Shown: positions 1 to 35,145 of the stretch, one piece after another
Layout of the letters: the number at the start of each line of letters is the position of its first letter
How positions within the stretch are numbered: the first letter of the stretch is position 1
Source of the DNA: Sandaracinaceae bacterium
GTDB lineage: Bacteria > Myxococcota_A > Polyangia > Polyangiales > Sandaracinaceae
Direction: 5' to 3'
Assembly (NCBI GenBank): GCA_040218145.1
Contig: JAVJQK010000098.1
Span: forward strand, 1-35,145
DNA length: 35,145 nucleotides
The notes under the pieces: generated by a model
What the model was told of the DNA's origin: nothing
The model's input: the letters and a program-made list of their open reading frames with translations, nothing else
The model's database searches: none
Position numbers and translations under genes: made by a program

Positions 1-134
1 TCCGCGAGGGGCACGCAGCCGTCCCCGTCCTCCGATATCCCCTCGCCCTCGGGGCAGGAGACGGTCTCGACGCAAGCGGTCGAGAGGAGAAGCAGGGAGG
101 GGAGGAGAAGCGTGCGGGTGAGCGTGGGGGTCAC
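1..134 (-). CDS. Partial lipoprotein, N-terminus only
   Basis: The gene starts at GTG 134 and runs off the window, leaving 44 residues. It has a basic/hydrophobic signal sequence and a lipobox ending in Cys (LLLLSTAC), followed by a Cys- and Asp/Gly-rich stretch (EDGDGC) like the other lipoproteins of this locus. It predicts an outer- or inner-membrane lipoprotein; no function can be assigned. The start codon lies 7 bases beyond the outer tip of the left transposon repeat, so the sequence just upstream of its start, including an AGGA that could act as a ribosome site, belongs to the transposon end. Before the insertion it was probably the next gene after the kinase at 8489-10177. Confidence 0.6.
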   Translation of the reverse strand, partial: MTPTLTRTLLLPSLLLLSTACVETVSCPEGEGISEDGDGCVPLA

Positions 135-141
135 GTGGCCA

Positions 142-179
142 GGGGTCCTGGGCCCTAGCGCGCGAAAAGGTACGGTAAG
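142..179 (+). repeat. Left terminal inverted repeat (38 bp)
   Basis: The repeat starts GGGGTCCTGGGCCC and ends AAAGGTACGGTAAG. Its reverse complement is found at 8449-8486 with a single mismatch (G at 164 versus A). Length, GGGG tip and TAAG inner end all fit the Tn3 family. Confidence 0.92.
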
Positions 180-203
180 GACTGCGACCGTGGGACACAG
201 CGA

Positions 204-1112
204 CTATTGGCCGTGGCGACGCACCTCGAGTTGGAGCACGACGTCTCCGGCCGGGTCCGCAGCCAGCAGGTGATCTCCTTCAGCGGCGAGTCGCGCGGGC
301 GTGTGGGGTGCACCCTCGGGCACATCGAATCGGTACTCTCCTCGCACATCGCCCGTACGGACGTCGAGCGCCACGACGCGGTGATTGGCGCTGTCAGCGA
401 CATGAGCAACGCCGCCTCGGGTCACGACGCTCACAGGCACGCTGAGCGGGCTCTCGCCCCCGTCGAGAACGCGCACGAAGCGCCCCTCGCGGTCGAACAC
501 CTGGACGCGGTGGTTGTACGAGTCGGCCACGTACAGCGCACCCTGCTCGTCCTCCGCCACGTCCGTCGGATAGTGAAGCTGCCCGTCGCCGTCGCCCTCC
601 TCGCCCAGCAAGACCTCGGCGCGGCTTTGACGCACTCGCACGATGTGGTGAGCGTAGAAGGCGGCGGCGAGCACGTCTTCGCCAGCCAGCCCCAAGCCCG
701 CGGGCGCTCCCATCGCATGGACGATCTCTGCTTGCCCATCCGCGATGCGCCAGACGCGATCGCCTCCGAAGTCGGAGATCCACACCGCTCCATCCGACGT
801 TCGTGCGACATCCATGGGGCGAACCAGCTCCAGCCCCTCGCCCTCGATGTCGCCGCGCGGATGCCCGCCGGAGGTGAAGCGTGCGACGCGAGCGTGCCCG
901 GTGTCCGCGACGAGGATCTCCGTCGGCGCAATCGCGATCCCCATCGGGTCGTCGAGGTGGCCACCTCCGATGGTGCGAACGACGCGGTACTCGATGGAGG
1001 GTTGCCGATCCGGTGGCGGCGTCGGGTCGGATCCGTCGCACGCCATGAAGAGCACCACCACGGTGCTCGCCCAGACGAGCTCACGGGCTGTCGCTCGCGC
1101 GAAGCAAGACAT
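204..1112 (-). CDS. NHL-repeat beta-propeller lipoprotein, last gene of the mer-type operon
   Basis: The product has 302 residues. ATG 1112 is chosen over an upstream TTG (1133) because a GGGGAGGTG ribosome site precedes it by a few bases. A signal sequence ends in a lipobox (LFMAC, Cys25). The rest is built from NHL-type units such as YPTDVAEDEQGALYVADSYN with HRVQVFD following, the pattern of a six-bladed propeller. NHL propellers usually bind proteins or ligands and some are lyases, but no catalytic residues can be assigned here. The start overlaps the end of the upstream lipoprotein gene by 32 bases, so the genes are probably co-transcribed. Its place inside the transposon, at the end of a MerR-controlled operon, suggests an envelope role in metal handling; this is inference. 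Confidence 0.8.
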   Translation of the reverse strand: MSCFARATARELVWASTVVVLFMACDGSDPTPPPDRQPSIEYRVVRTIGGGHLDDPMGIAIAPTEILVADTGHARVARFTSGGHPRGDIEGEGLELVRPMDVARTSDGAVWISDFGGDRVWRIADGQAEIVHAMGAPAGLGLAGEDVLAAAFYAHHIVRVRQSRAEVLLGEEGDGDGQLHYPTDVAEDEQGALYVADSYNHRVQVFDREGRFVRVLDGGESPLSVPVSVVTRGGVAHVADSANHRVVALDVRTGDVRGEYRFDVPEGAPHTPARLAAEGDHLLAADPAGDVVLQLEVRRHGQ

Positions 1113-1566
1113 CGCGCACCTCCCCGTCGGCAACCCACGTCGGCGTCGTCACCCGCACGCGCAGCGAGAGCGTTCGTCCGGTGAGGCGCTCATCGTCGAA
1201 ACCCAGCAGCACACGAACCGGCGGTACCGACCCATCGGCGTCCGGGCCAACACCGCGAAGCGTGAGCGGAGCGAGGCGTTCGGCGTCCAGCTCTGCCCCG
1301 ACCTCGATGGTGTAGCACTCGCGGGGGCCGAGGGGGCGCGGGAGCTCGCACGAGAGCAGGACCATCCACCCTCCTTGGGTGCCCAAGACGAGCGTTGCCT
1401 CCCCGTCGCCCGCGAACGGGACGAACACCGAGCCGTCGCGTTCGCCCAGCTCCAGCGTGTCCTCCAGCCTCGGGACCGAGCCGTCTTCTGGTTGCTCGCA
1501 GCGAGGGCTCGGCGCGCCGCACCCGACGGCGACGCACACGACCGCAGCGATGCGCAGGCTGCGCAT
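1081..1566 (-). CDS. Small lipoprotein of unknown function in the mer-type operon
   Basis: The product has 161 residues, with a short signal sequence and a lipobox-like end (AVGC, Cys16). The mature part is acidic, beta-rich in appearance, and has scattered cysteines (residues after SPRC, SCE and REC). No family was recognised. The start is ATG 1566, overlapping the stop of the upstream beta-barrel gene as ATGA, which implies translational coupling. It might be a periplasmic partner of the outer-membrane protein encoded just upstream, but only gene order supports this. Confidence 0.7.
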   Translation of the reverse strand: MRSLRIAAVVCVAVGCGAPSPRCEQPEDGSVPRLEDTLELGERDGSVFVPFAGDGEATLVLGTQGGWMVLLSCELPRPLGPRECYTIEVGAELDAERLAPLTLRGVGPDADGSVPPVRVLLGFDDERLTGRTLSLRVRVTTPTWVADGEVRDVLLRASDSP

Positions 1567-2450
1567 CAGAAGCTCAACCGCACGCTCACGCGGGAGCGGG
1601 CGTCGATGTGCCCGCCCGCAGGCTGGAAGACCGGGATCTCGACCGCCGCCTCCAGCACCCAGCGCATCGTTACGAGCTGGATCCCGGGGGTGAGCCACCA
1701 GAAGAAGCCGCCGCTTTCGAGCGGAGCGAGCGGCCCGGTGTCCGGCGCGATCCAACCGACTTGGGTCTCCGCGACCAGGTAGAGGAAGGTCGGGACGCCC
1801 CCGCCGAGCTCCCCCCAAGGGAACACCCGCCCTTGAAAGGACGTCGACACGCGAACCTCATCGCCGCGATCGAGCTCCTCGTTGGGAACCGCGAACAGCC
1901 CCTCGACCGCAACATCCAGCTCGTAGTCCAACGTCTGGTAGGTCAAGACGGCCCCGACGCGCGGCGCCCAGGCGCCGGAGCCGATCTGGAGGTCCGGCGG
2001 GAGCGTCCCGAGGGCGTCCGCCTCTCGAGTGGGACCCGTCGGGAGCCCGAGCCCGGCGAAGGGTGCGACCCGGAAGGTCTCTCCGGGCCCGTTCTCCTGG
2101 ATGACGCTCACGCGCAGAAGCAGCTCGAGGTCCGAGAAGCCCAGCGCGGTTCGGCGCGTGCGCTCCCCCGTCGGCGTGGTGAGCTCCGCGTCCTTGTAGA
2201 CGAAGGGTAGCGACACGAACGCCGCGACCCGCTCGTGCATGCCCCAGACGACGAGCGTCGGAACCGAGAGCACGTTCACGGTGGCGTTCTCGGGAGCTGG
2301 CCCGCCATGGGCGTGGGTCCAGATCACCTGCTCGCGGACCAACACCTCGTCAGCGTGGATCGGCAGCGCCGTCTGGAAGGTGATCGGACCCGCGTGCGCC
2401 ACCGGGACCCATGCGAACGACGCAACCATGACCGCGGCGAGCCGTCTCAC
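1566..2450 (-). CDS. Outer-membrane beta-barrel protein (phenol-MetA/transporter-like)
   Basis: The product has 294 residues. It starts at GTG 2450, overlapping the upstream stop as GTGA. A signal peptide has a likely AHA cleavage site after residue 20. The mature protein shows alternating hydrophobic/polar strands, Gly-rich turns (APFAGLGLPTG) and a C-terminal strand ending in Phe (VSVRLSF), a usual signature for outer-membrane barrels. The pattern resembles the family called 'putative MetA-pathway of phenol degradation', now treated as generic outer-membrane transport proteins; this is recall of pattern, not a search. In this operon it would give a metal-handling system a component in the outer membrane, which classical mer operons lack. 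Confidence 0.72.
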   Translation of the reverse strand: MRRLAAVMVASFAWVPVAHAGPITFQTALPIHADEVLVREQVIWTHAHGGPAPENATVNVLSVPTLVVWGMHERVAAFVSLPFVYKDAELTTPTGERTRRTALGFSDLELLLRVSVIQENGPGETFRVAPFAGLGLPTGPTREADALGTLPPDLQIGSGAWAPRVGAVLTYQTLDYELDVAVEGLFAVPNEELDRGDEVRVSTSFQGRVFPWGELGGGVPTFLYLVAETQVGWIAPDTGPLAPLESGGFFWWLTPGIQLVTMRWVLEAAVEIPVFQPAGGHIDARSRVSVRLSF

Positions 2451-2923
2451 CGGCCCTGCCGGGAGGCGGTCAGCACCTCGTGGTCGCCCTGACGGAGGAC
2501 GACGCCGGAGACCGTCGTTCGACCCGGTTCCGTCGGCGTCGTGCCCCGGATCTCGATGCGCAGGTCGTCGCCGACGAGAAGCCACCAGCGATCCCCGTCC
2601 CGGCGAAGCTCGCCGCTCGCTCTGAGCCGGACCTCGCCCACCGAGAAGCCGGCTTCACCGACCGCGGAGCGCACCGCGACCGGCGTCACCACGCGGCCCT
2701 CGGCCACCTCGAAACGGGCGGTGCCCGTCCGCAGCTCCACCTCGACCGTGCTGACCCCGGGGAGATCGCGCAGCTTGCGCTCGAGGCCGTACGCGCAGAA
2801 CGGACAGGCCAGCCCGTCCACGCGAACCTCGTAGCGCATCGCGTCCGCGTGTGCGGGGGCCGCCATCGTGGCGAGCACGATGGCGAGCGCGGCGACGAGC
2901 GCCGAGAGGACGCGACCCGTCAC
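2447..2923 (-). CDS. Exported heavy-metal-associated (HMA) domain protein, MerP-like
   Basis: The product has 158 residues. It starts at GTG 2923 (GTGA overlap with the upstream gene). A cleavable signal peptide ends at AHA, residue 26. An HMA fold follows at about residues 30-95 with the metal-binding loop VDGLACPFCAYGLE, Cys40 and Cys43. This is the CxxC used by MerP, CopZ and P-type ATPase N-domains to hold soft metal ions. An added C-terminal domain (about 100-158) is rich in beta strands with paired Trp (DRWWLLVGDDL) and is not part of MerP, which is about 90 residues in total. It most likely acts as a periplasmic Hg(II) or soft-metal carrier that could hand metal on to the neighbouring barrel or lipoproteins. 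Confidence 0.85.
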   Translation of the reverse strand: MTGRVLSALVAALAIVLATMAAPAHADAMRYEVRVDGLACPFCAYGLERKLRDLPGVSTVEVELRTGTARFEVAEGRVVTPVAVRSAVGEAGFSVGEVRLRASGELRRDGDRWWLLVGDDLRIEIRGTTPTEPGRTTVSGVVLRQGDHEVLTASRQGR

Positions 2924-3321
2924 GGCCCGTCTCCACCGCCGGGAGCCTCGGCTTCCTCCGGCGCTTCCAGCACCTGCGCGTGGAGCGGCGGCGCCTCGCC
3001 GCGGTCGACCGCCGCGAGCGCGGCGGCCATCGCCGAGGGCTCCACGACCGTCGGGTCGTAGCGCACAGTCGCTTGCGCGTCGGCGAAGCTCAGATCCACG
3101 TAGTGAACGCCCTCGATGCCCTCGAGACACGCCCGCGCCGCGTTCGCACAGCCCTCGCAGACCATGCCATCGACGCTCAGCCGTGCGACTGCGTCTCTCG
3201 GATCCGGCGCTGCCTCGGGAGCCTCGGAGGGGGTCCCCGCGCTCCTTGGGGCCGCCGCTCCCGGCTCGCCGCATGCGACGAGCGCGAGGAGCGACAAAGC
3301 CAGCGTCGCGATGCCCCTCAT
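2920..3321 (-). CDS. HMA-domain lipoprotein, membrane-anchored MerP-like metal binder
   Basis: The product has 133 residues. It starts at ATG 3321, overlapping the upstream stop as ATGA. The signal sequence ends in a lipobox (LLALVAC, Cys17). A Pro/Ala-rich linker leads to an HMA domain with the loop DGMVCEGCANAA (Cys55, Cys58), and a third nearby Cys (Cys65). MerP is normally a free periplasmic protein, so a lipid-anchored version is unusual. With the next gene it forms a tandem pair of exported HMA proteins. The likely role is capture of Hg(II) or another thiophilic metal at the membrane surface; the metal specificity is inferred from MerR, not from this protein. Confidence 0.85.
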   Translation of the reverse strand: MRGIATLALSLLALVACGEPGAAAPRSAGTPSEAPEAAPDPRDAVARLSVDGMVCEGCANAARACLEGIEGVHYVDLSFADAQATVRYDPTVVEPSAMAAALAAVDRGEAPPLHAQVLEAPEEAEAPGGGDGP

Positions 3322-3590
3322 GTGATTGGCGTTCCCACTCCCGCGTCCCGCAGGGCCGCCTCGTCGATGCCGCCGTTCTTGCAGCAGTCGGCGAGCACAC
3401 CGTCGATGGCGACGGCGGGTAGCACGTTCACACCGAGCTGCTTAGCGCGCTCGGCCACCTTCGGCTCTCGCGTGTCCAGCACGCTCACCTCGCACGAGGG
3501 GCACGCGAGCTGGTTCACCAGCGCGATGGTGTCCTCGCAGATTGCGCACCCGGCGCTGAACACTTCGATCGTTCTCGTTGTCGTCATCAT
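3318..3590 (-). CDS. Small thioredoxin/glutaredoxin-like Cys-rich protein of mer operon
   Basis: The product has 90 residues. Of two adjacent ATG codons, 3590 is taken as the start because an AAGGAGA site lies just upstream. There is no signal peptide, so it is cytoplasmic. It looks like a compact thioredoxin fold: strand IEVFSAG, active-site-like CAIC (Cys15, Cys18), a second pair CPSC (Cys30, Cys33), the cis-Pro-like LPAVAIDG and a CC pair near residues 71-72. Six cysteines in 90 residues suggest metal or disulfide handling, for example passing Hg(II) between thiols. It sits 13 bases after the MerC-like fusion gene, in the slot where MerA's N-terminal domain would act in a classical operon. 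Confidence 0.78.
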   Translation of the reverse strand: MMTTTRTIEVFSAGCAICEDTIALVNQLACPSCEVSVLDTREPKVAERAKQLGVNVLPAVAIDGVLADCCKNGGIDEAALRDAGVGTPIT

Positions 3591-3603
3591 TCTCTCCTTC
3601 TCT

Positions 3604-4338
3604 TCACTTGGCTGCCGCCGGTTCACAGGCGGCGCAGGAAACCTCTCGTCGTCGCGGCCAGGCGTTCCAGAGCGACGCGCCGACGAGGAGCGCGACGCCG
3701 ACGTACATGGCGGAGTCGCTGTCGAACCCGAACTTGCCGACCAGCACGAGGCCAGCTGCGATGAGACCGAGCCCAAACGGGCCGTAGCCCCGCCGACGGG
3801 GCGCGCGAAACGCGAGCGTGCCCACCGCGAGGACGAGGAAGCTCGCCGTCAGCGGGAGCAGCCAGCGCGTCTCCATGAGGAAGGTCAGCCCGAACGCGCT
3901 CAGCACGCCGGCGTACGCCGGCCAGCAGGCCGGACACGCGACCTTCGGGAGAAGCGCGGCGCCGACCGCGGGCAGCGCGCCAAGGCTTGACCGCCAACTT
4001 GGCGGAGCCTCCGATATGCCGGGAGCAGGACGGGCGACGGCCTCCGCGAGGGCTCGCGCGATCGTGTCGACCTCCGGCACGCCGACGAGCCGTCCATCGT
4101 CCGTCTCGTAGAGACGGCAACACGACTCCGGGCTGGGCTCGCTGCCCGCGCTCACGTCCTGCTCGTCGACGAGGACGGTCGGGGAGCCGAGCCCCCGGGC
4201 GTACGCCGGCCCCTCGGCCGACAGGTGCTCGGACCAGTGCGGTGTCACCCCGGCCGCGGCGAAGCCGCGCATCAGCGCCTCACGGGCCGCTGCTACGTTG
4301 GGGCAGTCCGCGTCGTAGATGAGCTCAACCTTCGGCAT
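3604..4338 (-). CDS. Thioredoxin-like domain fused to MerC/MerT-like four-helix membrane domain
   Basis: The product has 244 residues. ATG 4338 overlaps the end of merR by 14 bases and is the natural start (PKVELIYDADCPNV follows). Residues 1-100 look like a soluble thioredoxin-like domain with Cys12 in DCPN and vicinal Cys73-Cys74. Residues 118-228 contain four hydrophobic segments (about 121-152, 159-178, 185-205, 211-228), the first with Cys135-Pro-Ala-Cys138, resembling the paired cysteines in helix 1 of MerC/MerT/MerF mercury transporters. A C-terminal CAAC (Cys235, Cys238) ends the chain. It thus has four cysteine sites that could relay a thiophilic metal between membrane and cytosol. 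Assignment as a mercury transporter rests on motifs and operon context; direction of transport is unknown. Confidence 0.78.
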   Translation of the reverse strand: MPKVELIYDADCPNVAAAREALMRGFAAAGVTPHWSEHLSAEGPAYARGLGSPTVLVDEQDVSAGSEPSPESCCRLYETDDGRLVGVPEVDTIARALAEAVARPAPGISEAPPSWRSSLGALPAVGAALLPKVACPACWPAYAGVLSAFGLTFLMETRWLLPLTASFLVLAVGTLAFRAPRRRGYGPFGLGLIAAGLVLVGKFGFDSDSAMYVGVALLVGASLWNAWPRRREVSCAACEPAAAK

Positions 4339-4756
4339 CAACTTCCTCCTCTTCGTCGAGGACCTCGAGAATCGGGCACTCGCTCGTGGGGCCGCGCCCG
4401 CGACACCGGCGAGCGACCCGCTCGAGCGCGCGCCCCATCTGCTGGAGCTCGGCCACGCGCTGCTCGATGTCCTCGAGCTTCGCCCGCGCGAGCGCGCGGA
4501 CGTCTGCGCACGAGCGGTCGTCGTCGACGCGAAGGGCGAGCAGCTCCTCAATCTCCTTGAGGGTGAAGCCCAGGGTCTGCGCGCGGCGGATGAACCGCAC
4601 GCGGCGCACCGTCATCGGTGGGTACTGCCGATACCCCGACGCCCGGCGCGGGGGCTGCGCGAGCAGGCCGCGCCGTTCGTAGTACCGGATGGTCTCGACG
4701 CCCACATCAGCAGCGCGCGCCAGCTCCCCGATCTTCAGCGTGCTCGGTTCCGTCAC
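4325..4756 (-). CDS. merR: MerR, Hg(II)-responsive regulator
   Basis: The product has 143 residues: an N-terminal winged helix-turn-helix (LKIGELARAADVGVETIRYYERRGLL), a long dimerisation helix, and the metal site. With the start at GTG 4756 the cysteines are at 83, 118 and 127, the exact 35- and 9-residue spacing of Cys82, Cys117 and Cys126 in Tn501/Tn21 MerR. This marks it as a mercury sensor rather than a copper, zinc or cadmium MerR. An upstream in-frame GTG (4771) lies inside the operator and is unlikely to be the start. GTG 4756 would give a nearly leaderless message. merR is the first gene of the operon it controls, as in Gram-positive mer operons, rather than divergent as in Tn21. Confidence 0.92.
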   Translation of the reverse strand: MTEPSTLKIGELARAADVGVETIRYYERRGLLAQPPRRASGYRQYPPMTVRRVRFIRRAQTLGFTLKEIEELLALRVDDDRSCADVRALARAKLEDIEQRVAELQQMGRALERVARRCRGRGPTSECPILEVLDEEEEVDAEG

Positions 4757-4762
4757 GCCCTT

Positions 4763-4794
4763 AGTCTGCACCCCGTACCTAGGTACGGAGTCAA
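4763..4794 (-). promoter_or_regulatory. MerR operator/promoter of the mer-type operon
   Basis: Read on the minus strand, TTGACT (4794-4789) is followed at once by the perfect 16-bp palindrome CCGTACCTAGGTACGG (4788-4773). The -35 and dyad closely match the Tn501 merT promoter (TTGACT-CCGTACATGAGTACGG). A weak -10 follows as GCAGAC (19-bp spacer) or CAGACT (20-bp spacer). Elongated spacing is the hallmark of MerR promoters, which are opened by DNA twisting when Hg(II) binds. It lies between the tnpA stop and merR and drives merR together with all downstream cargo. Confidence 0.88.
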
Positions 4795-4804
4795 GGGGCG
4801 GTCG

Positions 4805-7666
4805 TCACACGTCGGCGAATCGGTACGTGCCACTCGGAATCACGTGGGCGTGGAGCAAGGGCGAGATGCGCGCGAGGTCATCTCGATCTACGGGCTTGCT
4901 GTCGCCGCCCTCGAGCGCGCCGACCACGCGCTCGAGCTGCCTCGTGTTCCAGAGCAGAACGCTGTTCGAGAGCACGCTCAGGGCGCTGACCTTGTTCATG
5001 ATCTCGGCGTAGTCCCCGGTCCGGAACGAACCCTGGTTCGCGAAGAAGAGGCGCCGAGCGAGCGCGTGCCGCGACTCGCCCCGGTTGAGCTGGAGGTGGA
5101 TTCGGTCCCGTACGGCGGCGTCGTGGATGTAGCGGAGAATGAAGGTGGTCTTCACGACGCGGCCGAGCATCGTCAGCGCCTTTGCGAGGCGGTCCGAGCG
5201 CGAACTGGCGGCGAGCCGGTCGAGCACCACGTGAGCCGGCGCCGTCCGATCCCGAAGCGAGGACGCTACGCGCACGAGCTGGTCCCACTGCTCACGGACG
5301 AGCTCGACGTCGATCGCGCTGCGGAACAGGCTGCGTAGGTCGCCGGCGACGTGCTCGCGGTCGAGCATGTAGAGCTGCTGGTCCTTCAGATCCTTGAGAC
5401 GCGGCATGAACGAGAAGCCCAGCAAGTAGCAGAGGCCGAAGAGCTGCTCGGTGTAGCCGTGCGTGTCCGTGTAGTGCTCGCGCGGGCGCAGGACGGTGTC
5501 GTTCTCCAGCAGCCCGTCGAGGACGTAGATGGCCTCCCGGGGAGAGCACGAGATGGCCCGCGCCGCGAAGACTGCCGACTGATCCGAGACGTGGGTGTAG
5601 ACGGTGATCGCCCGCTCGTAGAAGCCGAAGTAGCGCGGGTAGAAGCCGGCGAGGAGCGAACTCGCCTGGACGCCGAAGCGCTGGCCGTCGGAAGACGAGC
5701 GAGTTCCGTCGCCCCAGATGCCGGCGAAGGCGAGGCGGTGATGGTGGTCGACGAGGACGCGGTTCGCAGCCTTCAGCGCGTCGGCGCGCAGGCACCACTT
5801 GGACGTGCGCTGGAGCATGTCGACCGTGATGTCCTTCGTGCTCTGCGCCATCGTCGCGGTTCCGAGGTTCGTCCCGTGAGCGACCAGCGCCGCGAGCAAG
5901 GTCGGGTAGCGGAGAGTGGCGCTCCGTTCGGAGTAGCCGCTCGGCGCCGTGAGCTCCGCTGTGAAGCCCGTCCAGCGGTCGACCTCGAGCAGCAGGTCCT
6001 CGATCCGGATCCGTGGCATGTGCGTCTCGATCGCGCGCCTGAGATCTTGAACCCGCTCCGGGATGTCGAGGGCGTCGCGCTTCGACAGTCGCAGAGCACC
6101 CGCCTCGACCTTGGCGAAGCGGTTGTCAGGGAGACCGGCCCGGAAGTCGTGGAGGGCAGCGTCGAACTCCGTCCGCAGTCGCTCGAGCGCGTGCCCGGGC
6201 TCGGCCGGCAGCCCCATCTCCTGATACGCGCGGGCGCGTGCGGCGGCCCACTGCTCGGGCCCCTGAACGAGGTTCCAGAAGGACACGTGATGGCGACTCT
6301 CGGCGAGGTAGAGGTCGCCCGAACGCAGGGCGTCGCGGATGGCGAACGCGAGCGCGAGCTCCCACGAGCGCACGTCCAGCTTGCGCGCCAGGCCGCGCTT
6401 CCACAGCCCGGTCGCGAACTCCGTCGGCGGGTCCTCCCCGAGGTCTGTCGTCCCTTCGTTGTGCAGCACACGGGCGTGCTCGATCGCCTCGATGAGCGGC
6501 TCGGTCCCGGGCCCACCCTCGAACGGGAGGCGCAGGAAGTCCGGGAGGTACCGCTTGAGGGTGTGGTGTCGCGCGCGCAGCGCCTCGAACTCCCCGCGTT
6601 CGGTGAGGCGCTGAAGCTCCCGACAGCCGACGATCGCGCCCTGAACAGCATCGAGGTCGATCTGCTCGACCTGGCTCTCGTCCTTGCCGAGGAGCGCCTC
6701 CAACGCGTCGAGGACCAGGCGGAGGTTCCGGCCCGACTTCTGGCGCAGCTCGCGCTGCTTCTTCTCGTACGCGTTGCGCGCCCGTCGGTGGAGCCCGGTC
6801 GTGAAGACGTGGTGCATCTCGACCAGGTGATCGAGCACCGACTTGTTCGCCTCGACGAGGAAGCACGCGACGAGTGCGTGGCACTTGGCCGGCTTGAACC
6901 GCTTGAGGTCATCGACGTCGTAGCGACGAACGAGCTCGGCGTGGTGGAGCACGACCTCGGGCCGGACACCCGACAGGTCGACCTGGCCCACCCCGAGACC
7001 GCGCAGCAGCTCGGCGCGCTCGAGGTAGGTCTTGATCGCCGAGGGCGTCGGCTCCGGCGGATACTGCTTCAGCGCGAAGAGCTGGGAGCGGTGGCCGGGG
7101 ACATCCAAGAGATCGTCGATGGCCACCCTCTGCTCCGCCGTCAGCCGCTCACTGATGGTTCCGAGCAAGTCGTTCTCTGTGCGCGCCGCCGCCCGCGCGG
7201 CCATTCGTTCGAGCGTCGAGCGCGCCGGGATGACGATGCAGCGCAGCCGGAGGTACTCCTCGGCCTCGCGGACGAGCTCGTCGGCGAGCAGTCCGCGCGC
7301 CGCGCGTTCCGTCATCCACACGTCGAGCGTCTCCCGGGCTGTGTCGTCCAGCGTGCAGTAGCCGAGGTGGGAGCGGATCCGCTTCTCGTGCTCGAGGTCG
7401 GTCGCCTTCCGCGCCGGGGGCGTGACGAGCAGCACCGGCGGGAGGCCGACCTGCCGCCCGACGTGGTTCATGATCCGGACGGGGATCGCGTCGTACTCGT
7501 CCGGGCTCAGGAAGCGGCCGAGGCAACGGAGCACGCAGAGCTGAAGCGCGAAGCTGTGGCGCTTGTCGGCGCCTCGGCAGCGACGCACCTCGACCAGGTC
7601 TTCCTCGCTGAGCGTCCAGTCGCGCGCCAGCTCTTCGTCCGTCGGATCGACGGGCAAGCGGATCAT
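4805..7666 (-). CDS. tnpA: Tn3-family DDE transposase
   Basis: The product has 953 residues, close to the usual 950-1000 of the family. ATG 7666 is preceded by AGGGGGGAG. The N-terminal part (PTDEELARDWTLSEED) is typical of the DUF4158-like DNA-binding region. The catalytic triad can be placed at Asp653 (WGDGT), Asp734 (HYTDTHGYTE) and Glu864 (NRGESRHALARR). The motif LLGFSFMPRLKDLKDQQLY is strongly conserved in Tn3 transposases. No frameshift or stop interrupts it. It is 107 bases downstream of tnpR in the same direction, and its stop is 11 bases before the mer promoter. Confidence 0.96.
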   Translation of the reverse strand: MIRLPVDPTDEELARDWTLSEEDLVEVRRCRGADKRHSFALQLCVLRCLGRFLSPDEYDAIPVRIMNHVGRQVGLPPVLLVTPPARKATDLEHEKRIRSHLGYCTLDDTARETLDVWMTERAARGLLADELVREAEEYLRLRCIVIPARSTLERMAARAAARTENDLLGTISERLTAEQRVAIDDLLDVPGHRSQLFALKQYPPEPTPSAIKTYLERAELLRGLGVGQVDLSGVRPEVVLHHAELVRRYDVDDLKRFKPAKCHALVACFLVEANKSVLDHLVEMHHVFTTGLHRRARNAYEKKQRELRQKSGRNLRLVLDALEALLGKDESQVEQIDLDAVQGAIVGCRELQRLTERGEFEALRARHHTLKRYLPDFLRLPFEGGPGTEPLIEAIEHARVLHNEGTTDLGEDPPTEFATGLWKRGLARKLDVRSWELALAFAIRDALRSGDLYLAESRHHVSFWNLVQGPEQWAAARARAYQEMGLPAEPGHALERLRTEFDAALHDFRAGLPDNRFAKVEAGALRLSKRDALDIPERVQDLRRAIETHMPRIRIEDLLLEVDRWTGFTAELTAPSGYSERSATLRYPTLLAALVAHGTNLGTATMAQSTKDITVDMLQRTSKWCLRADALKAANRVLVDHHHRLAFAGIWGDGTRSSSDGQRFGVQASSLLAGFYPRYFGFYERAITVYTHVSDQSAVFAARAISCSPREAIYVLDGLLENDTVLRPREHYTDTHGYTEQLFGLCYLLGFSFMPRLKDLKDQQLYMLDREHVAGDLRSLFRSAIDVELVREQWDQLVRVASSLRDRTAPAHVVLDRLAASSRSDRLAKALTMLGRVVKTTFILRYIHDAAVRDRIHLQLNRGESRHALARRLFFANQGSFRTGDYAEIMNKVSALSVLSNSVLLWNTRQLERVVGALEGGDSKPVDRDDLARISPLLHAHVIPSGTYRFADV

Positions 7667-7714
7667 GTCTCCCCCCTTCGCCCCGGGTGAGACAGCCGCC
7701 CATCGGGCGGCGCG

Positions 7715-7751
7715 ATCCGTACCACAACCGTCCGGTTTTGGTACGACGGAT
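7715..7751. repeat. Imperfect inverted repeat in the tnpR-tnpA gap, candidate res subsite
   Basis: Left arm ATCCGTACCACAACCG (7715-7730) pairs with the reverse complement of 7733-7751, with one mismatch and a three-base bulge, around a 2-base centre. It lies in the 107-base gap between tnpR and tnpA (7667-7773). The space upstream of tnpR is only about 70 bases, too short for a usual three-subsite res of 100 bases or more, so res may be here. A transcript hairpin or a TnpA/TnpR operator is also possible. Confidence 0.4.
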
Positions 7752-7773
7752 TCGGACACGTGTTTCACGGGGT

Positions 7774-8379
7774 TTAGACCCCCTCTTCGTCGGACCCCTT
7801 TTTGGAACGCAGCGCGCGGTGGAGCGTGGACACCGGGACGTCGAGTTCGCGCGCCACCTCGCGGAACGAGAGCCCCTTCGTGCGGAGTCGCTTCGCCTGG
7901 GGCACATCGACCCGTCGCTTGGGTCGGCCGAGCCGGATGCCCTTCCGCCGTGCGCGCTCGATCCCCGCCTTCGTTCGCTCGGCAATCTGCGCGCGCTCCT
8001 GCTCGGCCACCCACCCGAAGATGGCGATCAACAGCGAGCGGACGGGACCGCCCGTGTCGAGCCACGGCTCGCGCACGCTGATCACCTCGACGCCGCAGCG
8101 GTCGAGGTCGAGCACCGCCTGAAGGTTGCCGGTCATCGACCGCCCGAGGCGGTCGAGCGACCACACCAGCAGTACGTCGAAGTCGCCTCGGTGCGCTGCA
8201 TCCATCATCGCCTTGAACTCGGGCCGCGCGCGGGTCGCGCTCACGCTCTCCTCGAACGTGGTGACGACCTTCAGCTTCCTCGCACGCGCCAGCCGCCGGA
8301 CGTCGGGACGCTGGTTGTCGAGGGACTGCTCCCCGCGGGAGACCCGGAGGTAGACCGCTGCGCGCTTTGCCTTCGCCAC
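7774..8379 (-). CDS. tnpR: Serine resolvase of the Tn3 element
   Basis: The product has 201 residues with a GTG start at 8379. The N-terminal resolvase fold carries AVYLRVSRGEQS with the nucleophile at Ser14, then the conserved VWSLDRLGRS and IFGWVAEQERAQIAERTKAGI (start of the long E helix). A C-terminal Hin-like helix-turn-helix follows (GLSFREVARELDVPVSTLHRAL). It resolves cointegrates formed by TnpA. It is the first gene inside the right repeat. The stop codon lies in a GGGGTCTAAACCCC hairpin (minus strand, 7782-7769). Confidence 0.94.
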   Translation of the reverse strand: MAKAKRAAVYLRVSRGEQSLDNQRPDVRRLARARKLKVVTTFEESVSATRARPEFKAMMDAAHRGDFDVLLVWSLDRLGRSMTGNLQAVLDLDRCGVEVISVREPWLDTGGPVRSLLIAIFGWVAEQERAQIAERTKAGIERARRKGIRLGRPKRRVDVPQAKRLRTKGLSFREVARELDVPVSTLHRALRSKKGSDEEGV

Positions 8380-8399
8380 CCAGCGAGCATGGCCCCGAT

Positions 8400-8418
8400 C
8401 GCGCGAAAAGGTACGGTA
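8400..8418 (+). repeat. Internal copy of the inner half of the terminal repeat
   Basis: CGCGCGAAAAGGTACGGTA is identical to 159-177 of the left repeat. It faces the inner half of the right repeat (8450-8468) as an inverted pair about 31 bases apart. In Tn3 elements the inner part of the repeat is the transposase recognition box, so this is a second candidate TnpA binding site, in the tnpR promoter region. Confidence 0.75.
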
Positions 8419-8448
8419 GTGAGCCGCTCGGACGCCGATTCTGGGGCG

Positions 8449-8486
8449 CTTACCGTACCTTTTTGCGCGCTAGGGCCCAGGACCCC
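8449..8486 (-). repeat. Right terminal inverted repeat (38 bp)
   Basis: Read outside-in on the minus strand it begins GGGGTCCTGGGCCC and ends TAAG, matching 142-179 with one mismatch. Two bases separate it from the stop codon (TAG, 8491-8489) of the kinase gene. Confidence 0.92.
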
Positions 8487-8488
8487 GC

Positions 8489-10177
8489 CTACTCATTGAG
8501 GGCCTCGAGACGGGCGCGGGCTTGGACCGCGTCGGCCGCGCCCGGTGCGAGTCGCAGGTAGCGGCGGTACGCTCGCGACGCCGCGGCGCGTCGCCCGAGC
8601 CGCTCGCTGGCCAGTCCGAGGCCTCGCCAGGCGGGCCCGTGTCCTGGCGCCGCGCGCGTCGCTTCCTGAAACGAACGTTGCGCGTCGGCCAGTCGCCCCT
8701 GGAGCAGGGCGCGCATGCCCTCCCGGGTCAGCTCGCCGGCACGTGCGGGGTCGGGTGGGGCCTCTTCGGGCTCGGGCTCCTCCAACGGCGGCGCCGGTTC
8801 CTCGGTCCTCGGGATGGGGGCATCCGCGCTCTCGGCCGATGTGTCGATCCACCGTCGCGATCGGCGACGCGAGGAGCGTGGTTCCGGCGCCGGCACGACG
8901 ATTGTGCTCACCGGCTCTGGCTCCGGCTCGGGAGGCTCGAGAGCGGCGAGCAGATCGGCCTGGGGAACGAGGGCGGCGGCCGGGAGCGCGGCCGCCGCGT
9001 CCTCGGTCGATGGGGCTGCTTCCAGGACCGACTCATTGCGAGATGGCGAGGCGATCTCGTCGGCAGCAACATCGCGCATGGCCCAGAACACCGACATCAT
9101 CCCGGCGACGGCCAGAACCGCGGCGAGCAACGCCGCGGAGTACGCGAGCCTCCGAGTGGTGGGCGGCGGGAGGGTGGGTACTTCGGTCGGGAACCGGAGC
9201 TCGGCCGCCTCACTCAGCAGGCCCACCCTCTCGCGGCCGAGGCGTTCCTCCTCCACGTCGTCGGCATCGCCCGGGAAGGGGGTCGACATCCGGAGCGCGA
9301 CCCAGAGCTCGCGGGCGAAGTCTCCGGCCTTCTGTGGACGTATGCGCGGATCGCGCGCGAGGCCCCGGGCGAGCACCTCCTCGAGCGCATCGGCATGGCT
9401 CTCCCCCGTCGACTCCGAGAGGCTCGGCGCATCGTCGATGTTCTTGCAGTTGAGGATCGCGATGAAGTTCAGACCGTCGAAGGGGAGCTTGCCCGTGAGG
9501 CACTCGAACGCCACCGTCGCCAGCGAGTAGACGTCCGCGCGATGATCCGGTAGCTCGTCCCGCGTCGCGATCTCGGGAGCCATGTACTGCGGCGTACCGA
9601 CCATCTTGCCCTGTCGCGTCAGCCGCGAGGCGCCGGCCTCCGGGCTGATGAACGCGGCGATGCCGAAGTCCAGCAGCTTGACGACCGTCTTCCCATCGGG
9701 CTGCTGCGCGAGGAAGAGGTTCTCCGGCTTGATGTCCCGGTGGACGAGGCCCTTCGCGTGCACCACGTCGAGGGCCGAGGCCACCTCGCGCACGATCGTG
9801 GCGACGAGCTGGTCCGGGAGCCGCCCACGCTCCTCGAGCAGCTCGGCGACGTCGCGGCCCACGAGCCGCTCCATGCAGAGGAAGGGACGTCCGTCTTCGA
9901 GCTGCCCGAGGTCGTAGACGTCGACCGTGCCGCGGTGTCCGAGCTGACTCGCCATCTGCGCTTCCTGCTGGAACCGCTTCGAGGCCGCCTTATCGCTCGC
10001 CCACACGGGGCTGAGCACCTTGAGCGCCACTTCTCTCTGGAGCGACTCGTGCAAGGCGTCGTAGACGACCCCCATCGCTCCCTCGCCGATCACCCCGCGA
10101 ATCCGGTAGCGCCCCGCGACGGTCCGCCCGATCAGCGGATCGAGCTCGCTCATCGGCTCGAGTTCGGTCGCGCTCAT
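8489..10177 (-). CDS. Membrane Ser/Thr protein kinase with C-terminal TPR domain
   Basis: The product has 562 residues. Kinase domain at about 18-295: Gly loop GEGAMG (31-36), Lys53 (VALKVL), catalytic loop HRDIKPEN (Asp148), DFG (170-172), APE motif (200-202). All key residues are present, so it should be active. One TM helix (about 344-366) separates it from an extracytoplasmic Pro/Glu-rich linker and a C-terminal TPR-like region (about 480-555). This is the common PknB-like layout of myxobacteria, with outside sensing by TPR. The start ATG 10177 overlaps the stop of the Cys-rich lipoprotein gene as ATGA. ATG 10153 (Met9) is an alternative. The stop codon sits 2 bases from the transposon, so the end of the protein is intact or nearly so. 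Confidence 0.93.
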   Translation of the reverse strand: MSATELEPMSELDPLIGRTVAGRYRIRGVIGEGAMGVVYDALHESLQREVALKVLSPVWASDKAASKRFQQEAQMASQLGHRGTVDVYDLGQLEDGRPFLCMERLVGRDVAELLEERGRLPDQLVATIVREVASALDVVHAKGLVHRDIKPENLFLAQQPDGKTVVKLLDFGIAAFISPEAGASRLTRQGKMVGTPQYMAPEIATRDELPDHRADVYSLATVAFECLTGKLPFDGLNFIAILNCKNIDDAPSLSESTGESHADALEEVLARGLARDPRIRPQKAGDFARELWVALRMSTPFPGDADDVEEERLGRERVGLLSEAAELRFPTEVPTLPPPTTRRLAYSAALLAAVLAVAGMMSVFWAMRDVAADEIASPSRNESVLEAAPSTEDAAAALPAAALVPQADLLAALEPPEPEPEPVSTIVVPAPEPRSSRRRSRRWIDTSAESADAPIPRTEEPAPPLEEPEPEEAPPDPARAGELTREGMRALLQGRLADAQRSFQEATRAAPGHGPAWRGLGLASERLGRRAAASRAYRRYLRLAPGAADAVQARARLEALNE

Positions 10178-12138
10178 CTACACCTCGTCCCGACGCAGCA
10201 GCGGCCCATGCGGCAGGCTTCTGTGGGGGCACACGCGTTGCCGCAGGTGCCGCAGTGATCCGGGCTCGTCTGGGTCGACACGCAGGCCCCAGCGCAGTTC
10301 GTGAGGCCGGACGCGCAGCAGAGTCCGTCGCTGCAGATCGCGCCCCCGATACACGCCGCGCCGCATGCGCCGCAGTTGGCCGCGTCCGAGCTCGTGTCCG
10401 TGCACCCACTCGCGCAGCACCTCGTCCCGCCCGCGCACACCGCGCCGCAGGCATTGCAGTTGCTCTCGTCGCTGCTCGTGCAGACCCCTTCGCAGCAGAG
10501 GTCAGCCGAGCCGCAGGTGTTGCCGCAGCTGCCGCAGCTGGAGGTGTCGCTCGCGACGCAAGCCCCGCCGCAGCAGAGCTGCCCGGGGCCGCAGGTGATC
10601 CCACAGCCTCCGCAGTTGGCGGTGTCGCCGCCCGTGTTCGCGCAGGCTCCGCCGCAGCACGACTCCTCAGACGCGCACCCGGACGGGCAGCCCGTGCACT
10701 CCGGGGCCGCCGGATCGCGACAGACGCCGCTACAGCACTCCTGCCCCGCGGAGCACGCGAGCCCGCACGCGCCGCAGCTCGCCTCGGACGTCTCGAGGTC
10801 GACGCAGCCTCCGCCGCAGCAGGTTCGACCGCTGCCACACACGTTGCCGCAGACCCCGCAATGGCTCTCATCCGTCTGCGTGTCCACGCACCCATCGCAG
10901 CAGGTCCGTCCGGCCCCGCAAGAGACGCCACACGACGTGCAGTGCGTCGCGTCGCGCGCGAGATCCACGCAGGAGCCGTCGCAGCAGCTCAGGCCCGCAC
11001 CGCATGCGGCGCCGCACGCCCCGCAGTTCGCAGCATCGCCCAGCAGATCGAAGTTCTCATCCACCGCGCCGTCACAGTCCTCGTCGCGCCCGTCGCAGGT
11101 CTCCGAGACGGGATCCGGCGTGGCGCAGGCGAGGGAGCCCCCCTCGCACGCCAGCACGCCTTGGCGGCAGACCCCCAACGCCGCTCCGTCCACGCAGGCG
11201 TCGCCGCGCGTCGGGATGTCGTCGTTCACCCCGTCGCAGTCATCGTCAGTCCCCTCGTTGCTGCAGTCCTCAGCGCTCGGGATCACCTCCCCGGTGCAGC
11301 TCCCGAAGCGGCCGCCCGTACAGATCTGCGTGCCCGCGCGGCAAATCCCCACCCCGTCGCTCCCTGCTGGTCCGCCGTAGCAGCTCTGCGTCGCGCCGTC
11401 GGAGCAGGCACAGTCCTCGTCGGTCATCCCGTCGCAGTCGTCGTCGGCGGCGACGCTGCCGGACGCGGTGCATCTGTCCGGCGCCGTGGAGGGGATGACC
11501 GCGCCGACACAGCTTCCAGGCACGCCGCTCTCGCAGGCGGCCGTTCCCGGCGCGCAGGCACCCACGCAGCTCCACGTGCCGTCGGAGAGGTCCGCGCATC
11601 CCTCCGTGGCCGGCGGATAGCACTCGAGCTCGAGACCCTCGTCGACCGTTCCGTCACAGTCCTCGTCGGTCCCGTCGCAGGTCTCTCCCGTGGGATCGGC
11701 GCTGGGCGTGCACACGGCGACCGCGCCCTGGCAGCGCAGCTCCCCCTCGCCGCATGCGCCGGGCAGGACCGTCTCGCACGCGCCGTCCTCGAACTCGTCG
11801 GTGCTACCGTCGCAGTCGTCGTCCCGTCCGTTGCACTCCTCGGCCGTGGGGGTCACCTGGCCGAGGCACGGCGTGAGCGCGCCGCCCTGGCACAGCGACT
11901 CGCCAGCCCGGCACACCCCGACGCCCTCGGTCCCCTCGGATCCCGCGTAGCACGCTGTCGTGGCGCCCTCGGGCGCACAATCCTCGGGCGCCGATCCGAC
12001 ACAGAACCCCCGGTAGCAGCTCCCACCATCGCAGTCGGCGTCCGACGTGCAGCCGTGCTGCGGATGGTCCTGCGCCGCGGGCACACACGCGCTCGCGCTC
12101 AGCGCGAAGACGAGCACCCAACTCCGTCGCAGGCTCAC
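10174..12138 (-). CDS. Cys-rich MopE-like lipoprotein with two repeat families
   Basis: The product has 654 residues. GTG 12138 overlaps the upstream stop as GTGA. The signal sequence ends at ALSASAC (Cys18). The first half carries repeats ending in DxDxDG-type motifs (CNGRDDDCDGSTDE, CDGTDEDCDGTVDE, CDGRDEDCDGAVDE), like the metal-binding repeats of Methylococcus MopE. The second half has about ten units of the form CCxGxCVDxxxDxxxCGxCGxxC. Nearly all cysteines occur in regular sets, suggesting disulfide-stabilised rods or metal binding at the cell surface. It is translationally coupled to the kinase gene downstream, so it may act with the kinase's outer TPR domain; that link is inference. 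Confidence 0.85.
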   Translation of the reverse strand: MSLRRSWVLVFALSASACVPAAQDHPQHGCTSDADCDGGSCYRGFCVGSAPEDCAPEGATTACYAGSEGTEGVGVCRAGESLCQGGALTPCLGQVTPTAEECNGRDDDCDGSTDEFEDGACETVLPGACGEGELRCQGAVAVCTPSADPTGETCDGTDEDCDGTVDEGLELECYPPATEGCADLSDGTWSCVGACAPGTAACESGVPGSCVGAVIPSTAPDRCTASGSVAADDDCDGMTDEDCACSDGATQSCYGGPAGSDGVGICRAGTQICTGGRFGSCTGEVIPSAEDCSNEGTDDDCDGVNDDIPTRGDACVDGAALGVCRQGVLACEGGSLACATPDPVSETCDGRDEDCDGAVDENFDLLGDAANCGACGAACGAGLSCCDGSCVDLARDATHCTSCGVSCGAGRTCCDGCVDTQTDESHCGVCGNVCGSGRTCCGGGCVDLETSEASCGACGLACSAGQECCSGVCRDPAAPECTGCPSGCASEESCCGGACANTGGDTANCGGCGITCGPGQLCCGGACVASDTSSCGSCGNTCGSADLCCEGVCTSSDESNCNACGAVCAGGTRCCASGCTDTSSDAANCGACGAACIGGAICSDGLCCASGLTNCAGACVSTQTSPDHCGTCGNACAPTEACRMGRCCVGTRCR

Positions 12139-13088
12139 CAGCTCACTCCTCCGAGAGGACCTCGAGCCACGAGCGCCACGCCGCCGCCCGTGGGAGCGAG
12201 CGCCACGGACGCGTCGCCACCGTCATCCCAGAGCACCAGCGCGAGGAGCAGCCCCACGCCGGTCATCGCCGCCCCGGCGACGAAGAGGACGTCGGCCGTG
12301 ATGACGAACGTCTGCGCCTCGTCGAGCCGGGCGCGTGCGGCGTCCACCTCCTCGGGCGTCGTCACGGGCGAAGAGCGGAAGTCCTGAGCCGCGTCTCCCC
12401 CCACAACCGCGAGCACCGCCGCGGCGCCGAGCGTCGCGAGCCCGAGCCCTCCGGTCACGAACCCGATGGGAGACGGTCCATCGTCGCCGGGCTCGGGCAG
12501 CGAGTCGCCCTGCGCGTCCCTGGGCGCCCTTCGGGGTGGCACCTCCGCAGGTGCAGCGACGTTCGCCTCGGCCGGTTCGTCCGTCTCGATGGAATCCGGA
12601 GACGCCGGGGCCGGAAGATCGAAGAGCTCGCGCAAGGCCCCGTCGACTTCGCCCAATATCGCAGCGGAAGCGCGCTCTCCCTCGGCGCGGCGGGTCGCGC
12701 GACGCACCTCACGGCTCACCCGGTCGAAGACCGCAACCTCGAGCACTATCGCATCGTCCACTCGTTCAACGTTCTGGATCAACAACCGATCCACCGAGAG
12801 CTGCTCCGCCACCTGGAGGAGGCACTCGGGGCTCTCCCCGACGCAGCCGAGGGCGAACTGCACATCCCCGAGGCGCATGTCCGAGGTCGCCTCCACACGC
12901 AGCGCGCCGAGCGCCTCGGCGCGGCTGCGGAGGAGCCGGGTTACGGCGGCGTCGAGCTCCGGCTCACGAGCGGCCGGGGTGGCCGAGATGACGGCGGCGC
13001 TCGAGCGGTCCTGCGCGCGGAGAGCGCCGGGCGCGGAGGCCACCGCCGCCGCCACGACGAGCAAAGGGAAGTGGTGCCATTCACTCAC
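12135..13088 (-). CDS. Envelope protein with two C-terminal TM helices, function unknown
   Basis: The product has 317 residues, starting at GTG 13088 behind an AAGG. A signal peptide ends near ALRAQD (residue 26). An alpha/beta domain (about 30-150, with LLRSRAEALGALRVEATSDM and CVGESPECLLQVAEQLSVDR) recalls the nucleotide-fold-like 'TolB/FlgO' periplasmic domains often coded with myxobacterial kinases; this is a weak resemblance. A Pro/acidic linker precedes two hydrophobic segments (about 215-238 and 262-290). It overlaps the next lipoprotein gene by GTGA. Its role is unknown, probably in the same envelope-stress or signalling assembly as the kinase. Confidence 0.72.
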   Translation of the reverse strand: MSEWHHFPLLVVAAAVASAPGALRAQDRSSAAVISATPAAREPELDAAVTRLLRSRAEALGALRVEATSDMRLGDVQFALGCVGESPECLLQVAEQLSVDRLLIQNVERVDDAIVLEVAVFDRVSREVRRATRRAEGERASAAILGEVDGALRELFDLPAPASPDSIETDEPAEANVAAPAEVPPRRAPRDAQGDSLPEPGDDGPSPIGFVTGGLGLATLGAAAVLAVVGGDAAQDFRSSPVTTPEEVDAARARLDEAQTFVITADVLFVAGAAMTGVGLLLALVLWDDGGDASVALAPTGGGVALVARGPLGGVSW

Positions 13089-13133
13089 CGGCCTTGCCCC
13101 TCTCCCCGTCGTCCCACCCACCCCCACCCGCGT

Positions 13134-13207
13134 CCATCGTCCGCGCCCGCGAGGACGATGGCCGCCGCCATCACAGGAGCGCCTTCTCCCGGCAGATGGC
13201 GGCGGCC
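13134..13207. terminator. Two adjoining long hairpins in the 169-base gap, possible attenuator/terminator
   Basis: CCATCGTCC (13134-13142) pairs with GGACGATGG (13153-13161), and GGCCGCCGCCATC (13160-13172) pairs perfectly with GATGGCGGCGGCC (13195-13207). The two share their middle bases, so they are mutually exclusive at the junction, as in attenuators. There is no T-run. They lie between the Cys-repeat gene and the next gene in the operon, the only sizable gap in this run of coupled genes. Confidence 0.45.
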
Positions 13208-13257
13208 GCCCATTCGCACGACCACTACGCCGCGAGAGACGGCGAGGTCGTCCGTGG

Positions 13258-14550
13258 TCAACGGCACATCCCCGCGAGGCACATCCGTCCCATGGGGCAG
13301 AGGTTGCCGCAGGACCCGCAGTTGTTGCTGTCGAAGTTCGTGTTGACGCAGGACCCGCTGCAGAGCGTGGTTCCTCCGGCGCACATGCACGTGCCCCCCA
13401 TGCACGCGCCGAACGTGCCGCAACTGTTTCCGCACGTACCGCAGTTCGTTCGGCTGGTGTCGGTGTCGACACATGTCCCGTCGCAGAGGGTCTGGCCGGA
13501 CGGGCACGCGCCCATGCACGTACCGCCGGAGCAGGCCTCCCCGGCCGCGCAGGTCGTCCCGCAGGCGCCGCAGTTGCTCGTGTCCGTGTCGGTGTCGACG
13601 CACGTGCCGCTGCACAGAGTCTCGCCGGACGGGCACGCACACGCGCCGGAGCTGCAGACCTGACCGCCGGTGCAGGAGACGCCGCACGCGCCACAGTTGG
13701 AAGCGTCGGAGTCGGTGTCCGTGCACCCTCCGCTGCACAGCGTCTCGCCGCTGGCGCACATCCCCGCGCAAGCCCCCATGGAGCAGACCTCGCCGGAAGG
13801 ACAGGCCATGCCGCATCCGCCGCAGTGGGCCGAGTCCGTTTCGGTGTTCGTGCAGCTCCCCGAACACAGCGTCTCCCCGCTCGAACACTCACAGGCGCTG
13901 TCCACACAGGTGGTCCCACCGCCGCACACCGCGGCACAGCTGCCGCAGTTCGAGTCGTCGCTCGAGGTGTCGACGCACGCCCCGCCGCAGTCGGTCAGCG
14001 AGCCCGCGCAGCTCGAATCGCACGTCCCGAGCGAGCAGACCTCACCGCTCGCGCACGCGGTCCCGCACGCACCACAATGGCTGGCGTCGCTGCTCGTGTC
14101 GGTGCACGCGCCCGCGCAGTCGGTCTCGCCGGTGGGGCAGCCGCAGCTCCCGCCGAGGCAGTCCTCGTCGGGCCGGCACGCGAAGTCGCACGCGCCGCAG
14201 TGGGCCTCGTCGCTCCCCACGTCGACGCACCCGCCGCCGCAGTCCGTGAGCCCCGACCCGCAGGATCCGGCGCACGCCCCGCTCGAGCAGACCTCACCGC
14301 TCGCGCACGCGGTCCCGCATGCTCCGCAGTTCATCGGGTCGCTGTCCGTCACGACGCAGACCTCGCCGCAGAGCGTCTCACCGTCGCCGCAGGTCGGGGT
14401 GGGCCCACCGTCCACGTCGCCGCCATCGATGTCGCCGCCGCCGTCCAAGTCGCCGCCATCGATGCCGCCGTCGGCGGGGGTGTCGTCGTTGCAGCCATTC
14501 AGGGCCATGGAGGCCCCCATCACCGCGATCATCAACCAAGCTCGTCGCAT
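13258..14550 (-). CDS. Cys-rich repeat lipoprotein
   Basis: The product has 430 residues. ATG 14550 follows a strong GGAGGAGG site. The signal sequence ends in a lipobox (SMALNGC, Cys20), followed by an Asp/Gly-rich spacer (GGDIDGGDVDGG) and then about nine tandem units of 35-40 residues. The units follow SGETLCSGxCVDTxTDxxNCGACGxxCxxGxxCxxGxC, with six regularly spaced cysteines each. The repeats resemble those in the second half of the protein at 10174-12138, so both probably arose from the same unit. A surface-exposed disulfide-linked rod is likely. Similar ORFs are widespread in Sandaracinus-type myxobacteria with no proven role. Confidence 0.85.
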   Translation of the reverse strand: MRRAWLMIAVMGASMALNGCNDDTPADGGIDGGDLDGGGDIDGGDVDGGPTPTCGDGETLCGEVCVVTDSDPMNCGACGTACASGEVCSSGACAGSCGSGLTDCGGGCVDVGSDEAHCGACDFACRPDEDCLGGSCGCPTGETDCAGACTDTSSDASHCGACGTACASGEVCSLGTCDSSCAGSLTDCGGACVDTSSDDSNCGSCAAVCGGGTTCVDSACECSSGETLCSGSCTNTETDSAHCGGCGMACPSGEVCSMGACAGMCASGETLCSGGCTDTDSDASNCGACGVSCTGGQVCSSGACACPSGETLCSGTCVDTDTDTSNCGACGTTCAAGEACSGGTCMGACPSGQTLCDGTCVDTDTSRTNCGTCGNSCGTFGACMGGTCMCAGGTTLCSGSCVNTNFDSNNCGSCGNLCPMGRMCLAGMCR

Positions 14551-14620
14551 GCTCGTCCTCCTCCGCTCGCCCCTCGGGCGGCGTGCTGGAGAGGCGGTAC
14601 CCGGTGACGGGCCTATGGAT

Positions 14621-14761
14621 TCACCTCCGCAGCACGCAGCCGACCACGAGCAGCGCCGCGTCCACCGTGACCTCGAGAGGGCCACCGGAGCAGGCTCCCC
14701 CGGTTCGAGGTCCACCGTGGATCGCACGAAGAATCGGAAGCGAGAGCAGCCGTGTGCTCAC
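14621..14761 (-). CDS. Possible 46-residue ORF, low confidence
   Basis: The frame starts at GTG 14761 and ends at TGA 14621. Third positions are mostly G/C, and the C-terminal part has a hydrophobic run (VTVDAALLVVGCVLRR). No ribosome site is visible. It is one of three tiny consecutive frames in the 404-base stretch before the Cys-repeat gene, which otherwise holds no recognisable gene. It may be the decayed remains of a gene rather than a functional one. Confidence 0.22.
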   Translation of the reverse strand: MSTRLLSLPILRAIHGGPRTGGACSGGPLEVTVDAALLVVGCVLRR

Positions 14762-14823
14762 AGGGCCGCGACGTCGGCGCTGTCCAACCGCAGCTGTGTG
14801 ATTCTCGCGCGGCTCCGCGGGCG

Positions 14824-14958
14824 TCAGAGGACGAAGCGGTAGCCGAGCGGGGATTCCAGATCGCCCACGTTCGCGTCACTGTGGCGCCCGAGCGCGGCTG
14901 GCAGCGCAGCGTGATTTCGGGTGAGCGGAGGTTGGCGGCTCTGCGTCCCCTGGCTCAC
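14824..14958 (-). CDS. Possible 44-residue ORF coupled to the zinc-ribbon gene
   Basis: The frame starts at GTG 14958 with a GTGA overlap to the upstream zinc-ribbon stop, the same junction style used throughout this locus, and ends at TGA 14824. The last part (SDANVGDLESPLGYRFVL) has strongly GC-biased third positions. The frame stays open for 21 more codons after its stop, which fits a gene broken by a premature stop. No family was recognised. Confidence 0.28.
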   Translation of the reverse strand: MSQGTQSRQPPLTRNHAALPAALGRHSDANVGDLESPLGYRFVL

Positions 14959-15101
14959 GTTCGAGCGCGGCGCGAACGCCGCAGCCCACAGTCGACGCAC
15001 CTCCAGGGGTAGAAGCCCAGCACGGAGAGCAGCCTCTCCCAGGGCCGGCGCCGAGTACGGCGGAGGGGGCCACCGCAGCCCCGGCAGTGCCGCGTGCTCA
15101 C
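14955..15101 (-). CDS. 48-residue zinc-ribbon-like protein
   Basis: This short gene starts at GTG 15101, overlapping the stop of the upstream lipoprotein gene as GTGA. The protein has one CxxC near the N-terminus (HCRGCGG), an Arg-rich loop (RRTRRRPWERLL), a hydrophobic turn (SVLGFYPWR) and a second CxxC (CVDCGLRRSRR). The CxxC-x(~27)-CxxC layout with FYPWRC before the second knuckle is common in small bacterial zinc-ribbon proteins. It probably binds zinc; whether it is a DNA/RNA binder or a membrane-associated adaptor is unknown. Confidence 0.55.
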   Translation of the reverse strand: MSTRHCRGCGGPLRRTRRRPWERLLSVLGFYPWRCVDCGLRRSRRART

Positions 15102-16051
15102 CCGAAGAGCGTGCAGCAGCCCGTCAGGCAGTAGTACCCGTCGGGGCAGGGGGGAAAGCCGGGCAGATCACACGCCTGCCGTCCGTCGTCGCAGGTCGGC
15201 GGCGGCGGAGCGCCGCCGTCCGGGAGTGGGCCAGCGTCGGCATCGGGGAAGCAGTCGGCCGGAATGGTAGCGGGATCGCGTCCGAGGCAGAGCTCACAGC
15301 GGCCGCACGGGTTGTAGCAGGGGTCGTCCCCCGCGACGCCGCCGTAGGGCACGCACGGGAAGCATCGCGTCGGATCGCTGATATCGTCGAAGGTGCAGGA
15401 CGGGACGCCGCCCACGTTGCTCCCGAGCCAGACGAAGCTGCCCGAGCCGCTCGGAAGCTCGCAGCAGCCGAAGCAGTCACAGCCGTTCGGTACGAGCGGA
15501 GCGCAGGTGTCGACGCAGGTGTCGGACTGCGGCATGGGGCATTGCGGCGGGCCCGCGGGGCGACACGACTGGTGCATGTCGAGAGTGGAGTCGCATTGGA
15601 TGTCCCACAGGCACTCGCCGCGGCCCTGGTTCGTGTCGTAGTAGCAGTCTCGGGTGCAGAGCCCGACCTCGCCGCCGGGGATGCCGAGGTCGTAGCCGCC
15701 CTCGTTGTTGTCGCACGCGCCGACGCAGTCGGGGTCTCGCGAGTCGACGAGCCCATCACCGTCGTCGTCGATGCAGTTGCCGCACTGGTAGCTTTGCTCT
15801 CCGCAGTCGGCCCGCACGCAGCCGACGGGACCTCCGTCAGCCGGCACCGTACCGTCCATGCCGAGGGAGCCGTCGTCTCCCGTGCTGCCGTCCAAACCGG
15901 TGCTTCCGTCGGAAACTTCTGCATCCATTCCGGTGGAGCCGTCGTCCGGCACCCCGCCGTCGCCGCCCGACGACCCATCGCACTCGCAGCCCGCGCTCAG
16001 CAGCAAGGCCATGGCCATCGCGACCCATGCAGCGCAGCTTCCATTGCTCAT
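15098..16051 (-). CDS. Asp/Cys-rich lipoprotein
   Basis: The product has 317 residues. ATG 16051 is preferred to ATG 16075 because GGGAGGAC lies about 8 bases before it. The signal sequence ends at LLLSAGC (Cys22). A low-complexity Gly/Ser/Asp linker (repeats of DGSTGMD type, about 25-70) leads to a Cys-rich domain containing a calcium-type acidic motif (CIDDDGDGLVDSRDPDC, like MopE/thrombospondin-type repeats) and many CxxC pairs (CFGCC, CGRCELC). Surface location is likely; function unknown. It lies 28 bases after the FecR-type gene, in the same operon. Confidence 0.8.
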   Translation of the reverse strand: MSNGSCAAWVAMAMALLLSAGCECDGSSGGDGGVPDDGSTGMDAEVSDGSTGLDGSTGDDGSLGMDGTVPADGGPVGCVRADCGEQSYQCGNCIDDDGDGLVDSRDPDCVGACDNNEGGYDLGIPGGEVGLCTRDCYYDTNQGRGECLWDIQCDSTLDMHQSCRPAGPPQCPMPQSDTCVDTCAPLVPNGCDCFGCCELPSGSGSFVWLGSNVGGVPSCTFDDISDPTRCFPCVPYGGVAGDDPCYNPCGRCELCLGRDPATIPADCFPDADAGPLPDGGAPPPPTCDDGRQACDLPGFPPCPDGYYCLTGCCTLFG

Positions 16052-16079
16052 TTCGAATGTCCTCCCGTCTGGCATCGAG

Positions 16080-17462
16080 TCATCGGAGTCCCTCGAGTTG
16101 CCCGCCGAAGCGCCCCTCCGGATACGCGAGATCGTATTCTACTGCGCATCGACGCGCCGCGTCGCGAGCACCCACCGCCGCGATCGCGCGGCAGCGGCCT
16201 GCGCTCGCGACTTCGCGAAGCGCCCCGTTCGGGTACTCGGCGAGGTAGCGCTCGTAGAGCCCACGCGCCCGAGTCGGCTCGTGCACACGGAGCAGGGCGA
16301 CGTCGGCGCCCGCGATCAGAGCGTTGGCAGCCGTGGATGAACGCGGGCCGCGCCACACCCGACCGTAGGTCGCGAGGGCGGACTCGTAGTCTCTCTCCGC
16401 GAGGTGAGACTCGGCCACGATCGTCAAGAGCTCCGCTCGGCGCCGCGCCATTCGTGGGTTCTCGAGCTCCTCCTGCACGCGGCTGCGAACCTCGGCCGGC
16501 GGCTGCGCGACGAGCATCCGCCGGAGGTCGCGCACCCGGCGCCGCGTGGCCACCGGCGTGTCCGGCTCCTCGGCCGGAGCCACCTCGAGGGCGGGCTGCG
16601 GATCGGGCGCTGGTGGCTCCACCGTCGGCGTGGTGGGTGCGAGCGCGAGAGGATCGAGCAGAAGCTCCTCTGCGAGCGCGCGGAGCGGAGCCAGTTGCTC
16701 TTGTGTCGCCGCGCGAACGTCGATGCCGACGCGCGGAGAGATGAGGCCGCGCTCGTGCGCGGAGAGTTCCACGGGAACCTCGCCGGCGTCGACCTGCACG
16801 AGCCCGCGCTCGACGGTCACGCGCGTCTCATCGGAGTCGACGCTCACCGAGAGGACCGTGCCGAGCACGCGCACCGTCGTGTGCGGGGTGAGGATCGAGA
16901 CGCGCGTCCGCTGACGGGGCTCGACCCTCATGTCGAGCGTTCCCCGCTCGAGCTCGATCCGACACTCCCGCTCGCGAGAGGCCGTCACGACACCCCGGAG
17001 ATCCTCGGACCCGCGTGCGCTCACGCCGGGACACGGACCGAGCAGCTCGTCCGTCACCGGGAGGGCCGCGGTCGCAACCGGTTCCGTGGCATGGACGCTT
17101 CGCCCAGCGTTCGGCGAGCTGGGCTGGTCATCCAGAAACAGGGCAGTCGTGCCCACACCGGCGGCAAGGAGGAACCCAGCCGCCGCGGCGAGCGACCACC
17201 TCCGGGTTCCCGGCCGAGGCGCAACCACAGGCTGGCCAGCCTGCAGGAGAGCCCGCCCGATGATCGCGAGGTCACTCGTCGAGTGCTGCTCCGGCTCCTC
17301 ACGCAGCAGCTCGGCGAGACCCCGGACGCGACGGTTGCCCACGGCGCACGCGTCGCAGGACTGAACGTGCAGTTCGAGCACCATACGCTCTGCGTCGCCG
17401 AGGTCTCCGAGCTCGGCGCGGGCGGCGAGGCGCTGGGCGTGACGGCAGCTCACATCACTCAT
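16080..17462 (-). CDS. Anti-sigma factor: zf-HC2, TM, FecR domain, TPR-like C-terminus
   Basis: The product has 460 residues and overlaps the sigma gene by 8 bases. At the N-terminus Cys6, His32, Cys36 and Cys39 form the zinc-binding HxxxCxxC anti-sigma pattern. A TM helix spans about 88-109. The periplasmic part contains a FecR-like beta domain (about 165-240: ERGTLDMRVEPRQRTRVSIL, TTVRVLGTVLSVSVD, TRVTVERGLVQVDAG). A Pro/Glu linker and TPR-like helices (about 340-455, AERDYESALATYGRVW) complete it. It should hold the adjacent sigma factor inactive and relay an envelope signal. Unlike classical FecR it has a genuine zinc-finger sigma-binding domain and extra TPR repeats. Confidence 0.88.
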   Translation of the reverse strand: MSDVSCRHAQRLAARAELGDLGDAERMVLELHVQSCDACAVGNRRVRGLAELLREEPEQHSTSDLAIIGRALLQAGQPVVAPRPGTRRWSLAAAAGFLLAAGVGTTALFLDDQPSSPNAGRSVHATEPVATAALPVTDELLGPCPGVSARGSEDLRGVVTASRERECRIELERGTLDMRVEPRQRTRVSILTPHTTVRVLGTVLSVSVDSDETRVTVERGLVQVDAGEVPVELSAHERGLISPRVGIDVRAATQEQLAPLRALAEELLLDPLALAPTTPTVEPPAPDPQPALEVAPAEEPDTPVATRRRVRDLRRMLVAQPPAEVRSRVQEELENPRMARRRAELLTIVAESHLAERDYESALATYGRVWRGPRSSTAANALIAGADVALLRVHEPTRARGLYERYLAEYPNGALREVASAGRCRAIAAVGARDAARRCAVEYDLAYPEGRFGGQLEGLR

Positions 17463-18120
17463 CTCGAGCCTCCGCTCTTCCCAGCAGCACGCACAGACTG
17501 GGGGTGCCCGCGATCAGCATATCGACGTCGCGCCGCGCGCGCAGGTAGCGCGACTTCGCGGCGGGAAGGCTGAGGTCCAATATCGCGGCCGTCTCGGCCA
17601 GCGTGTGCCCCTCGACGGCGACGAGCAGGAACACGATCCGCCGATCGGGCTTGAGCCGCTCGAGCAGCTCCCGTGCCCGCTCGCTCGCCTCCCGCCACTC
17701 GAGCCGCCGCTCCGCGTCCAGGAGCTGCTCCCGGTCGACGTCCGCCGTCAGAGTGACCCGCTTGCGGCGTCGCTTGGTCGTTCGGAGGTGCTTGTAGACG
17801 ACGTTGGCGGTGATCCGGTCCACCCACAGCCGAAGGCTGGCGTCGCCGCGAAAGCGCCGAAGACTGCGAAGCAGCTCCACGCACGCCTGCTGCACGAGAT
17901 CGTCGTTCTCCGACGACGCGCCGACGAGACGGTGGACACGGCCGCGGATCCGGTCGATGAACGCTAGGAGCAGCTCTTGCTGCGCGGCGCGATCGCCCGC
18001 GGCCGCGAGGCGCAGCACGTCCGAGTCGCGCCCGACGGGCGTGACGCGGCGTGGTCCGGGCTCATCGACGACGGCGCTCACCTCGATCCACTGTACCCGG
18101 TGAGCCGCGGTACGATTCAT
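17455..18120 (-). CDS. ECF-type RNA polymerase sigma factor
   Basis: The product has 221 residues. Region 2 is visible at about 48-115 (ENDDLVQQACVELLRSLRRF, LRLWVDRITANVVYKHLR). Region 4 follows at about 150-205 (LERLKPDRRIVFLLVAVEGHTLAETAAILDLSLPAAKSRYLRARR). The N-terminal 40 residues before region 2 are longer than usual, and GTG 18082 is a possible later start. It is the first gene of a long leftward cluster that includes its anti-sigma factor, so it probably autoregulates the cluster. No clear promoter was identified in the 101-base gap to the next gene. Confidence 0.9.
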   Translation of the reverse strand: MNRTAAHRVQWIEVSAVVDEPGPRRVTPVGRDSDVLRLAAAGDRAAQQELLLAFIDRIRGRVHRLVGASSENDDLVQQACVELLRSLRRFRGDASLRLWVDRITANVVYKHLRTTKRRRKRVTLTADVDREQLLDAERRLEWREASERARELLERLKPDRRIVFLLVAVEGHTLAETAAILDLSLPAAKSRYLRARRDVDMLIAGTPSLCVLLGRAEARDE

Positions 18121-18221
18121 CCGCAGCGATCAAACTCTACCCTGACCGTTTTGAACGCGTCGAAGCCTGCCCCGCCGATGCTCGTATTGCTCGGGTTCCC
18201 CCGGTGCCGCCTACGAAGGAT

Positions 18222-19247
18222 TCACCACCCGGACGGGGAGAAACCGAGGAGAAGGCCCAGGGTGCCCTCGACCTCGGGGAGGCTGCTCGACGAAGCGGCA
18301 GCCAATCGGCCTTCGAGAGAGAAAGGCAGCTCGAGGTAGAGCTCGGGAGCCAGCTGGGCGGCGACGGAAAACATCCCTCCGAGCGTAGTCCCGACTCCCG
18401 GCCCCTGTTGCCCATCCAGCCATATCAGAGCAAGCGTGACGTACGCGCCGAGGCTGCCCCGGAGGAAGCGCCACTCGACCTCGAATCCCCCCCCCAGCGA
18501 GAGATAGGAGCGCTCCCGCGCAGGTTCTAGTGGCTCCTCACGCACGAGCTCGCCGGCCAGCTGGACCCACCCGTTCCCGAGGAAAGCGAGCCCGAGCGCG
18601 AGCCGCGCGCTCGGGGAGGGGCCATCGCTGCGCAACACCGGGCCGAGGGCGACACGCAGCGCAACGACGCTGCGTGAGGGTTCCTCGTCGATCGACAGAA
18701 GCTCCACTCCGCGCTCTGGCGATGGATCCGACAGAGGCTCCTCGCCCACTGTCGTCGTAGATGGCTGCGTGTCGCCGGTGCTCTCTCGACCATCGGGCGG
18801 GACGTCCGGGGGCTCGAGGATCGGACGAACTGCGAGCGCGAGGGTCCGTCCGCGGTCGAAGGGGTCCGGCTCGGAGACCTCCAGGGAGGCCACACGGTGC
18901 TGGTCTCCGACCAGCGTAACGAGGTAGAGCCTGACGCCACCGGGCGCAGCACCCGGCTCGAGCCAGATCGCGGCCGTCCCCCCCTCGCTGCGGGCGACCG
19001 CCGCGCCCCAATCTCCGGCGGCCGCCTCGCCGGTCGATGGGGGCGTCGCGTTGACCACCTCGACCCTCACGTCCTCATCGAGTATCGCCCGGAGGGCCTC
19101 GACGAGCTCGTCGAGGCCAATCACCGCCGGAGCGTCCGGAGAACGGACGACCAGCACTACTCGCTGGGTCTCCTCGGCAATGGCGAACTCTGCCGTCCAG
19201 AGTCCGAGGAGAAGCGCGATCGCAGAGATGACTGGTCCCCGTCTCAT
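18222..19247 (-). CDS. Envelope protein of unknown function
   Basis: The product has 341 residues. ATG 19247 is taken as the start since the signal peptide (PVISAIALLLGLWTAEFAIAEE) follows directly and a GAGG lies upstream. Residues 28-150 form an alpha/beta region (VVLVVRSPDAPAVIGLDELVEALRAIL) similar in style to the N-terminal domain of the protein at 12135-13088. After a Pro/Thr/Ser linker the C-terminal part (about 210-341) has amphipathic strands typical of a small beta-barrel. No family was recognised. It is divergent from the gene at 19316. Confidence 0.68.
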   Translation of the reverse strand: MRRGPVISAIALLLGLWTAEFAIAEETQRVVLVVRSPDAPAVIGLDELVEALRAILDEDVRVEVVNATPPSTGEAAAGDWGAAVARSEGGTAAIWLEPGAAPGGVRLYLVTLVGDQHRVASLEVSEPDPFDRGRTLALAVRPILEPPDVPPDGRESTGDTQPSTTTVGEEPLSDPSPERGVELLSIDEEPSRSVVALRVALGPVLRSDGPSPSARLALGLAFLGNGWVQLAGELVREEPLEPARERSYLSLGGGFEVEWRFLRGSLGAYVTLALIWLDGQQGPGVGTTLGGMFSVAAQLAPELYLELPFSLEGRLAAASSSSLPEVEGTLGLLLGFSPSGW

Positions 19248-19315
19248 GACCTCGTGTACCCCGAACGGTGCGGAGGGACTCTGGCGCTCGCTATACTCCG
19301 TCCCGAGCCCACGCG
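19248..19315. promoter_or_regulatory. Divergent promoter region, with a TATACT -10-like box
   Basis: These 68 bases separate divergent genes. TATACT at 19292-19297 could be a -10 element for the rightward gene, placing a start about 12 bases before its ATG. No good -35 is seen at the right distance, so an alternative sigma factor or an activator would be required. Confidence 0.3.
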
Positions 19316-20845
19316 ATGATCTTAGCCCGCTCTTTCTTGCCATGCGTCGCGCTGGTCGCGATCGGCTGCGCACCCTCGGACGTGGGGCGCGTCGTGGAAG
19401 CGAGCCATTCGTGCTCGTCCGCCCTCGATCCCTGCGACGACGGCGATGCGTGTACGGTCGACCGGTGTGAGGTCCCCACGGGTACGTGTGTGCATCCTCG
19501 GATGGCCGGCTGCTGCACGACGGTCAGCGATTGCACGACTCGCGTCTGCACGACGCCGCGCTGTGATCTCAACGTGTGCATGTACGATGCAGTCCTCGGG
19601 TGTGACGCAGGACTCCCCGACGCGTCGATCCCGACGGACGCAAGCGGTCCAGCGATGGATGGAGGAGCGGAGCCTCCCGACGCGGGGCCGGCCGCTCCGG
19701 ACGCCGGGGGAGACGGCGGTGGCCTCGGCGACGCGGGTGGCGCCGAGGTAGATGGCGCAACCGGGAGCATGGATGCAGCCCCGAGCGGTGATGCTGGACA
19801 GGCGAACGACGGCTCGGCACGCCCCCCTCACATCCGGGGGGGCGCCTGCGACGTGTCGGGCGACGGCAAGGGTGAGTGGACCGTCTTGGTTCTCGCGCTG
19901 CTCCTACTGCTGCGCTCGCGTCGAAAGACGTCCTGGTTTGCCGCCGGCGCACTTCCGGCGATCGGGGTGCTGGTGGTGTGTGCGCCGGCGCGCGCCCAGC
20001 AACTCCGCATTGGACCACCAGCAACCAGCCTTCCCGACGATCTCGGCGCCCTAGAGCGTGCCGCGCCGGTACCCGCCGACGTGCGCCCCGGCGTGCGGAT
20101 CGGAGTGACCTACCTCGAGGATCCGCTCGTCGCCATCGTGGGTGACGACGAGATCGGTCTCCTCTCGGAGCGGCTGAGCCTCAGCGCCACGGCGTCGGTG
20201 GCGTTCCTCGAGCGTGCCTTCGTCTCCGTCTCCGGAGCGCTCCACGTACAGGGCGGAACAGGCGCCAACGGCGTGGGCGTGGGTCCGGTGCTCGACAACC
20301 CAGCCGCAGGTCCGCCGACCCTCGACGCCCGCGTCGTAATTCTCGACCGCCGCGAAGTCTTCGAACTCGCCGTGGCGACGACGCTCCGCCTCCCCTTCGG
20401 TTCTTCGCATGGCTTCGCCATCGATACGGAAGCGAGCGTTTGGCCGCGGGCCATCGCGACGAAGACGTTCGACGACCGCGGCTCACTCGTCGGCATGTCG
20501 GTCGGTGTGGACGTGCGACCCGAGACGCGCTTTGCGGATCTCGAGGTAGGGCCGCAGTTCACCTTCGTCATCGGCGGCGCCATCGCGGTTGGTGAGCAGA
20601 CCGCCGTGACGCTGGAGTTGGAGGGAGCCACCGTGCTCGCCCGTGCTTTCGACCTGGCGCACACGCCGATTCGAACGTCGCTTGGCCTACGTTGGCGGCA
20701 AGAGCCCATCTCGGTGATGGCGTGGGCCGGCACAGGGCTCACACCCGGTTTCGGTGCTCCGGACGCCGTTGTGGGACTGGCGTTTGGTTCCTGGATCCCC
20801 GTTGCCGAGGCCGAAGCGGCGGGACTCGAGACCATTGTCCCCTGA
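19316..20845 (+). CDS. Lipoprotein with MYXO-CTERM-like segment joined in frame to a beta-barrel protein
   Basis: The product has 509 residues. ATG 19316 is chosen because a lipobox (ALVAIGC, about Cys18) follows at normal distance. Residues 20-90 are Cys-rich (DPCDDGDACTVDRCE type); 90-170 are an Ala/Asp/Gly linker. Residues 178-204 then show a Cys, a hydrophobic helix and a basic end (WTVLVLALLLLLRSRRK), the tripartite look of a MYXO-CTERM sorting tail that should end a protein. A second signal-peptide-like stretch follows at once (206-227, ending APARA before QQ), leading to a barrel-like domain of about 280 residues. The frame is continuous with no stop between the halves. Confidence 0.75.
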   Translation: MILARSFLPCVALVAIGCAPSDVGRVVEASHSCSSALDPCDDGDACTVDRCEVPTGTCVHPRMAGCCTTVSDCTTRVCTTPRCDLNVCMYDAVLGCDAGLPDASIPTDASGPAMDGGAEPPDAGPAAPDAGGDGGGLGDAGGAEVDGATGSMDAAPSGDAGQANDGSARPPHIRGGACDVSGDGKGEWTVLVLALLLLLRSRRKTSWFAAGALPAIGVLVVCAPARAQQLRIGPPATSLPDDLGALERAAPVPADVRPGVRIGVTYLEDPLVAIVGDDEIGLLSERLSLSATASVAFLERAFVSVSGALHVQGGTGANGVGVGPVLDNPAAGPPTLDARVVILDRREVFELAVATTLRLPFGSSHGFAIDTEASVWPRAIATKTFDDRGSLVGMSVGVDVRPETRFADLEVGPQFTFVIGGAIAVGEQTAVTLELEGATVLARAFDLAHTPIRTSLGLRWRQEPISVMAWAGTGLTPGFGAPDAVVGLAFGSWIPVAEAEAAGLETIVP

Positions 20846-21037
20846 GGTGGTGTACGCCTTGAAGTCGGCCACCATCATAGGGACGACGCCTATCTATAGT
20901 ACCGCGCCACAGCGTTTCTGACCCTTCGCCGCGGCCCTCGGCGCGCGACTCAGCGTCGCTCCTCCTCGATTCGCACGCCAACGCCTCGCGGCGAATCGGT
21001 CATCCTCCTGCGCGGTTTCACTTGCCTAGCCAGCAAC

Positions 21038-21052
21038 TGAGAGTCATTCTCA
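21038..21052. promoter_or_regulatory. Fur box upstream of the iron-uptake operon
   Basis: TGAGAGTCATTCTCA is an inverted repeat nearly identical to the core of known Fur sites (TGAGAATCATTCTCA). It lies 21 bases before the imelysin start codon. Iron-replete Fur should repress the five genes at 21074-27410. The rest of the 228-base gap after 20845 shows only a weak GGTGG/CCACC hairpin (near 20849-20872). Confidence 0.8.
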
Positions 21053-21073
21053 TCCTCAACTGAGGTGGAGTAC

Positions 21074-22504
21074 ATGAAACTGAAGACAGTTGCCGTCGCA
21101 CTGGTGGCCAGCCTGCTCGTCGCGAGCTGCGACGAGGATCGGGGCGGAGACCCCAACGAACTCGAGTTGATCCGCATGGTGCTCGCCACCAACGCAGACA
21201 TCGCCGAGGCCTCCTACACCGACTCGATCACGACCGCGCAGACGCTCTCGGACGCCATCGACGCCCTGGCCGCGGACCCGTCGGAGACGACGCTGGCCGC
21301 GGCGCGCGAGGCGTGGTTGGTCGCCCGCGAACCCTACGGTCAGACCGAGGTCTACCGCTTCCGCGCCAGCCCGATCGACGACACCAACTACGACTCCGCC
21401 GACGGTGAGGACGGCCCCGAGGGCGAGATCAACGCCTGGCCGTTGGGCGAGGGTCTCATCGACTACGTGGTGACGGGCACCGACTTCGGCGACGACCAAA
21501 TCAACGTCACCGAGCACTCGACGGGCGTCGCCGCCCCCATCCCGATGAACAACATCATCAACTCGACCGACATCGTGATCGACGAAGCGCTGCTATCGAA
21601 CACGGCGACCGGAGAGGACGAGCACGACGTCATCGCGGGCTACCACGCGATCGAGTTCTTACTCTGGGGCCAGGACCTCAACGAGGGCGGCAGCGCCGAC
21701 ACGCTCGGCAGCCGTGACAACACGCCCGGCCAGCGCCCGGCCACCGACTTCGCCAACGACGCCACCTGCACCAGCGGCCACATGGTCCTGGGCGAGGGCA
21801 CGCTGTGCGAGCGCCGGGGACGGTTCCTCCAGGTGGCGGTCGCGAAACTCATCGCGGACCTGACCTCGGTCCGCGACCAGTGGGTCGAGGGCGGCAGCTA
21901 CCGTACCGCCTTCCTCAACGTCCCGGACCTCGAGACAGGCAAGGACCGCCTCCTCGAGATCCTCACCGGCATGGGCACCCTCTCGGAGGGTGAGCTCGGC
22001 GGCGAGCGCATGCAGATTGCGCTGTCGGCCAACTCGCAGGAGGACGAGCACTCCTGCTTCTCCGACAACACGCACCGCGACATCGTGCTCAACGCGCTCG
22101 GCGTCCGGAACAGCTACTACGGCGACTACGCCGGCTACGACTCGTCGCTCGATGGCAGCCCCAACGCGACCGGCAACGCGGTCAGCGGCTACGGGTTCGA
22201 CGACTACCTCCGGGCGGTCGGGCTTGACGACGTGGCGACCGGCGTCGAGGCGGCGCTCGCGACGACTGAAGTGGGCTACAACGCAATCGACGCGTCGGCG
22301 CGCGCCGGGACGCCGGTCGACAACATGATCCAGGACGCGGCTGCGCCCGCCGCGCAGCCGATGCGCGATACGATCGTCGCGCTGAACGCGCAGGCGCAGG
22401 AGATCGTCGAGATCGCGTTCGCGCTGATGCTCGGTACCGCCGACCAGGTGGTCATTCCCGACGCCTCGGAGTGCGACACGACCGATCCCACCAGCGAGTG
22501 CTGA
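21074..22504 (+). CDS. Imelysin-family (M75-like) iron-regulated lipoprotein
   Basis: The product has 476 residues. ATG 21074 is preceded by GAGGTGGAG. The signal ends at SLLVASC (Cys19). The family motif GxHxxE is present as GYHAIEF (Gly189, His191, Glu194), and the helical repeats typical of imelysin/IrpA are visible (AREAWLVAREPYGQTEVYRF near 80; a second similar helical half at the C-terminus). These proteins are iron-regulated, exported, and related to EfeO and algal p30 iron-binding domains. It likely binds ferric or ferrous iron at the cell surface as the lead protein of an uptake system. Confidence 0.92.
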   Translation: MKLKTVAVALVASLLVASCDEDRGGDPNELELIRMVLATNADIAEASYTDSITTAQTLSDAIDALAADPSETTLAAAREAWLVAREPYGQTEVYRFRASPIDDTNYDSADGEDGPEGEINAWPLGEGLIDYVVTGTDFGDDQINVTEHSTGVAAPIPMNNIINSTDIVIDEALLSNTATGEDEHDVIAGYHAIEFLLWGQDLNEGGSADTLGSRDNTPGQRPATDFANDATCTSGHMVLGEGTLCERRGRFLQVAVAKLIADLTSVRDQWVEGGSYRTAFLNVPDLETGKDRLLEILTGMGTLSEGELGGERMQIALSANSQEDEHSCFSDNTHRDIVLNALGVRNSYYGDYAGYDSSLDGSPNATGNAVSGYGFDDYLRAVGLDDVATGVEAALATTEVGYNAIDASARAGTPVDNMIQDAAAPAAQPMRDTIVALNAQAQEIVEIAFALMLGTADQVVIPDASECDTTDPTSEC

Positions 22505-23970
22505 GTTGCCGCGCAACGTGGGGCGTGGCCGCGGTCGGCGGCCTCGCCCTCTGCGCGGCGCTCGTGATCCCGTGGAGTTCGGGGCGAGGCTTCGAGCCAG
22601 ACGCGACCGCACCGGCGGAGGCGTCTGAATGGTCCCCTGGAGGCGCGACCTCGGTCGACTTTCGGCCGTCGCCATCCTTTCGGGGACCGGCCGCAAACCT
22701 CGGTCCCGAGGCGCGGCGGGAATTCTACGCGGGGCGGGCGCTTGCGGGCCAGCCGTGGGTGCGCGCGCCGAGCAGCACCGACGCCCGCGACGGGCTCGGG
22801 CCGCTGTACAACGCACGCACCTGCTTCGAGTGCCATGTCGAGGGCGGGCACGGCCTCGCCCCCAACACGAACGGCGAACTATCGGTCGCCACGCTCGTCC
22901 GTCTCAGCGTCCCCGGCGGCGAGCCGGAGCCCACGTACGGCGCACAGCTACAGCCGCGCTCGATCGCGCTCGGCGATCAGCTCGCCGGTGTCGTCGGCTC
23001 CGAGGAGGTCCTCGCGCGGGGCGTGCCGCCCGAGGGCCGCGCGCACGTCACTTGGATCGCCGGGCTACTCCGGTACGCCGACGGGGAGACGGTACAGCTG
23101 CGCCGGCCCAAGGTCCGCCTCGAAGCGCTCGCGCACGGCGCACTGCGCGCCGACGCCATGATCGCCCTGCGCCATGCCCCGCCGCTGCACGGCCTGGGGC
23201 TGCTCGAACTCGTCGCGCAGGCCGACCTCGAGCGGCTCGCCGACCCGGACGACGCCGACGGCGACGGGATCTCCGGTCGCGTCAACCGGGTCTGGGACCC
23301 GTCGCGCGAAGCACGCGTCGTCGGCCGCTTCGGGCTGAAGGCGAACCAGGCGACGCTTCGGGTCCAAGTCGCCGCCGCGCTGCACGGAGACATCGGGATC
23401 ACCAGCACGGTCTTGGGAGCCGTCCCCTGTACGTACGTAGAGTCCGCATGCGCGGCGTCACCGCACGGCGCCCCCGATGGAGAGCCGGAGATTTCAGACG
23501 CGTTGCTCGATCTCCTTACGGACTTCAACCGTTCGATCGGCGTGCCTCGCCGCCGTGCGGCCGACGATCCGCTCGTGCAGCATGGTCGCGAGCTGTTCGG
23601 CCAGGCCGGCTGTGACGCCTGTCACGCACCGCGTTTCGTCACCCACGACGACCCGCGCTGGCCGCACCTCTCGAGGCAGACGATCTGGCCCTACACCGAT
23701 CTGCTCCTGCACGATATGGGAGACGCCCTCGCGGATGGGCGACCAGACGGGGAGGCGTCCGGCTCCGAGTGGCGCACCCCGCCGCTGTGGGGCGTGGGCC
23801 TCGCTCGTGCGGTTCATCGCGACGCGGGGTTGCTTCACGACGGCCGCGCTCGCACCGTCGAGGAGGCCATCCTCTGGCACGGCGGAGAGGCGCAGCGAAG
23901 CCGCAACCACTTCGTCGAACTGACCCGCGAGGAACGACGGGCGCTGCTGTCGTTCGTGCGCTCTTTGTGA
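22498..23970 (+). CDS. Di-haem oxidoreductase (DHOR/DUF1111 family)
   Basis: The product has 490 residues when begun at GTG 22498, which overlaps the imelysin stop; GTG 22471 is the alternative. A signal anchor follows (WGVAAVGGLALCAALVIPW). Two c-type haem sites are CFECH (109-113) and CDACH (372-376), and GHGLAPN and LLHDMGDALADGRPD are typical of the DHOR group. These periplasmic cytochromes are coded with imelysins in Fur-controlled operons of proteobacteria, where they probably change the redox state of iron during uptake. Confidence 0.9.
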   Translation: MLSCRATWGVAAVGGLALCAALVIPWSSGRGFEPDATAPAEASEWSPGGATSVDFRPSPSFRGPAANLGPEARREFYAGRALAGQPWVRAPSSTDARDGLGPLYNARTCFECHVEGGHGLAPNTNGELSVATLVRLSVPGGEPEPTYGAQLQPRSIALGDQLAGVVGSEEVLARGVPPEGRAHVTWIAGLLRYADGETVQLRRPKVRLEALAHGALRADAMIALRHAPPLHGLGLLELVAQADLERLADPDDADGDGISGRVNRVWDPSREARVVGRFGLKANQATLRVQVAAALHGDIGITSTVLGAVPCTYVESACAASPHGAPDGEPEISDALLDLLTDFNRSIGVPRRRAADDPLVQHGRELFGQAGCDACHAPRFVTHDDPRWPHLSRQTIWPYTDLLLHDMGDALADGRPDGEASGSEWRTPPLWGVGLARAVHRDAGLLHDGRARTVEEAILWHGGEAQRSRNHFVELTREERRALLSFVRSL

Positions 23971-23975
23971 CTCCG

Positions 23976-25109
23976 ATGCCGCTTCCCCGACGATCGTTCC
24001 TGCAATCGATGACGCTCGCGACGCTGTCGCCGAGCGCGCTCCTGACTGCGTGCGGGTCGCGCGCCGCCTCCACCGTGCGATGGGCCTCGGCGGCCAACGA
24101 CGACGCTGGCGGCACGGGGCTCGTTTGGGCAGACCCAAGCTCGGGTGAGGCCTTCCGGATCGCCACGGAGTTCCGCGGACACGGCCTGGCCGCCCACCCG
24201 CAGCGTCCGTGGGAGGTGACGCTCTTCACCCGTCGCCCCGGGCAGACGTGCGCGGTGCTCGACCTACGCGAGGGTCGCGTCGTGCACGCGTTCGACGCGA
24301 CCGACGACCGCGCCTTCCAGGGCCACGGCTTCTACACCGCGGACGGAAGCCGACTCGTCACGTCGGAGGCGCACGTGGAGACCGCCGAGGGCTGGCTGGG
24401 CGTGCGCGAGACGGCGGGTTACGGCCTCATCGACGCGATGCCGACGTCGGGCCTCGGGCCGCACGAGATCCTGCCGATGCCGGACGGCGACACGGTCGTG
24501 GTCGCCAACGGGGGGCTGCTCACTCGGCCGGAGACCGGGCGTGAGGTCCTGAATCTCGACACGATGGACTCGTCGCTCGCGTACCTCTCGCTGTCGACCG
24601 GCGCGGTGCACGAGGCGCACCGCGTCGACGTCCCCAAGGGAAGCATTCGGCACCTCGACGTCGCCGCCAGCGGCCTCGTCGCGTTCGGCATCCAGGTGCA
24701 ACGCGAGCCGGTCGACTACGACGACGTGCTCCCGCTGGGCGGCTGGCACCGGCCGGGCGAGTCGCCGCGGCTGTTCGATGACGGCCTCGACGCAGTGGCG
24801 GCGATGGACGACTACGTGGGGAGCGTGGCGCTCGACCCCGAGTCCTCGATTGTCGGGATGACGAGCCCCCGCGGGAACGTCGCCCTTTTCTGGAACCTCG
24901 AGAGCGGGGCGTACATGGGGCTACACGAGTTGGTCGATTGCTCGGGGATCGCGGCTGCAGGGTCGCGGTTCATGCTCAGCAGCTCCGTGGGCGAGGTCCG
25001 GGTCCTCGAGGCTGCTGACCTCACGGAGGTCTCTGGAGCGCGCCGGCGGTTCCAGGACGTGCATTGGGACAATCATTTTGCCGTGATAGACATGGAGAAC
25101 GCTCGATGA
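23976..25109 (+). CDS. DUF1513-type periplasmic beta-propeller protein with Tat signal
   Basis: The product has 377 residues. The N-terminus MPLPRRSFLQSMTLATLSPS contains a twin-arginine motif (RRSFLQ), followed by LLTACGS, so it may be a Tat-exported lipoprotein. The rest is propeller-like, with GHGFYTADGSRLVTSEA and GPHEILPMPDGDTVVVANGG, both characteristic of DUF1513 proteins found next to imelysins. The gene starts 6 bases after the cytochrome gene and overlaps the next gene by ATGA. It may serve as a scaffold or folded cofactor-binding partner for iron handling. Confidence 0.88.
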   Translation: MPLPRRSFLQSMTLATLSPSALLTACGSRAASTVRWASAANDDAGGTGLVWADPSSGEAFRIATEFRGHGLAAHPQRPWEVTLFTRRPGQTCAVLDLREGRVVHAFDATDDRAFQGHGFYTADGSRLVTSEAHVETAEGWLGVRETAGYGLIDAMPTSGLGPHEILPMPDGDTVVVANGGLLTRPETGREVLNLDTMDSSLAYLSLSTGAVHEAHRVDVPKGSIRHLDVAASGLVAFGIQVQREPVDYDDVLPLGGWHRPGESPRLFDDGLDAVAAMDDYVGSVALDPESSIVGMTSPRGNVALFWNLESGAYMGLHELVDCSGIAAAGSRFMLSSSVGEVRVLEAADLTEVSGARRRFQDVHWDNHFAVIDMENAR

Positions 25110-26206
25110 TCTCCCGCGCCCTGGCCGGATTGCTGCTCGTGCTCGTCCTCTCGAGCTGCAGCACCGAAGAAACCGACAACCGGCTCGCCGCCGCCGTTGA
25201 GCAGGCGATCGAAGAGGCCGTGGTGCCCGCCATCGAGGCCTTCTCGACCGAGGCGACCGACTTCGAGACCGAGGCCGACTCGTTCTGCGCGAGCGTCGAC
25301 GAGACGAGCCTCCGCACGCTCCAGGATCGCTGGCTGAGCTCGATGGCAACGTGGAACCGCGCCGGCGTCTACCGCATCGGCCCGCTGTACGACGACCCGA
25401 TCGTGCCGACCATCGACCTCATCGAGTCCAAGCGGCCGCGCGGGACCGACTACACCGCGACCGTGCGGGAGACGATCGCTTCGGCCGTCGAGGGTGCGAC
25501 GCCGCTCGACGACACGTACTTCCGGAGCCTGACCTTCAACCGCGGTGGGCTGCTCGCGCTTGAGATCCTCGTGTTCGAGGACGGGGCGGACCTGCCGTCG
25601 AACGCGCCGGCCGACATCGTGGCCGCCTACGAGGCTAGCCCGCGCCGGTGCGAGTATCTGCAGGGCACCGCGGCGCTGCTCGCTGAGCGCGCGCGGGGCG
25701 TCGCCACCGGCTGGACGGAGAGCTTCGGCGACGCGGGCACGCCCTTTCGCCATCAGTTCCTCGAGCCGACCCTCCCCGACGGCTCCGAGCCGGCCGTCGC
25801 GCTCGTCACGCTGGCGATCGAGCATGTGCGGTACCTGCACGTCCGCAAGCTCGACGGCACCGCGGACGTACAGGTCGCAGAGGCGGCGCGCCCCGAGGTT
25901 CAACCCTTCTTCGGAAACCTTGAGGTGGCCGTTCTCGAGATCGAGACGATGTTCACCGCGAGCAGTCCCAACGGCCCAAGCCTCCTCGATCTGATGGAGG
26001 AGCGCGGGTTTGCCGAGGAGGCCGAGGCCCTGCGCGCCGCCATCGCACAGGTTCTCCTCTGGATCCGCGATGCCCAGGAAGGGGGCGGGAACACATCGGC
26101 GGCGGGTGCGATCCGCGCGCTCGCGGCTCTCGACGCCACGCTCCAGAACGAGGTTGCAGCCGGTCTCGGTATCACCCTCCCGCTCAACTTCAACGATGGC
26201 GATTGA
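25106..26206 (+). CDS. Second imelysin-family lipoprotein
   Basis: The product has 366 residues; ATG 25106 overlaps the upstream stop (ATGA). The lipobox is LVLSSC (Cys18). Imelysin-like helices include RWLSSMATWNRAGVYRIGPL and RGGLLALEILVFED. At the motif position the sequence reads GLLALE, so the His of GxHxxE is replaced by Leu while Gly and Glu stay. This matches the second member of the paired imelysins seen in such operons and suggests a different, perhaps structural or haem-partner, role from the first copy. Confidence 0.88.
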   Translation: MISRALAGLLLVLVLSSCSTEETDNRLAAAVEQAIEEAVVPAIEAFSTEATDFETEADSFCASVDETSLRTLQDRWLSSMATWNRAGVYRIGPLYDDPIVPTIDLIESKRPRGTDYTATVRETIASAVEGATPLDDTYFRSLTFNRGGLLALEILVFEDGADLPSNAPADIVAAYEASPRRCEYLQGTAALLAERARGVATGWTESFGDAGTPFRHQFLEPTLPDGSEPAVALVTLAIEHVRYLHVRKLDGTADVQVAEAARPEVQPFFGNLEVAVLEIETMFTASSPNGPSLLDLMEERGFAEEAEALRAAIAQVLLWIRDAQEGGGNTSAAGAIRALAALDATLQNEVAAGLGITLPLNFNDGD

Positions 26207-27410
26207 TCGAACCACCACCGGCGCGCTCCTCGTGCTCGCACTCGGGGCGTGCGCCAGCGAACCGATCGACCGGGAGACTGAGCTCGCCTCGCTGGGCGAG
26301 TCGCTGTTCCACGACACGAACCTGTCGGCAAACCGCACGCAGTCGTGCGCGACGTGCCACGACCCTGAGCGCGCGTTCACCGACGGGCGCACCGACAACG
26401 GCCGGGTGCGCGCGGTGTCGCTCGGCGACGACGGCGCTTCGCTGGGGGACCGCAACGCGCCCACCGCGACGTACGCGGCGTTCATCACGCCCACGGCGCT
26501 GACCGACGGAACACGGCGACGGTTCAACCGCCATGAGGGCAACCGCCTCTACGAAGGCCCCCTCGGTGGGCTGTTCCACGACGGGCGCGCAGTCGGGCTC
26601 GAGGGGCAAGCGGCCGGGCCACCGTTGAACCCGATCGAGATGGGCATGCCCAGCCGCGACGCGGTGGTCGCGCGCCTACTCGGGGACCCGGGCTACGAGG
26701 GCTCGTTCCGCTCACTGTTCGGCGACGCCGTGTTCGACGATCCGAGCGCCGCCTACGACGCGATGACCGAAGCCATCGCCGCGTTCGAACGGACGGAGAC
26801 GTTCGCGCCCTTCGACAGCAAGTACGACCGCATCCTCGCCGGAGACGAGCAGTTCTCGTTCATGGAGCTGACGGGCCGCTCGCTGTTCTTCTCGGAGTTC
26901 ACCAACTGCTCGATCTGCCACCAGCTCCACGGCTCGAGCGACCCGAGCAACCGGACGCGCGAGACCTTCTCGGGGTACGAGTTCCACAACATTGGCGTCC
27001 CAGTGAATACCGAGATCCGCGCTCTCAACGGCACGACCGAGGCCGACCTGGGCCTCGCGTCTAACGCCGCCTACGACGCGCCCGAGCACCGGGGGCGTTT
27101 CCGGGTCCCGACCCTTCGAAACGTCGCGGTGACCGGGCCCTACATGCACAACGGGGTGTTCCGGTCGCTGCGAACCACGATCGTATTCTACCTGCACTTC
27201 ATCGACCCCGAAGGGCATCCGAACAACCCGGAGACCGGGGAGCCCTGGCGCGAGGCCGAGGTCCCCGAAACGTTCGCGATGGACTTGCTACGCGTGGGCC
27301 GCCCGCTGTCGGAACTCGAGATTGACTCGCTCGTGTGCTTCCTGCAGACGCTGACCGACCGGCGCTACGAACCACTCTTGAGCGACACGAGCGCGTCCTG
27401 CGCCGACTGA
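26196..27410 (+). CDS. MauG/cytochrome c peroxidase-like di-haem lipoprotein
   Basis: The product has 404 residues. ATG 26196 overlaps the upstream gene by 11 bases. The lipobox LALGAC ends near Cys19. Haem sites are CATCH (51-55) and CSICH (238-242). The peroxidase landmarks LGESLFHDTNLSANRTQSC, NRNAPTATYA-like DRNAPTATYAAF, and RVPTLRNVAVTGPYMHNGVF are present. It should reduce peroxide or act as a di-haem redox enzyme in the periplasm, perhaps controlling iron oxidation together with the DHOR protein. It is the last gene of the Fur-box operon. Confidence 0.9.
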   Translation: MAIDRTTTGALLVLALGACASEPIDRETELASLGESLFHDTNLSANRTQSCATCHDPERAFTDGRTDNGRVRAVSLGDDGASLGDRNAPTATYAAFITPTALTDGTRRRFNRHEGNRLYEGPLGGLFHDGRAVGLEGQAAGPPLNPIEMGMPSRDAVVARLLGDPGYEGSFRSLFGDAVFDDPSAAYDAMTEAIAAFERTETFAPFDSKYDRILAGDEQFSFMELTGRSLFFSEFTNCSICHQLHGSSDPSNRTRETFSGYEFHNIGVPVNTEIRALNGTTEADLGLASNAAYDAPEHRGRFRVPTLRNVAVTGPYMHNGVFRSLRTTIVFYLHFIDPEGHPNNPETGEPWREAEVPETFAMDLLRVGRPLSELEIDSLVCFLQTLTDRRYEPLLSDTSASCAD

Positions 27411-27431
27411 CCCAGCCTGGCGGCGGTCGCT

Positions 27432-27562
27432 GGCGACGTGCTCGCGGTCGAGCATGAGCTGGTCCTTCAGATCCTTGAGACGCGGCAGGAACGAGAAGCC
27501 TGCCAAGCAGCAGAGGCCGAAGAGCCGCTCGGCATGTGCGTGTCCGTGTAGTGCTCGCGCGG
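27432..27562 (-). pseudogene. Fragment of a Tn3-type transposase gene
   Basis: About 130 bases align closely with 5345-5484 of the intact tnpA, including the LLGFSFxPRLKDLKDQ and LDREHV coding stretches and the HYTDTH stretch with the second catalytic Asp. Small deletions (6 bases near 27456, others near 27530) break the frame. It is a relic of a related, not identical, Tn3-family transposase. It starts about 20 bases after the peroxidase stop codon. Confidence 0.85.
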
Positions 27563-27678
27563 CGGTCGAAGATGGCCTCTGCCAGGTCGGGGTCGTGCAG
27601 GACCTTGCCCCAGGCCTTCAGCGTCTTGTTGGTGGTGAAGATCATCGAGCCCTTCGTGAGGTGGCGCTCGTTGCCGTA
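27559..27678 (-). pseudogene. Fragment of an IS21-type IstB ATPase gene
   Basis: Minus-strand reading gives YGNERHLTKGSMIFTTNKTL, then AWGKVLHDPDLAEAIFDR. This is the C-terminal sensor-like part of the IstB helper ATPase (TTN..WG.VL.DP..A.AI.DR). It covers only about 40 residues of a protein near 250 long and joins the transposase fragment directly. No IstA remnant or IS21 end was recognised nearby. Confidence 0.75.
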
Positions 27679-28116
27679 GGTTGCGGCTGCTGGGCGCCGC
27701 GACAATGGACGGGATGCGGACGCACCGCGAGTCGGGCGTGCGGGGAGTAGGGCTGACGCATGAGACCTCGCGAGGGAAGCGCGCCAATACCAGTGCGGGA
27801 GGTCGAACCACCGTGGGCGGGAACTCGCCAACCACGTGATCGCGCCGGGGATTGGCTCGTCGGACGCTCCAGTGGAGTGAGTCACCCCGACACCCGACAC
27901 ACCAAACGTGACACCCAGTGCGCCACGGGCTCGCGAGTGACGCCCATCCCGGGATACGGTGCCTCCGCGGAGGCGTGATCATCTCGACGACGCGCGCCGA
28001 GGCCAGATCCACCGGAACGACCCAATCATCCTGGCAGGCGGGAACATTCAGGCGCGACGCGCGTAGGATGGCTCGGACGCGACGTGTTGTATGATAGCAA
28101 AGGAAGTAGGTTCGGC
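27679..28116. other. Non-coding stretch after mobile-element debris
   Basis: No convincing gene is seen. It holds a perfect 14-bp palindrome GCCTCCGCGGAGGC (27961-27974), and a TATGAT box at 28090-28095 that could be the -10 element for the gene starting at 28117, although no good -35 is apparent. An AAAGGAAG run just before that gene may be its ribosome site, with a long spacer. Confidence 0.4.
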
Positions 28117-31100
28117 ATGAAGACCAGCGCGCGCGAGAAGATCACGAAGTGGAGCCAGGCGTCGGACGAGGCGATGGACGCCCTCGCGAAGGAGTACGCG
28201 AAGGACGCCGTGCACGGCGTGGATGACCGCGACGCGCTCCCGAAGGCGCGGTTGGCGCGCGCACTGATGCGCACGCTCCCCAGCATCCGGGACATCCGGA
28301 GCTGGAATCTCGTCGAGGATGTGCTCGAGCACCTCTCGCCCGAGGAGCGCGTGTCGGTCATGGTCCGGTACGACCGCAAGGACCGCCGCGGCAAGGTGCT
28401 CCCGCTCCTCGAGCGCCTCGACGAAGACCCGCGTGAGCTGCTGCGCGCCGAGCTCGAGGAGCTGCGCGCTCACCCCGATCGGGTGGCGCCGCGCGGGAAC
28501 GCCGCCTACCTCCTCGCCCAGCTCCACGTGGCGGCGGGCGAGAGCGTCCCCGAAGAGCTCGACGAGGACCTCCGATACTTCTCCGTTCTCGAGAGCGACT
28601 CCGCCTTGGACGAGCGACTCTTTCGGGCGCTCCCCAAGGCGCGCGCGGCCGCGATCGCTGGCGGATCGGTGTGGGGCAACCGGGCCCTGCTCGGGCTCAT
28701 CGACGACGAAGGACTCTACGACCAGGCGGTGCGGGCGCTCGAGGAGGCGGGCGGCAACGACATCGCCCGGGCGCTCGGAGGCGCGGGAGAGCGCGCGCTC
28801 GGGGCGCTCGAGAGGGGCGCCGAAGGCGACGCGCCGGTCGCGCGCCTGACGGGGATCGCGCAGGCCCTCGGTCTCATCCGCGCGCCGGCGTCGGCCGACC
28901 TGCTGCGGAAGCTCCTCGGGCACTCGAGCAAGACCGTCCGCGCAGCGGCGCGGCAGTCTCTCGGCGAGCTCGGAGAGGTTGCCAGGGCCGCGATCGAGGC
29001 AGGGACCGAGGCCAAGAAGAAGGCGGTTCGCGAGGCGTGCAGAGAGCTGCTCGAGATCCTCGGCGCGCAGGAGGCCGCCGCGGGCTCGCCGCTCGAACGC
29101 CTCGAGGAGGAGGCCGAGGCCCTCGACGAGGCGACGCGCGCGGCGATCCTCGCCTGGCCCAGCACCAACCCGAACGAGATGGACCTGCACGTGCGCCGCA
29201 TGACCGACGCGCACGGTCCGGTGGTGCTCGTCGTGCTGCGCGATTGGTTCCTCGAGGGGTTCCCCCGGCAGACGTCGAAGTACCTCGCCGCCATCGGCCA
29301 GCTCAGCGGTCGAGGTCCTGACGTCGCGAACCCCGTGGCTCGCCCGGAGCAGGCCCTCGCGGCCGCGTACGTCGCGCTCGACGCGATCGCGCGCGCACCG
29401 AAGCCGAAGGGGCACCAGCTCTCGGATCTGCGAAAGAGCCTCCCGGCGACCTTCGGGGCGTGGGCGGCGGAGGCCGCGGCGTCCGCGCTCCGAACCCGCA
29501 AGACGCCGCTGGCCGAGATCTTCTACGGGATCGCGGCCCAGGATCCAGCGGGCAGCCGCGACGTGCTCGTGGGCGGACTGTCGGAGAGCGGCAAGGGCAT
29601 CCGCGCGACCTGCGTCGAGGCGCTCGCGACGCTCGGTGAGGTGGCGGTGGACGACGTGCTGCCGCTGCTCTCCGCGAGGAAGGCGAGCACCCGAGAGGCC
29701 GCCGCCCGGGTGCTCGCGGCGGTGGGGAGCGCGAAGGCCACCGGCCGCCTCGCCGAGGCGCTCGACGAGGAGTCCTCCGACGACGTGCGCATGACGCTCG
29801 AGGACGCCCTCCGGGCGTCGGGCGGCGGTTCGGCGACCGCTTCGAGCCCCGGCGGGGACACTGCGCCTGCGGACACGGCGCCTGCGGACGCTGCCGACAC
29901 GGGGCCCGGGGACACAGCGCAGGGTGCCGCGGTGTGGGAGGCGCAACTCGCTGTCGCCGCGAAGCCACGCCTCCCCGCGTGGGTGGACGCGGAGGCGCTC
30001 CCGCCCCTGACCTTCGTGACCGGCGAGACGCTGAGCGACGAAGGCCGGGCGGCGCTGATCGGGCGGCTCAAGAAGGAGCACGAGCGTCCGGATGGGCTCG
30101 TCGCGGACGTGGTGCAACACCTCGACCCGGCCTCGGCCGCGGCGTTCGGGGAGGCGCTCTTCCAGCAGTGGGAGGCAGCGGGCGCCAAGGCGCGCGACAA
30201 GTGGGCCCTCTATCAGCTCGGACAGGTCGCGAGCGACGACTGGATCCACGGGACGGCGCCAGCGCTGGCCGTCATGTCGGACCGGGGCCGGCACGCGCAG
30301 GCTGGCTGGCACCTCGACGTCTACGCTCGCCTCGGTACGACGGCCGCGCTCGACTGGATCGCGTTCTGGGCCGACCACGCCGTCACCGCCGGCCTCAGGA
30401 AGAAGGCGATGGAGCAGCTCGGGGAGCTCGCCGCCGCGCGCGGCGTCTCGGAGCAGGAGCTGCGCGCGCAGCGCGATCCCTTCGTCAACGACGTGCAGGC
30501 GGAGCGGCGCGCCCCCGACCTCGGCTTCGACGCCCGGGGAGCGCAGCGGGTGAGCCTCGGGGCCCGCGAGATGACGCTTCGGATCGGCCCGGACGGCGCC
30601 CTGCGCGTGCTCGACGAGGCGGGCGAGGCGCTCGCTGGCATGCCGGCGGCGGGGCCGGACGACGACGCGGCGGCGATGAAAGCGGCCGAGCGGACGTTCC
30701 AGCGCCTCGAGAAGGAAGTGGATCGGACCCTGAAGTCGCTGAGCCCTCGCCTCGAGCGGGCGATGATCGGCCGGCGCACGTGGACCCGCGCGCGCTTCGA
30801 CGCGGTCTTCCTCTCGCACCCGATCCTCGGCGCCCTCGGCACCCGCGTGGTCTTCGCGACCGCGGACGGAAAGACCTTTCGGATCTCGGAGGAGGGCGCT
30901 CCGATCGACGCGACCGGCGCGGAGGTGACCCTCGGTGACGCCGACGTGCTCCACATCGTCCATCCGCTCGAGCTCGACGAGGCGCGCCTCGCGGCCTGGC
31001 GGGAGCACCTGCAGCGCGCCGGCGTGGTGCCGCCGTTCACCCAGATCGACCGGCCGACTTTCACGTGGACGAAGGGCCAGAAGCTGTCCGGGCCGCCCAT

Positions 31101-31734
31101 CCCGCCGCGCACGTTCAAGGCACGGGCGCGGGAGGCCGGCTGGAAGCGTGGTCCCACCGAGGATGCGGGCCTCGTCTTCTTCGACTGGATCCCGATGCCT
31201 TCCCACGGCGTCATGGTGCGGCTCCACCACAGCGGCTACGCCGCCAGCGGCGACTGGGACGAACCGGTGACCGACCCGAGTCTCGAGTTCGTCACTCCGA
31301 GCGGGGATGGGGGCGTGAACGCACGCACTCTCGATCCGATCGCGTACAGCGAGGCCTGGTACGCCGCGCAGCGGGTGCTTGGCGGCGTCGCTCCGAAGGC
31401 CGCTCCGAAGCCCCCGAAGCCCGAGACCGGCGGCGGCGCCCAGAAGGCGCTGCCCGAGATGAGCGCGGGCTTCCCGAGCGCCGATCACGCCCCCTCGGGC
31501 CGCGCGAAGTGCATGCACTGCAACCAGAAGATCGAGAAGGGAAGCGTGCGCCTCGTCGTGGAGCGCGAAATCTCCACTCCACGCTTCGAGGGCAAGGGCC
31601 CCGGCTACATGCACGGGCCTTGCGCCATCGCGTGGGCCGAAGCCAACGGCCTCGACGAGGACGACTTCGTGAGGAAGGTCCGTGCCCACACTGCGCTGGC
31701 CCAGGCCGAACTCCCTGCCCCCTTCGGGGAGTGA
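28117..31734 (+). CDS. HEAT-repeat/DUF4132 protein with C-terminal PARP-type zinc finger
   Basis: The product has 1205 residues, starting at ATG 28117 (a GTG at 28084 overlaps the likely promoter). There is no signal peptide, so it is cytoplasmic. Residues 1-560 are helical HEAT-like repeats (LLRKLLGHSSKTVRAAARQSLGELG, VLPLLSARKASTREAAARVLAAV). A Thr/Ala/Asp/Pro-rich linker lies near 570-605 (DTAPADTAPADAADTG). Residues 730-1000 resemble DUF4132 of YehI/MolR-type proteins (LRIGPDGALRVLDEAGEALAG, LERAMIGRRTWTRARFDAVFLSHPILGALGTRVV). A zinc finger of PARP type ends it: Cys1132, Cys1135, His1166, Cys1169 (CxxC-x30-HxxC). This joins a DNA-break-sensing finger to a DUF4132 module often seen with WGR domains; a role in DNA damage or NAD-linked signalling is inference. 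Confidence 0.85.
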   Translation: MKTSAREKITKWSQASDEAMDALAKEYAKDAVHGVDDRDALPKARLARALMRTLPSIRDIRSWNLVEDVLEHLSPEERVSVMVRYDRKDRRGKVLPLLERLDEDPRELLRAELEELRAHPDRVAPRGNAAYLLAQLHVAAGESVPEELDEDLRYFSVLESDSALDERLFRALPKARAAAIAGGSVWGNRALLGLIDDEGLYDQAVRALEEAGGNDIARALGGAGERALGALERGAEGDAPVARLTGIAQALGLIRAPASADLLRKLLGHSSKTVRAAARQSLGELGEVARAAIEAGTEAKKKAVREACRELLEILGAQEAAAGSPLERLEEEAEALDEATRAAILAWPSTNPNEMDLHVRRMTDAHGPVVLVVLRDWFLEGFPRQTSKYLAAIGQLSGRGPDVANPVARPEQALAAAYVALDAIARAPKPKGHQLSDLRKSLPATFGAWAAEAAASALRTRKTPLAEIFYGIAAQDPAGSRDVLVGGLSESGKGIRATCVEALATLGEVAVDDVLPLLSARKASTREAAARVLAAVGSAKATGRLAEALDEESSDDVRMTLEDALRASGGGSATASSPGGDTAPADTAPADAADTGPGDTAQGAAVWEAQLAVAAKPRLPAWVDAEALPPLTFVTGETLSDEGRAALIGRLKKEHERPDGLVADVVQHLDPASAAAFGEALFQQWEAAGAKARDKWALYQLGQVASDDWIHGTAPALAVMSDRGRHAQAGWHLDVYARLGTTAALDWIAFWADHAVTAGLRKKAMEQLGELAAARGVSEQELRAQRDPFVNDVQAERRAPDLGFDARGAQRVSLGAREMTLRIGPDGALRVLDEAGEALAGMPAAGPDDDAAAMKAAERTFQRLEKEVDRTLKSLSPRLERAMIGRRTWTRARFDAVFLSHPILGALGTRVVFATADGKTFRISEEGAPIDATGAEVTLGDADVLHIVHPLELDEARLAAWREHLQRAGVVPPFTQIDRPTFTWTKGQKLSGPPIPPRTFKARAREAGWKRGPTEDAGLVFFDWIPMPSHGVMVRLHHSGYAASGDWDEPVTDPSLEFVTPSGDGGVNARTLDPIAYSEAWYAAQRVLGGVAPKAAPKPPKPETGGGAQKALPEMSAGFPSADHAPSGRAKCMHCNQKIEKGSVRLVVEREISTPRFEGKGPGYMHGPCAIAWAEANGLDEDDFVRKVRAHTALAQAELPAPFGE

Positions 31735-31745
31735 CGCTCCAGCGA

Positions 31746-31760
31746 GCGCGTGCCACGCGC
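31746..31760. terminator. Possible hairpin after the DUF4132 gene
   Basis: GCGCGTGCCACGCGC is a near-perfect palindrome 11 bases after the stop codon. No T-run follows, so it is only a weak terminator candidate. The rest of the 232-base gap to 31966 shows no gene. Confidence 0.3.
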
Positions 31761-31966
31761 AGGGGCCTCCGCGGTGCGACGGCCCCACCGGCGGCGAAGA
31801 GGAGCGACGCGAAGCGGGCGCCTGTCCTGCACCGCTTCCTCCACGATACGACGTCACGCCGGCCGACGACGGGGGCGGGGGCAGCACAAGCCGTGGAATG
31901 CTCTCCGGTCACCATGAGGGTTTAACCCCCACACGACAGGCATCGTCAACGTGTAGGGTCCTGTAC

Positions 31967-34060
31967 ATGCCACACTCCACACATCAGGGTGTCGTCAGAC
32001 GGGCGGGAGGGGTGAGCCCGACTGTCAACTCCGTACGTTTCCATCTTCTCGCTGTCACCCTCCTCGCCGCATCGTGCGCATTTGATGCGGCCCCTGAGCA
32101 GGAGGCAGTCGGCGCATCGACCGAAGCAATCCTGTCCGGTACTCCCATAACGGCGGCCCAGACTCCCTACGTCCAGGTCAATCCCGGATGCAGCGGCACA
32201 CTTATTCGCAACGACTGGGTGTTGACTGCGGGTCACTGTGTTCCGAACTCCGCGGAGAGCGACCCGCAGACACTGAGCGTCGTGGACCTGAACCAACCAT
32301 CGAACACCGCTAGTGCCAGACAAGTGTTTAGGGCCCGAGGATTCGACGCTGCCCTCATCAGGTTGGCGAACCCCATGATCGTGAACGGCAGCACCACTGG
32401 ATGGCGCCTGCCAATCGCGTGGGGACGGGCGTCTTCTCACGTGGGCAAGGCAGCCACCTGCCGAGGGCGAGGACCGTCTACGTGCGGAGGATCTGACTCG
32501 GGGGTGCTCAGACAACGAACGGCGACGCTCTCCAACGAGCGGAGAACGTTCGAGGAACTCCAAATCATCCCAGGCATAACAGAAGGAGGGGATTCGGGGG
32601 CCTCATGTACGATCTCCTCCGGCGGTCAAGACTATCTTGTCGGCATGAACGTGGCGGGGGGGTGTGGTGCGTCTAGTAACCTGCTCTCCGCCGCCGTCAT
32701 CAAACCGTACATCTACTGGGTGCTCTCTCGCTACGAGTTCGGGGCCGCTCAGGCTTCGGGCGACTTCGATGGCGACGGCTACGCTGAACTCGCCGTGTCG
32801 GACCCTGGCGCAGGTGTGAGCGGCGAGGTCTACCTGTACGAAGACGAAGGCGTCGGGTCGTACACGGATTCCTGGACTCGGCGGTTGAGTCAGAACGATG
32901 TGACTGTAAGTTCGAACGAGCCTGGAGACGACTTCGGCTGGGCACTCGCTGCAGCCGACTTCAACAACGACGGCTATGACGACCTAGCGGTTGGTACACC
33001 CGGTGAGCGCTGGGGCCTCGGCCCCCAAGCCGGCACGGTCTACCTTTTTCGAGGCAGTGCCTCAGGGTTGGTCTACTGGCATCGACTCGACCAGCAGACG
33101 CCGAACGACATTTCAACGGGATCCAACCAACCCGGAGAGAGATTCGGAGCGACGCTCGCGGTAGGCAACTTCGCCAACGGGTCGAACCCTGATCTGGTCG
33201 TCGGAGCCCCCCGCGAACTTCGCTTCAACGACGGGAACGACAACCTACGTCCGGGGGGCGTACACATCTTCTTCAGCCCGGCTGGATCGGGGTCGACCGT
33301 CAACCTGACGTACTGGAAGCGATACGTTGGGCCCTCCGTCGACTCGGACAACGCAGAGAGGCTCGGGTTTTCATTGGCGGTGGGCGACTTCGACAACGAC
33401 GGAAATGACGATGTCGCCGCAGGCGCCGTACAGGATGAGGCCACCGCAGGCAACCGCGACCCCGGGCTCGTCAGAATCTGGGAGCCAGCCACAAATCAGA
33501 CTTGGTGGATTCAATCGCCCGCCGTCACCTGGGGTGAGGCCTTCGGCTGGGCCCTCGCCGCAGCAGACTTCAATGATGATGGGGCGGATGACCTCGCGGT
33601 AGGCGCGCCGGGGGCGCGGATCGGCAGCAATACAAGCGGCATTGTGCACGTGTTTCTGCAGAATGCGGCAGGACTCTCGTATCACCACTCCCTCGACCAG
33701 GCCGGCTTCAGCTCGAGCGAAGATGGAGACTTCTTGGGCGGCGCACTCACGGCCAATGATGTCGATGGTGACGGCTGGGTCGAACTCTACGCCGGGGCTC
33801 CAGCAGAGGACTGGGGCTCCAACGAGCGAGGGATCGTGTTCGTGTATGAGTGGAGCACCTCACAGGCAGCTCTCCAAGGACAGAAGTACCTTCTACCGAG
33901 TTCTAGCGGATACGAGTCGTTCGTGGGGGCAACGTTGGGAACGACCACCACATTTGCCCTCTTCGGGTGGGCACAGATGGTCGCCGTGTCGGGTGGAGGA
34001 GGGACTCCTGTGACCCTGTATGGCGATTCCAGCATCGTCGAGAAGGATACCCTGCACTGA
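31967..34060 (+). CDS. Trypsin-like serine protease lipoprotein with FG-GAP repeat propeller
   Basis: The product has 697 residues if begun at ATG 31967; GTG 32012 would give a signal sequence of more usual length but has its GGAGG only 1 base away. A lipobox is present (LLAASC). The chymotrypsin-type domain (about 45-245) has His90 (TAGHC), Asp127 (FDAALI) and Ser210 (GGDSGAS), so it should be active. From about 255 to 690 come integrin-type FG-GAP repeats (SGDFDGDGYAELAVSDPG, AADFNNDGYDDLAVGTPGE) with calcium-type DxDxDG loops forming a beta-propeller. Codon third positions carry clearly more A/T than its neighbours. It is likely an exported or surface protease that binds a target through the propeller. 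Confidence 0.87.
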   Translation: MPHSTHQGVVRRAGGVSPTVNSVRFHLLAVTLLAASCAFDAAPEQEAVGASTEAILSGTPITAAQTPYVQVNPGCSGTLIRNDWVLTAGHCVPNSAESDPQTLSVVDLNQPSNTASARQVFRARGFDAALIRLANPMIVNGSTTGWRLPIAWGRASSHVGKAATCRGRGPSTCGGSDSGVLRQRTATLSNERRTFEELQIIPGITEGGDSGASCTISSGGQDYLVGMNVAGGCGASSNLLSAAVIKPYIYWVLSRYEFGAAQASGDFDGDGYAELAVSDPGAGVSGEVYLYEDEGVGSYTDSWTRRLSQNDVTVSSNEPGDDFGWALAAADFNNDGYDDLAVGTPGERWGLGPQAGTVYLFRGSASGLVYWHRLDQQTPNDISTGSNQPGERFGATLAVGNFANGSNPDLVVGAPRELRFNDGNDNLRPGGVHIFFSPAGSGSTVNLTYWKRYVGPSVDSDNAERLGFSLAVGDFDNDGNDDVAAGAVQDEATAGNRDPGLVRIWEPATNQTWWIQSPAVTWGEAFGWALAAADFNDDGADDLAVGAPGARIGSNTSGIVHVFLQNAAGLSYHHSLDQAGFSSSEDGDFLGGALTANDVDGDGWVELYAGAPAEDWGSNERGIVFVYEWSTSQAALQGQKYLLPSSSGYESFVGATLGTTTTFALFGWAQMVAVSGGGGTPVTLYGDSSIVEKDTLH

Positions 34061-34069
34061 AGATGCGTC

Positions 34070-34083
34070 CCCGGTGCTCCGGG
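34070..34083 (+). terminator. Short GC hairpin after the protease gene
   Basis: CCCGG, loop TGCT, CCGGG lies 10 bases after the stop codon. There is no T-run, so evidence for termination is weak. Confidence 0.3.
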
Positions 34084-34141
34084 CCTTGCGCACGATGATC
34101 CATCCGGGCGAGGCATGGCCATCGGTGTGCGGCCTTGTACT

Positions 34142-34537
34142 TCACCAGTCGTCTTGGAACTCCGACGGGTCGAAGTCGTCGTCGTCGAGGTCGTCATCGC
34201 CCAGCTGATGGTGGGAGTTGTCGATCGGGGCGAGCGCGACGATGAGCTCGACCTGGGCGCGGATGACGTCGCGCGAGGGCTCGTCGAGGTGGCTCACGGC
34301 GACCTCGACGCCGTCGCGGTCGTAGGTCGTGCCCGCGGTGTAGCCGTCCCAGAACTGAAAGTGCCGGGTCAGCGTGGAGTAGAGCCGGCCGGAGTGCGAC
34401 TCACCGACGTAGTAGACGTCGCCGTCGAGGGCGTCGCGGATGACGTAGACGCCGTTGCGATCCTTCAGCTCGCGGACCCAGGGCGCGTAGCGGAGGATGT
34501 CACGCCGATCGACGACGGAGCGGAAGCGGAGGGACAC
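34142..34537 (-). CDS. Minimal GIY-YIG-like nuclease domain protein
   Basis: The product has 131 residues with a GTG start at 34537. The pattern GVYVI (Gly29-Tyr31) ... VYYVGES (Tyr43-Gly45) ... Arg51 ... Glu97 (AQVELIVALAP) ... Asn107 matches the GIY-YIG fold: two tyrosine motifs, a catalytic Arg and a metal-binding Glu. A very acidic tail (DDDLDDDDFD) follows. It begins 4 bases after the upstream coiled-coil gene, so the two are likely co-transcribed. It could be an endonuclease of a phage, plasmid or repair system; the first motif is GVY rather than GIY, as in many family members. Confidence 0.72.
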   Translation of the reverse strand: MSLRFRSVVDRRDILRYAPWVRELKDRNGVYVIRDALDGDVYYVGESHSGRLYSTLTRHFQFWDGYTAGTTYDRDGVEVAVSHLDEPSRDVIRAQVELIVALAPIDNSHHQLGDDDLDDDDFDPSEFQDDW

Positions 34538-34541
34538 GGGC

Positions 34542-35145
34542 TCACCCCGCCCCGTCCGCCGCGCCGTCGTCCTCGGGTCCGGCGAGCTGGTGGTAGAGCA
34601 GCATGAGGGAGCCTTGCTGCATCGGGGTGAGCGCGGCGGCGATGGCCTGGGTCTGCTCGGGCGTCAGGGACCGGAAGAGCTCCTGGAGCTGATCGAGCGC
34701 GACGACCGCGGCGGCGGGGACGGTCTCGGTCGGGTGGGGCCCTGCGGCGTCAGCCGCCGTCATCGCGCCGTCTGCGCTGCCGTCGGTGGACACGGGGAGC
34801 TGGAGGGGCTTCCCGCCGTTGGCGAGCATGCCCACGAAGCCCTTGCCGGCGCTCAGGACCGCGCTCGTGATGCGGTCGCGGTGGTTCCGCTCCGCCTCGA
34901 AGCGCTCGACCTCGAGCAGGCGCTCGGTGTCGCGGTCGAGCAGCTCCTGGCGCTCGCGCTGCATCTCGAAGACCTGCTCGGTCAAGCGCGCGACCTGGTC
35001 GCCGAGCATGTGGTTGTGACGCTCGAGCTGCGAGGCGGCCGAGCCCATCGCGCCGAACGAGGTGCGGACGAGGAACTCGTTGTGGCGGATGGCCTGGGCG
35101 ACGAGCCCCTTCTCGGTGGGCGGCTCGGTCGCGAGGGCGCTGCCC
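34542..35145 (-). CDS. Partial coiled-coil protein of unknown function
   Basis: The open frame continues through the right edge of the window (201 residues visible, N-terminus missing), and the codon bias remains coding beyond the internal Met at 35048. About residues 25-95 of the visible part form a long charged coiled coil (ERHNHMLGDQVARLTEQVFE, RERQELLDRDTERLLEVERF). A small helix-rich domain with LRSLTPEQTQAI-like FRSLTPEQTQAIAAALTPMQ and an acidic end follows. No family was recognised. Its coupling to the GIY-YIG gene suggests they work together, possibly in an integrated element whose rest lies outside the window. Confidence 0.65.
   Translation of the reverse strand, partial: GSALATEPPTEKGLVAQAIRHNEFLVRTSFGAMGSAASQLERHNHMLGDQVARLTEQVFEMQRERQELLDRDTERLLEVERFEAERNHRDRITSAVLSAGKGFVGMLANGGKPLQLPVSTDGSADGAMTAADAAGPHPTETVPAAAVVALDQLQELFRSLTPEQTQAIAAALTPMQQGSLMLLYHQLAGPEDDGAADGAG

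Follow-up and report, generated by a model that had tools for sequence, protein, structure and literature searches.

A putative MerA-independent mercury-handling cassette with a thioredoxin-fold–MerC fusion on a Tn3-family transposon of a Sandaracinaceae bacterium

What does a MerC-type membrane carrier do with a thioredoxin-like domain fused to its N terminus, and to what would it deliver its metal? Mercury resistance as it is taught consists of a carrier plus the mercuric reductase MerA. The question is raised by a single reading frame in a 35,145-nucleotide stretch of a Sandaracinaceae genome (contig JAVJQK010000098.1, positions 1–35,145, hereafter the window), in which a sequence-only reading had seen a built-in thiol relay that could replace the hand-off from MerT to MerA, or run in reverse and feed metal out of the cytosol.

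The fusion protein, its fold and its cysteines

The DF-MerC fusion protein (P0001) is encoded by one open reading frame on the reverse strand (3604–4338; ATG at 4338, stop at 3604) and comprises 244 residues. Its N-terminal DF-like thioredoxin-fold domain (residues 1–104; 4027–4338, reverse strand) carries the conserved cysteines C12 and C74 and is followed by the MerC domain (residues ~113–244; 3604–4002, reverse strand), with a CPAC motif at 135–138 and a C-terminal CxxC at 235–238. The MerC-like nature of the membrane domain, proposed earlier from the sequence, is borne out by the Pfam MerC model PF03203, which matches residues 124–225 at 36.9 bits, clearing the cut-off of 27.6, and matches all 36 members of the set A1 at E ≤ 1. 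The protein shares with the MerC of Tn21-type mer operons a helical membrane domain, a CxxC in the first helix and a cytosolic C-terminal cysteine pair. However, it lies far below the cut-offs of the MerC equivalog models NF033784 and NF010318 (34.1 and 35.2 bits against 140 and 170), adds the 104-residue N-terminal thioredoxin-fold domain, and comes with its own MerR and a thioredoxin-like partner, with no MerA in the operon or the genome.

The N-terminal domain aligns end to end (residues 4–96) with NF049942, the NCBIfam model of the DF family (seleno)protein, and has in common with it a CPN motif, a GSPT loop and the cysteine of a CR-x-Y motif. As its score of 37.9 bits is below the cut-off of 70, we regard the domain as a relative of DF and not as a DF member; the chromosomal paralogue of the fusion, at 43.9 bits, is likewise under this cut-off. 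True DF members stand alone, whereas the domain described here is joined to a transporter. In the literature protein DF figures only as a hypothetical protein that lacks conserved domains (PMC12013277), and it is listed with no function given (PMC13188914). A selenoprotein identity of the DF domain was rejected, the flagged TGA codons being normal stop codons at gene ends.

An AlphaFold model of the fusion, built with 36 homologues (mean pLDDT 83, with residues 1–60 at 89–98), places a thioredoxin-type domain with the matching order of secondary structure elements ahead of a helical membrane bundle. Residues 1–104 overlay with thioredoxins in VIA-align at Z scores of 6.4–7.5, over about 80 residues and at 2.5–3.5 Å, and the Foldseek and VIA-align matches of the model to the PDB involve the N-terminal domain only; a sequence search of solved structures with the fusion gave no relevant match. 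In the predicted structure the soluble domain is a thioredoxin fold, and the membrane domain resembles MerC by its profile match; neither of the two outcomes that the sequence-only reading had named as refuting it, no thioredoxin fold within residues 1–100 or no MerC resemblance of the helices, came about. C12 directly precedes helix 1 of the model, which is the place of the active cysteine in thioredoxins, and the GSPT segment resembles the cis-proline loop. The thioredoxin CxxC active site is itself absent, and the domain has CPNV instead.

All of the cysteine motifs picked out at the outset are present in the fusion: DCPN (C12), CC (C73–C74), CPAC (C135, C138) and CAAC (C235, C238). Across 42 aligned relatives C12 is kept in 38, C74 in 39, C135 and C138 in 41 each, C235 in 36 and C238 in 38, and equivalents of C12 and C74 also occur in the DF proteins of two further loci (L108, L109). 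C73 is a cysteine in just 11 of the 42, and the vicinal pair is therefore a local accident and not a family feature. A built-in thiol relay is plausible, but its CPAC motif in helix 1 and its C-terminal cysteine pair are ordinary features of MerC. The charged loops RAPRRR, between TM2 and TM3, and RRRE, after TM4, together with the positive-inside rule, suggest from sequence and model that both termini, and hence the thioredoxin-like domain, are cytosolic. The joining of a mercury membrane carrier to a small soluble metal-thiol domain has parallels in the MerTP fusions (NF033556) and the MerT/CopZ selenoprotein fusions (NF045683). In these, however, the carrier is MerT and the added domain is a C-terminal HMA domain (MerP/CopZ), whereas in the window the carrier is MerC and the thioredoxin fold added to it is N-terminal and cytosolic.

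A three-gene cassette on a Tn3-family transposon

The fusion belongs to a cassette with a MerR-type regulator and a second thioredoxin-like protein, preceded by a mer operator and carried by a transposon, all of which lay beyond the view of the sequence-only reading. A scan of species genomes returned 39 loci, and 38 loci carry the full-length fusion. The full-length relatives are 33–87% identical, and the hosts are found among Myxococcota, alpha-, beta- and gammaproteobacteria, Acidobacteria, Planctomycetes, Spirochaetes, Chlamydiae and Nitrospirae. Conserved across at least seven phyla, it is an old and widespread fusion; a search of a plasmid collection gave no full-length copy. The order of MerR-type regulator, DF-MerC fusion and Trx3 is near-invariant, with a MerR-family gene adjacent on the same strand in 37 of the 38 full-fusion loci and a gene for Trx3, a 90-residue thioredoxin-like protein, after the fusion in 36. 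We found no papers on this cassette in the literature searched.

In the window, Trx3 (3318–3590, reverse strand) has six cysteines, C15xxC18, C30xxC33 and C69C70, which are kept in 33–38 of 38 aligned sequences within the motifs FSAGCxxC, ACxSC and a vicinal CC. Its score with PF13192 (24.4 bits) is just below the cut-off of 24.8. Unlike the N-terminal domain of the fusion it possesses a thioredoxin-type CxxC, and the profiles of the two match weakly when compared with each other. In two Acidobacteria (L037, L038) the MerC domain is joined directly to Trx3 and the DF domain is absent, an arrangement that speaks for a direct interplay of MerC and Trx3; the structure model of a MerC-Trx3 fusion displays a thioredoxin-type fold for Trx3. 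The distance matrices of DF, MerC, Trx3 and MerR correlate with r of 0.43–0.74, values that none of 2,000 permutations reaches, as expected of a unit staying together, although shared host history could also be the cause.

Three copies of the fusion are present in the 11.06-Mb genome of the window's host: that of the window, a transposon-borne copy that is 92% identical to it (C39), and a diverged chromosomal copy (C122). A second mer operator lies 4.6 kb from the C39 cassette (L141:8423–9409; G000:C39), together with a truncated MerR and the end of a transposase; these are the remains of another, broken transposon copy. A 16-kb Spirochaetaceae contig (PBUB01000001.1) bears two identical-scoring cassette copies (L032, L033) about 11 kb apart.

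The operon of the window lies within a complete-looking, 8.3-kb Tn3-family transposon (142–8486) with 38-bp terminal inverted repeats. The left repeat (142–179, forward strand) reads GGGGTCCTGGGCCCTAGCGCGCGAAAAGGTACGGTAAG, with a chance expectation of 0 for its core, and the right repeat (8449–8486, reverse strand) is identical to it at 37 of 38 positions, giving ends of the form GGGGTCC...GGTAAG. The element encodes a DDE transposase of the Tn3 family (4805–8164, reverse strand; NF033527, 828.9 bits; longest reading frame, start uncertain) and a serine recombinase or resolvase (7774–8379, reverse strand; PF00239, 127.7 bits). No target-site duplication remains, since the flanking 5 bp differ (GGCCA on the left, GCCTA on the right). 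The transposon end recurs a third time, in diverged form, at 8381–8418, just inside the right end; this copy runs opposite to the right repeat and may be left over from another insertion or belong to the resolution site. Besides the cassette, the operon includes a MerP/CopZ-like HMA-domain lipoprotein with the lipobox LVAC (2920–3321, reverse strand; PF00403, 40 bits; NF041115, 54 bits, below the cut-off) and a MerP-like HMA-domain protein with a signal-peptide-like N terminus (2447–2884, reverse strand; PF00403, 34.6 bits; start uncertain). The last gene of the apparent operon encodes a predicted outer-membrane β-barrel-like protein (1566–2516, reverse strand; start uncertain), for which the match to PF13557 is weak (E 0.023, below the cut-off). 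Further passengers of the transposon are an NHL-repeat-like lipoprotein (204–1133) and a short lipoprotein-like reading frame (1190–1570). The 8.3-kb element is built like the mercury transposons of the Tn21/Tn501 type, but has the cassette where those carry merTPA.

The link to mercury and the missing reductase

The regulator of the cassette (4325–4771, reverse strand; longest reading frame, with the true start probably inside) is a MerR-family protein with three Hg(II) cysteines, the equivalents of C82, C117 and C126, which are kept in 40, 42 and 42 of 43 aligned rows. With TIGR02051, the Hg-MerR model, it reaches 146 bits, just short of the cut-off of 150.85, and it also scores well with the ZntR, CueR and CadR models. 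Before it lies a mer-type operator with a −35 box (4773–4794, reverse strand; TTGACT CCGTACCTAGGTACGG), in which TTGACTCCGTAC-CTAG-GTACGG is an exact match to TTGACTCCGTAC-N4-GTACGG, with a chance expectation of 0. The merR–merT spacer of a classical mer operon (L043) reads TTGACTCCGTACATAACTACGG, and the operator motif precedes merT in L037 and is also found within two merA loci (L132, L133). In the whole 11-Mb genome, allowing 0–1 mismatch, the operator is confined to the sites in front of the three fusion copies and of one truncated MerR copy. The TTGAC box is present in 35 of 35 testable cassettes and a near-perfect dyad in 22, against 0.3% of shuffles. The promoter spacer of the cassettes is 20 bp and not 19, and in many relatives the dyad departs from the strict mer form; the operator and the MerR cysteines also resemble those of Cd/Pb/Zn MerR proteins.

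In other Myxococcota the modules of the cassette are found as separate genes within mercury operons. DF stands between MerR and MerT in three of these (L103–L105) and in the operon MerR-DF-MerT-MerP-MerB (L108), whose DF scores 119 bits and so belongs to NF049942 proper; in L109 DF adjoins MerC. Trx3 closes the series MerT-MerP-MerB-MerR-MerC-Trx3 (L100) and MerR-MerA-MerT-MerP-MerB-MerR-Trx3 (L110). Taken with the Hg(II) cysteines of MerR and the mer operator, these operons make mercury the likely substrate. For DF, merely hypothetical so far, a mer-operon context such as that of L108 suggests a first role. The window's genome also holds a standalone DF-like gene (L099:5765–6100; G000:C8:17764–18099), followed by a macrodomain-like gene and with no MerR, MerC or MerT within the stretch read.

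The locus thus has the MerR, the operator, the MerC-type carrier and the HMA proteins of a canonical mer operon (merR-T-P-C-A-D-E, as in L043) and the Tn3-family vehicle of Tn21 and Tn501. It differs in having no merA, merD, merE or merT, in the 20-bp spacer, and in a MerR that is co-directional and first in the operon. Neither MerA, MerB nor MerT was found when the window was searched for a hand-off partner. A profile search for MerA in the 11-Mb genome gave nothing above the cut-off (best 327 against 454 bits), and the near matches that were checked are without the C-terminal CC of MerA. There is therefore no MerT-to-MerA hand-off to be replaced here, and this part of the earlier proposal falls away.

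Nine further Myxococcota genomes that carry the full fusion are likewise all without MerA, and of the 33 full-fusion genomes reached by the other scan 3 have it. Overall it is missing from about 40 of 43 such genomes, a few of which are probably counted twice, and the absence is soft because many are fragmentary MAGs. As MerA is rare across Myxococcota in any case (7 of 282), the pattern shows independence from MerA and not avoidance of it, and an anti-correlation between fusion and MerA in this group was rejected as unsupported. The comparison of full-fusion genomes with those having MerC without DF (MerA in 3 of 43 and 4 of 10, respectively) is weak, with a Fisher p of 0.018 from unequal, non-independent samples. 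MerB was found neither in the window's genome nor in the full-fusion genomes of the same sample, a negative that the incompleteness of MAGs softens in the same way.

In eight of 16 Myxococcota MerB genes that were checked, a single conserved site holds an in-frame TGA and reads PTUSQMHFF, with one PTUNQMHFF and one PTUSTMHFF (L052–L059, match regions; L100:888–1259; L108:4271–4639; L110:4172–4543). The site is near the usual second catalytic cysteine and looks like that of a selenocysteine MerB. The MerB gene of L064 has two in-frame TGA codons.

A proposed route for Hg(II) and its alternatives

On the comparisons above, the cassette is real and conserved and makes functional sense as a whole; it is a mer-type system whose carrier has a new architecture and which lacks MerA. 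We consider it probable that MerR, DF-MerC and Trx3, carried here by a Tn3-family transposon, are the core of a cassette that is induced by Hg(II) and handles mercury independently of MerA, and tentatively propose the following mechanism. MerR would bind Hg(II), pass to its activating form and open its own promoter, thereby turning on the cassette. The MerC domain could then pass mercurial ions across the inner membrane, from the CPAC pair to the cytosolic C-terminal CxxC, from which the fused DF domain (C12, C74) may take Hg(II) by thiol exchange. Trx3, with its three pairs of cysteines, would be next to take the metal and hold it or pass it on. Such channelled capture would keep cytosolic Hg(II) on dedicated protein thiols instead of enzymes, the candidate final sinks being sequestration, the cellular thiol and thioredoxin systems, or export. 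In this scheme the order and direction of the transfer, and the point where it ends, are inferred.

In MerE and MerT, transport depends on a cysteine pair in the first membrane helix (PMC5715351). Characterised MerC-type carriers are uptake proteins, so that by analogy inward capture is the default direction. Import of Hg(II) into a cytosol free of MerA looks harmful unless a sink exists, and most hosts are without MerA. This speaks in favour of outward transport, in which DF and Trx3 would collect Hg(II) from cytosolic thiols, load the C-terminal CxxC of MerC and release the metal to periplasmic HMA proteins for efflux or periplasmic sequestration; the HMA lipoprotein, the second HMA protein and the β-barrel-like protein of the window could serve as periplasmic sinks. 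However, the characterised MerC, MerT and MerE proteins import mercurials (PMC5715351 and its references), the fusion has no energy-coupling domain, the cytosol is the thiol-rich side, and the HMA genes lie outside the conserved core of the cassette. We hold efflux to be the main rival to inward capture, albeit an unlikely one.

Less likely are a change of metal and a change of chemistry. A MerC-derived carrier could serve another soft metal (Cu, Ag, Au, Cd or Pb), given that P-type ATPases, RND pumps and multicopper oxidases also occur in the neighbourhoods and that MerR is close to the ZntR, CueR and CadR models as well. Yet these neighbours are scattered (3–5 of 68 each), the mer operator is exact, and the DF, MerC and Trx3 modules recur inside operons with MerB, MerT and MerA, which makes such a substrate quite improbable. 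The CxxC pairs on both sides of the membrane and the thioredoxin-like partner would also suit a disulfide relay, sending reducing power via CPAC to protect periplasmic or membrane thiols during metal stress. The DF domain, with CPNV, has no second active-site cysteine for this, and the mer operator and the MerB and MerT neighbours point to mercury; a redox relay is distinctly improbable. The MerC domain also lacks the second transmembrane cysteine that CcdA/DsbD-type relays use, which counts further against it. Least of all do we expect the DF domain to be a MerB-like organomercurial lyase in a fusion that both transports and cleaves organomercurials. Several homologues of the domain on plasmids bear the annotation 'alkylmercury lyase', and MerC models the name organomercurial transporter, but no MerB model is among the families listed for the 36 fusion members. 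Despite a motif resemblance to MerB (PF03243), profile comparison of the domain with Myxococcota MerB gives no match (hhalign probability 0.1%), which nearly excludes this identity.

Thiol-based handling of Hg(II) by the MerA-independent cassette would have precedents in principle. Detoxification of Hg(II) via thiols independently of MerA is, in principle, documented, and Thermus relies in part on thioredoxins and low-molecular-weight thiols (PMC8261052 and references there); in it, as proposed here, thiol systems are working parts of Hg(II) resistance. Thermus, however, keeps MerA and makes bacillithiol, whereas the window encodes protein thiols beside the carrier. The Sec-assisted organometallic (SAO) system with SaoT and SaoL (PMC13188914) similarly combines thioredoxin-like and organometal-related proteins in one operon, but it is based on an ABC transporter and contains Sec, and Trx3 gave no match to the SaoT model.

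It is possible, though we advance this more tentatively than the cassette itself, that these loci represent an unnamed and widespread mercury system, in which detoxification without mercuric reductase proceeds along a chain of protein thiols and the DF family acts as the cytosolic Hg(II) acceptor of MerC and MerT carriers. The chain would run from the membrane CPAC through the C-terminal CxxC and the monothiol thioredoxin-fold domain to the six-cysteine Trx3. The usual marker for mercury-handling potential in metagenomes is merA. If the proposal is true, a second mercury route, extending from Myxococcota to Chlamydiae, has perhaps been overlooked so far, and merA-based metagenome counts of this potential would change. 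The DF family, roleless so far, gains a testable role, and the covalent joins of DF to MerC and of MerC to Trx3 would make the hand-off of Hg(II) from carrier to cytosolic thiol directly testable.

Follow-up and report, generated by a model that had tools for sequence, protein, structure and literature searches.

A PARP-type zinc finger at the C-terminus of a HEAT-DUF4132 protein from a Sandaracinaceae bacterium, and its relatives in bacteria

A HEAT-DUF4132 protein encoded by a Sandaracinaceae bacterium carries at its C-terminus a zinc finger that, as judged by sequence comparison and its predicted fold, is a genuine zf-PARP homolog. zf-PARP fingers are the DNA-break detectors of PARP-1 and are also part of DNA ligase III. 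The gene lies in the window, the whole stretch of 35,145 nucleotides that was analyzed. We give an even chance to the reading, based on sequence and a structural model, that its product is a large, apparently non-enzymatic HEAT-DUF4132 scaffold, which the PARP finger, standing in for WGR, would direct to nicks or ends in DNA.

The open frame spans positions 28084–31734 (plus strand) with a GTG start or 28117–31734 with an ATG start. As expected for high-GC DNA, long frames were numerous in the window, with 138 reaching 100 aa or more. Ranking by GC content at codon positions preferred the frame at 28117–31734, with a GC3 of 0.91 versus a GC2 of 0.52, over an overlapping 1279-aa frame on the minus strand. 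The following features were assigned:

28117..31734, plus strand: coding sequence, 1205 aa, with HEAT-type N-terminal solenoid, DUF4132, linker, and zf-PARP at the C-terminus (GTG at 28084 as a possible other start)
29584..29814, plus strand: best HEAT_2 match, residues 490–566 (Pfam, E 2.2e-12)
30622..31083, plus strand: DUF4132, residues 836–989 (Pfam, E 3.7e-31)
31384..31485, plus strand: low-complexity linker rich in Pro/Ala/Lys/Gly, residues about 1090–1123 (sequence)
31468..31731, plus strand: whole folded finger with C-terminal helices, residues 1118–1205 (AlphaFold2 model and structural alignment)
31486..31662, plus strand: zf-PARP finger core, residues 1124–1182 (Pfam)
31501..31503, plus strand: R1129, aligned with the phosphate-gripping R18 (Zn1) and R122 (Zn2) of PARP-1 (alignment)
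31510..31521, plus strand: putative zinc ligands C1132 and C1135 (motif)
31549..31551, plus strand: R1145, aligned with R34 of PARP-1 and conserved in double fingers (alignment)
31585..31587, plus strand: F1157, aligned with F44 in the base-stacking loop of PARP-1 (alignment)
31612..31623, plus strand: putative zinc ligands H1166 and C1169 (motif)

The DUF4132 module (PF13569), which an earlier sequence-only reading had placed ahead of the finger, scored 108.9 bits against a Pfam cut-off of 27, and a profile of relatives extended the similarity to residue 1083 (position 31365). The first part of the linker was modeled with low confidence (pLDDT <50 at model residues 9–15). NCBIfam gave no curated-level match for the protein, and Pfam detected neither WGR nor a PARP catalytic domain (PF00644) in it, the latter in line with the earlier statement that none was visible. 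The window genome likewise contained no candidate for a PARP catalytic domain. The protein has one finger only, without the tandem Zn1-Zn2 pair of the PARP-1-type DNA-binding domain. To our knowledge, DUF4132 has no known activity.

The four ligands form exactly the CxxC-x30-HxxC pattern in which the sequence-only reading had recognized the spacing of PARP-1 fingers. The Pfam zf-PARP model (PF00645) matched the finger core with an E-value of 6.1e-8 and 33.7 bits, under the curated cut-off of 39.3; the stretch scored alone reached 38.7 bits. Despite the sub-cut-off score, the match is more than chance, because PARP-1 Zn1-Zn2 was found at 2.3e-12 when the C-terminus was compared by phmmer with the full set of PDB sequences. 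The top 14 of the 15 rows of this search were PARP-1 or entries named "poly (ADP-ribose) polymerase". In the AlphaFold2 model of the finger (mean pLDDT 85), model residues 22–109 superposed on residues 111–197 of PARP-1 Zn2, with a Z-score of 9.9 to the DNA-bound structure (3ode_A) and 2.5 Å over 84 residues; the first unrelated structure had a Z-score no higher than 4.8. In the Foldseek search, fingers of PARP-1 or of a protein named poly(ADP-ribose) polymerase filled rows 1–27, and row 28 was the DNA ligase III finger. The structure prediction proposed earlier thus matched the zf-PARP fold; neither an unrelated finger fold nor the lack of a DUF4132 profile match, named beforehand as contrary outcomes, occurred.

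The window finger shares 57–58% identity with the second finger of a Sandaracinaceae relative (L113), and it is of the second-finger type (79.3 bits versus 38.5 for the first-finger type). Its core net charge is +3, the same as that of PARP-1 Zn1. A chance CxxC/HxxC pattern or a wrong reading frame might be suspected from the many long frames and the Pfam score; this explanation was ruled out by the phmmer result, the predicted fold, the identity to L113, and the GC3 pattern, and its probability is negligible.

The finger resembles PARP-1 Zn1/Zn2 (PDB 3ODE, 4AV1, and 2N8A) in the CxxC-x28-30-HxxC motif, the grip arginine, the base-stacking phenylalanine, and the predicted fold with its C-terminal helices. 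Unlike PARP-1, the protein is bacterial, has one finger instead of two, is joined to HEAT-DUF4132, and has no match to BRCT, WGR, or catalytic domains. The finger of DNA ligase III (PDB 1UW0), a nick sensor, is also a single finger of this fold, but its Z-score was 5.8 versus 9.9 for PARP-1, and the window finger is C-terminal in a protein with no ligase domain matched.

Two arginines and a phenylalanine are retained in the window finger at the positions of PARP-1 DNA-contact residues, which is a match of position and not of function. R34 of PARP-1 is one of these DNA-contact residues. The stand-alone double-finger proteins show how strongly these positions are kept. The R18-equivalent is Arg in all 58 first fingers and in 57 of 58 second fingers, and a loose pattern for the R34 position found Arg in 58/58 and 56/58, respectively. 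The DNA-gripping arginines of these 58 proteins therefore nearly match the zinc ligands in conservation, which would be hard to explain otherwise and thus favors a phosphate-type ligand for the double fingers. Phe occupies the F44 position in the window finger and in the fingers of the other three DUF4132 fusions. Of 27 second fingers with this loop length, 15 also have Phe there; none of the 58 first fingers has an aromatic residue at this position. According to PMC8150716, the phosphate grip of R18/R122 and the base-stacking loop of F44 are used at an exposed DNA end.

The zf-PARP fold may serve other uses, because the zinc ligands are missing from L048, one of the double-finger relatives, and a second zf-PARP in the window genome is a single finger on a protein with membrane segments apparent by eye. 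Together with the missing aromatic residue in first fingers, these cases would fit a zinc module with a structural or protein-binding role, in which the fold was retained and DNA binding was lost. We consider this unlikely for the window finger, which keeps every position, and the conservation of the grip arginines in the double fingers also argues against it.

Among 317 Polyangia genomes, zf-PARP was found on 4 of 151 DUF4132 frames, including the window protein, and each of the four bears one C-terminal finger of the second-finger type. The other three (L183, L184, and L186) come from two other families; L183 (39.6 bits) and L186 (45.5 bits) scored over the zf-PARP cut-off and L184 (33.8 bits) under it. 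The earlier statement that DUF4132 is paired with WGR elsewhere held true: WGR occurred on at least 27 of the 151 frames, and Pfam directly detected both domains in L085. No frame among the 151 was seen to carry both WGR and zf-PARP. In the window genome, WGR was present on other contigs (C96 and C39). Trees of the fingers placed the window finger near the HEAT-type relatives L113, L101, and L185 with weak support and united L183, L184, and L186 in a separate well-supported clade. Constraining the four fused fingers together was not rejected (p-AU 0.231), nor was constraining the four DUF4132 domains (p-AU 0.433), among which the window protein has a long branch; we therefore do not claim independent origins of the fusions.

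WGR-HEAT-DUF4132 or MolR-like proteins such as L085 share the HEAT-type solenoid and DUF4132 with the window protein, which differs in lacking an N-terminal WGR and in carrying zf-PARP at the opposite end. Leptospira LIC_12901 combines LRR, WGR, and DUF4132 (PMC11674859). In MolR-like transcription factors, WGR is described as the domain that binds DNA (PMC7824862). WGR and zf-PARP both occur on the same kind of DUF4132 proteins, and the window protein could accordingly be a MolR-like transcription or nucleoid factor whose finger, like WGR, is a general DNA binder without specificity for breaks. We regard this as possible but fairly doubtful: the counterparts of R18 and F44 are preserved in the finger, and no regulated operon was apparent near the gene. 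In Deinococcus, a DUF4132 gene was upregulated on DdrO depletion (PMC8533742), which is indirect evidence for the scaffold reading given at the outset.

The neighbors of the gene in the window encode a transposase, cytochrome/peroxidase and imelysin proteins, and secreted-type proteins. No repair gene was found beside it or beside the three other fusions, simple patterns detected no SOS- or RDR-type box upstream, and the window contained no Rfam or tRNA genes. The WGR, PARP, or macro domains that the sequence-only reading had suggested looking for near homologs were absent from the 10 neighbors scanned around L183, L184, and L186. When a 10.5-kb query was compared with a genome labeled as the same species (G287), only about 290 bases at one end matched well (76%), plus short scraps; this genome is 84% complete, and the gene may still be present there.

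The defense role suggested earlier was not borne out. A role in conflict with phages or other bacteria, set off by foreign or damaged DNA ends, would be compatible with the 9–10 copies of HEAT-DUF4132 paralogs in some genomes, since such numbers can go with conflict systems, and with a weak likeness of the L085 WGR region to PADLOC WGR_XIII (1.8e-5). We judge it improbable: neither the window protein (best E 0.075) nor three zf-PARP relatives matched a PADLOC model significantly, no defense or mobile-element gene adjoins the gene (a Tn3 transposase is some 20 kb distant), and two viral-contig scans and tblastn searches of plasmids and phages found no relatives.

The sequence-only reading had not seen that the finger has many bacterial relatives, most of them stand-alone double fingers. 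zf-PARP was present in 78 of the 317 Polyangia genomes, and a genome scan yielded 61 loci, distributed over several phyla; almost all of these encode stand-alone double-finger proteins with the layout of PARP-1 Zn1-Zn2. These proteins (L086–L145) share the second-finger type with the window finger and differ from the window protein in being small (about 165–220 aa), with two fingers and no HEAT or DUF4132. Across the genomes, zf-PARP and PARP occurred together no more often than by chance, with six genomes containing both versus 5.9 expected. BLASTP clustering of 636 neighbor ORFs, chosen greedily by length, revealed no conserved operon partners at the 61 loci. The widest clusters, a protein-kinase group, a carboxylase-like group falling within Kofleriaceae-type synteny, and a response-regulator/kinase group, spanned 5 of 61 loci, and weak signals could be missed because many of these ORFs in high-GC DNA are probably spurious.

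Bacterial PARPs (WGR-PARP_reg-PARP_cat) resemble the window protein in using a PARP-associated DNA-contact domain and differ in possessing a catalytic domain. The available parts of two surveys of these enzymes (PMC4245714 and PMC5966428) describe WGR, regulatory, and catalytic domains and mention no zinc finger. Our literature search, which saw sources in part and had most subscription journals outside its scope, recognized no description of bacterial zf-PARP proteins.

In the scaffold reading given at the outset, the C-terminal finger would dock the protein onto DNA ends or nicks, with R1129 and R1145 gripping the backbone and F1157 stacking on exposed bases. WGR is the other DNA-contacting part of PARP-1. 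The finger would occupy the role held by WGR in MolR-like relatives, as an exchangeable tag that directs the protein to damaged DNA and is used without ADP-ribosylation, and HEAT-DUF4132 would be the part that recruits or acts. From the conserved residues and the predicted fold, nick or break sensing is plausible; we infer DNA binding, break specificity, and the recruiting or acting role of HEAT-DUF4132. The use of two fingers by PARP-1 against the single finger here counts against this reading, although DNA ligase III also has one; the lack of repair neighbors and SOS/RDR-like boxes noted above, the ligand loss in L048, the finger on the protein with apparent membrane segments, and the absence of a known activity for DUF4132 likewise count against it.

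The window protein is not unique: zf-PARP recurs on bacterial proteins without PARP, as does its fusion to DUF4132, and bacteria may sense DNA breaks by means of such fingers with no PARP enzyme attached. More tentatively, stand-alone Zn1-Zn2-like tandem fingers could constitute a PARP-independent break-recognition module in several phyla, which in Polyangia would have been joined, as an alternative to WGR, to scaffolds that include HEAT-DUF4132, ankyrin, and LRR/TIGR02996; the fingers of eukaryotic PARP-1 could derive from such proteins, or the reverse. A bacterial family with the detector but not the enzyme would offer a small, directly testable system for what break recognition does alone, would provide the first functional handle on DUF4132, and would bear on the origin of the PARP-1 architecture.

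The frame at 28117-31734 on the forward strand encodes a 1205-aa protein, and its codon-position GC contents (GC1 0.75, GC2 0.52, and GC3 0.91) favored it over the antisense frame overlapping it. The following features were found in the protein.

HEAT_2, Pfam E 2.2e-12
DUF4132, residues 836-989, Pfam E 3.7e-31
zf-PARP, residues 1124-1182, Pfam E 6.1e-8 (score 33.7 bits, short of the curated cut-off of 39.3)
Zinc ligands of the finger, C1132-x2-C1135-x30-H1166-x2-C1169

The coordinates, CxxC-x30-HxxC spacing, and DUF4132 assignment of the sequence-only reading were correct. When the last 115 residues were compared with all PDB chains by phmmer, PARP-1 Zn1-Zn2 was matched at 2.3e-12 (2n8a) and 2.9e-12 (4av1); 14 of the top 15 rows were PARP-1 or named poly(ADP-ribose) polymerases, and the 15th (BH1327, E 0.13) was not significant. 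An AlphaFold2 model of the window finger, generated with 43 homologous second fingers in the input, had a mean pLDDT of 85 (core blocks 89-95) and a pTM of 0.67. Foldseek ranked PARP-1 fingers on top (E 6e-6 to 1e-3) and the DNA ligase III finger after them, with whole-model rmsd often 7-10 Å because the flexible tail was counted in. In a second structural comparison excluding low-confidence stretches, DNA-bound PARP-1 Zn2 (3ode_A) matched residues 1118-1205 of the window protein with Z 9.9 at 2.5 Å over 84 residues, versus Z 5.8 for the DNA ligase III finger and 4.8 for the first unrelated row. Structure prediction, one of the checks proposed for this finger, bore out the zf-PARP fold; by phmmer homology and predicted fold, it is a real PARP finger.

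zf-PARP was present in 17/282 genomes of a phylum-wide sample; within the class Polyangia, 78/317 genomes had it (69 above cut-off); the same search found it in none of 14 control genomes. When 84,980 species genomes were scanned with an alignment of 13 double-finger proteins as the query, 61 zf-PARP loci were returned. By record name, they belong to Myxococcota/deltaproteobacteria, Gamma- and Betaproteobacteria, Acidobacteria, Bacteroidota, Rhodothermia, Planctomycetota, Gemmatimonadetes, Melainabacteria, and one Thorarchaeota contig. The majority were metagenome bins; the exceptions include L133, from the complete genome of Betaproteobacteria GR16-43, and L124, from Acidobacteria Mor1. The Thorarchaeota (Asgard-archaeal) protein L146 and the myxobacterial L196 (G498) each end in a single finger, and the regions ahead of it resemble each other by eye.

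Two fingers were detected in 58 of the 61 loci, the second CxxC lying ~83-105 residues past the first. First- and second-finger profiles told all pairs apart (58/58 and 58/58, each set being scored with the profile built from itself). The window finger was of the second type (79.3 vs 38.5 bits with the second- and first-finger profiles, respectively), as were those of the three other proteins with DUF4132 and a C-terminal zf-PARP (L183, L184, and L186). When one double-finger protein was modeled (mean pLDDT 95.4), the best structural matches were 2n8a (PARP-1 F1F2 bound to a DNA single-strand break, E 6.5e-11) and 9mi8 (the N-terminal domains of PARP-1 bound to nicked DNA, 3.7e-10). The alignments took in 160 and 159 residues across both fingers, respectively, but at 7.2-7.9 Å, so that in this model the individual fingers match PARP-1 and their relative placement does not.

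According to passages of PMC8150716, PARP-1 grips the phosphate backbone with R18 (Zn1) and R122 (Zn2), and its base-stacking loop comprises F44 (Zn1) and L161/I164 (Zn2). In the alignment, R1129 and F1157 of the window protein occupy the R18 and F44 positions, respectively. R1145 aligned with PARP-1 R34, presumably a DNA-contact position. Among the 58 two-finger relatives (the 61 scanned loci minus three without two detected fingers), the R18 equivalent was Arg in 58/58 first and 57/58 second fingers, and a loosely set pattern detected Arg at the R34 position in 58/58 and 56/58, respectively. In a 35-row alignment (A4), all eight zinc ligands were among the invariant columns, as were R12, R28, and R119; R103 was almost invariant. 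Phe occupied the F44 position in the window finger, in the three remaining DUF4132 fusions, and in 15/27 second fingers that share its loop length; its occurrence in 0/58 first fingers argues against PARP-1 Zn1 having simply been copied position for position.

The three other fusions came from two genomes in two other families of the class.

L183, 1118 aa, DUF4132 E 1.5e-25, one C-terminal zf-PARP 8.8e-10, TIGR02996
L184, 1070 aa, DUF4132 E 9.3e-18, one C-terminal zf-PARP 5.9e-8, TIGR02996
L186, 760 aa, DUF4132 E 7.1e-31, one C-terminal zf-PARP 1.3e-11, TIGR02996

The fusion may have arisen once or several times, as single grouping was rejected neither for the four fused fingers (p-AU 0.231) nor for the four DUF4132 domains (0.433). 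DUF4132 gave 151 matches in 62 of the 317 genomes, of which four shared a frame with zf-PARP and, among the matches listed, at least 27 with WGR and none with both; frame sharing was judged by eye from identical contig and open-frame length. HEAT-DUF4132 copies were expanded in two Sandaracinaceae-like genomes (10 in G283 and 9 in G284), and two such proteins lie in tandem on contig C127 of the window genome.

Partners were surveyed with Pfam and NCBIfam on 18 distinct selected long frames, 16 with zf-PARP and two with DUF4132 but no zf-PARP.

Ankyrin repeats, L044, L190, L194
LRR, L188
TIGR02996/DUF3553, L187, L189
5-FTHF cyclo-ligase, L191

zf-PARP was the sole match in L031, L046, L077, L182, L185, and L196. 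L191 (1751-2965, reverse strand) carries a double zf-PARP and a complete 5-formyltetrahydrofolate cyclo-ligase (Pfam 7.2e-37) in one frame, as a fusion or in-frame neighbor. L077/L101, L113 (truncated by a contig end), L182, and L185 are ~950-1070 aa long with one or two N-terminal fingers, and the bodies of the three scanned had no Pfam match; by eye, the C-termini of L077/L101, L182, and L185 are reminiscent of the YwqG/DUF1963 family. A passage of PMC11674859 describes a Leptospira protein combining WGR, LRR, and DUF4132; zf-PARP and WGR, two DNA-contact parts, thus have partners in common.

No PARP catalytic domain candidate was found in the window genome. Class-wide, PARP occurred in 24/317 genomes and zf-PARP in 78/317, and both in 6 vs 5.9 expected, indicating that the fingers do not travel with the enzyme. 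The surroundings of the finger gene were as follows.

Upstream, imelysin (M75) and di-haem oxidoreductase/peroxidase genes
Downstream, trypsin-FG-GAP frame
4805-8164, reverse strand, Tn3-family transposase frame (DDE_Tnp_Tn3 1.7e-132), ~20 kb from the finger gene
More distant, Ser/Thr kinase with TPRs, STIG1-repeat proteins, FecR

The proteins at 10174-12138 and 13258-14727 (both reverse strand), which adjoin the kinase gene, have multiple matches to STIG1, a plant stigma-specific, cysteine-rich family (Pfam 6.1e-24 and 4.8e-48, respectively). No neighbor in the window pointed to either repair or defense, and PADLOC gave no significant match for the window protein, so the suggested defense role gained no support; the WGR-HEAT-DUF4132 relative L085 had a weak WGR_XIII match (1.8e-5). 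Neighbors of the other fusions included VWA, cytochrome b, fumerase, PpiC, GDSL, and metallophosphatase proteins.

L048 (1073-1759, reverse strand), in a genome that also has a PARP catalytic domain (G206), is double zf-PARP-like, lost the zinc ligands in both fingers (CKTT/CIVT, no HxxC), and keeps SGRAxC-like and KGxxR-like motifs; from its sequence, it appears to be a zinc-free descendant of the fold. The window genome has one other zf-PARP, in L047 (15968-16687, reverse strand, contig C36): a single first-type finger that closes a 239-aa protein in which, by eye, two stretches look transmembrane. L047 has a counterpart in G287 (L201).

Homology and predicted fold suggest that the window finger contacts DNA, and its putative phosphate-grip and stacking positions would underlie a preference for breaks. 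HEAT-DUF4132 would form the body, and the finger would serve as an address that brings the protein to DNA ends or nicks, a task that WGR may perform in relatives. The main doubts are the single finger, the zinc-less L048, the lack of a repair neighbor, and the occurrence in the window genome of another finger on a protein that seems to have membrane segments. A passage of PMC8533742 reports strong upregulation of a Deinococcus DUF4132 gene upon DdrO depletion, an indirect clue to what DUF4132 may do. The best reading is a HEAT-DUF4132 body addressed to DNA ends or nicks by a PARP finger. zf-PARP, HEAT, WGR, and DUF4132 are known families; no description of bacterial zf-PARP proteins was found in the literature searched, and passages of the 2014 and 2018 bacterial PARP surveys mention only WGR, regulatory, and catalytic domains. 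The finding is thus a known break-sensing fold set within a bacterial, PARP-free, recurrent DUF4132 architecture.
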